Part shown: positions 1 through 64,000 of the stretch, in pieces | Position numbering within the stretch: position 1 is the stretch's first letter | Layout of the letters: the number at the start of each line of letters is the position of its first letter | Assembly (NCBI RefSeq): GCF_001543895.1 | Contig: NZ_JYIJ01000017.1 | Location: 310,001 to 374,000, forward strand | Origin: Carbonactinospora thermoautotrophica | GTDB taxonomy: Bacteria; Actinomycetota; Actinomycetes; Streptomycetales; Carbonactinosporaceae | Direction: 5' to 3' | DNA: 64,000 nucleotides | Made by a program: the position numbers and the translations under genes | The notes under the pieces: model-generated | Told to the model about the DNA's origin: nothing | The model's database searches: none | Seen by the model: only the letters and a program-made list of their open reading frames with translations

Positions 1-90
1 GTCCACGAAGTGGTGGTCGAGCAGGTCGCCGAGTACCTCGGCCTCGACCCGGAGACGGTGGACCCCAGGTACGGCGAGGGCGATTACTGA
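1..90 (+). CDS. C-terminal end of an unidentified gene (5' end outside window)
   Basis: The first 90 bases read as 29 codons and a TGA in a frame with almost only G or C at third positions, as in the real genes of this window. The peptide ends with LGLDPETVDPRYGEGDY. In mycobacteria and streptomycetes a small metallopeptidase-family gene often sits next to whiB and the DUF5719 gene. The visible residues lack that family's HExxHxxG zinc motif, so I do not assign it. It converges on the DUF5719 gene, with 46 bases between the stops. Confidence 0.55.
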   Translation, partial: VHEVVVEQVAEYLGLDPETVDPRYGEGDY

Positions 91-136
91 GGACCTGGCC
101 GGCCGGGCCGCGGACCTGAGGCGACCATGTCGCGTC

Positions 137-1603
137 TTACTGGCCCTCCGTGACCGGGCTCAGGCCGGCGGACATGTCGTTGGCCACGTCCGGGATGGTG
201 GCCGTGTACCGGGCGCCGAGCAGCGGCAGCAGCGTGAACGAGGCGGACTTCTCGGCCTGGAGCAGGCGGGTGGCGTAGATCTCGCCGGAGCCGGGCTGCG
301 GCTCGACGAACACCGCGTACTGCGTCGCCTTCCCCGGGCCCGCCAGATCGACGGTCACCGTGGTGTCCTTCGGGATCCGGACCGTCCGCGTGCGCGGCTG
401 GCCCGACCCGAACGTAGTGACCTTGACCTGGCCGTCCGCGGTCCGGGCGGTGAGCAGCAGCGTGGTCGTGAACGTGCTCGACGTGCGGGCGTCCGCGATC
501 ACTGCCGGGCCGGCGAGCGGCGGGGTGGCCGCGAGGAACGCGGCCTCGGCCGCCTTACCGACCTGACGCGTGACGCGCAGGCCGGCGACGACCGGGACTT
601 GCGCCTCCACGAGCACGGCAACCGGCTGGCCGCGCAGCAGCTTGAAGTTGACGCTGCTCACCCGGTCCTGGGTGACCGGCACCGACTCCGCGCCCGCGGG
701 CGCGTACGGGCCGTCCTTGGAGATCAGCCGAACCCGGGCCGTGCCGTCGCCGCCCTGCGCGACCAGATACAGGGCCTGGACGCCGTCGACGGCCGGCAGG
801 GCCGGGATGACCAGCGTCTTCGCCGGGCCAGTCGTCTGCGGGATCCAGTCCACGCCGCGCCCGGTGAGGTTCTTGTCCTCCTGGTCACGCACGGCCGCGG
901 CGACCCGGCCGGAACGGACCATGACGTGCAGCGCGAGCGCGGGCACGGACCTGCCGCCGGTGAGGGCGTCGAGCCGCAGCCGCTGCTGCGCGTGCGGCTG
1001 CACGGTGATCCCACGCGCGGCCTCCGACTCGATCGGCCCCTCCAGCCCGTACACGGCGACGTCCACCTCGGCCACGCTGTCCTCGGGGTTGGTGAGGTAC
1101 AGCACGGCACTCCGGTCCGGCAGGGTGCTGGTGCCCACGAACCAGAAGTCAGCCGCCGCCGGCCCGCAGGGGGTCGCCGACAACCCGCGCGCCTCGCCCG
1201 CGTCGGTGCTGGTGACCTGCTCCACGGTGAGTCCGGCGGCGAGCGGCCCGCTGGCGCGGGCGACGAGCGGCGGGACCGTCCCGGAGGGGTACGCCTTGGC
1301 GGTCACGCCCGGCTTGCTCGCCGTGAGCACCCGCTGGCGCTCGTCGTCGATCGGGGAGACGGTGACCGGCCCGCCGTCGGCGTCCGGCCTCGCGCCGGGC
1401 GGCACGGCGACCGTCACCCACGAGGTGCTGCCGCTGCCCGCGAGCGGCGCGGGACATACCAACTCGGCGCTCTGCACGGGCACGGAGCGCTGCCCCGACC
1501 CCGTGTCTTGCCGCTCGCGCAGCGACCCGAGGGCGGCGCCTGAGCCCACACCGGCGAGGAGCACCGCCGCGGCGGCCAGCGTGGAGAGCGTGGTGTGCTT
1601 CAC
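137..1603 (-). CDS. DUF5719 family secreted protein
   Basis: A 488-residue protein with an N-terminal hydrophobic signal or anchor (about residues 5-27, rich in Ala, Leu and Gly) followed by a beta-rich extracytoplasmic region without cysteine motifs. The start is GTG; it overlaps the stop of the upstream GT2 gene by four bases (GTGA), so the two are probably translationally coupled. DUF5719 proteins are found next to the GT2 gene and whiB in many actinomycetes; their function is unknown. The pairing suggests an accessory role outside the membrane for the GT2 protein's cell-envelope glycan product. Family assignment rests on length, composition and neighbourhood. Confidence 0.75.
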   Translation of the reverse strand: MKHTTLSTLAAAAVLLAGVGSGAALGSLRERQDTGSGQRSVPVQSAELVCPAPLAGSGSTSWVTVAVPPGARPDADGGPVTVSPIDDERQRVLTASKPGVTAKAYPSGTVPPLVARASGPLAAGLTVEQVTSTDAGEARGLSATPCGPAAADFWFVGTSTLPDRSAVLYLTNPEDSVAEVDVAVYGLEGPIESEAARGITVQPHAQQRLRLDALTGGRSVPALALHVMVRSGRVAAAVRDQEDKNLTGRGVDWIPQTTGPAKTLVIPALPAVDGVQALYLVAQGGDGTARVRLISKDGPYAPAGAESVPVTQDRVSSVNFKLLRGQPVAVLVEAQVPVVAGLRVTRQVGKAAEAAFLAATPPLAGPAVIADARTSSTFTTTLLLTARTADGQVKVTTFGSGQPRTRTVRIPKDTTVTVDLAGPGKATQYAVFVEPQPGSGEIYATRLLQAEKSASFTLLPLLGARYTATIPDVANDMSAGLSPVTEGQ

Positions 1604-4600
1604 GACCGCCTCCCCTGGTCGTCGTGGTCGTCCTGGTACGGCTGCTCGTACCGGGGCGGCTGCGGGGCGTAGGGCGTCGCGTAAGGCTCGGCAGGCATGG
1701 TGGGCGGGTCCTGGTGGCTCCCCTGCTGGAACGGGACGTACGGGTCGGGCTGCGGCTGCTGGTACGCCAGGTGGGCCGCGGCCGCCGGGTCACCGTGGCC
1801 GGGATACGGGTAGTCGCTGTCCGGCTGGGCGTACCGCGGGACCTCCGGCCGCGGCTCGTGGTAGCCCGCCGGCGCGGTCCCGCCGACCGACGCCGGCGGG
1901 ACCGCGTCCGGCTGGACGCCCGCGCTGTCCACCTGGGCGACCGGCTCGTGAGTCGGGCCGAGCGCGGTGTCGTAGGTGCCGGTGGGATAGGTGCCGGTGG
2001 GATAGGTGCCTGTGCCGTGCCCGGCGGCGCCGAGCGCGCCCGGGGCGAAAGCCGCCGTGGTGTCCTGCCCGGTGGTGTCCTGCCCGGCGTCGGCGTACGG
2101 CGGCTCGCCCGCCTCGCCGGACCGCGGGGCGGGAAGGATCGGCCGGTCCGGCTCCACGCCGGCCTCCGGGTGGGCGGTGGCCGGCGGGACCTCCACACCG
2201 CCCGGCGGGGTTTCGGTCTCCTCCTCCTCGTCCTCGGCCCGGCGCCCGTCCGGCAGCGCGAGGACGATCACCGCGAGCAGCAGGACGAGTTGGAGGACCA
2301 GCGACATCTCCCGCATCGTGGAGTCGTACCGGATCTCCAGCCGGCCGCCCTCGGCGGGCAGGCGGAAGCCTTGCGCCCAGCCGTGCACGACCTCCTTGGG
2401 GAGCTTGCGGCCGTCAAGCGTGGCGGTCCAGCGGTGGTCAGCGCTCTCGGCCAGCACCAGCCGGCGGCCCGCCGGGCCGGGCGGGAGCTGCGCGACGGTG
2501 TCCACCGGCTCGCTCGGCACGGCGAACTGGATCTTGCCGTCCGGGTTGATCACGCGCACCCGGGCGCTGGGGAACGTCACCTTCCACAGCGCGGCCCCGT
2601 CCGGGGCGCTCACCCGGATCAGCCCGGGCACCGAGTCCAGGGTGCGCGCGAGGTTCTGGTCCACAGGCCGGGTCAGCAGCACGTACCGGATCGCGTACTC
2701 GGCGAGCCGCTGGGCCTCGTCACCGCCGCGCCCGGCGGCGAGCCCGGCGACCGTGTCGTCCAGACCTGGCGTCCGGGCGACCGGCGGGCCGCTCTCGGCC
2801 GCGCCGAGTCGGGGGCCGATGTCGCGCAGCACCGCGTACGAGACGCCGGCGCGATCGCCGTGCTGGCGCAACACCAGCGTGCGGGGCCGGTCGGCGGTCT
2901 GGCCCTCGACCGCGACGTACGCGGGCAGCACGGCCGGGTCGCGCCGGGTGAGCGGGTCGTCCGCGCCCCGGACGACCCACCAGGCCGCGGAGGCGACCGG
3001 CGCCAGGAACGCGAGCACGGACACGGCCACGAAGCCCACCTGGACCAGGCCGAAGCTGCGCTGGGCCACCCGCTCCCGCGCGCCGTGCGCGGCGACCAGC
3101 GCGGACACCAGGAGCCCGGCACCCATGAGCGCGCTCGCCACGCCGGGCCACGGCGCCTGCCCGTGGGCCATGTAGGGGGTACGCAGCGCGAGCTGCCCGC
3201 AGGCGATCGTGACGAAGTACCCGACCAGCGTGACGGTCCAACCGGCGAGCACGGCCCGGCGGCGGATGTGCCGCATCAGGCCGGCGAGCCCGGCGAGCAG
3301 CAGGCCGAGGGTGAACCCCAGCGGGACCATGCCGGGGCCGCCCGGCCGCAGGAACAGCGGGTCGAGCGGGCCCATGCCGGTGAGCCCCGGCCCGGGCAGG
3401 CCCGCCTCGAAGAACAGCATGGTCGGGTGCCGGGCGACCGTGAGGCTCCACGGCAGCAGCAGGACCGGCGGGGTCGCCAGGGCGATCGCCAGCCGCGGCC
3501 ACCCGCCGCGGGCGACGGTGACCCCGGCGATGCCGGCGAGCACCAGCGCCAGCACCCAGGACAGGGGCGCGAACGCGGTGGCGACCGTGAGCAACAGGCC
3601 GGTCCACCAGCCGTCCCGGCTGGTGCCGGTGGGCTGGATCAGCCGGTACGCGGCGTGGCCGATGAGCGGCAGCAGCACGATCACGACCGCGGTGCCGAGC
3701 CGCCCCTGGGCGATCGCCCCGGTGGCGGCGGGCAGCAGCGCGTACGCGGCGGCCGCCCAGGCCCGGACTCGGCCGTCGCCGACGAAGCCGCGCATGACCA
3801 GGTAGGCGGTGAGCCCGGCCAACGGCACCGAGCCGAGCAGCAGCACGTCGACGGCGAGCCCTGCCTGGCCGAACAGCACGAAGCCGAGCAGCGCGACCAC
3901 GGCCAGGTACGGCGGGGCCGGGGTCGCCGCGCCGGTGCCCACCGGATGCCACGCCTCGGTGTACGACCGCCACAGGTCGGCGGCGGTGTCCGGGGCGGGT
4001 AGCAGCGCCCCGCCCATGAGCTGGCCCGGGCCGAGCAGGCCGCGCTCCGCGACCAGCGTGACCAGGGTGAGCAGGAACACCAGCAGCACGGCGGGGCGGC
4101 GCAGGAACCGCCGCAACGCGGCCCAGCTCTCGGTCTCCAGCGCCTCGGCCTCCTCCGCGCTGGGCCCGGTCTCGACCGCGCGGTGGCTGCCGTACGTGGT
4201 GGACTCCTGATGCGGGGTGCGGCTGGCGATGAACTGGTACGCGGTCTCGTAGGCGTGCCGGAGCTGCGCGCCGGGCGGCGGGAACAGGTGGCGCAGCTCC
4301 CGGTGCGGCACCCTGCGGGTGGGCCGGCGGCGGACGCGCCCGGCCAGGATCCGATCCGGGCGCACCAGGATCCGGACCAGCGCGCCGAACTCGTCAGCCG
4401 CGTGCCCGGGCAGCTTCGCGATCAGGTACCCGGCCGCGCGCAGCAGGGTGCCGACGACCAGCCGGACGAAGACGAGCGGCAACAACCGGCCGGGCGAGTT
4501 CACCAGCAGGGTGTACAGCGCGTTGCGCCGGTCCAGCAGGTGGGGCCGGTTGCGGCCGCAGTGGATCTTGCGCCGTTCCCGGGCGGCGGCCTCCGCGTGG

Positions 4601-5355
4601 TACATGACCGCGTTCGGCGCGACCACGACGCGGTACCCGGCGGCGTGCGCCCGCCAGCAGAAGTCCAGGTCGTCGCGCATGAGCCGGAGCCGGCGGTCGA
4701 ACCCGCCCAGCGCCTCCCACACGTCGCGGCGCACCAGCATGCCCGCGCTGGACACGCTGAGCACGTCGCGGACGTAGTCGTGCTGGCCCTGGTCCTGCTC
4801 ACCGTGCTCCAGGCCGGTCTCGCGGCGGCCGGAGCCGGCGACCGTGACACCGACCTCGAGCAGCTGGCGCCGCTTGTACCAGTTGCGCAGCTTCGGGCCG
4901 ATGACGGCCGCCGGGCGCCCGGCGGCCTCCAGTTCCTCGGCGGCGTCGAGCAGGTGGTACAGCGCGTCCGGAGCGGGCTGGCAGTCGTCGTGGAGCAGCC
5001 AGATCCACTCGACCGGTTCGCCCGGCGGGTACGGATCGGGCTCCGCCTCGTCCGGGAAGGCGTCCGGACCGGCCAGCCCGACGCTCAACCCGTACGCGAC
5101 CGCCTGCCCGAACCCGGTGTCGAGCGGGCGGTCGAGGATGACGTCGACGCACCCGTCCGGGCGCTGGGCCTGCGCGAGCAGTTGCCGGGACTCGTCTCGG
5201 CTTCCGGTGTCGACGGCGATGACCCGCTGCGCGGGCCGGACCTGGCTCGCGATCCCGTCGAGAACGCGCGGCAGCCACCGCGCACCGTCGTGGGTGACGA
5301 GTACGGCGATGACCTTGTGTCGGCCGAATGCGGGCGGCTGTGAACTCAATGGCAT
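1600..5355 (-). CDS. Giant membrane glycosyltransferase, GT2 domain plus polytopic domain and disordered tail
   Basis: A 1251-residue protein. Residues 12-260 are a GT2 (GT-A fold) glycosyltransferase: a VIAVLVTHDGARW start, a WLLHDD acidic motif near residue 120, and RDDLDFCWRAHAAG as the acceptor-side ED-type motif. From about residue 420 there are many transmembrane segments with a large extracytoplasmic portion after about 800. After the last segment (LVLQLVLLLAVIVLAL, about 1030) comes a 200-residue cytoplasmic tail rich in Pro, Tyr, Gly and Gln that is probably disordered. The donor and product are unknown; a cell-wall glycan or exopolysaccharide is inferred. ATG start; convergent with nothing and transcribed away from whiB's downstream side, leading the DUF5719 gene. 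Confidence 0.85.
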   Translation of the reverse strand: MPLSSQPPAFGRHKVIAVLVTHDGARWLPRVLDGIASQVRPAQRVIAVDTGSRDESRQLLAQAQRPDGCVDVILDRPLDTGFGQAVAYGLSVGLAGPDAFPDEAEPDPYPPGEPVEWIWLLHDDCQPAPDALYHLLDAAEELEAAGRPAAVIGPKLRNWYKRRQLLEVGVTVAGSGRRETGLEHGEQDQGQHDYVRDVLSVSSAGMLVRRDVWEALGGFDRRLRLMRDDLDFCWRAHAAGYRVVVAPNAVMYHAEAAARERRKIHCGRNRPHLLDRRNALYTLLVNSPGRLLPLVFVRLVVGTLLRAAGYLIAKLPGHAADEFGALVRILVRPDRILAGRVRRRPTRRVPHRELRHLFPPPGAQLRHAYETAYQFIASRTPHQESTTYGSHRAVETGPSAEEAEALETESWAALRRFLRRPAVLLVFLLTLVTLVAERGLLGPGQLMGGALLPAPDTAADLWRSYTEAWHPVGTGAATPAPPYLAVVALLGFVLFGQAGLAVDVLLLGSVPLAGLTAYLVMRGFVGDGRVRAWAAAAYALLPAATGAIAQGRLGTAVVIVLLPLIGHAAYRLIQPTGTSRDGWWTGLLLTVATAFAPLSWVLALVLAGIAGVTVARGGWPRLAIALATPPVLLLPWSLTVARHPTMLFFEAGLPGPGLTGMGPLDPLFLRPGGPGMVPLGFTLGLLLAGLAGLMRHIRRRAVLAGWTVTLVGYFVTIACGQLALRTPYMAHGQAPWPGVASALMGAGLLVSALVAAHGARERVAQRSFGLVQVGFVAVSVLAFLAPVASAAWWVVRGADDPLTRRDPAVLPAYVAVEGQTADRPRTLVLRQHGDRAGVSYAVLRDIGPRLGAAESGPPVARTPGLDDTVAGLAAGRGGDEAQRLAEYAIRYVLLTRPVDQNLARTLDSVPGLIRVSAPDGAALWKVTFPSARVRVINPDGKIQFAVPSEPVDTVAQLPPGPAGRRLVLAESADHRWTATLDGRKLPKEVVHGWAQGFRLPAEGGRLEIRYDSTMREMSLVLQLVLLLAVIVLALPDGRRAEDEEEETETPPGGVEVPPATAHPEAGVEPDRPILPAPRSGEAGEPPYADAGQDTTGQDTTAAFAPGALGAAGHGTGTYPTGTYPTGTYDTALGPTHEPVAQVDSAGVQPDAVPPASVGGTAPAGYHEPRPEVPRYAQPDSDYPYPGHGDPAAAAHLAYQQPQPDPYVPFQQGSHQDPPTMPAEPYATPYAPQPPRYEQPYQDDHDDQGRRS

Positions 5356-5624
5356 GCGATCAGGGCACTCTGGCTTGCGTTTCCGTGTCCGGTTGTGACG
5401 CGGATGGCAGCCCTACCCTACGCGACCTTGCCGCCAGGCCAACCCCCGTCCGTCCCCCGAATCAGTCCCGCCGCGGCGCACCCGCCGTCGCGCGACGCCT
5501 CACGCGGCGTCAAGGCGTTCGGCGCCAAGATGTTCGACGGCGTCGACACAGTGTGGACACAACAGTGGTCAACACAGTGTCAACACGGCGCCGGCCACGA
5601 CGTCACGCGAGGTTTCTCCCGGGA

Positions 5625-5882
5625 TCACACCGCGCGCTTCTTCAGCCGACGGCGCTCCCGCTCGGAAAGCCCACCCCAGATGCCGAACCGCTCGTCGTGC
5701 GCGAGCGCGTACTCGAGGCATTCCTGCCGCACCTCACAGGCGAGGCACACCTTCTTGGCCTCCCGAGTGGAGCCGCCCTTCTCCGGGAAGAAAGCCTCGG
5801 GATCGGTCTGCGCGCACAGGGCGCGCTCCTGCCAGCCCAGTTCCTCGTCGGTTCCGCCGAGCAGCGGCAGAAGCTTGCTCAC
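5625..5882 (-). CDS. whiB: WhiB-family iron-sulfur transcriptional regulator (WhiB/WhiB2 type)
   Basis: An 85-residue Wbl protein. Four cysteines (C23, C46, C49, C55; C-x22-C-x2-C-x5-C) bind a [4Fe-4S] cluster; the GIWGG turn (67-71) and a basic tail (RERRRLKKRAV) follow. The run EELGWQERALCAQTDPE and the rest match Streptomyces WhiB and mycobacterial WhiB2/WhmD, which act with the principal sigma factor in septation and sporulation. An in-frame TTG lies 18 bases upstream, but a GGAGG there overlaps its codons and sits six bases before the GTG at 5882, so I take GTG as the start. A sigma70-like promoter lies at 6014-6043. The location beside fbi and DUF5719 genes matches other actinobacteria. 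Confidence 0.95.
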   Translation of the reverse strand: MSKLLPLLGGTDEELGWQERALCAQTDPEAFFPEKGGSTREAKKVCLACEVRQECLEYALAHDERFGIWGGLSERERRRLKKRAV

Positions 5883-6282
5883 GGCGTACCTCCTCAACAC
5901 ATGAGTCCCCGTTTGTCCGCACCCGCCGGATACATACCGCTACGCGGTGATCGTCCAGAAGGTGCTTTCCCCGTCCCGTCGCCCCCGCAAACACCGTGAA
6001 CGACAACGACGAAATTACACGCGCGTCGCTCCCACACCGTCAAGCGAACTCCTGGTAATGAGGAAAGGATTCACTCCCTGGAATCAAGCCGTTTCGGAGT
6101 GTGCTGAAAGCAGGGGTATAACTCGAGTCGATCCCGACCCGCCAGCTTCATCACCCGCTACCAGCGCTACGTCACGGCTGTTGACAACAACGCGCAGGAA
6201 AGCAACAAGGTTCCTCCCGTTAACCCGAAAAGGGGTACGCGGCGCTTTACGAGAGCCCTTGGTCGAAGGTCGGGGTCACGAC
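5883..6282. other. Intergenic region between whiB and fbiC
   Basis: About 400 bases with lower GC than the surroundings and no reading frame with coding-like third positions. It holds the whiB leader and promoter. The fbiC gene ends at 6283 on the same strand, so this is also its 3' region; no clear terminator hairpin was found. Confidence 0.6.
6014..6043 (-). promoter_or_regulatory. Probable whiB promoter
   Basis: On the minus strand TTGACG (6043-6038) and TGTAAT (6019-6014) are separated by 18 bases, a good match to the actinobacterial principal-sigma consensus. Transcription would begin near 6006 and give a leader of about 120 nt before the whiB GTG. Confidence 0.55.
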
Positions 6283-8850
6283 TCAAAGCAGGGCGAGTCC
6301 GAGCCCCTGGCGCTCGCGCGCGACCCGGCGACGCTCCTCGGGCACCTCCCCGTACGTGGTCGTCCGTTGCCGGACCGGACGGCCGATCCCGGTGGCGATC
6401 TCCTCCAGCTCCCGCACGGACTTGCGGGAACCATGCTGGGAGCCGGCCATCCGGCTGATCGTCTCCTCCATCAGGGTACCGCCAAGATCGTTAGCGCCGC
6501 CTTGCAGCATGAGCCGGCTGCCCTCGACACCGAGCTTCACCCAGGACGTCTGCACGTTGTCGATCCGCCCGTGCAGCAGCAGCCGGGCGACCGCGTGCAC
6601 GGCACGGTTCTCCCCGAGGGTGGGCCCGGGCCGGGCCAGCCCCGCCAGGTACACCGGCGCGTTCTGGTGCACGAACGGCAACGGCACGAACTCGGTGAAC
6701 CCGCCGGTCTCGTCCTGGATCCGGGCGAGCAGCCGCAGGTGCGCGACCCAGTGCCGGGGTGAGTCCACGTGGCCGTACATCATCGTGGCGCTGGACCGGA
6801 TGCCGAGGGAGTGCGCCGTCTTGATCACCTCGACCCAGGTCGCGGCCGGGAGCTTGCCCTTGGTGAGCACCCAGCGGATCTCGTCGTCGAGGATCTCCGC
6901 GGCCGTGCCCGGGATCGTGTCCAACCCGGCCTCCCGGGCCTGGACCAGCCAGTCCCGGATCGACAGGCCGGCGCGGGTGGCCCCGTTCACGATCTCCATC
7001 GGGCTGAACGCGTGCACGTGCAGCTCCGGCACGCGCCGCTTCACCTCGCGGACCAGATCGAAGTACGCGGTACCGGGCAGATCCGGATGGATGCCGCCCT
7101 GCATGCACACCTCGGTGGCGCCCGCGGCCCAGGACTCCTCCGCGCGCCGGCCCACCTGCTCCAGGGACAGGGTGTAGGCGTCGGGGTCGGTGCGCCGCTG
7201 GGCGAACGCGCAGAACCGGCAGCCGGTGTAGCAGACGTTGGTGAAGTTGATGTTGCGGTTCACCACGTAGGTGACCGTGTCGCCCACGGTGTCGCGGCGC
7301 ACCTCGTCGGCCAGCTCGGCCAGCGCCTCCAGCGCCGGGCCGTCCGCCGTCAGCAGCGCGAGGGCCTCCTCGTCCGTCAACCCGGCCGGATCGTCGGCGG
7401 CGCGACGCAGCGCGGCCTTCACGTCCGTGTCCAGCCGCTCCAGGGCGCCTGCGGTGCTCTCCCGCATGCTCTCCCGCAGCGCCGACCAGTCGCCGTACAC
7501 CGCGTCGAAGTCGCCGCGCCGGTCGCCGGTCCGGCCCTCGGTGTCGATGCTCGCGTGCAGGTCGGTGCGCCCGGCCGCCACCGCGCCGAAGCCCCCGTCC
7601 GGCTCCTGCCAGGGGATGCCGGCCGGGCGCTTCCCCTCGATCGCCAGCCCGGTCCGCGGGTCGGCGAGCGCCCGCACGTGCGGCACCAGCCGCGGGTCCA
7701 GCCAGGGCTCGCCGCGCCGCACGTACTCGGGGTAGATCGTGAGCCGTTCAGCCAGCGTGAACCCCGCCTCGGCGGTGCGCTGGGCCAGCTCCTCGATCCG
7801 CGGCCACGGCCGTTCGGGATTGACGTGGTCGGGGGTGAGGGGGCTCACCCCGCCCCAGTCGTCGATCCCGGCGCGGATCATGAGCGCGTACTGCTCGTCC
7901 ACCAGGTTGGGCGGGGCCTGGATGCGGACCCCCGGCCCCAGCACGAGCCGCGCGACCGCGATGGTGGCGGCCAGTTCCGCCAGCTCCGCGTCCGGGACCT
8001 CCCGCATCGGCGTGTCCGGCTTGGCGCGGAAGTTCTGGACGATGACCTCCTGGATGCCCCCGTACTGCCGAGCCACCTTGCGGATCGCGAACAGCGACTC
8101 GGCGCGCTCGGCGTACGTCTCGCCGATCCCGATGAGGATGCCGGTGGTGAACGGCACGGCTGAGCGGCCCGCGTCCTCCAACACGCGCAGCCGCACGGCC
8201 GGCTCCTTGTCCGGCGACCCGAAGTGCGGACCGCCCGGCTCGGCCCACAGCCTCCTCGCCGTGGTCTCCAGCATCATCCCCATCGAGGGAGCGACCGGCT
8301 TGAGCCGCTGGAAGTCGGTCCAGGTGAGCACGCCCGGGTTCAGGTGCGGCAGCAGCCCGGTCTCCTCCAGCACCTGGATCGCCACCGCCCGCAGGTACGA
8401 GAGCGTGTCGTCGTACCCCCGCTCGTGCAGCCAGTCCCGGGCCTGGCGCCAGCGGTCCTCCGGCCGGTCCCCGAGCGTGAACAGCGCCTCCTTGCAGCCC
8501 AGTTCCGCGCCCCGGCGGGCGATGTCGAGCACCTCCTCGGGCGTGAGATACGGGGCGGACAGCCGCCTGGGCACGGTCGCGAAGGTGCAGTAGTGGCAGC
8601 GGTCCCGGCACAGCCGGGTGAGCGGGATGAAAACCTTGCGCGAGTACGTGATCACACCCGGCCGCCCGACCGCCGCCAGCCCGGCGTCCCGCACCCGGGA
8701 CGCGGCCTCGCACAGCGCCGCCAGGTGCTCCCCGCGGGCGTGCAGCAGCACGGTCGCCTCGGCGTGATCGAGCGCGACCCCGTCCCGGGCCCGGCGCAGC
8801 GCCCGGCGTAGCGCGGTCTCCGTCGGCTGAATCTGCTCGCGCTCGGCCAT
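6283..8850 (-). CDS. fbiC: Bifunctional FO synthase (CofG + CofH)
   Basis: An 855-residue double radical-SAM enzyme that makes the deazaflavin FO (7,8-didemethyl-8-hydroxy-5-deazariboflavin) of coenzyme F420 from tyrosine and 5-amino-6-ribitylaminouracil. The N-terminal CofG half carries C81-x3-C85-x2-C88 (CRDRCHYC); the C-terminal CofH half carries C540-x3-C544-x2-C547 (CYTGCRFC). Each triad binds a [4Fe-4S] cluster. The fusion is typical of actinobacteria; archaea use two proteins. Length matches mycobacterial FbiC (856 aa). ATG start. fbiA and fbiB, for the next steps, lie 0.9 kb away on the other strand. Confidence 0.97.
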
Positions 8851-8955
8851 GAAAGCCAGCGTAAGTCCCGCCCGGCGCGGCGTCGCACCGCGCCTGATCC
8901 GCCTGGTGCCCGGGGCTCGTGCGTCGAGCTGAGGATCAGGCCAGGTGAGCGGAGG

Positions 8956-9369
8956 TCACCCGCCCTGCCGGGGCACCCCCGCGGGCTGGCCGGCCGCGCC
9001 GTACAGGTAGGTGACGAACCCGCCGAGCTGGGCGATCCGCTGCTCGATGTGGCGGACCACCTCCAGGTCCCAGGAGATCGTGTACGAGGCCAGCGTGACC
9101 ATGCCCTTGATCTGGCCGTGGCTCAGCATGCTGAGGATCTGCTCCAGGGCCGGGCCGGCGTCGGCCAGGGTGACGATCCCGTGGTCCCGGAAGACGCCGG
9201 TCAGCTGCCAGCCCCGGCTGTCGACGAATTCGGTGAGCCGCTGCTCGGCCAGGTCCAGGTCTGCTCCGCCAATGGTGGAGGAGCGCAAGAACCCGGCCAC
9301 GCGGACCGTGCGGGGACGCGGGACGAGCCGGCCGGAGCCGAGCTGGGAATCGAACGCGGGAAGGTACAT
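8956..9369 (-). CDS. Orphan serine-recombinase-like (resolvase N-terminal domain) protein
   Basis: A 137-residue protein. From residue 20 (VRVAGFLRSST) it follows the layout of a serine-recombinase catalytic domain: a strand ending R-x-S-T with the serine position kept, helix, a V-F-x-D-x-G segment, a D-A-G-P-A-L-E-Q-I-L helix, then K-G-M-V. The arginine-rich LDRLxR motif of active recombinases is replaced by ASYTISWDL, and there is no DNA-binding C-terminus, so it probably does not recombine DNA. Start chosen at ATG 9369 because AGGAGG lies just upstream; an upstream in-frame GTG extension has no site. Stand-alone proteins of this kind are frequent in actinomycetes and uncharacterised. Confidence 0.65.
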   Translation of the reverse strand: MYLPAFDSQLGSGRLVPRPRTVRVAGFLRSSTIGGADLDLAEQRLTEFVDSRGWQLTGVFRDHGIVTLADAGPALEQILSMLSHGQIKGMVTLASYTISWDLEVVRHIEQRIAQLGGFVTYLYGAAGQPAGVPRQGG

Positions 9370-9770
9370 CTTTGTCTCCTCCTGGGAAAAGCGAGCCCAC
9401 TGGGTGCCCCTACGCGTGGTCCCCCCTCGGCGACTCTGCTGCAACCTCGCGGCGCTGCCGCCACCCTGTTACCACCACCCTGTTACAACTCTGTGGGTGT
9501 GCCGGGGGAAACGGCCCTTTGCCCAGTCTTACGAAGTTCTGATGATCCGCTGATATCCCCGCGAACCGGGTGCGTTCCCAAGACGGGGCGTGGGTACACC
9601 GGTGCTGGTCAGCGAGGACGACCGGTCGACCGCTCCGGCGGCCAGTGGTCCGGGCCGGGTCAGGCCCGGTTCCCCGGGCCGGGTTCCGCAGGGGTTGACC
9701 TGGCGGGGGACCTCGGCGTGCGCGTGCGCCCGGGTGAGGCCACGCCGGCGGCGCTTGCCAGACTGGGCGC
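9370..9770. other. Divergent intergenic region, resolvase-like gene and fbiA
   Basis: About 400 bases with no supported gene. A long open frame runs through it into fbiA/fbiB but has no coding signature before 9771. It contains the 12-base direct repeats and presumably promoters for both directions; I could not pick out a convincing -35/-10 pair for fbiA. Confidence 0.5.
9461..9486. repeat. Two 12-base direct repeats upstream of the resolvase-like gene
   Basis: CCACCCTGTTAC occurs at 9461-9472 and 9475-9486, one and a third helical turns apart, about 90 bases before the ATG at 9369 of the leftward gene and about 285 before fbiA. They sit in the 400-base divergent region (9370-9770) that otherwise shows no coding frame. 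Position and spacing suggest a regulator site; this is inference. Confidence 0.4.
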
Positions 9771-10748
9771 ATGCATATCGTCGTACTCGCCGGGGGTGTG
9801 GGGGGCGCTCGGTTCATCCGGGGGCTGAAGCTGGCCGCGCCGGACGCGCAGATCACCATCGTCGGCAACACCGCCGACGACATCACCCTGTTCGGGCTGC
9901 GCGTATGCCCGGACCTGGACACGGTCATGTACACGCTCGGCGGCGGCATCCACGAGGAGCAGGGCTGGGGCCGCGCGGACGAGCGGTTCACGGTCCAGGA
10001 GGAGCTGGCCGCGTACAGGGCCGAGCCCCAGTGGTTCACGCTCGGCGACCGGGACTTCGCCACCCACATCCTGCGCACCCAGATGCTGGACGCCGGCTAC
10101 CCGCTCAGCCAGGTCACCGAGGCGCTGTGCGCACGCTGGTGGGGTGGGCGAGCCGACCTGAGGCTGCTGCCGATGTCCGACGACCGGGTCGAGACGCACG
10201 TGGTGATCGACGACCCGGAGACGCCCGGCGGCAGGCGGGCGATCCATTTCCAGGAATGGTGGGTGCGCCGGCACGCCGAGCCGACGGCACGCGCGATCGT
10301 GCCGGTCGGCGCCGAGCAGGCCAAGCCGGCGCCCGGCGTGCTGGAGGCGATCGGCGCGGCCGACGTGATCCTGCTGCCGCCCTCCAACCCGGTGGTGAGC
10401 ATCGGCACGATCCTCGCCGTCCCCGGCGTCCGGGACGCGGTCATCGGCGCGGACGCGCCCGTGGTGGGCCTGTCCCCGATCGTCGGCAGCGCGCCGGTAC
10501 GCGGCATGGCCGACAAGGTGCTCGCCGCGATCGGCGTGGAGACCGACGCGGCGGCGGTCGCCCTCCACTACGGCCGCGAGCTGCTGGACGGCTGGCTGGT
10601 GGACACCGTGGACGCCGACGCGGTCCCGGTCGTCGAGGCCGCCGGCATCGCCTGCCGCGCCACCAAACTCACCCCGCTCAGCGACCCGGCCGAGGCCGCC
10701 CGCATGGCGCGGGAAGCCCTGGAGCTGGCGAGCACGCGGCGGTCGTGA
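9771..10748 (+). CDS. fbiA: 2-phospho-L-lactate (phosphoenolpyruvate) transferase, F420 pathway
   Basis: A 325-residue CofD/FbiA enzyme that joins an activated phospho-three-carbon unit to FO, giving F420-0 or dehydro-F420-0. Visible family features: the N-terminal [15 protein letters not shown] nucleotide-binding loop, [22 protein letters not shown] (residues about 25-45), and a [14 protein letters not shown] motif near 205. Length is normal (mycobacterial FbiA 331). ATG start just after a non-coding stretch; no strong ribosome-binding site is visible, so a short or absent leader is possible. The stop is followed directly by fbiB. Confidence 0.96.
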
Positions 10749-10789
10749 TGTCCAACGACGTGATGCCGCCAAAGGAGGACTGCGACCAA

Positions 10790-12082
10790 GTGCGGTACGA
10801 GGTCTGGGGCGTCGCGGGGCTCCCCGAGATCAAACCCGGCGACGACCTGGGCACGCTGATCGCCCGGGCGGTGGACGACCTGCGGGACGGCGACATCCTG
10901 GTCGTCACCTCCAAGGTGGTCAGCAAGGCCGAGGGCCGGATCCTGCGCGGCGTGGACCGCGAGGCCGCGATCGACGCGGAGACGGTACGGCTGGTCGCCC
11001 GGCGAGGCCGGACCCGGATCGTGCAGACCCGGCACGGGTTCGTGCTGGCCGCGGCCGGGGTGGACGCCTCGAACACCGAGCCAGGCACCGTCGTGCTGCT
11101 CCCGGAGGATCCGGACTCCTCCGCCCGCGCGCTCCGGGCGCGGTTGTACGAGCTGCGGGGCGTGCGCGTGGGCGTGGTGGTGAGCGACACGTTCGGGCGG
11201 CCGTGGCGCGTCGGGCTCACCGACGTGGCGATCGGCGTGGCGGGGCTCGCCCCGCTGGAGGACCACCGGGGCCGCACGGACGCGTACGGCAACCCGCTGG
11301 AGGTGACGGTGACCGCGGTCGCCGACGAGTTGGCGAGCGCCGCCGAGCTGGCCAAGGGCAAGACGTCCGGGGTTCCGGTCGCGGTCGTGCGGGGGTTGGC
11401 CCACCTGGTCACCGCCGGGGACGGCCCGGGAGCGCGCCCGCTGGTCCGCCCGCCCGAGGAGGACATGTTCCGGCTGGGCACGGCCGAGGCGATGCGCGAG
11501 GCGGTGCTGCGGCGGCGTACCGTCCGCGAGTTCGCCGACCACCCGGTGGACCGGGAGGCGGTGCTGCGGGCCGTCGCCGCCGCGATCAGCGCGCCCGCCC
11601 CGCACCACAGCACACCGTGGCGGTTCGTGCTGGTCGAGTCGCCGCAGGTCAAGGCCCGGCTCCTGGACGCGATGCGCCAGGCGTGGGTGGCGGACCTGCA
11701 CGGCGACGGGTTCACCGCGGAGCAGATCGCCCGGCGCACCCGTCGGGGCGAGGTGCTGCGCCGTGCGCCGTACCTGATCGTGCCGTGCCTGGTGGCCGAC
11801 GCCGCCCATGCGTACCCGGACGAGCGCCGACGCCGGGCCGAGCGGGAGATGTTCCTGGTCGCGATGGGCGCGGGGGTGGAGAACCTGCTGGTCGCGCTGG
11901 CCGCCGAAGGGCTGGGATCGGCGTGGGTGAGCAGCACCCTGTTCTGCCCGGACGTGGTCCGCGAGGTGCTGGACCTACCCGCGGACTGGGACCCGATGGG
12001 CACGGTCGCGGTCGGCCACCCGGCCGCGCCCCCGAGGCCCCGCCCACCGAGAGAACCGGAGGCCTTCGTCACCGTCCGGTGA
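10790..12082 (+). CDS. fbiB: F420:gamma-glutamyl ligase / FMN reductase bifunctional protein
   Basis: A 430-residue fusion. Residues 1-235 are CofE-type ligase ([53 protein letters not shown]) that adds glutamates to F420-0. The rest is a nitroreductase-fold FMN domain ([25 protein letters not shown], ending near [13 protein letters not shown]) that reduces dehydro-F420-0. In-frame ATG codons at 10748 (overlapping the fbiA stop) and 10763 lack ribosome-binding sites. AAAGGAGG at 10771-10778 precedes the GTG at 10790, and the protein then starts at the conserved region, so I chose GTG; the 11-base spacer is somewhat long. A strong hairpin terminator follows. Confidence 0.93.
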
Positions 12083-12092
12083 GGAACGGCCG

Positions 12093-12136
12093 CTCAGGGC
12101 CGTGCCTGACAGGCGCCTGTCAGGCACGGCCCTGAG
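12093..12136. terminator. Perfect 44-base palindrome, bidirectional terminator
   Basis: The 22-base left arm beginning CTCAGGGCCGTGCC is followed with no loop by its exact reverse complement; the centre is 12114/12115. It lies 10 bases after the fbiB stop and 79 bases from the end of the convergent SRPBCC gene. No U-tract follows, as usual in high-GC actinobacteria. Confidence 0.75.
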
Positions 12137-12154
12137 CTTGTCGTTCAGCCTCTC

Positions 12155-12187
12155 GCCTGTGGTCAGCTCGTTGAGCTGGCCACAGGC
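12155..12187. terminator. Second hairpin, 15-bp stem with 3-base loop
   Basis: GCCTGTGGTCAGCTC, loop GTT, then GAGCTGGCCACAGGC; one position is a T-G wobble. It probably ends the leftward SRPBCC transcript and backs up the palindrome next to it. Confidence 0.65.
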
Positions 12188-12215
12188 TGAAGTCAAACGC
12201 CATGCTGAGCGCGTC

Positions 12216-12794
12216 TCACCGCGGCGGCTCCTTCCGGCCCGGACGGCTCGGCGGCATGTTCCTGCCCGGCGTCGGCGGGTTGGTGCCGGCGCCGCCCCGG
12301 TACGGGTCGTACTCGCCGGGGGTGCCACGCGGCTTCTCCTGGCCGCCGCGCACCTCACCGCGCCACGCGCCGGTCTCCGCGCCGCGATGCTCGATGAACT
12401 CCTTGAACCGCTCCAGGTCGCCGTGGACGCGGCGCTCCACGATGCCGAGCGCGTCCCCGGCCTTCTCGGCGATGCCCTCGGGCTCGAACTCCATGTGGAG
12501 CAAGACGCGGGTGTGGGTCGCGTCCAACGGGACGAAGGTCACCTCACCTCGCTGCTCCGAGCCCTCCAGCGTGTGCCAGGCCACCTTCTGGTCGGGCACC
12601 TGGTCGGTGATCTCCGCGTCGAACTCGCGCTTGATGCCGCCGATCTTGGTGACCCAGTGGGTCAGCGTGTCGGTCCGCTGCTCGACCCGCTCGACACCCT
12701 CCATGAACTTGGAGAACTCCTCGAACTGGGTCCACTGGTTGTACGCGGTCCGGATCGGCACCTCGACGTCGATCGAGTCCTCGATCACGCTCAT
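12216..12794 (-). CDS. SRPBCC (START/Bet v1-like) family protein
   Basis: A 192-residue protein. Residues 1-145 have the SRPBCC pattern of polyketide cyclase/dehydrase-type proteins: IEDSIDVEVPIRTAYNQWTQ opening, F-x-x-F-M-E-G-V, W-V-T-K-I-G-G, TGQ-like ITDQVPDQKVAW, and LDATHTRV-type strands near the middle. Such proteins bind hydrophobic ligands; actinomycetes carry many, function mostly unknown. The C-terminal 45 residues are Pro/Gly/Arg-rich and probably disordered. Start at ATG 12794, with AAGGAG eight bases upstream; an upstream in-frame extension is poorly coding. Confidence 0.85.
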   Translation of the reverse strand: MSVIEDSIDVEVPIRTAYNQWTQFEEFSKFMEGVERVEQRTDTLTHWVTKIGGIKREFDAEITDQVPDQKVAWHTLEGSEQRGEVTFVPLDATHTRVLLHMEFEPEGIAEKAGDALGIVERRVHGDLERFKEFIEHRGAETGAWRGEVRGGQEKPRGTPGEYDPYRGGAGTNPPTPGRNMPPSRPGRKEPPR

Positions 12795-13037
12795 GTCGCC
12801 GCTCCTTTCAATGCATCGCTTCTTTCGGCGCGCCTGCCCGCAGGACACGACCTGAAACGCAGCACCCGGGATCCCACGGCCACCTGGCGCGGAATCCGCA
12901 GGGCGCGAACCGGTGGCCGTGGCGCGGCGGGCGGGCCGTGGCGCGCTACCGGCTCGCTACCGGTCAAGGGCGCCTTTCCGTCACCCGTTCGGGCTACATA
13001 GACTCCACCTGGGTCGCGGGATTCCGGGAGATGCCAA

Positions 13038-13766
13038 GTGGTGAGCAGGGGCGAGCAGAACCAGACAGCCAAGGACCGTCGCCAAAAGCTGGCGGAGCTG
13101 CGACGCCAGCAGCAGGCGGCGGAACGGCGTCGGACGATCCTGTTGGTGTCCCTGTCCGTCCTGATCGGCCTGGGTTTGATCGGCGCGGCGGCCGCGCCGA
13201 TCGCGATCAAGTGGTACAACGACCCGGCGCGCAAGCCGGTCAGCGCGTTCGGGGTGAGCGCCTCGGCCGCCGCGTGCGACCCGGTCATCACCGACCCGGC
13301 GACCGGCAACGGCGACCACGTCGGGCCGGGCTCGCAGAAGCCGGACGTCACCACGGTGAGGTACGCGACCGTGCCGCCCACCTCCGGGCAGCACTGGGCC
13401 TTCCCGGCGCCGTTCGAGCGCAAGTTCTACACCGCGCAGGACCGCCCCCGCATGGAGGAGCTGGTCCACAACCTGGAGCACGGTTACACGGTCGTCTGGT
13501 ACGACGACACGATCAAGGGCGCCGAGCTCCAAGCGCTCAAGGACCTCGCGGGGAAGATCCCGAAAGACCCGAGGACCAGCAAGTTCATCGTGTCCGCGTG
13601 GGATCCCGCGTACGGGGAGTTCCCGGCCGGCAAGCACGTCGCCATGTCCCGCTGGACCAGCAAGAACGGCGTCCGCCAGCTGTGCGGCAAGGTCAGCGGC
13701 GAGGCCATCGCGGAGTTCATGAAGAAGTACCCGCAAACCGACGCGCCCGAGCCGAACGGGGCGTGA
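13038..13766 (+). CDS. DUF3105 family membrane-anchored protein
   Basis: A 242-residue protein: a charged, coiled-coil-like N-terminus (residues 8-33, rich in Gln, Arg, Glu), one transmembrane helix (about 34-57), then an extracytoplasmic DUF3105 domain with the typical TSGQHWAFPAPF and ELVHNLEHGYTVVWY motifs. The two His-bearing motifs might bind metal, but no activity is established. GTG start (a second GTG follows immediately). Members are common in actinobacteria, often near copper or redox genes; here the neighbour is a convergent nucleotidyltransferase gene. Confidence 0.85.
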   Translation: MVSRGEQNQTAKDRRQKLAELRRQQQAAERRRTILLVSLSVLIGLGLIGAAAAPIAIKWYNDPARKPVSAFGVSASAAACDPVITDPATGNGDHVGPGSQKPDVTTVRYATVPPTSGQHWAFPAPFERKFYTAQDRPRMEELVHNLEHGYTVVWYDDTIKGAELQALKDLAGKIPKDPRTSKFIVSAWDPAYGEFPAGKHVAMSRWTSKNGVRQLCGKVSGEAIAEFMKKYPQTDAPEPNGA

Positions 13767-13792
13767 CGATGCCGCGCACGGCCCACGATCAT

Positions 13793-14875
13793 CTACTGGT
13801 CGCTCGAGAACCGCACCGCGCAGTCGGGAAGCTTCACGTCGCACCAGACGCGCACGCCGGCGCGCAGCTCGTTGCCCTCCCCCAGCTGGGCGCCGTCGCC
13901 CACCACGGCGTCGTCGACGACGCACCTGGGGCCGACCACGGCCTCGCGGCCGATCACCGAGGCGCGCACCACCGCACCACCCTCGACGACCGCGCCGTCG
14001 AACAGCACGCTGCCCTCGACGACCGCGCCGGCTGCGACCCGCGCGCCCGCGCCTACTACCGTGCCGCCGGACAGCTCGGCGCCCGGCTCGACCTGCGCGC
14101 CCGGCAGGACCAGCGCCTCCCCCGTCGGGCCGGGCAGCGCGGGCGAGTCGACCTTGCCGAGCACCAGGTCGCAGGAGCCGCGCACGAACGCGGCCGGCTT
14201 GCCCAGGTCGAGCCAGTACGTCTCGTCGACCACGCCCTGCAGGTACGCGCCGGACGCCAGCAGCCCGGGAAACGTCTGCCGCTCGACCGACACGACCTGG
14301 CCGGCCGGGATGGCGTCGATGACCGAGCGCCGGAACACGTAGCAGCCGGCGTTGATCTGGTCGGTGACGATGTCCTCGGCCCGCTCCGGCTTCTCCAGGA
14401 ACGCGGTGACCCGGCCGGTGTCGTCGGTCGGCACCAGGCCGAACGCGCGCGGGTCCTCGACCCGGGTCAGGTGCAGGGTGACGTCGGCGCCCGCCCGCAG
14501 GTGACGACGCACCAGGCCGGCGATGTCGAGGCCGGACAGGATGTCCCCGTTGAAGACGAGCACCGGCTCGTCCGCGCCGGATCGCAGCCGGTCGGCCACG
14601 TTGCGGATGGCGCCGCCGGTGCCGAGCGGCTCGTCCTCGGTGACGTACTCCAGTTCGATCCCGATACGCGAGCCGTCCCCGAAGTACTCCTCGAACACCT
14701 CGGCCCGGTACGAGGTGGCGAGCACGACGTGGTCGACACCGGCCTCGCGGGCGCGGGTGAGCTGGTGCTCCAGGAAGGGGACGCCGGCGACGGGCAGCAT
14801 CGGTTTCGGCGTGTGCACGGTGAGCGGCCGCAGCCTGGTCCCCATGCCGCCGACGAGCAGGATCGCTTCTGTCAA
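13793..14875 (-). CDS. manC: Mannose-1-phosphate guanylyltransferase (nucleotidyltransferase family)
   Basis: A 360-residue enzyme expected to form GDP-mannose from mannose-1-phosphate and GTP. The N-terminal Rossmann-like domain has LLVGGMGTRLRPLT (residues 6-19), P-K-P-M-L-P-V (24-30), the FNGDIL metal site near 105 and a Y-W-L-D-L-G-K-P motif near 225. The C-terminal third is a left-handed beta-helix of hexapeptide repeats. The start is TTG at 14875, with GGGGAG five bases upstream; the nearby ATG runs straight into a stop. In mycobacteria the same position between fbiB and the LCP gene holds the ManB/Rv3264c enzyme, supporting mannose over glucose as substrate. Confidence 0.88.
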   Translation of the reverse strand: MTEAILLVGGMGTRLRPLTVHTPKPMLPVAGVPFLEHQLTRAREAGVDHVVLATSYRAEVFEEYFGDGSRIGIELEYVTEDEPLGTGGAIRNVADRLRSGADEPVLVFNGDILSGLDIAGLVRRHLRAGADVTLHLTRVEDPRAFGLVPTDDTGRVTAFLEKPERAEDIVTDQINAGCYVFRRSVIDAIPAGQVVSVERQTFPGLLASGAYLQGVVDETYWLDLGKPAAFVRGSCDLVLGKVDSPALPGPTGEALVLPGAQVEPGAELSGGTVVGAGARVAAGAVVEGSVLFDGAVVEGGAVVRASVIGREAVVGPRCVVDDAVVGDGAQLGEGNELRAGVRVWCDVKLPDCAVRFSSDQ

Positions 14876-14929
14876 ATCATCTCCCCTGTGAACACTCGCA
14901 CACCCGAAACCGAGGCGCGCCGGACCTTT

Positions 14930-15109
14930 TCAGGCCCGGGCGGCGCGCTCGTATGAGGTTAGATGAGCCTCCGCGGACGCCGCCCAGGTGAACTCCTTGG
15001 CCTGGGCGCCCGGCCGCGGCCGAGTCGAGGGCTCGCCGTCGACGTAGCGGCCCACCCCGCCGCGGTCCGCGGGAGCAGCGGTCGCATCAACCAGTACGCG
15101 GGGTGCCAC
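14930..15109 (-). pseudogene. Internally deleted GT4 glycosyltransferase remnant
   Basis: A 59-codon frame that begins like an intact GT4 glycosyltransferase (VAPRVLVDATAAPADRGG then VGRYVDG) and ends like the C-terminus of the same family (AKEFTWAASAEAHLTSYERA). The 300 or more residues that should lie between are missing, and the two ends are joined in frame around residues 25-33. GGGAGG just before the GTG at 15109 shows the original translation start is kept. It follows the leftward manC-like gene's upstream side, where rhamnosyl- or mannosyltransferase genes stand in relatives. Likely a deletion relic that could still yield a peptide. Confidence 0.7.
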
Positions 15110-15121
15110 GGATCCTCCCAT

Positions 15122-15450
15122 CCTCCATCGCCGTTGATTTCGGACGTCCGGCAGCCTACGCCGTCCGCTTCCCGGGTATTGACGACCGCCACCACTCACT
15201 TTTCAGCCCGAGCTTGTACCGGAACCGGGCGCCCTTCCCCCACCGGATGCCGGGGCAGTACGTCGCGAGGGTCTCGCGGTACCTGAGCTCGGCCACGGCC
15301 CGCGACATGCCGCGGCCGTGCCCGTGCCCTTCCGTCGCGGGCCGTGCCGGGCTCGCCGGGGCGGCCAGGCGGATGCCTCGTCGCATGCTCGGCCCCATCC
15401 AGGGCGATACGGATATCGGACCGTATCCATCCGGGGAGACAGATCAGCGA
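15122..15450. other. Intergenic stretch without a supported gene
   Basis: About 330 bases. A minus-strand frame ending at 15156 could encode up to 80 residues (ending KSEWWRSSIPGKRTA), but it matches nothing I know and lacks a ribosome-binding site. It may be a decayed part of the adjacent glycosyltransferase locus. Confidence 0.4.
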
Positions 15451-16608
15451 TCAACGCGCCGTCTCCGGCTCGGGCCGGCTCAGCCGCCGCGGCAACCCGG
15501 CGGGGTGGGCCAGGGTCTCGAACGCCTGAACGTAGCGGGCCCACGCCCCGGCGGTGTCCGGCGGCCGCACCCCGGCGCGTAGTTTCTCGGCCACGCCGGG
15601 CTCGTAGAACCGACGCAGCGCGGCCACCAAAGCAGCCACATCACCCGGCTCACACAAAATCCCGTCCACCCCGTCACGAACCTGCCCCGGCATCGACCCC
15701 ACCCGGGTGGCGATGACCGGCACCCCGTGCGCGAACGCCAGGTACACGTTCTGCGTGGCCGTACCCGACCGGTACGGCAGGACCAGCGCGTCGGCGTCGG
15801 CGAACAAGCGCGGGATCTCCTCGGCCGGCACATACCCCGGCCGCAACGTCACCCGACCGGCCAACCCCAACTCCTCGACCAGCCGCCGGTACGGCTCCAC
15901 CCCGCCCCAGAACTCCCCCGCCACGGTCAGCGCCACGTCCGGCACCTGGGCCAGCGCACGCAACAACACGTCCACCCCCTTGTACGGGCGGACCATGCCG
16001 AAGAACAGCAACCGCCGACGCGGCTCCCGCGCGCCCGTGCCAGGCCCGCCCGCGGCCGGCAGGTGCGGCGGCAACGAGGCCACCACCACCGGAGCACGAG
16101 TCAACGACCGAGCCAACCCCGCCTGCGCCTCCGAATGCACCAACACCCCGTCCACCCGACGCAGCAACGCCCGCGCCAACGGCACGTCGTACCTGGTGCG
16201 CTCGTGCGGCAGCACGTTGTGGCAGACGGCGAGCAGGCGCGGCCGGGGACCGGCGCCGCGCCGCAGCGCGCTGAGCAGCGTGAGGTACGCGGGCGCCTGG
16301 AAGGTGTTGACGTGCGCGAACGCGACCACCTCAGCGCCCGCGCGGCGCAGCTCCCGCCCGGTGCGCCACCAGCCGTCCGGGCGCCGCCAGGTGAGCGGGT
16401 AGCGGGTGCGAGGGTGGGCGGGGATCTCCGGCCGGTCGTCCGCGATCCGCAGCGAGCTGCCCGGCCGCAGCCACTCCGGGTACTCCTCGGACCAGGACAC
16501 CACCGCCACCTCGTGGCCGGCGGCGGTCAGCCGGTGCGCGAACTCCGTGGTGTGCTGCGCCACCCCACCGCGCAGCGGGTGCGTGGGACCTACGAGGATG
16601 ATGCGCAT
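15451..16608 (-). CDS. GT4 family glycosyltransferase (copy 1 of a paralogous pair)
   Basis: A 385-residue GT-B enzyme: VGPTHPLRGGVAQHTTEFA at the N-terminus (glycine-rich acceptor-domain loop), LFFGMVRPYKGVDVLLRAL near 205 (donor-domain opening), and a PYRSGTATQNVYLAFAHGVP motif near 285 in place of the usual E-x7-E. ATG start. It is paralogous to the gene at 24255-25349. Codons for about residues 145-345 are almost identical in DNA between the two (roughly 15580-16050 versus 24340-24810), while both ends differ, which points to gene conversion. This tract also uses more A-ending codons than the flanks. Sugar donor unknown. Confidence 0.88.
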   Translation of the reverse strand: MRIILVGPTHPLRGGVAQHTTEFAHRLTAAGHEVAVVSWSEEYPEWLRPGSSLRIADDRPEIPAHPRTRYPLTWRRPDGWWRTGRELRRAGAEVVAFAHVNTFQAPAYLTLLSALRRGAGPRPRLLAVCHNVLPHERTRYDVPLARALLRRVDGVLVHSEAQAGLARSLTRAPVVVASLPPHLPAAGGPGTGAREPRRRLLFFGMVRPYKGVDVLLRALAQVPDVALTVAGEFWGGVEPYRRLVEELGLAGRVTLRPGYVPAEEIPRLFADADALVLPYRSGTATQNVYLAFAHGVPVIATRVGSMPGQVRDGVDGILCEPGDVAALVAALRRFYEPGVAEKLRAGVRPPDTAGAWARYVQAFETLAHPAGLPRRLSRPEPETAR

Positions 16609-16690
16609 GCCTTGCTAAATAAGCGATCTCTCATCGACGGAAAAATCGAGATCTGAACCGTCGCCAGGCCCAGGGGGAGCGGCGGGCGGA

Positions 16691-17629
16691 TCAGCCGGCG
16701 CGCACGGGCGTCGGGCGTCGGCGTCGGGCGCCCGCCCAGAGGACCAGGCCGGCGACCACCAGGTCGCCCACGCTCATCAACAGCCGGGAGAGCAACGCCA
16801 CCACCAGGGCGGCCGGGCGGTCCAGCACCGGCAACAGCAGGGCCACCAGCGCCCAGTCGCGCACGCCCGCCCCGGCCGGCGCGACGACCGCCAGGAAGCC
16901 GGCGCACCAGGCGAGCGCGAACCCGCCCACGCAGAGCAGGAACGCCTGCCCGTACGGCGCGCCGAGCCCGGCGGCGAGCACCCAGGCGTGCACCCCGTAG
17001 GCGAGCCAGGTCAGCAGCGCCCAGCCGAACGCCGCGCCGACCCCGCGCAGGGTGAGCGGGCACTCCGGGGCGGGCCGGCGGGTGAGCCGGAACAGCAGGC
17101 CGAGCGCGGGGTTGAGCACCCGCGGGTGCAGGCCCGCCAGCAGGAGCAAGCCGAGCAGGAACACCCAGCGGTACTCGTAGGAGGCGCCCGCGGCGACCCA
17201 GGGCAGCGTCACCAGGGCGGCGAACGCCCCGGACCCGAGGGTGAGCAGCGAGTAGAGCACGAAGGCCGCGGCGGACCGGCGGCGCGGGACCTGGTAGGTG
17301 TGGCCCAGCTCCATCTGCGCGATCATCGGCCAGACCGACCCGGGCAGGTACTTGCCGAGGTTGGCGAGGAAGACGATCCGGGCGGCGGGACCGACCGGCA
17401 GCGGGGAGCCCAGCGCGGCGAGCAGCGACCGCCAGACCAGCATCGAGGCGGCCAGCGCGACCACGACGGCGGCGAGGCTGGCGAGATACGCGAGAGGATG
17501 GAGCCGACCCAGGTCGGCGCGCACGGCCTGCCACTCGGCCGCCAGCGCGTACCCGCCGAGCGCCACCGCGGCGACGACGAAGAGCCAGCCGAGCGCACGG
17601 CGGGGCGTCAGGCGTGCGATGGTCGGCAT
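16691..17629 (-). CDS. Lysylphosphatidylglycerol synthase TM region-like flippase (UPF0104)
   Basis: A 312-residue integral membrane protein with about eight hydrophobic segments. Motifs typical of the family: FLANLGKYLPGSVWPMIAQ near 88-106 and a VVAPAGAGVRDWALVALLLP segment near 260. Relatives are the membrane half of MprF and YbhN-type proteins, which move lipids or lipid-linked sugars across the membrane. Among glycosyltransferase genes it could serve a lipid-linked glycan; that is inference. Start at ATG 17629; the frame stays open upstream but the extension is antisense to the divergent methyltransferase gene. Confidence 0.82.
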   Translation of the reverse strand: MPTIARLTPRRALGWLFVVAAVALGGYALAAEWQAVRADLGRLHPLAYLASLAAVVVALAASMLVWRSLLAALGSPLPVGPAARIVFLANLGKYLPGSVWPMIAQMELGHTYQVPRRRSAAAFVLYSLLTLGSGAFAALVTLPWVAAGASYEYRWVFLLGLLLLAGLHPRVLNPALGLLFRLTRRPAPECPLTLRGVGAAFGWALLTWLAYGVHAWVLAAGLGAPYGQAFLLCVGGFALAWCAGFLAVVAPAGAGVRDWALVALLLPVLDRPAALVVALLSRLLMSVGDLVVAGLVLWAGARRRRPTPVRAG

Positions 17630-17735
17630 GGCTGGAAGCCTACGGGGTCCGGTACCCGGCGCGGCCTGCGGCACCGGTGGGCTCCAGCCGTGTACTTTCG
17701 TAACCGTCGTACCCGGACCCAACCGTGAGGATCGC

Positions 17736-18470
17736 ATGCCGAACAACTTCGCGCTCGGCATTCCGACCGAGTACGGCTTCGAGCTCCCCCGAAAACGCCA
17801 CGCCTTGGCACGGCCGTACCTCGCCGGGCCGGACGCCACGCTCCTGGACTTCGGGTGCGGGAACGGCGCCAACACCGTGCTGTTCGCGCCGGACGTGCGC
17901 CAAGTGGTCGGCGTCGACGTGGTGCCCGAGCACGTGGAGCAGGCCAGCAAGTACGCCGCGGAGCAGGGGCTGGGGAACGTCGAGTACGTGCTGTACGACG
18001 GCGACCGGCTGCCGTTCCCGGACGCGTCCTTCGACAACGTGGTGTCGTTCGAGGTGCTGGAGCACACCGCGGACGACCGGCACGCGCTCGCCGAGGTGCG
18101 CCGGGTTCTCAAACCGGGCGGGGTGCTCGCGATGTCGGTGCCGAACAAGTGGTACCTCATGGAGACCCACGGCTTCGACCTGCGCCCCCGCTGGGTGAAG
18201 TGGAACCGGGTGCCGCTGCTGTCCTGGCTGCCCACGCCGATCCACGAGCGCTACGCGTGCGCGCGCATCTACACCAGGCGGCGGATCTTCCGGCTACTGG
18301 AGGCGGGCGGCTTCGAGGTGCTGGAACACCGGTACATCATGCCGCCGTTCGACCGGGTGAACCGGCCGCTGCCGCGCAAGGTGCTGCGCGCGGTGTTCCG
18401 CCGGATCGACGCCAGCCCACTGCGGGTGATCGGCGTGGCGCATTTCATCGCGGCGCGCCGGCGGGCCTGA
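17736..18470 (+). CDS. Class I SAM-dependent methyltransferase
   Basis: A 244-residue Methyltransf_11-type enzyme. Motif I is LLDFGCGNGANTVLF (residues 32-46), then VVGVDVVPEHVEQA, FDNVVSFEVLEHTADD for motif II and LKPGGVLAMSVPN for motif III. ATG start with GAGG six bases upstream. It converges on a second methyltransferase gene (18499-19296). Substrate unknown; the setting suggests methylation of a surface glycan or its lipid carrier. Confidence 0.88.
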   Translation: MPNNFALGIPTEYGFELPRKRHALARPYLAGPDATLLDFGCGNGANTVLFAPDVRQVVGVDVVPEHVEQASKYAAEQGLGNVEYVLYDGDRLPFPDASFDNVVSFEVLEHTADDRHALAEVRRVLKPGGVLAMSVPNKWYLMETHGFDLRPRWVKWNRVPLLSWLPTPIHERYACARIYTRRRIFRLLEAGGFEVLEHRYIMPPFDRVNRPLPRKVLRAVFRRIDASPLRVIGVAHFIAARRRA

Positions 18471-18502
18471 CCGCCCGGCCCCCAGGTGACGGGGCCGGTC
18501 AG
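18467..18502. terminator. Hairpin between convergent methyltransferase genes
   Basis: CTGACCG...GGCCCC pairs with GGGGCCGGTCAG, with a three-base bulge in the left arm. It covers the stop region of both genes and is placed to end both transcripts. Confidence 0.45.
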
Positions 18503-19296
18503 GCGCGGGTCGGGCCCTGCGGCAGCGCCGGCCCGCCCGGCGTCCGGTCGGCCTTGGTGGCGACCCAGATGTAGGTGGGCACGACCGGCAGCAGCGCGCG
18601 CAGCACGGCCGGCGGCAGCTTGGCGATCCGGCCCGGCACGATGTCGGTGGCGGCGAACCGGACCGGGTCGGTGAGGACCGGGAGCGTGTAGTCCCATACC
18701 TGGAACCCGCGCAGCATCCGGCGCAGCCCCCAGCGGGTGCGGGACCGCTCGTGGTACTTCTCGGCGCGCCCGCTCAGCCGGACGTACCGGTCGGCGAGGG
18801 TCGGCGGCAGGTACGACAGGAACGGCAGCCGGTAGTGCGGCTCGATCGGCCCGAGCCGGTTCATCAGGCCGAGGTACAGCACGCCGTCGGCGGCGAGCAC
18901 GCGGCGCAGCTCGGCCACCACCCCGTCCGGGTTCACGACGTGCTCGTAGATGTGGTTGAACACGATCACGTCGAACGTCCCGTCGGGGAACGGCAGCCGC
19001 TCCCCGTCCCCGCAGACGAACCGCACCCGGTCGCCGAACCGGGCGTGGGCCCTGCGCAGCCCGGGCATGTCGATGTCCACCCCGTGGGAGACCAGCCCGG
19101 CCTCGGCGAGCGCGTCGGCGATGAAGCCGGCCGAGCACCCCACGTCCAGCGCGCGCAGCCCGGTCAGGTCGTCCCGCCCCAGGAAGTGGCGCAGCACCGC
19201 GAGGATCTTGTCGGCCTTCCGCCGCCTGGCCTGCTCGTCGAGCATCTTCGGCATGAGTTCGGAATAGGCCAGCTGCGCGGTGCGGTCCTTCGCCAT
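18499..19296 (-). CDS. Class I SAM-dependent methyltransferase
   Basis: A 265-residue enzyme with motif I ALDVGCSAGFIADALAEAG (residues about 48-66), GVDIDMPGLRRA, then FDVIVFNHIYEHVVNPDG and L-R-R-V-L-A-A-D-G-V-L-Y. ATG at 19296 preceded by GGAG; the longer in-frame extension is Arg/Pro-rich and poorly coding. Only distantly similar to the convergent methyltransferase beside it, so not a recent duplicate. Substrate unknown. Confidence 0.87.
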   Translation of the reverse strand: MAKDRTAQLAYSELMPKMLDEQARRRKADKILAVLRHFLGRDDLTGLRALDVGCSAGFIADALAEAGLVSHGVDIDMPGLRRAHARFGDRVRFVCGDGERLPFPDGTFDVIVFNHIYEHVVNPDGVVAELRRVLAADGVLYLGLMNRLGPIEPHYRLPFLSYLPPTLADRYVRLSGRAEKYHERSRTRWGLRRMLRGFQVWDYTLPVLTDPVRFAATDIVPGRIAKLPPAVLRALLPVVPTYIWVATKADRTPGGPALPQGPTRA

Positions 19297-19566
19297 GGCT
19301 CTCCACTGTAGGGGGTCCCGGCGGCCCAGCCCCGGACCGGCGGTGTGTCCGCTCGGGTGCGGCAGCGGTCCCGCCCCAGGACTTCGACGGCGTGGACACC
19401 GGAGTGGCCCGGCAGCAGGCTTGGGGGTGAACGTCGCAAACATCCACCCGCGCCGGTGACGGCGGGCTCGTCCCCGCGGCCCTCACCGCGGGGGCGAGAC
19501 GGGTGCGGCCGGTACGGTCGCCATGCCGGCCAGGAACGGCAGGCGCGGGTGGTGGGATGGCTCCGG

Positions 19567-20496
19567 TCACCTGAGCCCGGTGACCTCCCGCTCGGCGACG
19601 ATCCGGGTACCCGTTTCCCCGGCGAGCAGCGCGGCGGCGTCGGTCAGTTCACCGATCACCGCGATGCTCCCTGGGCGTCGCTCGGCGAACCGGCAGGCCG
19701 CCTCAGCCTTCGGGCCCATCGAGCCGGCCGGCAGGCCCAGCCGCCGCAGCTCCCCGGGCGTGGCCTCGGTGATCGGCCGCTGCCGCGCGGTGCCGAAGTC
19801 CCGCATCACGTACGGCACATCGGTCAGCAGCAGGAGCGCGTCGGCGTCGAGGCGCTCGGCGAGCAGCGCGGCCGCGAGGTCCTTGTCGATGACCGCCTCG
19901 ACGCCACGTGGACCGTCCGGGCCAACGACGACCGGGACGCCGCCACCGCCCGCGGCGATCATCACGCAGCCCGTTTGGAGCAGGCGATGGATGATCGGCA
20001 GCTCGACGATGTCGTGCGGCTCCGGCGACGGCACGACGCGCCGCCAGAACCCCCCGTCGGGGCGCATGACCCAGCCCAGGTCCTCCGCGAGCCGGGCCGC
20101 CTCGTCCGCGCTGTAGACCGGGCCGACGAACTTGGTGGGCCAAGCGAACGCGGGGTCGTCCTCCCTGACCACGGTCTGGGTGATGAGTGCGACGACCTCG
20201 CGGCCGGGCCGGGCGCGGCGCATCTCCCGGGCCAGCCAGTACCCGATCATCCCCTGCGTCTGCGCGTCGAGGGCGTCGAGCGGGTAGGGCCGGTGCAGAC
20301 GCGGGTCGATCGTGCTCTCCTCGGCCAGCAACCCCACCTGGGGTCCGTTGCCGTGGGTCACCACCAGTTCGTGGCGATCGGCGAGCGGGGCGAGCGCCGC
20401 GACCGCCTCGGCCAGGTGCTTGAGCTGGACCTCCGCGTCGAGCGGCTCACCCCGGCGCAGGAGGGCGTTCCCGCCCAGTGCGGCGACGACCCTCAT
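19567..20496 (-). CDS. arcC: Carbamate kinase
   Basis: A 309-residue kinase that turns carbamoyl phosphate and ADP into ATP, CO2 and ammonia, the energy-yielding last step of the arginine deiminase pathway. Motifs: VAALGGNALLRRG (4-16), VVTHGNGPQVGLL (45-57), MIAAGGGGVPVV (near 175) and AVIDKDLAAALLA (near 195). Its ATG overlaps the carbamoyltransferase stop by four bases (ATGA). Last gene of the leftward arcD-arcA-arcB-arcC operon. Confidence 0.95.
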   Translation of the reverse strand: MRVVAALGGNALLRRGEPLDAEVQLKHLAEAVAALAPLADRHELVVTHGNGPQVGLLAEESTIDPRLHRPYPLDALDAQTQGMIGYWLAREMRRARPGREVVALITQTVVREDDPAFAWPTKFVGPVYSADEAARLAEDLGWVMRPDGGFWRRVVPSPEPHDIVELPIIHRLLQTGCVMIAAGGGGVPVVVGPDGPRGVEAVIDKDLAAALLAERLDADALLLLTDVPYVMRDFGTARQRPITEATPGELRRLGLPAGSMGPKAEAACRFAERRPGSIAVIGELTDAAALLAGETGTRIVAEREVTGLR

Positions 20497-21428
20497 CGCG
20501 CACCCTCCAGCAGGCCTTGAAGGAGGGCGTAGAGCACGGCCTGCGCGACCGGCAGCCGGTTGGCGGCCTGCCGGAACACCGCCGAGCGCGGCCCGTCGAT
20601 GACGTCGGCGCTCACCTCCTCGCCACGGTGGGCGGGCAGGCAGTGGAGGAACACCGCGTCGTCGCGCGCCTGCGCCATGAGCCCCGCGTCCACGCGGTAC
20701 GGCCGCAGGTCGGCCGCGCGCCGCTCCCGTTCCTCGCCGGGGTCGCCCATCGACAGCCACACGTCGGTGTAGACCGCGCTCGCCTCCTTGACCGCCTCCG
20801 CCGGGTCGTGGGTGAGCAGGAGACGGCCGCCGTGCCGCTCGATCTCCTCGGCGGTGAACGCGACGACGTCGTCCGCCGGCTCGTACCCGGGCGGCGTGGC
20901 CACGGCGATGTCCATGCCGCTCAGCGCGGCGGCCTCCATCAGGCTGTGGGTGACGTTGTTCCCGGCCCCGACGTAGGCGATCCTCCGGCCGCGGAGCGTC
21001 GTGAAGCGCTCCTGGAGCGTGAACAGGTCGGCGATCGCCTGCAGGGGGTGGTGCCCGTCGGTGAGCGCGTTGACCACCGGGATCTCCGCCGCCGCCGCGA
21101 GCTCGCGCACCTCCGCGTCCGCGAACGTGCGGATCACGATCGCGGAGGCGTACGAGCTCAGCACCCGGGCCGTGTCGGCGATGGTCTCGCCGCGGCCCAG
21201 CTGCAGCTCGCCCGGGCCCACGCTGATCGGCGTCCCGCCCAGCCGTACCACGGCGGTCTCCGTCGAGACCCGGGTGCGCGTGGACGGCTTGGCGAAGTAC
21301 AGCACCACGGTCCGGTGCCGGAGCAGCCCCTCGGACCCGTACGGGTTGTCCGCGAACCACGCCGTGAGCCGGAGCAGCCGGGCGAGGTCGCCTGCGGTGA
21401 GATCCGCGATGCGCAGCAAATCCTTCAT
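20493..21428 (-). CDS. arcB: Ornithine carbamoyltransferase (catabolic, ADI operon)
   Basis: A 311-residue transcarbamylase. The carbamoyl-phosphate site is KPSTRTRVS (residues 48-56), the ornithine-side motif is VFLHCLPAHRGEEV near 260, and DVWLSMGDP is near 225. The position between arginine deiminase and carbamate kinase implies phosphorolysis of citrulline to ornithine and carbamoyl phosphate. ATG overlaps the arcA stop by one base (TGATG). By sequence alone it could be an anabolic ArgF; context decides. Confidence 0.93.
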   Translation of the reverse strand: MKDLLRIADLTAGDLARLLRLTAWFADNPYGSEGLLRHRTVVLYFAKPSTRTRVSTETAVVRLGGTPISVGPGELQLGRGETIADTARVLSSYASAIVIRTFADAEVRELAAAAEIPVVNALTDGHHPLQAIADLFTLQERFTTLRGRRIAYVGAGNNVTHSLMEAAALSGMDIAVATPPGYEPADDVVAFTAEEIERHGGRLLLTHDPAEAVKEASAVYTDVWLSMGDPGEERERRAADLRPYRVDAGLMAQARDDAVFLHCLPAHRGEEVSADVIDGPRSAVFRQAANRLPVAQAVLYALLQGLLEGAR

Positions 21429-22630
21429 CACGCCTCCTCCCGTTCGATCGGGCAGCTCAGGCAGCGGGGACCGCCGCGCCCCCGGCCCAGCTCGCTGCCG
21501 GGTATGGTGATCACCTCGATGCCGTGACGGCGCAGCATCGTGTTGGTGGTGACGTTGCGCTCGTAGGCCACGACCACCCCGGGCGCCACCGCGAGCACGT
21601 TGTTGCCGTCGTCCCACTGCTCCCGCTCAGCCGCCCGGATGTCCTGCTCCGCGCGGAGCGCCTGGACCTCGTCGAGATCGAGGGCGTCGGCGATGGCCGC
21701 GAACAGCTCGCGGTTCTCGCGCACTTGTAGGGCTTCGCCGCGCCCGGGCCGGATGTCGTACGACCGCAGCGGCGGCAGTTCCGGGTAGACCGTGAACACC
21801 CCGCGGTCGACCATGGTCAGGACCGTGTCGAGGTGCATGAACGCGCGGGCGCGGGGCAGCTCGGCCACGATGACCCGCCGGGCCGCGCCGGCCTTGAACA
21901 GCCGGCTGGCGAGCAGCTCGATGGCCTGGGGGGTCGTGCGCTCGCTCATGCCGATGAGCACGGCCCCGTTGCCCAGGACGTGCACGTCGCCGCCCTCGAT
22001 GGTGGCCGGGCGGAACTCCTCGCCCGGATACCAGACCTGGAAGTCGGCGCCGGCGAACATCGGGTGGTACCGGTAGACCGCGGTGATGTGCAGGGTCTCC
22101 CGGCGCCGCGCGGGCTTGGCCATCGGGTTGAGGGCCACCCCTCCGTACACCCAGGCCGAGGTGTCGCGGGTGAACATGTGGTTCGGCAGCGGCGGGAGGA
22201 CGAAGTCGTCGTCGTCCAGGGAGGCGAGCAGCAGGCTGTGGACCGCCAGATCCAGCTCGCCCTTGGTGATCCCGCCGATGAGGTGGCGGGTGAGGGTGTC
22301 GACGTCCATGCCCGCGAGCGCGTCCCGGACGGGCCGGACGAGCGTCGGGCCGAGCGTGGTGCTGGCGGCGACCCGGTCGAGGACGAAGTCGCGGGCCTCG
22401 TCGATCTTGAGAGTCTCGGCGAGCAGGTCGGCGAGGTAGTGGACCACGACGCCCCGCTCGCGGAGGGTGTCGGCGAAGGCGTCGTGCTCCTGCCGGGCCC
22501 GCCGGACCCACAACACCTCGTCGAACAGCAGCTCGTCCTTGTTCGAGGGGGTCAGGCGCAGCAGCTCCAGGTCGGGGCGGTGCAGCAGGACCTGCCGCAG
22601 CCGCCCGACCTCCGAGGAGACGTGGAACAT
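21428..22630 (-). CDS. arcA: Arginine deiminase
   Basis: A 400-residue enzyme that hydrolyses arginine to citrulline and ammonia. Family motifs: [17 protein letters not shown] at the N-terminus, [15 protein letters not shown] near 150, [13 protein letters not shown] near 210, [14 protein letters not shown] near 260 and the catalytic cysteine in [10 protein letters not shown] near the C-terminus. An upstream in-frame GTG (22648) is rejected because AAGGAG within it is spaced correctly for the ATG at 22630. Fourteen bases separate it from arcD. Confidence 0.96.
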
Positions 22631-22644
22631 CGAGCGATCTCCTT

Positions 22645-24009
22645 TCACGCGGCCTTGGCCGGCGTCTCGGCGGGCGTGGCGGCGACGGGCTGTACCCTGC
22701 GCTGCTGGCGGTACTTCAGCCAGGCGTAGACGGGCATTCCGGCGAAGAGCAGCAGCGTGCCCTTGAAGACGATCTCGTAGCCGGCGCCCGCGACCGCCCA
22801 GACCGAGTACGTGAAGGCCAGCAGGGCGATGACGACGTCCTTACCGAGCCGTCGCCCCGAGAACGCGGCACGCTCGGTGGTGAGCAGCACCAACTCAGCG
22901 ACCGCGGCGTAGACGTACGGGATGAGCGTGGTGAACGTGGCGAGCAGGATCACGAACGTGAACTGGTCGACCAGGCTCGCGTTGTAGTTCATCGCCACCA
23001 GGACGGTGACCAGCACGCTGGACACGACCAGCCCGACGACGGGGGTGCCGCGGCGGCCCGTGCGGGCGAAAGACCTGGGGAACAGCCCGTCCCGCGCCGC
23101 CGCGTACGGCACCTGGCCCTGCAGGAGGATCCAGCCGTTGAGCGCGCCGAACGCACTCACCGCAACGCCGATGGCGACCAGGTCTCCGGCCCAGCCCCCG
23201 AACGCCTCGCCCGCGGCGTCGGCGAACGGCGCGGTCGACTCGGCGAGCCTCGCCGCGGGGATGATGCCGAGCACCGCGACAGTGCTGAGGATGTAGACGA
23301 CCGCGGTCACGACCGTGCCCATGACGGTCGCCCGTGGGATGTTCTTCTCCGGGTTCTCCACCTCCTCGGCCGGCACGGTCGCCGACTCCACGCCGATGAA
23401 CGCCCACAGCGTCAGGGCCGCGGCGGCAGTGACCGCGTCGAACGCGCTGCCGCCGCCGGCGTTGAACGGGCGGAAGTTGGCCGGGTCGACGAAGAAGAGG
23501 CCGCCGACGGCGAGCAGCGCCAGCGGCACGAGCTTCATCACGGTGGTGACGGCCTGGACGAGGCCGCCTTCCCGCACCCCGATCACGTTGACGGCCGTGA
23601 GCAGCCAGATCGTCGCGAGGGCCACTCCGGCGGCGAGCACCTTGTTGGTGCCGAGAACGCCCCAGAAGTGGGCGAGGTAGCCCACGAACGCGACCGCGAT
23701 GGCGGCGTTGCCCGCCCAGACGGCGATCCAGTAGCCCCACGCGGTCTGGAAGCCGACGAAGTCGCCGAAGGCACGCCGGGCATAGGCGTAGGGGCCCCCG
23801 GTCTGGGGGTAGGCTCGTCCGAGCCGGGCGAACACCAGGGCCAGCAACACGGCTCCGGTGGCCGTGAACAGCCAGCCGACGATGCTGATGGGCCCGTACT
23901 TGGCCAAGGAGCTCGGCAGCAGGAAGACGCCCGACCCGATCATGTTGCCGACGACCAGGGCGGAGGCCGTCCACAGTCCGAGCCCTCGACGGGAGGGTTT
24001 CGTCCGCAT
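22645..24009 (-). CDS. arcD: APC-family amino acid antiporter, probable arginine/ornithine exchanger
   Basis: A 454-residue, roughly 12-helix transporter of the amino acid-polyamine-organocation family: [21 protein letters not shown] (residues 21-41) is the TM1 substrate loop, [12 protein letters not shown] follows TM2, and [20 protein letters not shown] is the TM6 region. First gene of the arc operon, so arginine/ornithine exchange is inferred. ATG 24009 is chosen over the GTG six bases earlier because GAGGGGG is better spaced. About 100 bases upstream AGTGAC (24110) and GTCACT (24134) form a spaced inverted repeat that might be an operator. Confidence 0.87.
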
Positions 24010-24254
24010 GAACACCCCCTCGACTCGTGGGCACTGTGACTCGCCTTCCAGCCCACAACGGGAGGCGTTGGCACGTGAGTGGCCATCCGGCCCTCATCGC
24101 GCGGACGTAAGTGACCGCGGCGGAGAGACGAAAGTCACTGCGGTGGAAAGGAAAACGGCCAGTGGGCGCGGACGCGTCCAGCTCGCCGCTCATCCCCCGC
24201 GGCGACACCACGGGGGTTCCTGCCGGCGGCCCGCTGCAGCCGGCGACGGTCGGC

Positions 24255-25349
24255 TCAGACCCGCTTCGCCAGCCCTTCCAGGGCGGCGACGTACTCCTGC
24301 CAGGCCGGCTCGGCGGCCACCGCCGGGACTCCGGCGCGGAGTTTCTCGGCCACGCCGGGCTCGTAGAACCGACGCAGCGCGGCCACCAAAGCAGCCACAT
24401 CACCCGGCTCACACAAAATCCCGTCCACCCCGTCACGAACCTGCTCTGGCATCGACCCCACCCGAGTCGCGACCACCGGCACCCCGTGCGCGAACGCCAG
24501 GTACACGTTCTGGGTAGCCGTACCCGACCGGTACGGCAGGACCAGCGCGTCGGCCTCGGCGAACAGGTGCGGGATCTCCTCGGCCGGCACATACCCCGGC
24601 CGCAACGTCACCCGACCGGCCAACCCCAACTCCTCGACCAGCCGCCGGTACGGCTCCACCCCGCCCCAGAACTCCCCCGCCACGGTCAGCGCCACCTCCG
24701 GCACCTGCGCCAGCGCACGCAACAACACGTCCACCCCCTTGTACGGGCGGACCATGCCGAAGAACAGCAACCGCCGACGCGGCTCCCGCACGCCGGTGCC
24801 AGGCCCGCCCACGGCCGGCAGGTGCGGCGGCAGCGGCGCGACCACGACCGGGGCGTGGGTGAGCAACCGGGCCAGCTCGGCCTGGGCGTCCGAGTGCACC
24901 AGCACCCCGTCCACCCGACGCAGCATGGCCCGGGTGAGCGGCCGGTCGAAGAACCGCCGCTCGTGCGGTAGCACGTTGTGGCAGAGCGTCACCACGCGGG
25001 GCCCGCCCGCGAGCGCCCGGCGCATCACCAGATACGCGGGAGCCTGCACCGAGGTGACGAACACCAGCACGACCAGGTCGTATCCGCGCAGGGACCGCGC
25101 CACCCGCCACCAGCCGTCCGGGCGCTTCCAGGTGAGCGGGTAGGTCGTGTGGGGGTACGGCGGCAGCTCCGGGCGGTCCATCGGCACCCGCTGGGCGCCG
25201 CCCGGGTACAGCTTCTCCGGGTACTGCTCGGACCAGGACACCAGCGCCACCTCGTGCCCGGCGGCGGTCAGCCGGTGGGCCAGCTCGGTCGTGTGCTGGG
25301 CGATGCCGCCTTTGTAGGGGTGGGTGGGTCCGATCAGCGCGACACGCAC
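24255..25349 (-). CDS. GT4 family glycosyltransferase (copy 2 of the paralogous pair)
   Basis: A 364-residue GT-B enzyme close to the one at 15451-16608: same IGPTHPYKGGIAQHTTELA opening, LFFGMVRPYKGVDVLLRAL and PYRSGTATQNVYLAFAHG. The middle tract (about 24340-24810) is nearly identical in DNA to the other copy, but the N-terminal 130 residues and the last 20 differ clearly. GTG start, four bases after the stop of the upstream GT2 gene, so the two form an operon. Confidence 0.88.
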   Translation of the reverse strand: MRVALIGPTHPYKGGIAQHTTELAHRLTAAGHEVALVSWSEQYPEKLYPGGAQRVPMDRPELPPYPHTTYPLTWKRPDGWWRVARSLRGYDLVVLVFVTSVQAPAYLVMRRALAGGPRVVTLCHNVLPHERRFFDRPLTRAMLRRVDGVLVHSDAQAELARLLTHAPVVVAPLPPHLPAVGGPGTGVREPRRRLLFFGMVRPYKGVDVLLRALAQVPEVALTVAGEFWGGVEPYRRLVEELGLAGRVTLRPGYVPAEEIPHLFAEADALVLPYRSGTATQNVYLAFAHGVPVVATRVGSMPEQVRDGVDGILCEPGDVAALVAALRRFYEPGVAEKLRAGVPAVAAEPAWQEYVAALEGLAKRV

Positions 25350-25353
25350 GGCG

Positions 25354-26304
25354 CTACAGATCCCCCCGGGAGCGCACGATCAGGTCGGCCAGCAGCGCCA
25401 TGGTTCCGATGATCAGCCCGCTCAGGAAGATCAGGATGGTGTTGTTGGCGATCCGGAACAGCGTCGAGTGGAAGATCAGGTCGTAGATCCCCTTCAGGAT
25501 CCCGATGCCGAGCAGCCACAGCGCCACCGGCATCAGCACCTTGAGCGGGTTGAAGTACATGACCATCCGCAGGACCTGCAGGATGTACCGGTAGGCGTCG
25601 CGGATGAAGTGGAACTTCGACTTGCCCGACCGCTTGGAGTACTCGATCGGCAGGTACTTGATGTCGTGCTGGTTGGACAGGAACGCCAGCGTGATCGTGG
25701 TGACGCAGGAGAACCCGGGCGGCAGCAGCTTCAGGTAGGGCTCGGCCACCTTCTTGCGGAACGCGCGCAGCCCGGAGTTCAGGTCCGGGATCTTCGTGCC
25801 GGTCAGCCGCTCGGCGAGCTTGCGGATCAGCCACTTGGCCGGGACGCGCAGGAGCTTGTGCGTCCCCGCCTCGCTGGTGCGCGCGCCGACCACCTGGTCG
25901 TACGTGGGATCCTCGGTCAGGATCGCGACGAACTCCGGGATTCTCTCGTTCGGGTAAGTCATGTCGGCGTCGGTCCACACCACGATCTCGCCGCGGGCCT
26001 GCTGGGTGCCGATGCGGCGGGCGGTCCCGGAGCCGCCGTTGCGCCGGAAGGAGATGAGCCGCATGTTCGGGTACTTGGGCTCGACCTCCTTCAGCCGCTC
26101 CAACGTCTGGTCGGTGGACGCGTCGTCGATGACGAGCAGCTCGTAGGTGTACGGGCTGGCATCCATCGCCCGGCAGATGCGGTCCACCTCCAGCACCACG
26201 TGGTCCTGCTCGTTGTAGCAGGGCAGGACGATCGTCACGTACGGGGCGGGCGACCCGTCCGCGGGCTCGAGGTCGCGGTTGGCGCGCGCTGAGGTCTCGG
26301 TCAT
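25354..26304 (-). CDS. GT2 family polyprenyl-phosphate-type glycosyltransferase
   Basis: A 316-residue protein: a GT-A domain (residues 20-240) resembling dolichol- or polyprenyl-phosphate sugar synthases, with VTIVLPCYNEQDHV, LLVIDDASTDQT, WTDADMTYP (the DxD metal site) and PDLNSGLRAFRK, followed by two C-terminal transmembrane helices (VLMPVALWLLGIGILKGIY and ILIFLSGLIIGTMALLADL). It probably loads a sugar onto undecaprenyl or decaprenyl phosphate for use outside the membrane, perhaps by the GT-C-like proteins encoded next to it. ATG start. Confidence 0.9.
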   Translation of the reverse strand: MTETSARANRDLEPADGSPAPYVTIVLPCYNEQDHVVLEVDRICRAMDASPYTYELLVIDDASTDQTLERLKEVEPKYPNMRLISFRRNGGSGTARRIGTQQARGEIVVWTDADMTYPNERIPEFVAILTEDPTYDQVVGARTSEAGTHKLLRVPAKWLIRKLAERLTGTKIPDLNSGLRAFRKKVAEPYLKLLPPGFSCVTTITLAFLSNQHDIKYLPIEYSKRSGKSKFHFIRDAYRYILQVLRMVMYFNPLKVLMPVALWLLGIGILKGIYDLIFHSTLFRIANNTILIFLSGLIIGTMALLADLIVRSRGDL

Positions 26305-26321
26305 CGCGGCCCCGAGAATAG

Positions 26322-26369
26322 CGGCCCGAGCCGGAAAAGGCCTCCCCCGCCGGTCACGGCTTCGGGCCG
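26322..26369 (-). terminator. Probable terminator of the amidase gene
   Basis: CGGCCCGAGCCG (26322-26333) pairs with CGGCTTCGGGCCG (26357-26369) apart from one bulged base; the loop is about 23 bases. It lies just after the amidase stop in the direction of transcription and before the GT2 gene's ATG. Confidence 0.4.
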
Positions 26370-26375
26370 GAACTT

Positions 26376-28025
26376 CTACGGAACCTGGATCTTGGCCACG
26401 TAGGGCCGCGCCGACCGGTCGCCGCCCCAACTGTCGATCGTGATCCAGTACGTACCGCTCGGCGCGGGATGCCCGTCCTCGAGGCGACCGTCCCACACCG
26501 CCCGGATCGCCCGCGTGCCCCGGTCGGGGGTGGCGCGCCCGGAGAACGTGCGGACCGGGGCGTTGTCGGGCGAGTCCCGGTGGATCTTGACCTCCCAGTT
26601 CTGCTCGGTGAGCACACCGGCCCGGATCTCGAGCCGGCCGCCCGGGGCCAGGTAGCTGGCGGACACGCTCGGGTTCCACAGGGCGGCACCCATCAGCTGC
26701 CGCACCCCGGCTTGGATCACCGGCAGCCTGGCGTACAGCTTGCGGCCGGGGCAGCCGGTGCGCCCGGCGTCGAGGTGCCCCGCGATCGCGTGGAAGGTGA
26801 CCCGGGTGCCCCGCTTGTACTTGGTGGTGGAGCCGCCGGCCGAGACGAGGACCGCCGAACCCTCCGGGTTGCGGAAGTGCAGGCCGAGCTTCCAGGCGAT
26901 CAGCCGTTGGATCGCCTGTGTCAGCTGACTGCTCGGCGCCCGGTTCTGGTAGGTGCCGATGGCGGCGATCCCGAACGAGTCGGCTGAGTTGAACCCGCCG
27001 GTGTGCGCTCCCTGGACCGGCTTGGTGATGCCGCCGGCGCGCCCTTCCCAGATGCGGCCGAACCGGTCGACCAGGAAGTTGTACCCGATATCAGACCAGC
27101 CACGGCTTTTCACGTGGTACGCATAGATCGCGCGCAGGATCTTCGGCACCTGCGACCGGCTGTATCCGTTCGAGGTGGCGGTGTGGTGCACGAACGCGAC
27201 CTTGATGGTGTCGAGGTAGCGGACGCAGCACCGGCGGATCGACTCGTCCGCGCCCCACGCCCGGCGGGAGTGGATGCGCGGCTGGGCGGCGGTGACCGCC
27301 GCGTCCGCCGGCGGGGCGTCCGTGGGGGAGACGTCCGGGTCCGGGGTGCGCGGGTCATCGTTCGCAGGCGGGGCATTCGCGTCGTCCTCCGGGGGCGAGG
27401 TGCCCGCGTCGTCGTCCGTAGCGTCCGCCTCGTTGTCCGGGGCGTTCCCGTCGTCTGAGGCGTTCCCGTCGTCGTCCGCGGGCGAGGCGCCCGGGTCGAT
27501 CAGTTCGAGGCGTAGGTCACGCGGCAGTGGGCGCGACGGCGTGCCCACCTGCTCCACGCGGACCTGGACCCCGTCGGCCGGGCCCACGTAGAACGGCGCG
27601 GTGCCACCGCGCACCGCGCGGGCCTGGGGGGTGCCGTCCGGGAGGTCGGGGCTCCCTGGGTCCGGGCCGTCCGCGGCGCCGGACTCAAGGGGCTGCCAGT
27701 CCGACCAGGTGCCGTTCACACGCGCCCGGAAGGAGACCGCGAGGTCCGGCCGGGGCTCCGGATCGGCCCAGGTCACGCCCAGGAGCTGGAACGGCTTGGT
27801 GCGCAACGTGGGCGTGAGCACCGCCGGCCGCCGGTTCGCGGCCGCGCCGGCGGATCCGGAGTCCAGCGCCAGGTACGCCGTCTGGTCGACCCCGGTGAGC
27901 GGCAGCGTGGTGAGCTGCGGCGTCACCGGCTGGAGTTCGGGCTGGGCGGAGACTCTCGGCAGCGCGAGCAAGAGCGGAACGAGCAAGGCGACGACCAACG
28001 TCGTGCCGAGCTTTTTACTGCGCAC
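26376..28025 (-). CDS. Secreted N-acetylmuramoyl-L-alanine amidase (PGRP/Amidase_2)
   Basis: A 549-residue exported peptidoglycan hydrolase. Signal peptide (residues 1-27, ending VSA), a beta-rich region to about 185, an Asp/Asn/Pro-rich acidic linker (about 185-245), then a peptidoglycan-recognition amidase domain (250-435) with zinc ligands in VHHTAT (His280/281), a conserved GYNFLVDRFGRIWEGR, GAHTGGFN, and the second ligand set around GHLDAGRTGCPG. The tail has a FlgD-type fold motif (GHPAPSGTYWITI). The GTG start has GGGGAG five bases upstream. Such enzymes split the stem peptide from muramic acid during wall remodelling. Confidence 0.92.
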   Translation of the reverse strand: MRSKKLGTTLVVALLVPLLLALPRVSAQPELQPVTPQLTTLPLTGVDQTAYLALDSGSAGAAANRRPAVLTPTLRTKPFQLLGVTWADPEPRPDLAVSFRARVNGTWSDWQPLESGAADGPDPGSPDLPDGTPQARAVRGGTAPFYVGPADGVQVRVEQVGTPSRPLPRDLRLELIDPGASPADDDGNASDDGNAPDNEADATDDDAGTSPPEDDANAPPANDDPRTPDPDVSPTDAPPADAAVTAAQPRIHSRRAWGADESIRRCCVRYLDTIKVAFVHHTATSNGYSRSQVPKILRAIYAYHVKSRGWSDIGYNFLVDRFGRIWEGRAGGITKPVQGAHTGGFNSADSFGIAAIGTYQNRAPSSQLTQAIQRLIAWKLGLHFRNPEGSAVLVSAGGSTTKYKRGTRVTFHAIAGHLDAGRTGCPGRKLYARLPVIQAGVRQLMGAALWNPSVSASYLAPGGRLEIRAGVLTEQNWEVKIHRDSPDNAPVRTFSGRATPDRGTRAIRAVWDGRLEDGHPAPSGTYWITIDSWGGDRSARPYVAKIQVP

Positions 28026-28168
28026 GGCTGCTCCCCTCGTGGTGCGCGCCCGTGCGGACGCTGCGGTGGAGAGGTTGCCGTCTTTATGACCTTTGCGGCA
28101 GCAATAAAACGTTCATCTCGCCATGAATCGGAAAAAAATCACAAAAGGTACGCTGATCACCGGGGCGG

Positions 28169-30238
28169 TCAGCGCGGCGCGGGCGCCATCCAGAACACGA
28201 CCTGGATCCGGTCGGTCGAACGCGGCCGGCGAACCAACTGGTGGGTGTGCTCCCGGGTCTCCAGGCGCACCACCTGGCGGGCCGTGCCGGCCACCCACAG
28301 CAGCACGCCCGGGTCCTCGTTGCCGGTCACCACGACCGGGTTGCGGCCGGCCGCACGCGCCTTCGCAGCGATCCGCCTCACCTCAGACGGCGTGTTCTGC
28401 TTGACGACCCCCGCCGGCACCCCGCACACACCTCGGATCACCTGCGGCCACTCCTGCCAACCGCGCTGGCCGACCACGATCGCGACATCCCCGGGACGGA
28501 ACGCGGCACACACCCGCTCGACCGCCCACACCTCACCGGCCTCGGTGCGGTGCGGCACCAACGGCGCCGTGGCGACCGCGGCCGGGACCACGAACACGCC
28601 GACGCCGGCCAGGCCGGCCGTCGCGACCAGCCACCGGGGCCGGCGCGTCAGGAACCGGCCGGCCAGCCAGGCGGCTGCCCACACCGCGAACAGGACCACC
28701 CCGGGCAGCACCAGGCCCACCAGGCGACGGTCCGCCCACGGGTGGTCCGGGGTGATGCCCGGCCGCCACAGCGTGAGCACGATCGAGCCGAGGAACACCA
28801 CCAGCGGCGCCACCCAGCCGGGTTCCGCGCCGCGCAGCACCCGGCGGGTCAGCAGCGCCGCGCCGAGGAGGGTGAGCACGAGCAGGGGCCAGCCCACCCA
28901 CCAGGCGACCCAGTACAGGCTCAGCTCGTCGTAGCTGCGGGAGCCGTCCAGCGGCAGCTTCAGCGCGGCCTGCAGCCCCCGCACGTACTTCTGCGTCTCG
29001 ACGTCCTTCACCCCGTGCACGATCTGCACGTACGGGCGGATCACGAAGAACACCCCGAGCAGGACGACACCGGCCGCGGCGACGTCGGGCACCCGCCGGG
29101 TCAGCCGAGCGGGCAGGCGGACGCCCCGGTTGACCGCCACCACGCCGAGGGTCACCACGACCAGGGCGGCACCGAACAGGTACAGCAGCGGAACCAACGA
29201 GCCCTTGATCAACTGCAGGTACGGCCAGGACAGCACGACCCCGTCGACGACGCCGTACGCCGCGCCCACGGCCAGCCCCAGCGCGAACGGAAGCGCCCGT
29301 CCGGCCAGCTCGGCCTGACCGCACGCCCGCCGGGTGGCCAGCCAACCGATCACCGGCAGCAGCAGCATGATCTCGCGGGCGAAGTCCACCCGCACCAGCA
29401 GGACGAGCCCCAGCACCAACCCGGCGAGACCGGCCAGCCAGCGGCTCGCCTCCGGCCGCACCGCCTCGGTGAGCAGCCACAGGCCGCCCAGCGTGAGCAG
29501 CAGGGCGGGCGCCTCACTGTATGTGGCGCGGGCGGCGTTCAGCACCGGGAAGGCGAGCCCGAGCGCGAGCGCGCCCAGCGGGGCCCAGCGCGGCCCGACC
29601 AGCCGGCCGGTCAGGCCGCCCATGGCGAGCAACGCCAGCCCGCCGAGCACGGCCGGGGTGACGAGCAGCCCGGTCCAGCCGCCCAGCCAGTGGCCCAGGG
29701 CGGCGAGCAGGGGGAACCCGGCCATGAACTGCGGCACGATCCGGTCGCCGCGTTGGAAGTACGCCGGGCTCTCCAGGGTCAGGGCCGGGTCCGGGCCGCC
29801 GAACGCCTCCAGGTCGCCGGGGATCGGCAACGAGCCGTGCCGCGCCAGCCAGTACGCGAACTGCGCGTACGAGCCGGGGTCGCGACGGATGATCACGTGC
29901 TCGGCGTGCGTGGCGACGGCGACCGCGGTGAACGCCACGGCGACCAGCACGGTGAGCAGCGCCGGCCAGCGGTGCCCGCTGGGCGCGAACAGGCGTGCCG
30001 CCCCGTACAGCAGGACCGCCGCGACCGGGACGAACAGAGCGCCCGCGAGCCACGGCCGGTACTGGCCGGCCAGCAGCAGCGGCAGCGCCACCAACAGCCA
30101 CGCGGTCACCAGCAGGGTCGGGCCGCCGGCCAGCCAGGACAGCCCCGTCCCCGCGGCACGCGGCCCTTCCCCGGACCGGGCGACGGGCACCTGGGGAGGG
30201 CGCGTCTCAGGGATCGGGTGGGGGTACACGGGCATCAT
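28169..30238 (-). CDS. Polytopic membrane protein, GT-C (ArnT/GT39-like) glycosyltransferase candidate
   Basis: A 689-residue protein with about 12 membrane helices and a hydrophilic C-terminal domain. The first large outside loop contains IIRRDPGSYAQFAYWL; an acidic residue at this place is the catalytic-site hallmark of GT-C transferases that use polyprenyl-phosphate sugars. It could accept sugar from the GT2-made lipid carrier. The N-terminus is uncertain: two ATG codons at 30238 and 30235 and a GTG at 30229 follow one GAGG, and the GTG has the best spacing. No close family name can be given. Confidence 0.7.
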   Translation of the reverse strand: MMPVYPHPIPETRPPQVPVARSGEGPRAAGTGLSWLAGGPTLLVTAWLLVALPLLLAGQYRPWLAGALFVPVAAVLLYGAARLFAPSGHRWPALLTVLVAVAFTAVAVATHAEHVIIRRDPGSYAQFAYWLARHGSLPIPGDLEAFGGPDPALTLESPAYFQRGDRIVPQFMAGFPLLAALGHWLGGWTGLLVTPAVLGGLALLAMGGLTGRLVGPRWAPLGALALGLAFPVLNAARATYSEAPALLLTLGGLWLLTEAVRPEASRWLAGLAGLVLGLVLLVRVDFAREIMLLLPVIGWLATRRACGQAELAGRALPFALGLAVGAAYGVVDGVVLSWPYLQLIKGSLVPLLYLFGAALVVVTLGVVAVNRGVRLPARLTRRVPDVAAAGVVLLGVFFVIRPYVQIVHGVKDVETQKYVRGLQAALKLPLDGSRSYDELSLYWVAWWVGWPLLVLTLLGAALLTRRVLRGAEPGWVAPLVVFLGSIVLTLWRPGITPDHPWADRRLVGLVLPGVVLFAVWAAAWLAGRFLTRRPRWLVATAGLAGVGVFVVPAAVATAPLVPHRTEAGEVWAVERVCAAFRPGDVAIVVGQRGWQEWPQVIRGVCGVPAGVVKQNTPSEVRRIAAKARAAGRNPVVVTGNEDPGVLLWVAGTARQVVRLETREHTHQLVRRPRSTDRIQVVFWMAPAPR

Positions 30239-30305
30239 CCTCGGCTATCCGTCGAGGGCCCTGGTCGAAAGCCGCGCCGGTGCGACCCGGGCCCGGGTGG
30301 ACCTC

Positions 30306-31841
30306 TCACCAACTTGTGCAGATCGGCGGCGTCGCGAGCACCGGCCGGGTACGCCTGAGCAGCGTCACCTGGTCGCGCTGGAACACCACCTGGTACCCCT
30401 GCTCCTGGGCCAGGCGCAGGCGTTGCTTCATGCGGTCCAGGGAGTCGAACGGGAAGTGCTTGGCCGGGGTGGTGGCGAGGATCCAGTCCGCCCCGCGCGG
30501 CGTGCAGTCCAGCAGCAGCACCCGGGTCCGCGTGGTGAGCTGCGGACCCACGTAGTTGTCCGCCTCGACCAACGCCCCGTCCGGCACCAGCCGTGCCGCC
30601 TCCACCGCGGCGGCTTCCCACGGCAGCCGGTGCCACTTGGCCGGGTCGTACAGCGCCTTGAACGGCGTGACCAGCGGGGGCGCGAGCGGGATCAGGGCCA
30701 GGGTGGCGGCGAGCAGGGCGCCGGACCAGGCGAGCGGCGCCCAGGACCAGCACCGCTTCAGCCGGGCCAGCGTCTCCACGGCCGCGAACAGCAGGATCGG
30801 CTCCAAGAACGCGTTGTAGTGCTGGGTGGTCTCCCAGTGGTTCTCGTTGCTGGAGAACATCCGCAGCGCGAGCAGCGGCACGGTGAGCAGCACGGTCGTC
30901 GAGCCCAGGCAGAGCAGCCCGCCCGCGGCCAGGAAGATCCACAACATGGTGTGCGCCTTGATCGCCGGCGTGACCAGGATCCGCAGCGCGTCGACCGGGT
31001 GGGTCACCAGGTAGGCGAGCGCGCTCGGGGCGTCCGGGCCGAGCTGGTCGTACACCCAGTAGTAGTCCGCCCGGCCGCCGAACGCGGGGATGACCAGGTT
31101 CACCGTGACGTACAAGGCGACCGGGCCGAGCACCATGAGCGCCGCTCCGGCCCGCCGTCGGCCGCGCAGCAAGAGCAGGAACCCGAACGCGGCCACCAGC
31201 AGGCCCATGTCCTCCTTCACGAACAGCAGCCCCAGCGCGGCGGCCACCGCCTGACCGACCCGGCCGGCCTGCAGCCGCTCCAGCATGAGCGCGATCAGCG
31301 GCACCGCGAAGGCCACCTCGTGGAACCCCGCCCCGGCCGCGCCCTGCATCGGCCAGGCGAGCGTGAATGCGGCGGCGACCAGGTACGCGGCCTTCGTGCC
31401 CAGCGCGCGGCGGGTGAACACCCACACGATCGGCACGGTCAGCGCGAACAGCACGGCCTGCGCGCCGAGCAGCGCCCGGGGGTCGTCCCACACCCAGTAC
31501 ACCGGCGCGAGCAGCGCGAGCACCGGGGAGAAGTGGTCGCCGAGGATGTTGAAGTCCGGCCCGAAGTCGTTGTGGACGCCCTTGACGATCGAGACCGGCG
31601 GGCCGAAGCGCGAGTACGCCCGAATCGCCTGGTCGAAGATCACCAGGTCGTACGCCCCGTACTTCAGGCGGTAGAAGCCCTGGAGGGCGAACGCCAGGTG
31701 CGCCGCCACCATGGCGAGCGCCAGCGCGCCGACCCCGAGGAGGTGTCGCCCCGGCACACGCCGCCGCCACCGGCGATCCGCCGGCTGACCGCTGCTCGGC
31801 CGGGCACCCGGCACGTCGGCCTGGATCAAGGTTTCTGTCAC
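30306..31841 (-). CDS. DUF2079 family membrane protein
   Basis: A 511-residue polytopic protein. The motif YDLVIFDQAIRAYSRFG (about 62-78) followed by a HNDFGPDFNILGDHFSPVLALLAP loop is diagnostic of DUF2079, a GT-C-like actinobacterial membrane family of unknown donor. GTG start. Same orientation as the preceding GT-C-like gene, 67 bases away, and together they may extend a surface glycan; function is inferred. Confidence 0.85.
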   Translation of the reverse strand: MTETLIQADVPGARPSSGQPADRRWRRRVPGRHLLGVGALALAMVAAHLAFALQGFYRLKYGAYDLVIFDQAIRAYSRFGPPVSIVKGVHNDFGPDFNILGDHFSPVLALLAPVYWVWDDPRALLGAQAVLFALTVPIVWVFTRRALGTKAAYLVAAAFTLAWPMQGAAGAGFHEVAFAVPLIALMLERLQAGRVGQAVAAALGLLFVKEDMGLLVAAFGFLLLLRGRRRAGAALMVLGPVALYVTVNLVIPAFGGRADYYWVYDQLGPDAPSALAYLVTHPVDALRILVTPAIKAHTMLWIFLAAGGLLCLGSTTVLLTVPLLALRMFSSNENHWETTQHYNAFLEPILLFAAVETLARLKRCWSWAPLAWSGALLAATLALIPLAPPLVTPFKALYDPAKWHRLPWEAAAVEAARLVPDGALVEADNYVGPQLTTRTRVLLLDCTPRGADWILATTPAKHFPFDSLDRMKQRLRLAQEQGYQVVFQRDQVTLLRRTRPVLATPPICTSW

Positions 31842-32185
31842 GATCGGCGGTTATCTGTTCGGGTGCACACGGTCGCTGCCCATGATGGCCCACAGACCGG
31901 GGCCGGCGTCACGCGGTACACGTCCCCGGGCGGCGACTCAGATCACCGCGACCCGCCCCCGGGCCGAGGGGGTGGCCCTAGCGTGAGCGGAACCGGCGGC
32001 GCACTCCATCGCCAGGCGGTCGTGGCGGTTGTCCGGGTCTGCCCGGGAGCCCGGCCACGCAGCGCTCCCGGTCGGTCTTCCGATCGTGTATAGACTGCAC
32101 CTCGTCCTTCCGCCAGATGAGGTCTTCTTCCGTTCGGCGGGTCGCCAGGACCGTTGACGCCCATGTTGGAGACAAATCTCTAACC
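31842..32185. other. Divergent intergenic region
   Basis: About 345 bases between the leftward DUF2079 gene and the rightward GT operon. No coding frame is supported. TATAGACT at 32089 is the only -10-like sequence noted, without a convincing -35. Confidence 0.4.
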
Positions 32186-33514
32186 ATGCTCACGAAACGA
32201 CGCAGCGGCTCCCCGCCACGTCTGCTGTACTTGGCGTTCTACTTCCCGCCGACCCGCGCCAGCGGCGTCTACCGCAGCCGCGCCACCGCGAACCACTTCG
32301 CGGCGAAGGGCTGGGATGTCACCGTCTTGACCGCGCCTCGCGAGTTCTTCACCGATTACATCGACTCGTACGATCCCTCGCTTGAGTCGACGGTCCACCC
32401 CGATGTGACGGTGGAACGGGTCGGGTTGAACCTGCGGCGCTGGGAACGCGACATCCGCAAGTACAGCGCGTTCCGGGCCAACTTCCCGGCCCTTTACAAC
32501 ACCGTCAACGCCAAGACGCAGGACCGCTTCTTTCCCGAGCCCTACGCCTCCTGGATCCGCCCCGTGGTGTCGCGCGCGCTCAAGCTGCACGCCAAGAAGC
32601 GCTTCGACCTGATCCTGGCGACCGGGAACCCGTTCGCCGCGTTCGCCGCCGCCTGGATCATGGGCAAGCTCATGCGGATCCCGTACGTGCTGGACTACCG
32701 CGATTCGTGGACCCTGGATCTGTTCACGGACGAGGTGAAGTACCCGCCGAACAACCCGGTGTGGAAGTGGGAACGGCGGGTGATCCGGGACGCCGCGGAG
32801 ATCGTCTTCGTGAACGAGGCCCTGCGGAGCTGGCACGCGGAACGGTACCCGTTCGCCGCCGATCGCATGACCGTCGTCCTCAACGGGTGGGAGCCGGAGA
32901 TCCTCGGTGAGGTGCCCATCCGGATGCCTGATCCGGCGCGGCCGCTGGAGTTCGGCTTCTTGGGCACGGTCACGGAGGTGATGCCGCTGGAGGTCCTCTT
33001 CGACAGCTGGCGGCTGGCGCGCAAGGAACCGCCGCTGGCAGACGCCAAGCTGCGGCTCTACGGGCACCTGGGCTTCTTCCCGCAGTCGGCGGCGCGGCTG
33101 CGCCCCCGGATTCCGCTGGACGAGGACCTCGGCGTCACCTATGAGGGACCGGTGCCCAAGGCAGAGGTCTCGAAGGCTTACAGCGAGCTGGACATCCTGG
33201 TGTTCCTGGCGGCCGGCGTCAAATACATCACGTCGGGGAAGGTCTTCGAGTACATGGCGACAGGGAAGCCGATCGTCTCCGTCCACGATCCCAGGATCGC
33301 GGCGACGGAGGTGCTGCGGGGGTATCCGTTGTGGTTCTCGGTGCCGGAACTGGAGCCCGCCCTGGTGCGGGACGCGATGGTGGCCGCGGCCGCCGCCACC
33401 CGGGACCTGACCGAGGAGCAGGTGCGGGCGGCCCGGCGGCACGCGCGGCGGTTCACCCGCGACGCGGTCCTCGACCCCTTCGAGCAGCGGCTCCGGGCGG
33501 TGGCGCATGGGTGA
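32186..33514 (+). CDS. GT4-like glycosyltransferase, first gene of a three-gene operon
   Basis: A 442-residue GT-B protein beginning after a basic leader with LLYLAFYFPPTRASGVYRS, the usual start of WcaI-like transferases. It has a central LDYRDSWTLDLFTDE (Asp-rich acceptor site), FVNEAL, FGFLGTVTEVMP at the donor-domain opening and a SGKVFEYMATGKPIVSV motif near 350 carrying the conserved glutamate. ATG 32186 is used; a weak GGAG lies 14 bases upstream and an earlier in-frame ATG gives a non-coding-looking extension. Overlaps the next gene by eight bases. Confidence 0.82.
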   Translation: MLTKRRSGSPPRLLYLAFYFPPTRASGVYRSRATANHFAAKGWDVTVLTAPREFFTDYIDSYDPSLESTVHPDVTVERVGLNLRRWERDIRKYSAFRANFPALYNTVNAKTQDRFFPEPYASWIRPVVSRALKLHAKKRFDLILATGNPFAAFAAAWIMGKLMRIPYVLDYRDSWTLDLFTDEVKYPPNNPVWKWERRVIRDAAEIVFVNEALRSWHAERYPFAADRMTVVLNGWEPEILGEVPIRMPDPARPLEFGFLGTVTEVMPLEVLFDSWRLARKEPPLADAKLRLYGHLGFFPQSAARLRPRIPLDEDLGVTYEGPVPKAEVSKAYSELDILVFLAAGVKYITSGKVFEYMATGKPIVSVHDPRIAATEVLRGYPLWFSVPELEPALVRDAMVAAAAATRDLTEEQVRAARRHARRFTRDAVLDPFEQRLRAVAHG

Positions 33515-34727
33515 GTCGCTGACCGTGGCCACGCCCTGGTACCCGGCTCCCAACCACCCCTTCGGCGGGGCGTTCGTCCGGGACAAGGTCGAGGCGGTCG
33601 CACCGCTGTTCACCGACGTGAACGTCTACCACGTCGAGGACTGGCCGCTGCCGAAGGAGCCGCTGGTGGGGCGGATCGACCGCCGCAAGGTGGACGAGCT
33701 CCTCCTCAAGGAGGGCCCGGCCGCCCCGGTCACGCCGGAGCGGCGCGGCCCCGCGACGGTCACCCGGATCCCCGCGCCGATCAGGGCCGGGCGCTTCTAC
33801 GCGGAGTACGCGCGGGCGCACGAGCACGCGGTGCGCACCATCCTCCGCGGCCGGCGCCTCCCGGCGGAAGTGGTGCACGGCCACGTGGGCATCTACGGCG
33901 GGTGGGTCGCCTGCCAGCTCGCCCAGCCGGGCGCGCGGATCTTCGTGACCGAGCACGCCACGTTCCTCAACCACATCCTGCGCCAGCCGGACGCGCGCGA
34001 GATGTACCGGGACGTGGTGGCGCGCTGCACCGCCTTCTTCTGCGTGAGCGAGGTGCTGCGCAAGCAGCTCGCCGAGGCCTTCCCCGAGCACGCCGGCAAG
34101 CTGTACGTCGTGCCCAACGCCGTCAGGGTGGAGGAGATCCCCTTCCGGCAGGAACCGGTGACCGAGATCCGCCGCTGGCTCTATGTGGGCAGCTTCTCCG
34201 AACGGAAGGGCGTGCGCTGGCTGCTGGAGGCGTTCGGGGTCTGCGCGCTGGAGAACCGGGACCTGGAGCTCACCATGGTCGGGGGCGGCCCGCTCCACGA
34301 CGAGCTCGCCCAGCGCGTCGTCCAGCTCGGCTTGCAGGACCGGGTGCGGCTGTTGGGCCCGGTTCCTCCCGAGGAGGTCACCGGTTACCTGCACTCCCAC
34401 GACGTGCTCGTCCACCTGAGCCGTTACGAGACCTTCGGCATGACCGTCGTCGAGGCGCTGGCGTCCGGCATCCCCGTGATCGTGACCCGGTGCGGCGGGC
34501 CCGAGGAGACCCTGTCCGGCATCGAGCACGTCGCGGGCGAGTTCGTCCCGGTGGTCGACGGAGTGGTGGAGATCGTCGAGGCGTACCGGCGGCTGGCGAG
34601 CCGGGTGGACGAGCTCGACCTGGTCACCGCGCGCAAAAGCATCGAGGAGCGGTACGGGTTCGCCGCAGTACGTGAGCAACTGGCGCAGTTCTACTTCGGA
34701 GCGCTACCCGCGCCCCAGGAGGTCTGA
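33507..34727 (+). CDS. GT4 family glycosyltransferase
   Basis: A 406-residue transferase. Motifs: PWYPAPNHPFGGAFVRDKVEA (a typical GT4 opening), VTEHATFLNHILR near 148, FFCVSEVLRKQL, a WLYVGSFSERKGVRWLLEAF donor-domain start near 225, and the E-x7-E motif in SRYETFGMTVVEALASGIP near 310. ATG lies inside the previous gene's end, so translation is probably coupled. Donor unknown. Confidence 0.92.
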   Translation: MGESLTVATPWYPAPNHPFGGAFVRDKVEAVAPLFTDVNVYHVEDWPLPKEPLVGRIDRRKVDELLLKEGPAAPVTPERRGPATVTRIPAPIRAGRFYAEYARAHEHAVRTILRGRRLPAEVVHGHVGIYGGWVACQLAQPGARIFVTEHATFLNHILRQPDAREMYRDVVARCTAFFCVSEVLRKQLAEAFPEHAGKLYVVPNAVRVEEIPFRQEPVTEIRRWLYVGSFSERKGVRWLLEAFGVCALENRDLELTMVGGGPLHDELAQRVVQLGLQDRVRLLGPVPPEEVTGYLHSHDVLVHLSRYETFGMTVVEALASGIPVIVTRCGGPEETLSGIEHVAGEFVPVVDGVVEIVEAYRRLASRVDELDLVTARKSIEERYGFAAVREQLAQFYFGALPAPQEV

Positions 34728-35335
34728 TGAAGATCGTATTCCTGGCCTTCACCACCACCCGCAGCGAGGGGGTCTGCAACGACCTCGCCTGGGTGGCCGA
34801 CCAGGGAGACGAGGCCGTCCTCGTGACCGTGCGCTTTCAGTCGTGGCCTGAGGTCGATCCCCGGGCACGGGTCATCGACCTCGCCGACGGTGAGGCCCGG
34901 CACCCCATCCCGCGGATCGAACGGCTGATCCTCTTCCGGATCCCCCGGCTCGGCTTCCGGTTCCTGGCCGCCGTGCTGCGCAGGATCGGCAGGATTCCAG
35001 TGCTCGGACGGCCCGCCCGCTCCGCCGGGGGCAAGGTCCCGGCGATGCTGCAGCGGTACGAGCGCTTCGGGATCACCGTCCACCGTCGCGCGTACCTGCC
35101 CGTCTACCGCCATCTGCGGCCGTACGTGCTGTGGCGGGTCGCGCGGAAAGCAGCGCTGCGCCAACTCGGCCTGGACTCGGCCGACCTGGTGGTCGTCGCG
35201 GACACCGCGGCGCTGCCCCTGGGGTGGCACATCGCCCGGCGGTATCCCGACCTGCCCGTGAAGTTCACGCTCGACCGCACGCTGTGGGAGAAGCAGCGGA
35301 CGGCGGAGGCGGTCACCGCCGCGCGGGCGACCTGA
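34727..35335 (+). CDS. Protein of unknown function, third gene of the GT operon
   Basis: A 202-residue protein whose ATG overlaps the preceding stop (TGATG). It opens like a glycosyltransferase acceptor domain (MKIVFLAFTTTRSEGVCNDL) and ends with LPVKFTLDRTLWEKQR, but it has no donor-domain half, no E-x7-E motif and no transmembrane helix. The end may be truncated: the frame stops where a GT-B linker would be expected. A double hairpin follows. I do not recognise a family. Confidence 0.7.
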   Translation: MKIVFLAFTTTRSEGVCNDLAWVADQGDEAVLVTVRFQSWPEVDPRARVIDLADGEARHPIPRIERLILFRIPRLGFRFLAAVLRRIGRIPVLGRPARSAGGKVPAMLQRYERFGITVHRRAYLPVYRHLRPYVLWRVARKAALRQLGLDSADLVVVADTAALPLGWHIARRYPDLPVKFTLDRTLWEKQRTAEAVTAARAT

Positions 35336-35374
35336 CGTCCGGACATCCACCTCGTCGGCCGCTCCCGCGGCGCC

Positions 35375-35429
35375 CGGGTGCGGTGTCCGCACCCGCTGGG
35401 CTTCCCGGTCCCCGCGTGCCCGGGGACCG
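35375..35429 (+). terminator. Tandem hairpins ending the GT operon
   Basis: First: CGGGTGCGG, loop TGT, CCGCACCCG (35375-35395). Second: CGGTCCCCG, six-base loop, CGGGGACCG (35406-35429). Both are perfect nine-base stems, 40 bases after the stop of the third gene. Confidence 0.6.
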
Positions 35430-35481
35430 TGGCCAGGAAGACCCGGGCGGCGCTGGATCAAGGGCGTCCTATCCTGCTGGG

Positions 35482-36213
35482 ATGACTCCCGCCGAGCTGT
35501 TGCGCCGGGCGCTGTCGGCCAATCCGGCCCGGCCGTTCGTGACCTACTACGACGACGCCACCGGGGAACGTGTCGAGCTGTCCGTGGCGACCTTCGACAA
35601 CTGGGTCGCCAAGACCGCGAACCTCATCCAGGACGGGCTGCTGCTGGAGCCGGGCGCCCGCGTGGCGCTGGCGCTGCCCACGCACTGGCAGGCCCAGGTG
35701 TGGCTCATGGCCTGCTGGTCGGCGGGTGTGGTCGCGGTGCCGGGCGGGGACCCCGCGGGCTGCGACGCCGTGGTCACCGACGCCGCCGGAGTCGAGGCGG
35801 CGCGCGCCTGCCCGGGCGAGCGGGTCGTGCTGTCGCTGCACCCGCTCGGCCTGCCCCTGGGAGCGTCGCCTGGGTTCCTCGAGTACGCGATCGAGGTCCG
35901 CCAGTACGGCGACCACTTCACCCCCTACGCGCCGGTCGACCCGGACGCCCCCGCTTTGGAGATGACGGGCCGTGCCTACTCGGGTGCCGAACTCGTTGAG
36001 CAGGCCGAGCGCATCGCGAGCAGGGACGGCTGGGACGCCGGCACCCGGGTGCTGACCACGCTCGACCTGTGCGGGTGGGAAGGCATCCTGAACGGGCTGC
36101 TGGTCCCGCTGGCGGCCGGAGCCTCGGTCGTCCTGTGCCGCAACCTGAATCCGGACCAACTACCCGAACGGCAGACCGCGGAACGTGTGACAAAGATCAT
36201 ATCCGCAACCTGA
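35482..36213 (+). CDS. TIGR03089 family protein
   Basis: A 243-residue protein that resembles only the first part of an adenylate-forming (AMP-binding) enzyme: FVTYYDDATGERVELSVATF near the start and LEPGARVALALPTHWQA; the ATP-binding and C-terminal parts are absent. TIGR03089 members are conserved in actinobacteria next to the LCP gene (Rv3268 beside Rv3267), as here. Probably not an active ligase; role unknown. ATG start. Confidence 0.85.
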   Translation: MTPAELLRRALSANPARPFVTYYDDATGERVELSVATFDNWVAKTANLIQDGLLLEPGARVALALPTHWQAQVWLMACWSAGVVAVPGGDPAGCDAVVTDAAGVEAARACPGERVVLSLHPLGLPLGASPGFLEYAIEVRQYGDHFTPYAPVDPDAPALEMTGRAYSGAELVEQAERIASRDGWDAGTRVLTTLDLCGWEGILNGLLVPLAAGASVVLCRNLNPDQLPERQTAERVTKIISAT

Positions 36214-36324
36214 CCTGGTGCCGGAACGTCTACCTTTCGACCACCGGGGCGACCCGAACCGGCGCGGAAGGGCGCACCAGGCCCTGGCTTGTTGCTGGAA
36301 GGACCCGAAAGCGAGCGGGCTTCA

Positions 36325-37824
36325 GTGAACGACGTCACAGAGGACCTGGCGGATCAGTTCCGCCAGGTGGAGGCCCCGCGTGCCCGGAAACGGCTGCGGC
36401 GGGCGCTGCGCTTCACCGCGCTCGGCGTGTCGCTGGCGCTGACCGGATGCGGCGTCGCCGCCTGGGCCGTGTACGAGAAGCTGAGCAACAACATCCAGAG
36501 CGAGGACGTGGGCCAGGCCCTCGGTGACGACCGGCCGGCGGTCCCCCAAGCCAACGCGGCGGGTGAACGGCCGCTCAACATCCTGGTGATCGGCTCGGAC
36601 AGCCGGGCCGGCACGAACAAGCGCCTCGGCGGGGGCAGGGAAGACGGCGAGCGCTCCGACACGACGATCCTGCTGCACATCGCGGCCGACCGGAAGAGCG
36701 CGGTCGCCCTCAGTTTCCCGCGCGACATCCTGGTGGACATCCCCTCCTGCAAGCGCCCGGACGGCACGAAGACCTGGCCCGAGCGCAAGCAGATGTTCAA
36801 CCGGGCGTTCACGTACGGCGGCAGCGCCTGCACGATCAAGACGGTCGAGCAGCTCACCGACGTGCGGATCGACCACCACGTGGTGGTGGACTTCCAGGGC
36901 TTCGTGAACGTGGTCGACGCCCTCGGCGGCGTGCCGATCTACCTGCCCCGGGCGGTCGACGACAAGACCGGCAACATCCGCCTGCCCGCCGGGTGCCACC
37001 TGGTGAAGGGCAAGGAGGCGCTGGACTACGTGCGCCTGCGCCACGACGAGAGCATCGGCGGCAACGGCGGCGACCTGGGCCGGATCCAGCGCCAGCAGGC
37101 GTTCCTCAGCGCGATGGTCCAGCGGGTCAAGAGCACCGGCGTGCTGCTCAACCCGACCCGGCTGTACGCGGTGCTCGACGCCGCCACCAAGTCGCTCAAG
37201 ACCGACCCGGGGCTCAGCTCGCTCGGCGACCTGATGGCGCTCGCGACCAGCCTGCGGGACCTGGACACCCGCGACATCAAGTTCGTCACGCTGCCGAACC
37301 GCCCCTGGCCGCGCGACCCGAACCGGCTCGAGGTACGCAAGCCCGAGGCCGAGGCCGTCTTCGCCGCACTGCGCGCGGACCAGCCGCTGCCGGACGGCAG
37401 GCCGCGCACCATCACCGCGGCCGTGGACCGCACGCCCGCTCCCGGGCTGCCGAAGGTCCGCGTGCGGGTGCTCAACGGCGCCGACGTCCCCGGCGAGGCC
37501 AAGCGGGTCGCCGCCCGGCTCCGCGACGCCGGGTACACCGTGGTGGCCGTCGACAACGCCGCCCGCCAGTACGCGCGCACCCAGATCACGTACGACCCCG
37601 CGCAGGCCCAAGCCGCGCGCGCCCTCGCCCGGGCGGTCCCGGACGCGAGGCTCGTGGCCAGGCCGAGCGGCTCGCCGGTGGTCACGCTGGTGATCGGCAC
37701 GGACTTCACCGGAGTCAGCGCCGACGCAGTGGCGCCGAAGGCGAGCGCGGTGGCGCAGCTGCCGAACCCGGCGCCGTCGATCGAGGCCCGGGCCGCCGAC
37801 CAGGCCGTGTGCCCGGCGAGTTGA
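36325..37824 (+). CDS. LytR-CpsA-Psr (LCP) family cell-wall glycopolymer ligase
   Basis: A 499-residue membrane-anchored protein. Cytoplasmic basic N-terminus, one transmembrane helix (about 35-60), LCP domain (about 85-250) with [41 protein letters not shown] and DYVRLRH, and a C-terminal LytR_C domain (about 360-460, [17 protein letters not shown]). LCP enzymes move glycopolymers from lipid carriers onto peptidoglycan (arabinogalactan for mycobacterial Lcp1). Here it could attach the polymer made by this region. GTG at 36325 fits the family's start; an upstream TTG adds 12 residues and no clear ribosome-binding site decides between them. Confidence 0.93.
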
Positions 37825-37963
37825 GCGGGACCCCGCGAGCGGCCGGCCACGCCCGGAACCCGTGTGGCATCTAACATCTGCCGTACCTCTCGGCAGACCG
37901 GCGTCACAGCGGCTACAGTCCCGAGCGAATACCTTTCGAGCACGGAAGGCAGTGGGTGCTGGC

Positions 37964-38740
37964 ATGGACAAAGTCGTCCCCTCCGCAGCGGAAGCCGTCG
38001 CGGACATCCCGAACGGCGCATCCCTGGCCGTGGGCGGATTCGGGTTGTGCGGCATTCCAATGGAGTTGATCAAGGCCCTGCACGACGCCGGCACCACGGA
38101 TCTGAAGGTGGTGTCGAACAACTGCGGCGTCGATGACTGGGGCCTGGGGATCCTGCTCGCGGACAAGCGGATCGCCAAGATGACGAGCTCCTACGTTGGG
38201 GAGAACAAAGAGTTCGCCCGCCAGTTCCTCGCCGGCGAGCTGGAGGTCGAGCTGATCCCGCAAGGGACGCTCGCCGAGAAGCTGCGCGCCGGCGGCTGCG
38301 GCATCCCCGCGTTCTACACGGCCACCGGCGTGGGCACCCAGGTCGCCGAGGGCGGTCTGCCCCTGAAGTACAACGGGGACGGCTCGGTCGCGAAGGCTTC
38401 TGAGCCCAAGGAGGTACGGGAGTTCTTCTTCAACGGCGAGAACCGCCGCTACGTGCTGGAGCATTCCATCGTCTGCGACTTCGGCCTGGTGCACGCGGTC
38501 AAGGGCGACCGGCACGGCAACCTGGTGTTCCACGAGTCCGCGCGTAACTTCAACCCGCTGTGCGCGATGGCGGGCAAGGTCACCATCGCCGAGGTCGAGG
38601 AGTTGGTCGAGCCCGGGGAGCTGGACCCGGACGAGATCCACCTGCCGGGCATCTTCGTCCAGCGGGTGGTCGTGGTCGGCAAGGACATCGAGAAGCGGAT
38701 CGAGCGGCGCACGGTGCGGCCGCGCACGCAGGAGGGCTGA
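37964..38740 (+). CDS. scoA: Succinyl-CoA:3-ketoacid CoA-transferase subunit A
   Basis: A 258-residue subunit: the [18 protein letters not shown] motif (residues 22-39), a [19 protein letters not shown] loop, and [18 protein letters not shown] near 190. With subunit B it moves CoA between succinyl-CoA and acetoacetate or a similar 3-oxoacid in ketone-body or short-chain acid use. ATG start; one base separates its stop from scoB. An in-frame GTG four codons earlier is too close to the GGAAGG to be preferred. Confidence 0.93.
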
Positions 38741-38741
38741 C

Positions 38742-39398
38742 ATGGGTCTGACTCGCGAGCAGATGGCCGCGCGCGCAGCACGGGAGCTGCGTGACGGGGA
38801 GTACGTCAACCTGGGCATCGGTCTGCCCACGCTGGTCCCCAACTACCTGCCCGAGGGCGTGCACGTCGTCCTGCAGTCCGAGAACGGCATCCTGGGCGTG
38901 GGCCCCTACCCGTACGAGGGTGAGGAGGACCCGGACCTGATCAACGCGGGCAAGGAGACGGTGACGGTCCTGCCCGGGGCGGCGTTCTTCGACTCGGCCA
39001 CCTCCTTCGGCATGATCCGCGGCGGCCACATCGACGCGGCGATCCTCGGCGCCATGCAGGTCTCCGCAACCGGTGACCTGGCCAACTGGATGATCCCGGG
39101 GAAGATGGTCAAGGGCATGGGCGGGGCCATGGACCTGGTCCACGGCGCCAAGCGGGTGATCGTGCTGATGGAGCACGTCGCCAAGGACGGCTCCTACAAG
39201 GTCGTCAAGGAGTGCTCGCTCCCCTACACCGGGCGCGGCGTGGTCAACCGGATCATCACCGACCTCGCCGTCCTCGACGTCACCCCCGACGGCCTCGCCC
39301 TGCGCGAGCTCGCCCCGGGCGTCACCGTCGAAGAAGTCCGGGACAAGACCGAGCCTCCGCTCCTCATCCCCGAAGAACCGAAGGTGATGGAGGTCTGA
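38742..39398 (+). CDS. scoB: Succinyl-CoA:3-ketoacid CoA-transferase subunit B
   Basis: A 218-residue subunit with the catalytic glutamate in [11 protein letters not shown] (Glu47), the glycine-rich [12 protein letters not shown] at 21-32 and [20 protein letters not shown] near 125. Operon partner of scoA. The tail [10 protein letters not shown] runs up to a strong terminator. Confidence 0.95.
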
Positions 39399-39399
39399 G

Positions 39400-39439
39400 C
39401 CGGAGCGGGGCGCGCCTGGGCGGGCGCGCCCCGCTCCGG
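39400..39439. terminator. Bidirectional terminator between scoB and the epimerase gene
   Basis: CCGGAGCGGGGCGCGCC and GGCGCGCCCCGCTCCGG form a perfect 17-bp stem with a six-base loop. It starts two bases after the scoB stop codon and ends seven bases from the end of the convergent epimerase gene. Confidence 0.8.
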
Positions 39440-39446
39440 AGCAACG

Positions 39447-40511
39447 TCAGCGGGCGTGCCGCTCCAGCGCGGCGACGACCGCCCGGGCGGCGGTGCCGTC
39501 GCCGTACGGCGCGGTGTCGAGCGGCTCCGGGCGGGGCCGGTTCACGATCTCGGCCAGCCCGACCAGGTCGGGGGCCAGGACGTTCCAGCCGCCCTCCAGG
39601 GTCTCGGGCCATTCGGTCTCGGTACGCAGGGTGGTGCAGGGCACGCCGAGCAGGAAGGCCTCCTTCTGCAACCCGCCGGAGTCGGTGACCACACCCCGCG
39701 AACGCAGGACGGTGGCGACCATCTCCGGGTACGGGAGGGGCTGAGCCGGGTGGATGGCCCCCCGGGCGAGCTCGATCCCGAAATCCCGCGCCCGCGCGAC
39801 CAGCCGGGGATGGGCGAGCAGCACGACCGGCATGGGGAGGCCGGCCAGGGCCGTCACGATCGCCGCGAGCCGGTCCGCGTCGTCGGTGTTCTCCGCCCGG
39901 TGGATCGTGCAGACCAGAAACGGCCCGTCGGCGTCGACGCCGTCCGGCAGCCGGGGAGGCTGCGCGGCGACCGCGTCCCGCACGGCATACAGCACGTCGG
40001 TCATGACGTCCCCGACCAACACAGACCGCTCCGCCAGCCCCTCGGCGGCCAGGTTGTCCATCGCGAGCCGGGTCGGCGCCAGCAGCAGGTCGGCCGCGTG
40101 GTCGGTGAGCACCCGGTTGTGCTCCTCCGGCATGCGACGGTTTCGCGAGCGCAGCCCCGCCTCCAGGTGTGCCACCGGCAGGTGCATCTTCACCGCGGAC
40201 AGCGCGCCGGCGAGGGTCGAGTTGGTGTCCCCGTACACGAGAACCCAGTCCGGGCGGTGCTCCTCCAGCACCGGGTCCATCGCGCTCAGGATCGCTCCGG
40301 TCTGGACGCCGTGGCTGCCCGACCCGACCCCGAGGTTCACGTCAGGCTCGGGGATCTTCAGATCGGCGAAGAACACGTCCGACAGGCGGCTGTCGTAGTG
40401 CTGGCCGGTGTGCACGATGACATGCTCGTGGTCCGTCTCCCGCAGCGCATGGGCCACGGGGGCGAGCTTCACGAACTGCGGTCGCGCGCCGACGACGCTG
40501 AGCACCTTCAC
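39447..40511 (-). CDS. wecB: UDP-N-acetylglucosamine 2-epimerase family (WecB/WbpI-like)
   Basis: A 354-residue non-hydrolysing epimerase: VVGARPQFVKLAPV at the N-terminus, VHTGQHYDSRLSDVFF, VYGDTNSTLAGAL, VAHLEAGLRSRNRRMPEEHNR and CTIHRAENTD (catalytic His and Arg), then TDSGGLQKEAFLLGVP and LRTETEWPET. It inverts C2 of UDP-GlcNAc or a UDP-GlcNAc(3NAc)A derivative. The WbpABDE-like genes at 50.9-55 kb make the second substrate plausible (WbpI role). GTG 40511 has GAAAGG eight bases upstream; the frame runs further but has no better start. Confidence 0.92.
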   Translation of the reverse strand: MKVLSVVGARPQFVKLAPVAHALRETDHEHVIVHTGQHYDSRLSDVFFADLKIPEPDVNLGVGSGSHGVQTGAILSAMDPVLEEHRPDWVLVYGDTNSTLAGALSAVKMHLPVAHLEAGLRSRNRRMPEEHNRVLTDHAADLLLAPTRLAMDNLAAEGLAERSVLVGDVMTDVLYAVRDAVAAQPPRLPDGVDADGPFLVCTIHRAENTDDADRLAAIVTALAGLPMPVVLLAHPRLVARARDFGIELARGAIHPAQPLPYPEMVATVLRSRGVVTDSGGLQKEAFLLGVPCTTLRTETEWPETLEGGWNVLAPDLVGLAEIVNRPRPEPLDTAPYGDGTAARAVVAALERHAR

Positions 40512-40715
40512 CAGCGATACCTTTCCCTTCTCTCTCCGCCTGACTGCGAGGAACGATCGCTCCGACGAACTCCCGCCCGCGCCACGGTACACGCCGCGCA
40601 CCGCCGCGACCGCTTCCCCCACCAGCACCGCACGGGCGGCTCGTGGGTGTACATTGCCGCATCCGACGGGCGCGCGGCGGCGCGCACCACGGTTCTCACG
40701 CTCGACGGGGGTGCG

Positions 40716-41681
40716 ATGCGAGCGGCTCGACTGATCTCCCTGGTGCTGCTGTTGCAGTCGCGGGGCCGCATGACGGCCGCGGAACTCGCCCGCGAGCTGG
40801 AGGTCTCCGAGCGCACGGTCTACCGGGACGTGCTGGCGCTGGCCGCTGCCGGGGTGCCGGTGTACGCCGACCGGGGCCGGGCCGGCGGGTACCGGCTCGT
40901 CGGCGGGTACCGCACCCGGCTGACCGGGTTGAGCCGCGCCGAGGCAGAGGCGCTGTTCCTGTCTGGAGTGCCGGGCCCGCTGCGGGAGATGGGACTGGCC
41001 GAGGCGCTGGCCGCCGCGCGGCTGAAGGTGCTGGCGGCGCTGCCGCCGCAGCTGCGGGACGCCTCGGCGCGGGCCGCCCAGCGGTTCCACCTCGACGTTC
41101 CCGGGTGGTTCCGGGCCGCGGATCCCCCGCCGCTGCTGGGTGCGCTGGCCCGGGCGGTCTGGGGCGACCGCACCGTGTCGGCGCGGTACCGGCGGGGCGA
41201 CCGGGTGGTCACGCGGACGTTGGAGCCCTACGCGCTGGTGCTCAAGAACGGCGTCTGGTACCTGGTGGCCCGCGTCAGCGACGACTTCCGCGTGTACCGG
41301 GTGGACCGGTTCACCCAGGTCGAGCACCGGGCGGAGGGGTTCGAGCGCGACGAGGGCTTCGACCTCGCGGCGTTCTGGGCGACCCGGGCGGAGGGGTTCG
41401 AGCGCTCGATCCTGACCGCCCAGGTCACGGTCCGGCTGAGCCCCGCCGGCAGACGCATGTTGCCGTACGCGGTGGAGCGGGTGGCGGCGGAGGAAGCCCT
41501 GGCCTCGGCGGGTGAGCCCGACGGGCAGGGCTGGGTGACCGTGCGCCTGCCCGTCGAGTCGCTGGACGTCGCCTACGACGAGCTCTTGCGGCTCGGCCCC
41601 GAGGCCGAGGTGCTCGACCCGCCGGAGCTGCGCGCCCGGATGGCGGAGGCGGCCGCGCGGTTCAACGCTCTGTACCGCTGA
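40716..41681 (+). CDS. YafY-type HTH and WYL-domain transcriptional regulator
   Basis: A 321-residue regulator. Winged HTH (residues 4-62, TAAELARELEVSERTVYRDV), a GRAGGYRLVGGYRT turn, then a WYL ligand-sensing domain (about 130-220, LEPYALVLKNGVWYLVA) and a C-terminal extension. Such proteins respond to nucleotides or other small ligands; the target is unknown. The convergent dehydrogenase gene overlaps its last 20 bases, so they may regulate each other's expression. ATG start. Confidence 0.9.
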   Translation: MRAARLISLVLLLQSRGRMTAAELARELEVSERTVYRDVLALAAAGVPVYADRGRAGGYRLVGGYRTRLTGLSRAEAEALFLSGVPGPLREMGLAEALAAARLKVLAALPPQLRDASARAAQRFHLDVPGWFRAADPPPLLGALARAVWGDRTVSARYRRGDRVVTRTLEPYALVLKNGVWYLVARVSDDFRVYRVDRFTQVEHRAEGFERDEGFDLAAFWATRAEGFERSILTAQVTVRLSPAGRRMLPYAVERVAAEEALASAGEPDGQGWVTVRLPVESLDVAYDELLRLGPEAEVLDPPELRARMAEAAARFNALYR

Positions 41682-42513
41682 CGTGCTCCTTGCCGAGGTC
41701 CCGGGCGTACTGCTCCCAGAAGCCGCTCGTCGGGCGGCCGTTGACGTCGGTGAAGCCGTACTCGGCGGCCAGCTCGACGACCGTGCGCACCGAACCCGAG
41801 TGCCGCCGGACGTCCGGGTCGGCGGCCAGCGCCGCGACCGCGCGGCCCACGAACTCGGTCGACTCGGTCTGGGCCGCCTGCTCGGGCGTGAGGTCCATCA
41901 GCTCGGTGTGCATCCAGCCCGGCGACACCGCCACCGCCGTGACGCCGTACGGGCGCAGCTCCTCGGCCAGCCCGACCGGGATCCGGTTGATCGCGGTCTT
42001 CGCCACGTCGTAGTACAGGTTCCCGTGGTACGGCTCGCCCACCGCCCAGGTGGTCAGCACGACCAGCCCGCCGCGGGTGTCGGTCAGCAGGGGCGCGGCC
42101 CGTTGCACGGTCAGCAGGTGGGCGCGCAGCCCGGCGGCGAGCATCAGGTCCAAGTGAGCGGGGTCGAGCGTCCAGCACGGCTCGATGCGCACCTCCCGCT
42201 CGTAGCCGCCCCAGGCGTTGGAGACCAGCAGGTCCAGCCGGCCCTGCTCGGCCCGTACCCGGTCGAACAATGCCCGCACCTGCGCGTCGTCGGTGTGGTC
42301 GCACCGCACCGGGATGCCCGTCCCGCCACGCGCGGTGACCTCCTCGGCGGTGTCCTCGATGGTCTCGGGCCGGCCGGTCGGGCTCCCGCCCGCCCGGGTC
42401 GAACGCCCGGTGACGTACACCGTCGCGCCTTCCTCGCCGAGCACCCGGGCGATCCCCCGCCCGGCACCCCGGCTGGCCCCGGTGACCACCGCGACCCTGC
42501 CCCGCAGTCGCAT
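41662..42513 (-). CDS. Short-chain dehydrogenase/reductase
   Basis: A 283-residue SDR. NAD(P)-binding TGASRGAGRGI (11-21) with GRSTR after the second strand suggesting NADP(H); SNAWGG at 98 in place of NNAG; catalytic Tyr168 and Lys172 (YDVAK). The usual serine is replaced by threonine (T154/T155 in VVLTTWA), so activity may differ. ATG with AAGGAGG six bases upstream. Substrate unknown. Confidence 0.9.
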   Translation of the reverse strand: MRLRGRVAVVTGASRGAGRGIARVLGEEGATVYVTGRSTRAGGSPTGRPETIEDTAEEVTARGGTGIPVRCDHTDDAQVRALFDRVRAEQGRLDLLVSNAWGGYEREVRIEPCWTLDPAHLDLMLAAGLRAHLLTVQRAAPLLTDTRGGLVVLTTWAVGEPYHGNLYYDVAKTAINRIPVGLAEELRPYGVTAVAVSPGWMHTELMDLTPEQAAQTESTEFVGRAVAALAADPDVRRHSGSVRTVVELAAEYGFTDVNGRPTSGFWEQYARDLGKEHVSGTER

Positions 42514-42733
42514 ACTCGACCTCCTTGTCGGTTCTTTCTCGGCCGCGACCGATGCTGGCGGGGAAACCTGACAGGTCGCGTCGGGTTTTCTCGCGGATCT
42601 TCGGCCGGGTCGCGGGCGCGCCGCCGGGTCGCGCGCGACGCGTCCGGCTGGCCGGGTCTTGTGGGCTCACCCATCCCGGCGATTCGCCCGTAACCCCGTT
42701 CCGGACCGCCGCGTTGTACCGCGCGTGGAGGCC

Positions 42734-43423
42734 ATGGTGATCGGACGGCTGATCGGACGAGTGATCGGTCGACGCAGGACACGCGCGGCGCGACGGGCAG
42801 CGCTCTGGTACGCCGTGAACCGCCGGTGGGACGTCGCCCCCGGCACCCATCCGGTACCCCGGTGGAGCGGGCTCGTGACTTCCCCGGTGGGTTGCTCGTG
42901 CGGCCGTCCCGACTGCCGTGCCCCCGGCGCGCACCCCATCGACCCGTGCTGGTTGGCGCGCGCGACCGACGACCCCACCACGGTCGAGTGGTGGTGGTCC
43001 CGGTACCCGAATGCCTCGATCGTCCTGCCGACCGGCCGGAGCTTCGACGTCATCGACGTTCCGGAGGCGGCCGGCCGGCGGGCGCTGGATCGCCTGGAGC
43101 GCCTGGGCGTGCCGCTCGGTCCGGTGGCCGCGACGCGGACCGGACGGTACCTGTTCTTCGTCGTCCCCGGTGCCCGGGAGGAACTCCCCGCCCTCCTGGA
43201 CTGGCAGGACTGGCCCGACATCGACCTGGGCCTGCGCTGCCATGGCGAAGGCGACTACGTGATCGCCCCCGCCCTCGAGCCTCTCCCCCGCTCCGCCACC
43301 TGGTGGGTCCGCCCACCCGGTGACACGAACCGGCGCCTCCCCGAGGCGCATCTGGTGATCGGCACGTTGGCGCACGCCTGCCAGCGGGCCAGCCTGGTGC
43401 GTGCCCAGCTGATCGGCGCGTGA
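42734..43423 (+). CDS. Small bifunctional DNA primase/polymerase (prim-pol) domain protein
   Basis: A 229-residue stand-alone prim-pol-like protein. A basic leader precedes ALWYAVNRRWDVAPGTHPV, a zinc-type CSCGRPDCRAPGAHP (residues about 54-68, three Cys and one His), WWWSRYPNASIVLPTGRSFDVIDV with the acidic D-x-x-D, and GVPLGPVAATRTGRYLFFV. No helicase or C-terminal extension, unlike phage or plasmid primases. Similar short proteins are found in actinobacterial chromosomes; their role is not known. The GTG at 42737 is better spaced from GGAGG than the ATG at 42734. Confidence 0.78.
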   Translation: MVIGRLIGRVIGRRRTRAARRAALWYAVNRRWDVAPGTHPVPRWSGLVTSPVGCSCGRPDCRAPGAHPIDPCWLARATDDPTTVEWWWSRYPNASIVLPTGRSFDVIDVPEAAGRRALDRLERLGVPLGPVAATRTGRYLFFVVPGAREELPALLDWQDWPDIDLGLRCHGEGDYVIAPALEPLPRSATWWVRPPGDTNRRLPEAHLVIGTLAHACQRASLVRAQLIGA

Positions 43424-43505
43424 TCCTCACCCCAGGATCCCGGTCACCGAGCCGAGGAGAAGAACGCGGATACGACCGCCCAGCGGCGGATACCGCGCGA
43501 ACCGA

Positions 43506-43544
43506 CAGGGCCCGCCCGGTCCTCCTCCCACCGGGCGGGCCCTG
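43506..43544. terminator. Strong hairpin between the prim-pol gene and the NUDIX relic
   Basis: CAGGGCCCGCCCGGT and ACCGGGCGGGCCCTG form a perfect 15-bp stem with a nine-base loop, 83 bases after the prim-pol stop. It marks the left edge of the rearranged region. Confidence 0.65.
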
Positions 43545-43608
43545 CCACCCCAGGGCCCGGCTTCAATCCAGTAAGGCTTAATTCGGCAGCCAGTCCCGAC
43601 CGGCGACG

Positions 43609-44270
43609 TCAACGGGTGAGCGTGACGTCCAGGTGGTCCCGCACGGGCGGCTGGAAGAGGCCGTACGGCACGTACTCGGTGAGCCGCCCGTGCTCGACCT
43701 AGGCGACTTCTGCGATCTCGTCCGTGTCCACCACATGAGCCGTGCCGTCGACCATCTCGCAGGCGACGTAGATCATGGCGCGTCCCGTCCCGGGTGGACA
43801 CGTTCGCCGAGCACCTTGGACGCCTTGACCGTCACGCCGACTTCTTCTCGCGTCTCGCGTACGGCTGCCTGCTCGGCGGACTCCCCTGCCTCTACCTCGC
43901 CGGCCGGGAACTGCCACGACAGCGTTCCCTCCTGCACGCGTCGTCTCACCATGAGGACACGGCCGTCGTTCACGACGATCGCGGCGGCGATCGGCGGCCG
44001 GCTGTCAGGAACCTGCTGCGTCACGTCGTTCCTCAAGGCTTTCAGGACCGGCGGAGATCCTATCGGCGGGTCGGGGTGTGGCCTGGTCTTGACCTTGCCC
44101 GCCTGCCATCGTTGGAACTGGCGCTCCGAGATCGTCGCCGTCCGCAGCTTGCGGTCATTGTCAAGCTCCGCCAGAGCGTTCGCGGCGTTCTCGTACTGCC
44201 GGACGAACGTGTCCGGTCGCTGCCAGTGCCGCTGCTTGACCAGCAGAAGCGTCGGCGTCTCGCCCGTCAT
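43609..44270 (-). pseudogene. Chimeric HTH fragment fused to a broken NUDIX hydrolase gene
   Basis: From the ATG at 44270 the first 67 codons match the N-terminal DNA-binding region of the regulator at 48333-49775 (VKQRHWQRPDTF, RTATISERQFQRWQAG). After codon 67 the frame enters the leader of a NUDIX gene, whose own GTG is at 44024 with GAGG six bases upstream. The NUDIX box, from GEVEAG to REEVGV, is intact. Just before 43795 one base is missing relative to the relic copy at 47.7 kb, shifting the frame. The rest (GRAMIYVACEMVDGTAHVVD) then meets an in-frame TAG at 43699-43701, where a Trp codon is expected, before the true end at 43609. Two lesions make this a pseudogene. Confidence 0.8.
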
Positions 44271-44542
44271 GGCCACCCCCGTTCCGTGATCGCCGGTCTC
44301 CAGGGTAGGAGGTCGGCCGCCGCCCGTAGCCTTGCGCCGGATTATGTGGCGAGAGGTCGGCGAGATAACGGCGGGAGGTCGTGTTTCTGGGACTGTTCCT
44401 GAGCCGGAGTACCTGCTGCAGTTGGCGGTCGACCACGCCGGCAAGCCGCGGCAGCGCGGATGTGGCGCCACAGCGGTACGACGAGGTGCAGCAGGCCCGC
44501 GACGTCTTGGCGCGACCGGCCTGACAGCAGAGGGGAGAGGCG

Positions 44543-44956
44543 ATGCGATTACGCGCGGCGCTGCTCGGCGCGCTGATGCTGGTAGCCGCGAACACCCAAG
44601 GAGGGTGCGAGCAGTCGTCGGCAGGTGACTGCCGCTCGACCCGGGCGGCCGCGGTGCGGATCGTCACGTTCGACAGCGACGAGGCCGCACCGAAGCGCAA
44701 GCCTAGGAAGCCGCAGAAGGAACGGGTCTTCAACTGCTCACCCGGGGAGTCGAAGGCCTGGCGGGGCTTCAAGCCGTACAAGCGCGGATGGCGCACCGAC
44801 GGCAAGGGAAACTTCTACCAGTGGGACTACACCCACAACGACATCGAGTGGTGGAGGAAGCGAGGCTCGAAGTTGCACCACATGGGATCGCTCAACCCTA
44901 TAACTGGGCGCCTGTACAAGGATCCGAAGCACAAGCCGATGGACCTGCCATGGTGA
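44543..44956 (+). CDS. Putative exported colicin E3-type cytotoxic ribonuclease, copy 1
   Basis: A 137-residue protein. The N-terminus is a signal-like hydrophobic stretch (residues 4-17) followed by GGC at 20-22, a poor lipobox, so secreted or lipid-anchored. A basic Lys/Pro/Arg linker (51-62) leads to a C-terminal domain matching the colicin E3 cytotoxic domain: W-R-T-D-G then F-Y-Q-W-D-Y-T-H-N-D-I-E (91-102) with Asp95, His98 and Glu102 at the D-x-x-H-x-x-x-E spacing of the E3 catalytic residues, then HHMGSLNPITG, where E3 has a similar H-L-G-S-F-D-P-x-T-G run. The E3 C-terminal arginine has no clear counterpart. GGGGAGAG precedes the ATG. It is followed by an overlapping partner gene. Confidence 0.8.
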   Translation: MRLRAALLGALMLVAANTQGGCEQSSAGDCRSTRAAAVRIVTFDSDEAAPKRKPRKPQKERVFNCSPGESKAWRGFKPYKRGWRTDGKGNFYQWDYTHNDIEWWRKRGSKLHHMGSLNPITGRLYKDPKHKPMDLPW

Positions 44957-45348
44957 CCATCAGCTTCAGGGATATGGAAGGCCGCCGGGTCCGGGAGGAC
45001 GGGCGCCGCGTGGTCGTGGTGTGGCCGTTCACCGACTTCAACGGCTACCGGCTCCCATTACGGAAGACGGCGCGGCTGTGGTGGGGCTGGTACGTGGTGC
45101 GGCCGGCGCTGTGGGCGGCCTGGTACGTGGGGGACGCGTGGGACCCGCACGGGCCGCGGTACCACCTCGACGGGCACGGCATCAGCGACATGTCCCAGGT
45201 GCCGCGGCCGTTCTGGTGGCCGCTGCTGTGGCCGCTCGCCGCGCTCGGGCGGTGGGTGCACCGCCACTGCCCCGAGCGGCCCGACGAGCTGGACATGATG
45301 AGCACGCGGTACGACGAGGAAGACGACGAAGCCGCCCCCGGCCCGTAA
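44950..45348 (+). CDS. Tryptophan-rich partner protein, candidate immunity, copy 1
   Basis: A 132-residue protein of no family known to me. Its ATG lies inside the last codons of the toxin gene (seven-base overlap, CCATGGTGA), and it lacks a ribosome-binding site of its own, so it is translationally coupled. Eleven tryptophans, two hydrophobic stretches (about 43-61 and 87-103), a conserved AWDPHGPRYHLDGHG core, and an acidic tail (DEEDDEAA). It bears no visible resemblance to the colicin E3 immunity protein; the immunity role is inferred from gene order, overlap and matched variation between copies. Confidence 0.72.
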   Translation: MVTISFRDMEGRRVREDGRRVVVVWPFTDFNGYRLPLRKTARLWWGWYVVRPALWAAWYVGDAWDPHGPRYHLDGHGISDMSQVPRPFWWPLLWPLAALGRWVHRHCPERPDELDMMSTRYDEEDDEAAPGP

Positions 45349-45370
45349 GGATACCGTTGGTGAATTCAGC

Positions 45371-45413
45371 AACGGCCTACCCGTGACCGTGTCTTGGTCA
45401 CGGGTAGGCCGTT
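45371..45413. terminator. Perfect 18-bp hairpin after cassette 1
   Basis: AACGGCCTACCCGTGACC, loop GTGTCTT, GGTCACGGGTAGGCCGTT. It stands 23 bases after partner gene 1 and 41 bases before the transposase start. It may be the terminator of the cassette or the terminal region of the insertion element. Confidence 0.6.
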
Positions 45414-45453
45414 GTTCGTCGTGTAGGGGTGGCGTCGAAGTCCGGGGGTTGGG

Positions 45454-45965
45454 GTGTCGTTGCGTTCTGACGACCTTCAGGAGATTCCGGTCCAGACCGC
45501 GCGGGTGGCGCGAGCGGCGTTCCCGAAGGGAAGCCTCGCGATCCGGATCCGGGACGAGCTGGGAGTGTTGTTCACCGATGAGCAGTTCGCCGGGCTGTTC
45601 CCCAGGCGGGGGCGGCCTGCGGTGTCGCCGGGCCGGTTGGCGTTGGTGTCGGTGTCGCGGTTCGTCGAGGGCCTGTCGGACCGGCAGGCCGCCGAGGCGG
45701 TACGAGGTCGCATCGACTGGAAGTACGCCTTGGGCCTGAAGTTGACCGACCCGGGGTTCGACTACTCGGTGCTGAGCGAGTTCCGGTCCCGGCTGATCGA
45801 GGGCAGTGCCGAGCAGCGGGTGCTGGAGGCGGTGCTCGACCGCGCCGGTGCGGTCGGCCTGCTGCGCCCGGGTGGCCGGGCACGCACCGACTCCACCCAC
45901 GTGCTGGCCGCGATCCGCGGGCTGAACCGGCTGGAGTGCTGCGCGGAGACGCTGCGGGCGGCATT
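45454..45965 (+). mobile_element. Truncated IS1182-family transposase
   Basis: The N-terminal 170 residues of an IS1182-type transposase: EIPVQTARVARAAFPKG, LFPRRGRPAVSPGRLALV, SDRQAAEAVRGRIDWKYALG, LTDPGFDYSVLSEFRSRL and RTDSTHVLAAIRGLNRLE. GTG start. The frame is cut after L-R-A-A-L where the duplicated island sequence (AGCTTGCGGTC) begins at 45966. The DDE C-terminal half is gone, so it is inactive. It probably seeded or was split by the duplication. Confidence 0.88.
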
Positions 45966-46090
45966 AGCTTGCGGTCATTGTCAAGCTCCGCCAGAGCGTG
46001 CGCGGCGTTCTCGTACTGCCGGATGAACGTGTCCGGTCGCTGCCAGTGCCGCTGCTTGACCAGCAGCAGCGTCGGCGTCTCGCCCGTCAT
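45966..46090 (-). pseudogene. N-terminal fragment of the HTH regulator, copy 2
   Basis: ATG at 46090 starts MTGETPTLLLVKQRHWQRPD, as in the intact regulator at 48333-49775, but after about 41 codons the frame runs into the reverse of the transposase relic. Only the start region and the divergent promoter are kept. Confidence 0.8.
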
Positions 46091-46390
46091 GGCCACCCCC
46101 GTTCCGTGATCGCCGGTCTCCAGGGTAGGCAGGTCGGCCGCCGCCCATGACCTTTCGACCGGATATACGGCGAGAGGTCGGCGAAATGACGGCGGGAGGT
46201 CGTGTTTCTGGGACTGTTCCTGAGACGGAGTACCTGCTGCAGTTGGTGGTCGACCACGCCGACAAGCCTCGGCCGCTGCCGTGGCTGTGCTCAGCCGCGG
46301 TAGCGCGGTGTGGAGCTGCGGCGGTACGACGAGGTGCAGCAGGCCCGCGACGTCTTGGCGCGACCGGCCTGACAGCAGAGGGGAGAGGCG

Positions 46391-46810
46391 ATGCGATTAC
46401 GCGCGGCGCTGCTGGGCGCGCTGATGCTGGTAGCCGCGAACACCCAAGGGGGATGCGAGCAGTCGTCGGCAGGTGACTGCCGCTCGACCCGGGCGGCCGC
46501 GGTGCGGGTCGTCGCGTTCGACAGCGACGAGGCTGCGCCGAAGCGCAAACCGAAGCCACCGAAGAAACCCCAGAAGGAGCGGGTCTTCAACTGTTCCCCT
46601 GGGGAGTCGAAGATCTGGAAGAGATTCAAACCGTACAAGCGCGACTGGCGCACCGATGGGAAGTACTTCTACCAGTGGGACTACACCCACAACGACATCG
46701 AGAGATGGAGGAAGCGAGGCTCCAAGTTGTACCACGTCGGATCGCTCGACCCTGACAACGGCGACCTGTACAAGGGTCCGAAGCACAAGCCGATGGACCT
46801 GCCATGGTGA
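46391..46810 (+). CDS. Putative exported colicin E3-type cytotoxic ribonuclease, copy 2
   Basis: A 139-residue homologue of toxin 1. The first 50 residues are nearly identical; the linker is longer and more basic (KRKPKPPKKPQKER). The catalytic-type residues are Asp97, His100 and Glu104 in YQWDYTHNDIERW. Differences cluster at residues 71-93 and 105-127 (GESKIWKRF, KYFYQ, YHVGSLDPDNGDLYKG), while the end KHKPMDLPW is invariant because it overlaps the partner start. Same GGGGAGAG and ATG. The 300 bases upstream are almost identical to those of copy 3. Confidence 0.8.
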   Translation: MRLRAALLGALMLVAANTQGGCEQSSAGDCRSTRAAAVRVVAFDSDEAAPKRKPKPPKKPQKERVFNCSPGESKIWKRFKPYKRDWRTDGKYFYQWDYTHNDIERWRKRGSKLYHVGSLDPDNGDLYKGPKHKPMDLPW

Positions 46811-47211
46811 CCGTCAGCTTCAAGGACACCGAGGGGCGTCGGGTCCGCGAAGACGGTCGGCGCGTGGTCGTGATCTGGCCGTTCACCGACTTCAACGGCT
46901 ACCGGCTCCCGCTGCGGAGGACCGCGCAACTAGCGTGGAAGTGGTACATCGTGCGGCCGGCGAAGTGGACGGTCTGGTATCTAGCAGAGGCGTGGGACCC
47001 GCACGGGCCGCGGTATCACCTTGACGGGCGCGGCGTACATGACATGTCCGCTGCCCCACCACCGTTCTGGTGGCCGCTGCTGTGGCCGCTCGCCGCCCTC
47101 GGGCGATGGGTGCACCGCCACTGCCCCGAGCGGCCCGACGAGCTGGACATGATGCGCGTCATGTGGGACGACGAGGAAGACGAAGACGACGAAGCCGCCC
47201 CCGGCCCGTAA
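46804..47211 (+). CDS. Tryptophan-rich partner protein, candidate immunity, copy 2
   Basis: A 135-residue homologue of partner 1, starting inside toxin 2's stop by the same seven-base overlap. The core AWDPHGPRYHLDGRG and the F-W-W-P-L-L-W-P-L segment are kept; the stretch R-L-P-L-R-R-T-A-Q-L-A-W-K-W (residues 34-47) and positions 2-9, 51-63 and 82-86 differ from the other copies. The acidic tail is longer (DDEEDEDDEAA). Followed by a duplicated dehydrogenase fragment. Confidence 0.72.
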   Translation: MVTVSFKDTEGRRVREDGRRVVVIWPFTDFNGYRLPLRRTAQLAWKWYIVRPAKWTVWYLAEAWDPHGPRYHLDGRGVHDMSAAPPPFWWPLLWPLAALGRWVHRHCPERPDELDMMRVMWDDEEDEDDEAAPGP

Positions 47212-47239
47212 GGACCGAGGGCGGCGGCCCACGCGTGGC

Positions 47240-47653
47240 TCAGCCCCTGCCGAAGACCTTGCGCGTGACGCCGGTCCACAGCTCGGGCTTGGTGACGTTG
47301 CGGCCGTCGACGAGCGCCTTGACGCCGGGGAACTGCGCGGCGGAGACGTCCCGGTACTCGGCGTGGTCGGTGTGCAGGATCGCGCCCTCGACCGGCTCGC
47401 CGTAGTGGTACGGCACAAGGCCCAGCGCCGTCAGCTCCTCGTCGGTGTACAGCGGGTCGTGGACCAGCGCCTCGGCCCCGGCCTCCCGCAGCGCCGCCAC
47501 CATCGGGAACACGCCGGAGAACGCGGTCTCCTTGACGCCGCCGCCCCGGTACGAGGCGCCGAGCACGACGACGCGCTTGTCCTCCAGGCCGCCGAGGATG
47601 CCGTCGAGCAGGCCCACCATGTACGCGGGCTGGCCCTCGTTCAGCTCGCGGGC
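47240..47653 (-). pseudogene. Duplicated 3' third of the nucleotide-sugar dehydrogenase gene
   Basis: Codes for about the last 138 residues of the dehydrogenase at 50913-52205 (from ELNEGQPAYM to RKVFGRG) with only a few substitutions (for example I for L in LLDGILGG). The N-terminal NAD-binding part and the catalytic Cys are missing. At its 5' side it joins NUDIX-derived codons (MIHVAR), giving an open frame from 47665 that has no function as a dehydrogenase. Confidence 0.88.
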
Positions 47654-47810
47654 GACGTGGATCATGGCGCGTCCCGTCGCGGGGTGTACGCGTTCTTGAA
47701 CGTCTTGACCGTCACGCCGGCCTCTTCTCGCGTCTTGCGTACGGCTGCCCGCTCGGCGGACTCCCCCGCCTCGACCTCGCCGGCCGGCTGTCAGGAACCT
47801 GCTGCGTCAT
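47654..47810 (-). pseudogene. Second NUDIX gene relic
   Basis: About 155 bases matching the NUDIX relic at 43.6-44.0 kb. It keeps the C-terminal part HPATGRAMI in the correct frame, but the segment between the first codons and the NUDIX box (about 100 bases) has been deleted between two short CGGCCGG repeats, and the box is damaged (R-K for R-E). Its 5' end overlaps the last codons of the TIGR00725-like gene. Confidence 0.7.
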
Positions 47811-48300
47811 GTCCCGGCTGGCCGGCCGGCTTTGTGGCGAAGGCGAGGTCGACGGCGTGTTCGGGGTTGTCAGCCTGTTGGATGCCAGGGACCGGCCGGC
47901 CGTGGCGGTCGAGGAGTTGCCAGCCGCCGAGGGTGATGACGGGGACCTCGCCGCGGCGCATGGCCAGGGCGATCTCCGACAGGGTTCCCCAGGAGCCGCC
48001 GATGGCGATCACCGCGTCGGCGGCTTGGACGATCAGGGCGTTGCGCGCCTCCCCGAGCCCGGTGGGCAGCACGATCGTCAGGTCGGGACTGCAACCGTCG
48101 CGATCGGGCCGGGACAGGATGCCGACCACGGTGCCGCCGGCGGCGCGGGCTCCGGCGGCGACGGCGGCCATGACACCGGTGTAGCCCCCGCAGATCACGA
48201 CCGCGCCACGCCGGGCGAGCAGCCGGCCGACCTCCTCGGCGTTCTTCCGGTCCTCCTCGGTGCACTCACGTGGCCCGCAGACGGCTACCTGAATCGGCAT
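47791..48300 (-). CDS. TIGR00725 family (LOG-like Rossmann) protein
   Basis: A 169-residue protein with IQVAVCGPRECTEED, VICGGYTGVMAAVAAGARA (residues about 40-58) and IAIGGSWGTLSEIALAMR (about 100-117), the SLOG/lysine-decarboxylase-like fold; the family is uncharacterised and is thought to bind nucleotides. ATG 48300 with GGAGG five bases upstream. It lies 32 bases downstream of the HTH-TPR regulator, same strand, so probably cotranscribed. The last residues (after K-P-A-G) read into the NUDIX relic, so the original C-terminus was replaced by the rearrangement. Confidence 0.82.
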   Translation of the reverse strand: MPIQVAVCGPRECTEEDRKNAEEVGRLLARRGAVVICGGYTGVMAAVAAGARAAGGTVVGILSRPDRDGCSPDLTIVLPTGLGEARNALIVQAADAVIAIGGSWGTLSEIALAMRRGEVPVITLGGWQLLDRHGRPVPGIQQADNPEHAVDLAFATKPAGQPGHDAAGS

Positions 48301-48332
48301 GCGTTCCTCCATGCGGTTGTGCGACGGCGACA

Positions 48333-49775
48333 TCACGTGGCGGCCGAGGGTAGTTCGCGAGAGGCCGGGTAGGCGCAAAACAAGCTGATCTGCTCGCGCA
48401 GGTCGCCAGCGAGCGGACGCCCCGCGTGCTCCGGCTGGGCCAGGGCCTGGCTGATCGCGGCCACCCGTTGGACAACCGGCGCGGTACGGTGCTCGGGCGG
48501 GGTGGCGAGCACCGGTCGCAGATACTCGTCGGTGGCCTCCAAGTCGCCGAGCGCCAGGTACGCGCTGATGAGGTCCAGACGGGCGGCGGCAACGAACTCC
48601 GGACAGCGGTCGACGTCGGGGCCACGGGTGAACAGGTCGAGGGCCTGTTCGGCCTGGCTCACGGCGCGCTGCAGGTTGGAGCGATCGCCGAGGGCACAAT
48701 GGGCTTCGCTGGCATAGTAGGCGGCCTTGCCCGGACCGAAGCGGAACACCCCGGGCTCGTCGTCGGTCACCGGGTCGGGCGCCTCCGAGGCGACCCCCAG
48801 CGCTTGGTGGACCGCGCGCGTGTCACCGAGGGCCGCGTGCGCGCGGGCCTCCTGGCTGGCCAGGCGCAGCCGGGCGGTGCCGCTGGTGGCGTACGCCTGC
48901 CCGCTGTGGGCGATCTCGGCCGCCTCGCGGTACCGGCCGTTCCAGTAGGCGACGTTGGACTGCACCCACCGCACGTAGGCGCGCAGTGGGTTGTGCTGGG
49001 CGTAGTCGGCGCACAGCCACGCGGTGCGGGCGTGGGCCTCGGCCGCGTACGGGTGCCCCAGGTCGGCGCTGGCATGCGCGAGCAGCACGCAGACCTGCCC
49101 GGCGACCAGGTACAGGCGCGTGGTCTGCTCGGGGCGCTGCCGGCCGTCGAGCAATCGGAACACCTCACCCTGCAGGCGGGCAAGTTCACCGAACAGCACA
49201 TACGGCGGCCGCGTCAGGTACTGCACTGCCAACCGGCGCACGTCCACGTCCAACTGATCCAGCACGCCCTCGCCGACGTTGTTGGCCCCCGCCCGGCGGG
49301 CGAACCTCGCGGATTCCTCTGCGGCCATCGCGATCTCACCATCCCACGCCATCGCCTGAGCACCACACTCCGGCTCGGCCTCCCGGTGTGCGGTTCTAGC
49401 TGTACTGGGCCAGGGCGTTGGTGACAAGCCGGCGGGTGGTGTTTGATCTGAGCCAGCTTCCTTCCGCCACATAGGCCGGTCAGGCGGTCCGATCTGTCCT
49501 GAGGGCGGCACCGGGGCGAAAAGCCTGTCGACGGAGTAGCCGAACATGAACTCCAGCACCCGGCACTGATCAGGGTGCGGCCTGGTCTTGATCCTGCCCG
49601 CCTGCCATCGTTCGACCTGGCGCTCCGAGATCGTCGCCGTCCGCAGCTTCCGGTCGTTTTCCAGCTCCGCCAGAGCGTGCGCGGCGTTCTCGTACTGCCG
49701 GATGAACGTGTCCGGTCGCTGCCAGTGCCGCTGCTTGACCAAGTAGCGCAGCAGCGTCGGCGTCTCACCCGTCAT
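48333..49775 (-). CDS. HTH transcriptional regulator with TPR-like C-terminal domain
   Basis: A 480-residue protein. N-terminal DNA-binding region (about 5-85) of an XRE-like type common in actinobacteria: LVKQRHWQRPDTFIRQYENA, RTATISERQVERWQAGRIKT and CRVLEFMFGYSVDRLF. Residues 150-475 are all-helical with TPR-type repeats (VLLAHASADLGHPYAAEAHA, AHAALGDTRAVHQALG, AYLALGDLEATDEYL). ATG 49775 sits five bases after GGGGGTG. It is divergent from toxin cassette 3 and is the only intact one of three; the other copies keep just the N-terminus and promoter. Such regulators often sense a peptide or protein through the repeats. Control of the toxin cassettes is inferred. Confidence 0.85.
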   Translation of the reverse strand: MTGETPTLLRYLVKQRHWQRPDTFIRQYENAAHALAELENDRKLRTATISERQVERWQAGRIKTRPHPDQCRVLEFMFGYSVDRLFAPVPPSGQIGPPDRPMWRKEAGSDQTPPAGLSPTPWPSTARTAHREAEPECGAQAMAWDGEIAMAAEESARFARRAGANNVGEGVLDQLDVDVRRLAVQYLTRPPYVLFGELARLQGEVFRLLDGRQRPEQTTRLYLVAGQVCVLLAHASADLGHPYAAEAHARTAWLCADYAQHNPLRAYVRWVQSNVAYWNGRYREAAEIAHSGQAYATSGTARLRLASQEARAHAALGDTRAVHQALGVASEAPDPVTDDEPGVFRFGPGKAAYYASEAHCALGDRSNLQRAVSQAEQALDLFTRGPDVDRCPEFVAAARLDLISAYLALGDLEATDEYLRPVLATPPEHRTAPVVQRVAAISQALAQPEHAGRPLAGDLREQISLFCAYPASRELPSAAT

Positions 49776-50075
49776 GGCCACCCCCGTTCCGTGATCGCCG
49801 GTCTCCAGGGTAGGCAGGTCGGCCGCCGCCCATGACCTTTCGACCGGATATACGGCGAGAGGTCGGCGAAATGACGGCGGGAGGTCGTGTTTCTGGGACT
49901 GTTCCTGAGACGGAGTACCTGCTGCAGTTGGTGGTCGACCACGCCGACAAGCCTCGGCCGCTGCCGTGGCTGTGCTCAGCCGCGGTAGCGCGGTGTGGAG
50001 CTGCGGCGGTACGACGAGGTGCAGCAGGCCCGCGACGTCTTGGCGCGACCGGCCTGACAGCAGAGGGGAGAGGCG
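49776..50075. promoter_or_regulatory. Divergent control region of regulator and toxin cassette 3
   Basis: A 300-base region that is almost identical upstream of toxin 2 (46091-46390) and recognisable upstream of toxin 1. A GATATAC near 49845 is a possible -10. It also contains remains of a small reading frame (ETEYLLQLVVDHADKPRPL, and in another frame YDEVQQARDVLARPA ending at TGA) that looks coding but is frame-broken in every copy, so perhaps a lost small gene. Confidence 0.45.
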
Positions 50076-50489
50076 ATGCGATTACGCGCGGCGCTGCTGG
50101 GCGCGCTGATGCTGGTAGCCGCGAACACCCAAGGGGGATGCGAGCAGTCGTCGGCAGGTGACTGCCGCTCGACCCGGGCGGCCGCGGTGCGGGTCGTCAC
50201 GTTCGACAGTGACGAGGCTGCGCCGAAGCGCAAGCCTAGGAAGCCGCAGAAGGAGCGGGTCTTCAACTGCTCACCCGGGAACTCGGATTACTGGCAGGGC
50301 CTCAAGCCGTACAAGCGCGGATGGCGCACCGACGGCAAAGGAAACTTCTACCAGTGGGACTACACCCATAACGACATCGAGAAGTGGGAGAAGCGAGGCT
50401 CGAAGTTGTATCACAGGGGGTCACTCGATCCTAGGAATGGGCGCCCGTACAAGGGTCCGAAGCACAAGCCCATGGACCTGCCATGGTGA
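50076..50489 (+). CDS. Putative exported colicin E3-type cytotoxic ribonuclease, copy 3
   Basis: A 137-residue homologue of toxins 1 and 2. Signal-like N-terminus, basic linker (KRKPRKPQKER) and E3-like domain with Asp95, His98 and Glu102 in YQWDYTHNDIEKW. Copy-specific residues lie at 69-77 (NSDYWQGLK) and 103-125 (KWEKRGSKLYHRGSLDPRNG then RPYKG). Same ribosome-binding site and partner overlap. It is next to the only intact regulator, so this may be the parental cassette. Confidence 0.8.
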   Translation: MRLRAALLGALMLVAANTQGGCEQSSAGDCRSTRAAAVRVVTFDSDEAAPKRKPRKPQKERVFNCSPGNSDYWQGLKPYKRGWRTDGKGNFYQWDYTHNDIEKWEKRGSKLYHRGSLDPRNGRPYKGPKHKPMDLPW

Positions 50490-50887
50490 AGATCCGCTTC
50501 CACGACACGGAGGGACGCCGGGTCCGGGAGGACGGGCGCCGTGTCGTAGTCGTGTGGCCGTTCACCGACTTCAACGGCTACCGGAACCCGCTGCCAATGG
50601 CGGCATCGTTGTGGTGGCACCGGTACGTGGTGCGGCCGGCGCTGTGGGCGGCCTGGTACGTGGGGGACGCGTGGGACCCGCACGGGCCGCGGTATCACCT
50701 CGACGGGCACGGTATCAGCGACATGTCCCACGTGCCGCGGCCGTTCTGGTGGCCGCTGCTGTGGCCGCTCGCCGCCCTCGGGCGATGGGTGCACCGCCAC
50801 TGCCCCGAGCGGCCCGACGAGCTGGACATGATGAGCACGCGGTACGACGAGGAAGACGAAGACGACGAAGCCGCCCCCGGCCCGTAA
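50483..50887 (+). CDS. Tryptophan-rich partner protein, candidate immunity, copy 3
   Basis: A 134-residue homologue of the other partners, seven-base overlap with toxin 3. It begins MVKIRFHDTEGRR and carries NPLPMAASLWWHRYVV at residues 35-50, where the other copies are R-L-P-L-R-based; from WAAWYVGDAWDP onward it is nearly identical to partner 1. Its stop is 25 bases from the end of the convergent dehydrogenase gene. Confidence 0.72.
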   Translation: MVKIRFHDTEGRRVREDGRRVVVVWPFTDFNGYRNPLPMAASLWWHRYVVRPALWAAWYVGDAWDPHGPRYHLDGHGISDMSHVPRPFWWPLLWPLAALGRWVHRHCPERPDELDMMSTRYDEEDEDDEAAPGP

Positions 50888-50912
50888 GGACCGAGGGCGG
50901 CCCACGCGTGGC

Positions 50913-52205
50913 TCAGCCCCTGCCGAAGACCTTGCGCGTGACGCCGGTCCACAGCTCGGGCTTGGTGACGTTGCGGCCGTCGACGAGCGCCTTGATGCCG
51001 GGGAACTGCGCGGCGGAGAGGTCCCGGTACTCGGCGTGGTCGGTGTGCAGGATCGCGCCCTCGACCGGCTCGCCGTAGTGGTACGGCACAAGGCCCAGCG
51101 CCGTCAGCTCCTCGTCGGTGTACAGCGGGTCGTGGACCAGCGCCTCGGCCCCGGCCTCCCGCAGCGCCGCCACCATCGGGAACACGCCGGAGAACGCGGT
51201 CTCCTTGACGCCGCCGCCCCGGTACGAGGCGCCGAGCACGACGACGCGCTTGTCCTCCAGGCCGCCGAGGAGGCCGTCGAGCAGGCCCACCATGTACGCG
51301 GGCTGGCCCTCGTTCAGCTCGCGGGCCGCGCGCACGATCGTGGCCTCCGGGTCACCCCACAGGTAGAACCGCGGGTACACCGGGATGCAGTGGCCGCCCA
51401 CGGCCGGGCCCGGGGTGTGGATGTGGCTGAACGGCTGGGAGTTCGAGGCCTCGATGACCCGGTAGATGTCCACCCCCAGCTTCTCGGCGAACCGGGCGAA
51501 CTGGTTGGCCAGGCCGATGTTGACGTCCCGGTACGTGGTCTCGGCGAGCTTGGCCAGCTCGGCGGCCTCGGCCGAGCCCAGGTCCCACACGCCGTTGGGG
51601 CGGGCCAGGTCGGGCCGGGGGTCGAAGTCGAGCACGGCCTGGTAGAACTCGACCGCCTTCTCGGCGCTCGCCTCATCCACGCCGCCGACCAGCTTGGGGT
51701 ACTTGCGCAGGTCGGCGAAGACCCGGCCGGTGAAGACCCGCTCCGGGCTGTGGCACAGGTAGAAGTCCCGGCCGACCCTGAGCCCGGAGATCTCCTCCAG
51801 CAGCGGCTGGTACCGGTTGCGGGTGACCCCGAGCGGCGTGGTGGTCTCGTAGCAGACCAGCGTGCCCGGCTTCAGGCCCTTGGCGATGGCCCGGGTGGCG
51901 GCCTCCATCGGGCCGAAGTCCGGCTGGTAGTGCTCGTCCACCACGAGCGGGACGACGACGACCACGGCCTCGCTCTCGGCGACGGCGGCGGTGGTGTCGG
52001 TGGTGGCGCGCAGGTTCCCGCTCTCGACGACCTGCTTCAGCTTCACATCGAGTTCGGCCTCGCCGGGGAACGGCTCGACGCCGGCGTTGACGAGGTCGAC
52101 GACCTTCTCGTTGATGTCGGTCCCGATGACCTCGTGTCCCTTGGTGGCGAACTGTACGGCCAGCGGGAGGCCGATCTTCCCGAGCGCGACGACGCAGATC
52201 TTCAC
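50913..52205 (-). CDS. UDP-N-acetylglucosamine 6-dehydrogenase-like nucleotide-sugar dehydrogenase (WbpA/WecC type)
   Basis: A 430-residue UDP-glucose/GDP-mannose dehydrogenase family enzyme: N-terminal NAD site KICVVALGKIGLPLAVQFA (third Gly of GxGxxG kept, first changed), FYLCHSPERVFTGR, LAKLAETTYRDVNIGLANQF and the catalytic Cys in GPAVGGHCIPVYP near 270. The following WbpB/E/D-like genes point to oxidation of UDP-GlcNAc at C6 to UDP-GlcNAcA. The 3' third exists in a second copy at 47240-47653. ATG start. Confidence 0.9.
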   Translation of the reverse strand: MKICVVALGKIGLPLAVQFATKGHEVIGTDINEKVVDLVNAGVEPFPGEAELDVKLKQVVESGNLRATTDTTAAVAESEAVVVVVPLVVDEHYQPDFGPMEAATRAIAKGLKPGTLVCYETTTPLGVTRNRYQPLLEEISGLRVGRDFYLCHSPERVFTGRVFADLRKYPKLVGGVDEASAEKAVEFYQAVLDFDPRPDLARPNGVWDLGSAEAAELAKLAETTYRDVNIGLANQFARFAEKLGVDIYRVIEASNSQPFSHIHTPGPAVGGHCIPVYPRFYLWGDPEATIVRAARELNEGQPAYMVGLLDGLLGGLEDKRVVVLGASYRGGGVKETAFSGVFPMVAALREAGAEALVHDPLYTDEELTALGLVPYHYGEPVEGAILHTDHAEYRDLSAAQFPGIKALVDGRNVTKPELWTGVTRKVFGRG

Positions 52206-52310
52206 GGTGAGAAGCCTTCTTTGTTTGCGATCCTCGGCCGGCTCCGAATGCCGGCCGCCACTTCTGGGGACCGGGCCGGCCCAGCTTGTGCGAGGCGGAC
52301 CCGGCGGCGG

Positions 52311-53315
52311 TCACTCCGGCACGGACACCTGGACGGTCTGGCCCTTCTGCGCGGACTCGATGGCGGCCTCAGCCACGGCCACGGTCGCCAGGCCCTGGCG
52401 CATCGTCACGATGTCCGCGCCCGGCTTGCCCAGCAGGGCGTCGCGGAACTGCTCGTGCTCGGTGCGCAGCGGCTCGGGCTTGGCGATCGCGTACCGGACC
52501 ATGTCGCCCTCGGACACGCCGCGGAACGCGCTCAGCGCCTCCCACTCGGTCGGGACCGAGGCGTTCGCGTAGAAGGTGAGGTCAGCGGTGAGCGTGTCGG
52601 CGACGAAGCAACCCCGCTCGCCGGTCACGATCGTGACCCGCTCCTTCATCGGCGACAGCCAGTTGACCAGGTGGTTGGTCACGGTGCCGTCGGCGAGCTG
52701 GCCGACCATGGCGACCAGGTCCTCGTGCTCGCGGCCGGACTTGTGCGCGGTCCGCGCGGCCACCGAGACGAACGGCTGCCGGGTCACCCACGCGGTCAGG
52801 TCGATGTCGTGCGTGGCCAGGTCCTTGACCACGCCGACGTCGGAGATCCGGTTCGGGAACGGCCCCTGGCGGCGCGTGACGACCTGGTAGATGCTGCCGA
52901 GCTCGCCGTTCTCCAGACGCTTGCGCAGGTTCTGCAGCGCCGGGTTGTACCGCTCGATGTGCCCGACCGCGCCGATCAGGCCGCGGGATTCGAAGGCCTG
53001 GGTGAGCCGCTTGGCGCCCGCCACGTCCTGGGCGAGCGGCTTCTCGATCAGGGTGTGCACGCCGGCCTCGGCGAGCTTGAGGCCGACCTCCTCGTGGTAC
53101 GCGGTCGGGACCGCGACCACGCAGTAGTCGATGCCTTTCGCGATCAGCTCCTCGACCGAGGAGAGCACCTCCAGGCCGTCCGCCGCTCCGTGGGCGTCGC
53201 CGTTGGGGTCGGCGACCGCGACCAGCTCGACCTGGTCGAGGGACCGCAGTATGCGGCAGTGGTGGCGGCCCATCATGCCCAGCCCGATCAGGGCGGCGCG
53301 CAGTTTGGTACCCAT
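52311..53315 (-). CDS. Gfo/Idh/MocA family oxidoreductase (WbpB/WlbA-like)
   Basis: A 334-residue NAD(P)-dependent oxidoreductase: AALIGLGMMGRHHCRIL (residues 7-23), VAVADPNG, the lysine in GVHTLIEKPLAQD (near 93) and GHIERYNPALQNL near 118; THDIDL holds the catalytic His/Asp. The context makes it a UDP-GlcNAcA 3-dehydrogenase, giving the 3-oxo sugar for the aminotransferase encoded just upstream. Its ATG overlaps the aminotransferase stop by one base. Confidence 0.88.
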   Translation of the reverse strand: MGTKLRAALIGLGMMGRHHCRILRSLDQVELVAVADPNGDAHGAADGLEVLSSVEELIAKGIDYCVVAVPTAYHEEVGLKLAEAGVHTLIEKPLAQDVAGAKRLTQAFESRGLIGAVGHIERYNPALQNLRKRLENGELGSIYQVVTRRQGPFPNRISDVGVVKDLATHDIDLTAWVTRQPFVSVAARTAHKSGREHEDLVAMVGQLADGTVTNHLVNWLSPMKERVTIVTGERGCFVADTLTADLTFYANASVPTEWEALSAFRGVSEGDMVRYAIAKPEPLRTEHEQFRDALLGKPGADIVTMRQGLATVAVAEAAIESAQKGQTVQVSVPE

Positions 53316-54391
53316 CAGGCGTTCACCGCCTCCACGACGCGCTCCAGGTCCTCCTGGGTGAGCGCCGGGTGGACGGGCAGGGAGAGCACCTCCCGGCAGG
53401 CCTTCTCGGTCTGCGGCAGGTCCAGCTCCAGGCCGAACGACGGGAGCTTGTGCACCGGGACCGGGTAGTACACGCCGCTGCCCACGCCCCGGTCGGCGAG
53501 CTTCTGGGCGAACGCGTCGCGGTCGGCGGCCGAGGCACCCTCCACGCGGATCGTGTACTGGTGGTACACGTGCACCGCGCCGGGCGCGACCGGCGGTACC
53601 ACGGCGGCCTTGATGTGCTCGTCGAGGAACCTGGCGTTGCGCTGCCGCTGCTCGGTCCAGCCTGCGAGCTTCTTCAGCTGCACCCGGCCGATCGCCGCGT
53701 GGATGTCGGTCATCCGGGTGTTGAACCCGACGATCTCGTTGTGGTAGCGCTTCTCCATGCCCTGGTTGCGCAGCAGGCGCAGGGTGCGGGCGAGTTGCGC
53801 GTCCGGCGTGACGATCATGCCGCCTTCGCCCGACGTCATGTTCTTGGTCGGGTACAGGCTGAAAGCCGCGGTGAGGCCGAAGGTGCCGACCGGCTGGCCG
53901 TTCAGGGACGCGGCGTGCGCCTGGCAGGCGTCCTCGATGATGGCCAGGCCGTGCTTCTCGGCGATCGGCACCAGCTTGTCCATCGCGGCCGGGTGACCGT
54001 AGAGGTGGACCGGCATGATCGCAGCGGTCCTGGGCGTGATCGCGGCCTCGACCGCGGCCGGGTCGATGCAGAAGTGGTCCAGCTCGATGTCCACGAAGAC
54101 CGGCTCGGCCCCGGCGAGCTTCACCGCGTTGGCGGTCGCCGCGAAGGTGAACGACGGGACGATCACCTCGTCCCCCGGCTTGACGCCCATGGCGATCAGC
54201 GCCAGGTGCAGCGCCGAGGTGCCGGAGTTCACCGCGACGCAGTGGCGTCCGCCCACGAGCTGGCTGAACTCCTCCTCGAAGGCCGCCACCTCCGGCCCCT
54301 GGGCGATCATGCCACTGCGGAGCACGCGGTCGACGGCCTCCCGCTCCTCCTCCCCGATCAGGGGTTTCGCGGCGGGGATCATGCCGGTCAT
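53315..54391 (-). CDS. DegT/DnrJ/EryC1/StrS sugar aminotransferase (WbpE-like)
   Basis: A 358-residue PLP enzyme: MIPAAKPLIGEEE opening, GRHCVAVNSGTSALHLALIA (44-63), EDACQAHAA near 175 and the PLP lysine in FSLYPTKNMTSGEGGM near 200. It would put an amino group on C3 of the 3-oxo-GlcNAcA nucleotide sugar, with glutamate as donor. ATG overlaps the acetyltransferase stop by four bases (ATGA), so the operon is tightly coupled. Confidence 0.9.
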   Translation of the reverse strand: MTGMIPAAKPLIGEEEREAVDRVLRSGMIAQGPEVAAFEEEFSQLVGGRHCVAVNSGTSALHLALIAMGVKPGDEVIVPSFTFAATANAVKLAGAEPVFVDIELDHFCIDPAAVEAAITPRTAAIMPVHLYGHPAAMDKLVPIAEKHGLAIIEDACQAHAASLNGQPVGTFGLTAAFSLYPTKNMTSGEGGMIVTPDAQLARTLRLLRNQGMEKRYHNEIVGFNTRMTDIHAAIGRVQLKKLAGWTEQRQRNARFLDEHIKAAVVPPVAPGAVHVYHQYTIRVEGASAADRDAFAQKLADRGVGSGVYYPVPVHKLPSFGLELDLPQTEKACREVLSLPVHPALTQEDLERVVEAVNA

Positions 54392-54987
54392 TGCTCGGAT
54401 ACCTCCGAAAGGGTTCCGTCCTTCTCCATGTATTCCGCTCCGGTCCGCGGGCACCGCCAGCGGTCGGGACCGGTCTCTTCGAGAGGTACCCCGGCCTTGC
54501 CGACCCACTTGATGCGACGCGCGGGCACTCCGGCGACCAGCGCGAAGTCCGGGACGTCCTTGGTCACGACCGCTCCGGCGGCCACCATCGCCCAGCGGCC
54601 GACCGTCACCCCGGCCACGATTACGGCACGCGCCCCGACGGCGGCGCCCTCCCGCACGGTGACGCCCTTGGCCTCCCAGTCGTCGCCGCGTTTCAGTTTG
54701 CCGCTGGGGTCGATCGACCGTGGATAGATGTCGTTGGTGAGCACGGCCGCCGGGCCGATGAACACGCCGTCCTCCAGCTTGGCCGGCTCGTACACCAACG
54801 CGTAGTTCTGCAGCTTGCAGTTGTCCCCGATCTCGACGCCCGTGCCGACGTAGGCGCCACGGCCGACGATGCAGTTACGCCCCAGCTTGGCGTGCTCACG
54901 CACCTGCGCCAAGTGCCAGATCGTCGTGCCCTCGCCCAGCTGGGCGCGCTCGTCGACGTCCGCGCTCGGCATGATGCGTGCTTCCAC
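54388..54987 (-). CDS. Left-handed beta-helix N-acetyltransferase (WbpD-like)
   Basis: A 199-residue hexapeptide-repeat acetyltransferase: VDERAQLGEGTTIWHLAQV, ILVGRGAYVG-like NCIVGRGAYVG, LQNYALVYEPAKLEDGVFIG, NDIYPRS and AGAVVTKDVPDFALVAGVPA. WbpD/WlbB enzymes acetylate the 3-amino group to form UDP-GlcNAc(3NAc)A. I take GTG 54987 as start because CAGGAG is six bases upstream; a GTG six codons earlier has no site. Confidence 0.9.
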   Translation of the reverse strand: MEARIMPSADVDERAQLGEGTTIWHLAQVREHAKLGRNCIVGRGAYVGTGVEIGDNCKLQNYALVYEPAKLEDGVFIGPAAVLTNDIYPRSIDPSGKLKRGDDWEAKGVTVREGAAVGARAVIVAGVTVGRWAMVAAGAVVTKDVPDFALVAGVPARRIKWVGKAGVPLEETGPDRWRCPRTGAEYMEKDGTLSEVSEQ

Positions 54988-55047
54988 TGGTTTCTCCTGA
55001 TTCACTTGACCGGCGGTCGGGCTCTGCTGGCTGCTGTTCGAAGCTGG

Positions 55048-56136
55048 TCAACCCCTGCCGACGAGAGCGCAGATATCCCTGGCGAGCTGGTCGTAGGGGG
55101 ACTCCCCCGCCAGGTTCTGCTCGGCCCACCGTAGGGCGGCCTTCCGCGCCGCGAGGAAGTCCTCGGGCCGCTCGGACCACCTCTGCAGCGTACCGGACGC
55201 CTCCTCCGGGCCCGCCACCACCGCGCCCGCCCCGGACGACCGCACGATCTCGGCCATCCGCGGCAGCGGCGTGGCGAGCACCGCCAGCCCGCTGCCGAGG
55301 TACTCGTACAGCTTGGTGGGGATCGCCGCGCGGAACGCCGGGGTGTCCTCCAACAGGGCGAGTCCCACCCAGGCGCCGGCCGCCAGCGACCACGCCTTGG
55401 CCGGGGCCAGCCGCCCGTGGATCCGGACGCGACGGGCCGCCGGGGAGCTGGCCCGCCACCGCGCCAGCCACGCCTGGTCGTCCGGATGCACCGGGCCGAC
55501 CACGTCCAGCTCCCAGGGCTCGGCCGCTTCAACCGCCTGGATCATCGCCTGCAGGCCGCGGGAGCGCCGCACGTCACCGATGTAGATCGCGCGGGGGATC
55601 GGGTCCGGTTCGGTGGGTTTGGGCAGGTATCCCGGGTCGGGCAGGTTGCGGACGACGAGCCGACGCCGGGCCTTGCGCGGCGGCACATGGTCGTCGGCCA
55701 CCACGGTGAGGTCGGCCCGGCGGGTCACCGCCGTCGCCACGCGCACCAGCCCCTGGGCGGCGAGCTTCACGTACGACCTCGCCCAGGCGCGATCGTGCAG
55801 CAGCGCGGAGTAGTCCTCGTGGACGTCGGCGACGAGCTTGCGACGCCGGACCAGTCGGGCCAGCGACGCGGTGAGGACCACGTCCGGGTCGACGGCCAGC
55901 AGTACCCGGCCCCGCGCTCGGAACGGCAGGGCGGCCGCGCGCCGCAGCCGGGCCGCCTTGCCGGCGCGCCCGCCGAGCGAGACGACCCGGCAGCCGGCCG
56001 GTCCGCCGGCGGAGTCGCCGAGGCCGATGACCTCCACCGACAGCCCGGCCCGGCGCAGGGCGGCAGCCTCCCGGTGCAGCCGGGCGTCGGCCAGGTCGTG
56101 GGCGCTGCTGATGATGCTGACGTCGATGGTTGCCAT
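55048..56136 (-). CDS. GT4-like glycosyltransferase
   Basis: A 362-residue GT-B protein. It opens VSIISSAHDLADARLHREA (a variant of the usual loop), has LVADVHEDYSALLHDR near 115 (the D-x-H-E motif shared with the transferases at 58-64 kb), RAIYIGDVRRSRGLQAMI at the donor-domain opening and TKLYEYLGSGLAVLATPLP near 280 with the conserved Glu. ATG with GAGG upstream. Leads the WbpD-E-B-A operon, so it may use the diacetamido uronic acid as donor; inference. Confidence 0.83.
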   Translation of the reverse strand: MATIDVSIISSAHDLADARLHREAAALRRAGLSVEVIGLGDSAGGPAGCRVVSLGGRAGKAARLRRAAALPFRARGRVLLAVDPDVVLTASLARLVRRRKLVADVHEDYSALLHDRAWARSYVKLAAQGLVRVATAVTRRADLTVVADDHVPPRKARRRLVVRNLPDPGYLPKPTEPDPIPRAIYIGDVRRSRGLQAMIQAVEAAEPWELDVVGPVHPDDQAWLARWRASSPAARRVRIHGRLAPAKAWSLAAGAWVGLALLEDTPAFRAAIPTKLYEYLGSGLAVLATPLPRMAEIVRSSGAGAVVAGPEEASGTLQRWSERPEDFLAARKAALRWAEQNLAGESPYDQLARDICALVGRG

Positions 56137-56203
56137 GTCGCGATCCTCACCGGCCCTGGAGGGCCGGTGCCGGCTGCCGTGCCCTGCCGTTCCGCAACGA
56201 TGA

Positions 56204-56233
56204 AGGGTGAGCTTTGCCGGCAAAGCTCACCCT
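56204..56233 (-). terminator. 30-base perfect palindrome after the ABC ATPase gene
   Basis: AGGGTGAGCTTTGCC followed directly by its reverse complement. It starts five bases past the ATPase stop in the direction of transcription and separates that gene from the downstream GT operon. Confidence 0.7.
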
Positions 56234-56237
56234 CAGG

Positions 56238-57032
56238 TCAGACATCCTCCAGGGTGAAGGCCTCTTCACCGACGTCGAGGAAGCGCATGTAGTCGTCGAT
56301 GACCTTGCTGGGCTGGCCGCGTTCCATGATCCTGCCCTTGTGCAGCCAGATGCAGTCGTTGCACATGTCCTTGATCGACTGCAGGCCGTGGCTCACCAGG
56401 ATGATCGTGCGTGCCTGGTCGCACAACTGCTTCATCTTGGCGGTCGCCTTCTTCTTGAAGCGCGCGTCACCGGCGGACAGGGCCTCGTCGACCAGCAGGA
56501 TGTCCGGGTCCATGTGGACGGCCACGGAGAAGGCGAGCCGGCCGTACATGCCGGACGAGTACGTCTTCATCGGCCTGTCGATGGCGTCGTCCTCCAGGTC
56601 GGCGAACCGGATGATCTCCTCAGCGCGCGCCTTGATCTCGTCCGGGCTCCAGCCCTGGGCCAGGCCGCCGAGGGTGACGTTCTCCCGGCCGGACAGGTTG
56701 CCGTTGAAGCCGACGCCGAGGGCGAGCAGCGTGCTCACCTTGCCGTGCACCTCGATCCGGCCCTTGGTGGGCGGGAGGATGCCGGCGATCGCGCGGAGCA
56801 TCGTGGACTTGCCCGCCCCGTTCATGCCGATGACGCCGAGCACGGTCCCGTGGTTGACCGAGAAGGACACGTCCTTGACCGCTTCGACCGTGCGCACGAC
56901 CTTCTCCCGACGCCCCAGTCGCATGAGCCGTCCCTTGAGCGTCGGGTTCTTCTCGATCGTCGTGCGGTACGTGATCGAGAGGTGCTCGACCTTGACCGCC
57001 AGGTCAGTGGCGGTGTCAGATGCGGACTGCAA
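56238..57032 (-). CDS. Polysaccharide ABC exporter ATP-binding protein (Wzt/TagH-like)
   Basis: A 264-residue ATPase: Walker A GMNGAGKST near 70, ABC signature YSSGMYGRLAFSVA near 155, Walker B PDILLVDEALSAGD near 178 and switch VSHGLQS. The short form without a C-terminal carbohydrate-binding domain suits a TagH- or RfbE-type exporter. The frame extends upstream into the permease gene; TTG at 57032, after GGGAG, gives a 17-base overlap with the permease and the best start. Confidence 0.88.
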   Translation of the reverse strand: MQSASDTATDLAVKVEHLSITYRTTIEKNPTLKGRLMRLGRREKVVRTVEAVKDVSFSVNHGTVLGVIGMNGAGKSTMLRAIAGILPPTKGRIEVHGKVSTLLALGVGFNGNLSGRENVTLGGLAQGWSPDEIKARAEEIIRFADLEDDAIDRPMKTYSSGMYGRLAFSVAVHMDPDILLVDEALSAGDARFKKKATAKMKQLCDQARTIILVSHGLQSIKDMCNDCIWLHKGRIMERGQPSKVIDDYMRFLDVGEEAFTLEDV

Positions 57033-57900
57033 ACTCTCGCTCCCGAGACAAGAAGTACCAACCACCGACAACAAGCGACCCGATCGCCCAGGCGAGACCC
57101 TGCCACATCAGGTTGGCGTCCGGCGCCTTGCCCTCGAACACCACCTGCTGCCAAGCGCCCAGGATCGGCGTGAGCGGGTTCGCCTCCAGTATCCAGCGGG
57201 CCCATGGCATCTGCTCCGCGACCGCGGTGTGTATCTGTTCCACGGTGTACAGCACCGGGGAGATGTAGATCCAGATCCGGAGCAGGTACGGCAGGAAGCT
57301 GGAGGTGTCCCGGAAGTACACGCTCAGCGCCGCGAAGAACATCCCCCAGGCGAAGCTGAACACGGTCTGGATCAGGAAGACCGGAATCGCCCACCAGATG
57401 TTCACGGTGACCGGCCGCCCAGCCACTGCGTGCGCCACCGCGTAGACGACGAGCATGGGCAGGTACATCAGGATCGACGAGAACAGGCTCGACAGCGGCA
57501 GCAGCGCCTTGGGGAACGGGATGTTCATGATGATCTTGCCGCTGCCAGTGACCGAAGTGGATGCGAGCTGGATGACGTTGCGCGTGTAGTAGTACGCGAA
57601 CAAGCCAAGCAGGATCAGGACAAAGTGGTCCAGCTTGCCATGATTCTGCCCGTGCTGTGCCCCAGGGTTGCCCCCGCTCAGCACTGTCACGACCAGGAAA
57701 TAAACCGCACCCAGCAGAAGCGGGTTGATGACCAACCACAACTGGCCGAACACCGTGTCGTAGTGCCGGCCCTTCAGGGTGCTGCGCGCCATGTGGAACG
57801 CGAACCGACGCCGCGCCCACAGGTCCTTCAAGTAGGGTCCGAGCGGCGGCAGCTGGTAGCTGTACGGCTCATAGACCTGGACCCGCGTGCCTGTACCCAC
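57016..57900 (-). CDS. Polysaccharide ABC exporter permease (Wzm/TagG-like)
   Basis: A 294-residue ABC-2 type permease with six membrane segments: a cytoplasmic start ending ARRRFAFHMARSTLKGRHYD, then FGQLWLVINPLLLGAVYFL, the FVLILLGLFAYYYTRNVI segment, IPFPKALLPLSSLF, the coupling FRDTSSFLPYLLRIWIYISP and a final helix WAIGSLVVGGWYFL. It works with the ATPase to move a lipid-linked polymer across the membrane. GTG 57900 follows GAGGAG at nine bases; upstream in-frame codons are poorly coding. Confidence 0.9.
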   Translation of the reverse strand: MGTGTRVQVYEPYSYQLPPLGPYLKDLWARRRFAFHMARSTLKGRHYDTVFGQLWLVINPLLLGAVYFLVVTVLSGGNPGAQHGQNHGKLDHFVLILLGLFAYYYTRNVIQLASTSVTGSGKIIMNIPFPKALLPLSSLFSSILMYLPMLVVYAVAHAVAGRPVTVNIWWAIPVFLIQTVFSFAWGMFFAALSVYFRDTSSFLPYLLRIWIYISPVLYTVEQIHTAVAEQMPWARWILEANPLTPILGAWQQVVFEGKAPDANLMWQGLAWAIGSLVVGGWYFLSREREFAVRI

Positions 57901-58021
57901 GCCGTATGTCTCCTCGAGGGTCGAAAACCCGGAACGTCGAAATCCCCTGCAAGGCGCAACTGCTGAGAATACCGGCGCCCCCGCGCACCGGATCGCCACG
58001 CCTGTCGCGCGGTCGAGCCCG

Positions 58022-59551
58022 TTACCGAACCGCGACTTCCGCGGGGAAAACCTCCTTGAACGGCCGGGTTCCGGGCCGCGGCTCGGGGGTCCGACCGACC
58101 AGCCGGGCGTACAACCGGTTGAGGACCGCGGCCTGGCCCTCCCAGGAGTTCTCCGCCAGGAGCTCGGGGGTGTAGCACGCCGTGTACCGGCCCGGATCGG
58201 CCAGCACCGCGCGCACCGCCCGGGCGAACGAGGCCGGGTCGCCCGCGGTGAACACCTCGCCGTTGCCGAGCTGCCGGGTCTTGGCGGCCATCGCCTTCAC
58301 GTCGCTCACCACGATCGGCAGCCGGGCGTGCATGTACTCGTAGTACTTGGTGATCAGCGCGATCTCGTGGTTCGGGGTGTGCAGGATCGGGATCACACCG
58401 ATCGTGGCGGAGGCCAGGAACCGGGTCACCTGGTGCGGCGCCACGTACGGGACGACGTGCAGCCGGTCGCCCGCGCCCAGCCGTTCGGCGGTGGCGACCA
58501 GCTCCGCCACGAACCGGTCCTGCTTGCCGCAGACGATCGCCGCGTGCACGCCGGGCAGGTCGGGCAGCGCCTCGACCATGGTGTGGATGCCGCGCATCGG
58601 GGCGACCGCGCCCGAGTACACCAGCAGCGGCACGTCGTCGGCGAGCCCGACGGTCGCGCGCAGCGACGGGGCGTCGTCGCCGTCCGCGCCCGGGGTGTGC
58701 AGGAACGGCGCGTTGGTGACGACCGTGGGCGGCTCGCTCAACCCGTACCGGTCCTGGAGCAGCTCCGCGAGCTCCGGGGACACGGTGACCACGGCGTCGG
58801 CGCGGCCGATGTACTCCCGCTCCAGGCCCTGGTAGGCCCGTTCCCGGACGGTGCCCATCCGCACACCGGCGACGAACTCGTGCGCGTCGTACAGCACCTT
58901 CGGCCGCTTGCCCTGCCGGCCCAGCCGGTCGGCGATGCGCACCGCGATGCCGGGCGTGTGCATGTCGTGCGCGTGAATCAGGTCCGGCTGGAACTCGGCC
59001 AGCACGGGCCACCAGGCGGCCTCGATCTGCGACAGGTGCAACTGGGTGCGCCGCCAGTCGCCCTCGCGCACGTAGATCTTCCAGAGCAGCTCCTTGGCCT
59101 GCCCCTTGACCCCGGGGCGGGCCGTGCCCGGCTCGGCCACGCTCTTGAGGATGCGCCGGCGCAGCTTGTAGTTGACCGTGCTGGCGAAGCTGCCGCCGCG
59201 CAGCAGGCCCACCCGGGCCTGCAGGGCGACCCGGCGCACGCCGCCGGCGGCCGGCAGCTCGGCGCGCAGCTGGCGCGCCCGCGCGCGGTACCGGTTGGTC
59301 AGCCCGGTGCGCACCACCCGCGCCGCACCGAGCCGCGACTCCCCGGTCGGCACCGACGACCCGGACGGCACGTACCCGACCAGCAGCACGTCGAACCCGG
59401 CTTCCGCGGCCGAGTAGGCGACCTTCTGCACGCGCGAATCCCGGCTGATGTCGTTCGCGACCAGCATCGCCACGCGAGGCCGGCGTGATCCGGCGCCAGC
59501 AGGATCAGCTTGGTCGTCGCCCTCGGCGGGCCGTTCCACTGTCGACGTCAC
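58022..59551 (-). CDS. GT4 family glycosyltransferase
   Basis: A 509-residue enzyme. N-terminal domain with RVAMLVANDISRDSRVQKVA, IHAHDMHTPGIA and VLYDAHEFVAGVRMG; donor domain from LLVYSGAVAPMRGIHTMVEAL near 325 and TKYYEYMHARLPIVVSDVKA near 415 (E of the E-x7-E type). An inserted helical region (about 85-165) is larger than in typical GT4. The same architecture makes up the N-terminal half of the protein at 61477-64000. Start GTG 59551 (AGGAAG upstream). Confidence 0.87.
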   Translation of the reverse strand: MTSTVERPAEGDDQADPAGAGSRRPRVAMLVANDISRDSRVQKVAYSAAEAGFDVLLVGYVPSGSSVPTGESRLGAARVVRTGLTNRYRARARQLRAELPAAGGVRRVALQARVGLLRGGSFASTVNYKLRRRILKSVAEPGTARPGVKGQAKELLWKIYVREGDWRRTQLHLSQIEAAWWPVLAEFQPDLIHAHDMHTPGIAVRIADRLGRQGKRPKVLYDAHEFVAGVRMGTVRERAYQGLEREYIGRADAVVTVSPELAELLQDRYGLSEPPTVVTNAPFLHTPGADGDDAPSLRATVGLADDVPLLVYSGAVAPMRGIHTMVEALPDLPGVHAAIVCGKQDRFVAELVATAERLGAGDRLHVVPYVAPHQVTRFLASATIGVIPILHTPNHEIALITKYYEYMHARLPIVVSDVKAMAAKTRQLGNGEVFTAGDPASFARAVRAVLADPGRYTACYTPELLAENSWEGQAAVLNRLYARLVGRTPEPRPGTRPFKEVFPAEVAVR

Positions 59552-59631
59552 GCTCCCACGCTTCCTGAGTGCTCTGGGATGTTCCACCAGTTCTTGGGTA
59601 AATCGACAAAAAATCGTCGTGCGGAACCCGG

Positions 59632-61473
59632 TCAGCCACCGCGTCCGTCCCCGGTGAGGAACCCGGCGGGGGAGGGCAGGCCGGGAGCATCCGCCACCCC
59701 CAGGAACCCGGCGAGCACCGCCGCGGACATCCGCCCGTCGTGGAACTCACGGACGAACCCCGGGCCCGCCGCGGCGAGCGCGCGCGCCTGGTCCCGCTCG
59801 GCGAGGATCCACTCCAGAACCTCGCCGATGGTCGTCGGGTCCGCCTCGACCACGGGGATCTCGGCCGGGACCCGCTTGCGCACCCGCTCGTGCACATGGC
59901 ACACGGTAACCCGACCGGCGGCCATCGCCTGGCAGGTCAGGACACTGTAGTTCCCGATCACGAAATGGTCGAGCACGATGTCGGCGTCCTGCACGAACGC
60001 GACCAGCTCGGCCGGGGGGACCTTCTCCAGGCGCCGGTACTCGATCACCCCCTTGTCGTGCAGCCGCCGCACCACCGGCTCGATCAGATCGGTGCCCTTG
60101 AGGAACGGGTTGGTCGGGGCGTGGATGACCACCGGGCGCTCGCGCTCCAGCGGCGGCGGGCCCGGGGTCCAGGCGTCCAGGTCCACGACGACCGGCAGCC
60201 ACCGCGCGTCCGGCACGTCGTCGATGAGGTCCGGGGTCGACACGAACCGCGGGCCCTCGAACCGTTCCAGCGCCTTCTCGGTGCGCTCGACGAGCTGCTG
60301 GAGCTGCTTGGTGCGCTCGCACTCCGGGTCGGTGAACGGCGAGAACGGCTCCAGCGCGGCGTGCCGGGCCGGGTTGCGGATCTCCGAGCCGTGGAAGACC
60401 ACGCCGAACCGGATGCCCGCGCGGATCAGCTCGGGCACGTCACCGGTGAGGAACGAGCCGTTCAAGCTGCCGAAGACGCCCTTGAGGTTCTCGGCGAGCA
60501 CGTGGGTGCGCCCGTCGAGCACGGTCGCCATGCGGCGAAGCTGCCAGCGCGGGTCGTCCCAGCCGCCGAGCGGGATCAGCTCGTCGCACTCGAAGAGCAG
60601 CCCGCCCTTCTCCCGGCGCAGCATGAGCGCCTCGGAGCGGACGCCGGGCAGGTGTTGGGCCACCGCGCGCGCCCAGGCGTACCCCTGGCCGGCCATGTTC
60701 GTGGGGCCGATGGTGAGGTACGGCGCGGCGGTGTCGCCGGCGATCGCGGTGCGGGCCGAACCGGGCTCGCGCGGCGGGGTGACGCCCACCAGCTCCGGGT
60801 AGCGGGCGGCCAGGTCGGCGGGTTGCTCGCGGATCAGGCGGTCGACTCGCGCGTACAGCTTCGACCGGCGGGCGGCGCCGACGCCGGGCGCGTCGGCCAG
60901 CAGCCGGCAGGCCCCGCCCACGGCCTGCTTCGCGGCGAGCGCGGCGGGCAGCACCAGGTCGTCACAGGCGTGGATGGCATCCGGCGCGAAGGCCTCGACA
61001 AGAGGCGGGTAGGCGGCGGCCAGCTGACCGGGCCGCGCCCACGGCCCGCCGACGCGGCCGTGCAGCCGGGCGCGGCCGCGGTTCCACGCGGCGGCCGTGT
61101 CGCGGAGCGCCGTGTACCCGCGAAGCTGCGCGCGCCGCGCCTGGCGTCGCCACCAGGCCGGCGTGAACCGGCGGCCGCGCATGCCGGCCAGCGCCTTGCT
61201 CAGCCGCCGGGCCTGCTCCACGTACGGTGCCGGGGCAGGCACCCGCATCACGCGCACGTCGTCGACCCGGGTGTACGAACGCGGGCCGCCCTCGGTGAGA
61301 GGTCTCAGCAGCAACACGTCCCAGCCCACCCGGGCGAGCGCACGGCCCAGCTCACCGGGCCGGCCGTCCTCGGCCGCCGGGTCGGCCGAGAGCAGCACCA
61401 CCCGGCGGCTGTACCTGGCGCCGCGTTCGACGCTGTCTTTGACGCTGTCTTTGACGCTGTCGTCGCTGGCCAT
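59632..61473 (-). CDS. Large glycosyltransferase-like protein with a duplicated-type C-terminal module
   Basis: A 613-residue protein. Residues 22-230 look like a GT acceptor domain (VVLLSADPAAEDGRPG, IHACDDLVLPAALAAK); from about 245 a distinct module follows: PYLTIGPTNMAGQGYAWARA, HGSEIRNPARH, FVSTPDLIDDVPDARWLPVV, VVIHAPTNPFLKGTDLIEPV, ADIVLDHFVIGNYS and AMAAGRVTVCH. That module recurs as the C-terminal half of the next gene's product. The first codons contain three 12-base tandem repeats (S-V-K-D units). ATG start, four bases from the neighbouring stop. Confidence 0.75.
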   Translation of the reverse strand: MASDDSVKDSVKDSVERGARYSRRVVLLSADPAAEDGRPGELGRALARVGWDVLLLRPLTEGGPRSYTRVDDVRVMRVPAPAPYVEQARRLSKALAGMRGRRFTPAWWRRQARRAQLRGYTALRDTAAAWNRGRARLHGRVGGPWARPGQLAAAYPPLVEAFAPDAIHACDDLVLPAALAAKQAVGGACRLLADAPGVGAARRSKLYARVDRLIREQPADLAARYPELVGVTPPREPGSARTAIAGDTAAPYLTIGPTNMAGQGYAWARAVAQHLPGVRSEALMLRREKGGLLFECDELIPLGGWDDPRWQLRRMATVLDGRTHVLAENLKGVFGSLNGSFLTGDVPELIRAGIRFGVVFHGSEIRNPARHAALEPFSPFTDPECERTKQLQQLVERTEKALERFEGPRFVSTPDLIDDVPDARWLPVVVDLDAWTPGPPPLERERPVVIHAPTNPFLKGTDLIEPVVRRLHDKGVIEYRRLEKVPPAELVAFVQDADIVLDHFVIGNYSVLTCQAMAAGRVTVCHVHERVRKRVPAEIPVVEADPTTIGEVLEWILAERDQARALAAAGPGFVREFHDGRMSAAVLAGFLGVADAPGLPSPAGFLTGDGRGG

Positions 61474-61476
61474 GCC

Positions 61477-64000
61477 TCAGCCTTCCGCGCTGGCCTGCTG
61501 GGTGAGGAACTCGGCGAGCACCTGCGCCGCGGCGCTCCCGTCGTGGTGGCGTGCCACGAACGCGGGCCCGGCGGCCGCGGCCGACCGGGCACGCGGCAGG
61601 TCGTCGGCGAGCGCCACCAGGGCGTCGAGCAGGCAGGACCGGGTCGCCTCGACGATCGGCAGCCGGTGCAGCAGGCGGGCCCGCGTGGTCTCGCCCACGT
61701 GGCCGACGACCACCCGGCCGGCGGCCATGGCCTTGACCGCCAGCAGGCTGTAGGAGCCGGTCCGGAACTCGTCCAGCACGATGTCGGCGCCGGCGAGCTG
61801 CTCGGCCAGTTCCTCCGCGGGCAGGGTGTCCAGCAGCGGCCGGTACTCGATGCGTCCCTCGGCGTCGAGCTGGCGCAGCACGGTCTCCACCTCGGCCCGG
61901 TCCTCCAGCGGGTTCGTGGTCGCGGGGTAGACGACCACGGGCCGGTCGGCGGTGAACAGCTCCCGGCCCGACCGCCACCGCTGGGGGTCGATGCTCAGCG
62001 GGAGCCAGCGCGCGTCCGGGACGTGGTCGAGCAGGTCCGGGGTCGTGACGAACACCGGGCCGGAGAACGTCGAGAGGAAGCCGCGCAGCTTCAGGTACCG
62101 GTCCAGCTGCGCCCTGGCGGTCGGGGCGCCCGCGTCGGCGAACGGCGAGTCGGCGTGCAGCTCGCGGTGCAGGCGCGGGTCGATCGCGTCCTCCGGATGC
62201 AGCACGATGCCGGTGTGCAGGCCCTCCAGGCGGAACGCGAGCAGGTCCTGCTCCAGGGCGTTGTCCGTGCTCTCTCCGGTGATGGCGTACAGGCCCTCGA
62301 AGAGCACGTGGCTGTACGTCTCGCCGATGTGCTGGCGCTGCTCGGCCGCCCATTCCGGTTCCCGCCAGGTGCGCGGCTGGATGCGCTGGCGGCGGGGGGC
62401 GGGGCCGGGCTCCTCGCCGGCCTCCGGCGCCTCGTGGTCGACGGGCTCCAGCGTGATGACCTCGGCCCGCGCCTCGGGCAGGAACCGTTCCACGGACCGG
62501 CACCACTCCTCGGCCTGGCCGCCGACGTCGCGGGGCCCGATGACGAGCGAGGGCTTGTCGTAGCGCTTGCGCCCGGCCGGCGCGGGCCGCGTGGGCGGCA
62601 GCGGCTCGGGACGCAGGCCGGTCAGCTCGCTGTACAGCTCGACGAGGACCTTCTCCTGCCGTTCCCAGCAGTGCTCCTCGAGGAAGCCCGGTCGGTCGTA
62701 GACCGCCGTGTAGCGGTCGCGGTCCGCGAGCACCTTCTTGACGGCCTCGGCCAGGGACCTGGGGTCACCGGCCGTGAACACCTCCCCGTTGCCGGTCGCC
62801 CGGGTGAACTCCGACATCGTCTTCACGTCGGAGACGACGATCGGCAGCCGGGCGTGCATGTACTCGTAGTACTTGGTGATGAGCGACAGCTCGTGGTTGG
62901 GGACCCGCAGCAGCGGGATCATGCCGATGGTCGCCGACGAGAGGTAGGGGACGACCTGGTCGGTGCGCACGTACGGGGCGACGTGGAACCGGTCGGTGAC
63001 CCCGCAGCGTTCGGCGACCGCCTCGACGGCCTCCAGCCGGTGGTTGCGGATGTTCGCCACGACGACGGCGTGCACGCCCGGGAGGTACTGCAGCGCCTCG
63101 ACCATCGTGTGGATGCCGCGGTCGTGGTTGACCCAGCCCGAGTACACCAGCACCGGGACGTCGTCGGGCAGGCCGACGGTGCGGCGCAGGTTCGGCATGC
63201 CCGGCCCGCTGGCCTGGCTGTTCGCCAGCGGCGGGCAGTTGGTCACCACCGCCGGCAGCTCCCGCAGCCGGTAGGTGTCCTTGAGGATCCGCGCCAGCGT
63301 CGGCGACACGGTGAGCACGCGGTCCACGCGGTGGATGTACTCGGCCTCCAACCCGGTGTACGCGGCCCGCATCTCCGGCGTGTACGTCTGCACGCCGGTG
63401 ATCAGCTCGTGGGCGTCGTAGATGACCTTGCAGGGACGCCGGGTCACGGCGCTCACCCGGCGCGCGGCCCGCGCTGCCAGGCCGATCGTCGTGATGTCGT
63501 GGGCGTGGATGATGTCCGGCTGCAGCTGGTCGATCTCCTGGGAGAACGCCCAGTCCCAGTCGATGAACTGCGGCTGCGTGCGGCGCCAGCCACCGCCTCG
63601 CCAGAACGTGCGGAACGCGAAACCGCGCAGGCGCGCCCACAGCGGCGGCGGCTCACGCCGGAACCGCTCGTGCAGCCGCGTCGCCCAGCGCTTCCCCGCG
63701 TGCCGGGCGCGGATGGCGAACTCCACGCCGCGCAGGTACCTCGCCCGCACGCGCAGGCGGGTCCGGCGCAGCGGACCGGGCCGGCGGCCGGCGAACAGGC
63801 CCTCGGCGCGGAGTTCGTCCCGGATCCAGTACAGCTCGGCCTGCGTGTCGCGGCGGACGAACCGGGTGTAGACGCGGTCAGCGCGTTCATCGCCCGCGTG
63901 GCGGAAGCCGATCCGCCCGAGGACCCCGCGCCGGGTGAGTTCCTTGCGGTACCGGGCGAAGTTCATCGGCGCGGGCACCCAGATCACCTTCGCGCCACCG
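61477..64000 (-). CDS. Two-module glycosyltransferase (5' end outside window)
   Basis: At least 836 residues; the frame is open to the window edge, so the start (likely just before KVIWVPAPMNFARY) may lie outside. Residues 1-470 are a GT4 enzyme like that at 58022-59551 (YDAHELITGVQTY, VLVYSGWVNHDRGIHTMVEAL, TKYYEYMHARLPIVVSDVKT). Residues about 490-836 repeat the C-terminal module of the 59632-61473 protein (SLVIGPRDVGGQAEEW, FVTTPDLLDHVPDARWLPL, VVYPATTNPLEDRAEV, ADIVLDEFRTGSYS). It looks like a fusion of the two neighbouring gene types. Confidence 0.82.
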   Translation of the reverse strand, partial: GGAKVIWVPAPMNFARYRKELTRRGVLGRIGFRHAGDERADRVYTRFVRRDTQAELYWIRDELRAEGLFAGRRPGPLRRTRLRVRARYLRGVEFAIRARHAGKRWATRLHERFRREPPPLWARLRGFAFRTFWRGGGWRRTQPQFIDWDWAFSQEIDQLQPDIIHAHDITTIGLAARAARRVSAVTRRPCKVIYDAHELITGVQTYTPEMRAAYTGLEAEYIHRVDRVLTVSPTLARILKDTYRLRELPAVVTNCPPLANSQASGPGMPNLRRTVGLPDDVPVLVYSGWVNHDRGIHTMVEALQYLPGVHAVVVANIRNHRLEAVEAVAERCGVTDRFHVAPYVRTDQVVPYLSSATIGMIPLLRVPNHELSLITKYYEYMHARLPIVVSDVKTMSEFTRATGNGEVFTAGDPRSLAEAVKKVLADRDRYTAVYDRPGFLEEHCWERQEKVLVELYSELTGLRPEPLPPTRPAPAGRKRYDKPSLVIGPRDVGGQAEEWCRSVERFLPEARAEVITLEPVDHEAPEAGEEPGPAPRRQRIQPRTWREPEWAAEQRQHIGETYSHVLFEGLYAITGESTDNALEQDLLAFRLEGLHTGIVLHPEDAIDPRLHRELHADSPFADAGAPTARAQLDRYLKLRGFLSTFSGPVFVTTPDLLDHVPDARWLPLSIDPQRWRSGRELFTADRPVVVYPATTNPLEDRAEVETVLRQLDAEGRIEYRPLLDTLPAEELAEQLAGADIVLDEFRTGSYSLLAVKAMAAGRVVVGHVGETTRARLLHRLPIVEATRSCLLDALVALADDLPRARSAAAAGPAFVARHHDGSAAAQVLAEFLTQQASAEG

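Follow-up and report, generated by a model that had tools for sequence, protein, structure and literature searches.

E3-type RNases are known as the tips of large bacteriocins and contact-dependent toxins, and colicin E3 stops protein synthesis by cutting ribosomal RNA. Tox-ColE3 domains have been listed in actinobacteria and among toxins with signal peptides (T2SS-type), partnered by Imm-Cloacin or Imm45, and lineage-specific N-termini, such as MafB-N, have been described after signal peptides (PMC3482391). Small exported E3 toxins with an N-terminus of their own are therefore of a kind already known. The papers that name the corresponding Pfam family, PF09000, deal by their titles and abstracts only with Gram-negative systems or are reviews.

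Our subject is a minimal form of this weapon in Carbonactinospora thermoautotrophica. The window, by which we mean the whole stretch of 64,000 nucleotides that we analysed (contig NZ_JYIJ01000017.1, positions 310,001 to 374,000), carries three pairs of small toxin and partner genes within duplicated blocks (Table 1). We think these genes probably belong to a lineage-specific set of small Sec-exported E3-type ribosomal RNases that act, with cognate cytoplasmic immunity proteins, between neighbouring cells.

Table 1. Features of the three toxin-partner loci and the repeats around them (positions are those of the window).
Feature	Position	Strand	Size or content	Basis
Toxin copy 1	44543-44956	+	137 aa; signal-peptide-like leader, Lys/Pro linker, C-terminal E3-type RNase domain	PF09000 match, alignment, dN/dS <1
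Partner copy 1, probable immunity protein	44950-45348	+	132 aa, W-rich, acidic tail	Overlap with toxin stop, alignment
Toxin copy 2	46391-46810	+	139 aa	PF09000 match
Partner copy 2	46804-47211	+	135 aa	As partner copy 1
Toxin copy 3	50076-50489	+	137 aa; RNase domain at residues ~66-137, including D95/H98/E102	PF09000, PDB profile match, AF2, Foldseek to 1e44
Partner copy 3	50483-50887	+	134 aa	As partner copy 1
Intact divergent NsdA-family HTH/TPR-like regulator beside copy 3	48333-49781	-		NCBIfam NF053720
Copy-1 regulator remnant	43773-44288	-	N-terminus fused in frame to partial NUDIX domain	PF00293, repeat
IS1182-type transposase, N-terminal fragment, between copies 1 and 2	45454-46023	+		NF033551, PF05598
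Dehydrogenase 3' fragment, duplicated	47240-47665	-		99% repeat of full copy at 50913-52205
Duplicated block	45966-47653 vs 49645-51326		91.6%, 1702 columns; regulator 5' end, intergenic, toxin 2, partner 2, 3' fragment of nucleotide-sugar dehydrogenase	Self-BLAST
Duplicated block around copy 1	44146-45351 vs 45966-47214		86.6%	Self-BLAST

An earlier note on this DNA had described each toxin as coupled to a partner gene, and so it is: in all three copies the partner's ATG sits inside the toxin's stop region, cATGGTGA (CCATGGTGA). The divergent HTH-TPR regulator of the same note holds for copy 3, beside which a complete NsdA-family gene is found (126 bits to NCBIfam NsdA_fam_reg, NF053720, cut-off 75); at copies 1 and 2 there is a 5' fragment only. 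The in-frame fusion of an NsdA-type N-terminus to NUDIX at copy 1 is a product of rearrangement. An overlapping open reading frame at 49832-50161 was put down to chance.

We are nearly certain that the C-terminal ~70 residues of these toxins make up a colicin E3-type RNase domain. Pfam searches matched copies 1, 2 and 3 to PF09000 with E-values of 9.6e-6, 2.3e-5 and 2.8e-7 (26.3, 25.1 and 31.2 bits; curated cut-off 22), and a profile of the family searched against the PDB returned colicin E3 (E=1.9e-10) as its sole significant match. In the profile alignment WD..H...E falls on Asp510, His513 and Glu517 of colicin E3, corresponding to D95, H98 and E102 in copy 3, and this triad is kept in every window copy. 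The AF2 model of toxin copy 3 is confident from residue 71 (pLDDT blocks of about 77-93), its N-terminal half being disordered. Given this model, Foldseek placed colicin E3 in all of its best four matches (probability 1.00), the only confident matches in the PDB, with superposition at 2.0 Å over 47 columns and 34% identity for three of the four; the domain thereby takes colicin E3's twisted beta-sheet fold. The large disordered part of the toxin chain keeps the E-values modest (0.03-0.06). The E3 rRNase identity proposed in the earlier note, along with its catalytic residues, thus survived a search for profile and structural matches and a check on whether Asp, His and Glu lie apart. Pfam searches of the toxins (137-144 aa) found no receptor-binding, translocation or other second domain.

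The window is only part of the story. A whole-genome search with PF09000 gave ten matches, all above cut-off and in open frames of 143-230 aa, against none in 14 control genomes. The triplicate first noticed in this DNA is therefore right for the window but belongs to a ten-copy genome-wide family with two unrelated partner families. All ten are intact small genes, and decaying copies exist besides. Class A (n=5) comprises the three window copies, L014 and L015, each overlapping a W-rich partner, partner A; the ATGGTGA stop/start overlap is kept in 5/5 of these pairs. In class B (n=5; L009-L013) the next gene encodes a DUF6980 zinc-ribbon protein, partner B, and across the family partner type tracks toxin class in 10/10. 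One class-B paralogue shares 46.7% identity, across 45 residues, with the nuclease tips that colicin plasmids encode. Catalytic Asp and His are kept in all ten intact copies and Glu in nine of them. In the alignment, the column of colicin E3 Arg545, which we take to be an important residue near the C-terminus, holds Arg in class B and Lys or Pro in class A. One class-B toxin (L013 5352-5771), which lies at a CRISPR array beside cas3, has exchanged the catalytic Glu for Gly and is possibly inactivated.

What unites the two classes is the N-terminus. All ten toxins have an Arg-containing start, 12-15 hydrophobic residues, Ala-Ala, a Cys, a second Cys, R-AAV, a Lys/Pro linker and a third Cys; hydropathy peaks at residues 6-9 in every toxin, and each intact copy has 3-5 Cys. 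With its n-region Arg, hydrophobic stretch and Ala-Ala, this leader would appear to be a signal peptide. We considered a lipoprotein anchor, given the Cys after the hydrophobic stretch, and rejected it by eye, as positions -3/-4 are unlike a lipobox. The idea that the leader also serves other toxin types was dropped too: a leader-only profile matched this family alone in the genome, and in relatives' genomes it gave only weak low-complexity matches.

Partner A, of ~134 residues, is the product of six genes in the genome, always adjoining a class-A toxin or its remnant, and it was absent from 394 other genomes of the class and from plasmids and phages. Profile searches found it no Pfam, NCBIfam or PDB relative, and its low-confidence AF2 model (57.8 for partner copy 3) found no fold match in the PDB. 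Partner B matches DUF6980 (PF22400) above cut-off at each of the five class-B loci; neither partner family was recognised as Imm-Cloacin or Imm45 in these searches. The mature toxins are strongly basic (net charge +8 to +13), partner B is acidic (-6 to -9), as are most partner A proteins (-2 to -5), and partner genes survive as orphans where toxins are broken. From the tight linkage, the stop/start overlap, the orphan partners and the opposite charge we read the partners as immunity proteins, a reading well supported by context. The distance matrices of toxins and partners were not significantly correlated (five pairs per class; p=0.08 and 0.48), so co-divergence is not counted as evidence. 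There is a recent precedent for one toxin having immunity families unrelated to each other (PMC13392607).

For class B the immunity role of DUF6980 is probable. The family occurs in 30 of 294 other genomes of the order, one gene each, and no toxin-like ORF was seen upstream of it in the Streptomyces-order loci examined. There it is well conserved and solo, in about a tenth of the genomes searched (L075-L099); since it stands alone in Streptomyces, DUF6980 is not a dedicated immunity family. At L066 5268-5645 an orphan DUF6980 gene lies directly 3' of an HTH and DUF397-like gene pair, with no toxin. We found no mention of DUF6980 in the literature searched.

The duplicated blocks of the window have an uneven history. 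Copies 2 and 3 are 100% identical over two stretches, ~49784-50145 (the region upstream together with the leader) and 50758-50817. Between these flanks the toxin domain is down to 72-85% identity, and inside the partner the figure falls to 67%. The dS values for the two copies run in parallel: low in the leader (0.13) and in partner residues 86-117 (0.05), against 0.77 for the toxin domain. The middle segment of toxin domain and partner has, by this mosaic of identity and dS, a history separate from that of its flanks, as expected of recombining toxin-immunity cassettes. We regard as established what the domain is, that the genes are paired, that the family has expanded and that its history is a mosaic.

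Every class-A pair has dN/dS <1 in both leader and toxin domain, which marks the toxins as real, selected genes. The lowest dN/dS values are those of the leader among the window copies (0.05-0.11) and of partner residues 86-117; the toxin domain (0.18-0.72) and partner residues 35-85 (0.25-0.50) have higher ones. We set aside positive selection for these last two regions, elevated as they are, because their values stay below 1; dN/dS >1 is confined to the short acidic partner tail, in some pairs. Selection also bears on the thought that the family consists mostly of decaying duplicates, functionless at present. Decay is certainly there. Copies are broken at L030 and L031, a toxin remnant lies at L012 7689-8297, a second class-A partner, at L014 5961-6371, stands behind a toxin of which deletion has left the two ends, and the class-B toxin of L013 has lost its catalytic Glu; among the decayed copies one is frameshifted (C19:82873-83273) and one has dwindled to its leader (C19:65248-65415). 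Yet ten copies remain open, with class-A toxin dN/dS well below 1 and near-complete catalytic residues, and we find general decay very hard to credit.

Beyond this genome the domain is sparse: PF09000 occurs, in one copy each, in 8 of 393 other genomes of the order and in 2 of 311 other genomes from the phylum. In several of these it sits at the tip of a large protein, with an open frame of between 814 and 1702 aa. Pattern scans found relatives neither in named genomes nor in viral contigs, as expected when genus and family are represented by one genome. Streptomyces carries the E3 domain at the tip of large proteins, of RHS type in L069. A Klebsiella plasmid (L118 958-1716; CP079755.1) encodes a 252-aa 'SAR2788 family putative toxin' with an E3-like tip, 50% identical to class B over 64 residues, and an S8 peptidase gene adjoins it. 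Stand-alone cassettes have been described for polymorphic toxins (PMC3482391), and with the large Streptomyces proteins in mind our small genes might be silent stand-alone tips and immunity genes, kept as recombination donors for a large polymorphic toxin. The whole-genome search, however, found no large PF09000 protein here to receive them, each copy has its own leader and a ribosome-binding-like sequence, and the leader too is under selection. We give silent cassettes scant weight.

The main rival to an exported weapon is an intracellular toxin-antitoxin or abortive-defence role, in which the hydrophobic N-terminus either anchors the toxin or plays no part, and growth arrest sets in once the partner, an antitoxin, is lost; class-B pairs at CRISPR ends would then be addiction or guard elements. 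Three observations speak for it: other actinobacteria have leaderless small E3 proteins with a partner and an IrrE-like peptidase, class-B pairs adjoin three CRISPR arrays at the trailer end, in one case next to cas3, and HTH/TPR regulators often adjoin the pairs. Against it, a signal-peptide-like leader and 3-5 Cys are retained in ten of ten intact copies, the window class-A copies are not near CRISPR, PADLOC gave no convincing defence match for the pair, and two partner families with orphan partners better fit immunity to non-self toxins. We consider the intracellular role possible but unlikely.

Both of the settings just mentioned deserve description in their own right. Class-B toxin/DUF6980 pairs or remnants lie at the trailer ends of three arrays and at one lone repeat (L011 3898-5715, L031 878-4273, L013 5352-8051 and L030 5038-5458; L011 and L031 are 8 kb apart, so the cases are not fully independent). 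Each pair runs convergently with its array, some 170-260 bp away. The repeat is of 28 nt (GTCCTCCCCACGCACGTGGGGGTGATCC), and which end of an array is leader and which trailer was decided by comparison with type I-E repeats already known. The L013 pair is the one that adjoins cas3. In the other actinobacteria (L070 4009-5688, L071 4089-5662 and L120 1399-3051) a small leaderless E3-domain gene overlaps a partner of ~117-120 aa with a TFVD..DIDDYVD.WHD motif, and the IrrE-like peptidase gene comes next; the arrangement resembles a toxin-antitoxin operon of E3 type. Partners like this one also come after the RHS-type E3 toxin of L069 and the small E3 gene of L119.

If our toxins are indeed exported weapons, we infer their intercellular target and the action of the partner as follows. 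A putative signal peptide would take a basic mature toxin of ~120 residues out of the cell, while the partner, to judge from linkage, overlap, orphans and charge, would bind and block the toxin inside the producer. Neighbouring, probably related, cells without the matching partner would be hit. Once inside, the RNase domain may, by analogy, cut 16S rRNA at the decoding site, A1493/G1494, as expected from the biology of the E3 family (PMC9990079). For entry, the toxins offer a single delivery candidate, the conserved Cys...Cys...R-AAV stretch. Homogenised flanks would let recombination swap the toxin-domain/partner segment and so produce many specificities in one genome. A bolder version, for which we would not bet heavily, makes the conserved ~45-residue mature N-terminus, from Cys...Cys...R-AAV through the Lys/Pro linker, a delivery element for a Gram-positive envelope. 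The toxins would then be unusually small, self-delivering and ribosome-inactivating bacteriocins of ~120 residues, kept in the genome as interchangeable members of one repertoire and served by two immunity families unrelated to each other.

At least ten stand-alone exported E3 versions in a genome would, if true, show how far such a weapon can shrink. One producer would have two unrelated candidate immunity families, one of them new, for the same enzyme, and the mosaic copies of the window are natural variants with which to find the partner residues that determine specificity. Should the leader be enough for entry, one would have to ask how small proteins cross an actinobacterial envelope.

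How, then, does the family compare with its known relatives? With the cytotoxic domain of colicin E3, cloacin DF13 and pyocin S6 it shares profile, fold, the Asp/His/Glu triad and an adjacent immunity-like gene. It differs in size (137 aa against 551 aa for colicin E3), in having neither receptor-binding nor translocation domains, in a signal-like leader where colicins rely on lysis for release, in partners not recognised as Imm-Cloacin or Imm45 where colicins have Im3-type immunity, and, in class A, in lacking an equivalent of Arg545. Polymorphic Tox-ColE3 toxins (CDI, RHS, WXG/LXG and MafB; PMC3482391) have in common with it an E3 tip, a downstream immunity gene, a conserved N-terminus, a recombining toxin/immunity segment and orphan immunity genes. 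Their filament, repeats, processing protease and secretion-system domain are missing here, the leader is only ~65 residues long, and E3 is the only toxin type on it. The small E3 genes of L070, L071 and L120 are likewise stand-alone and overlap their partner, but they have no signal-like leader, belong with another partner family and occur singly. The class-B partner is a member of DUF6980, a family whose Streptomyces members are solo. Three things look new: the minimal stand-alone format, the expansion within one genome and the unrecognised partner A family. DUF6980 as a probable immunity protein is a further difference from the known systems.
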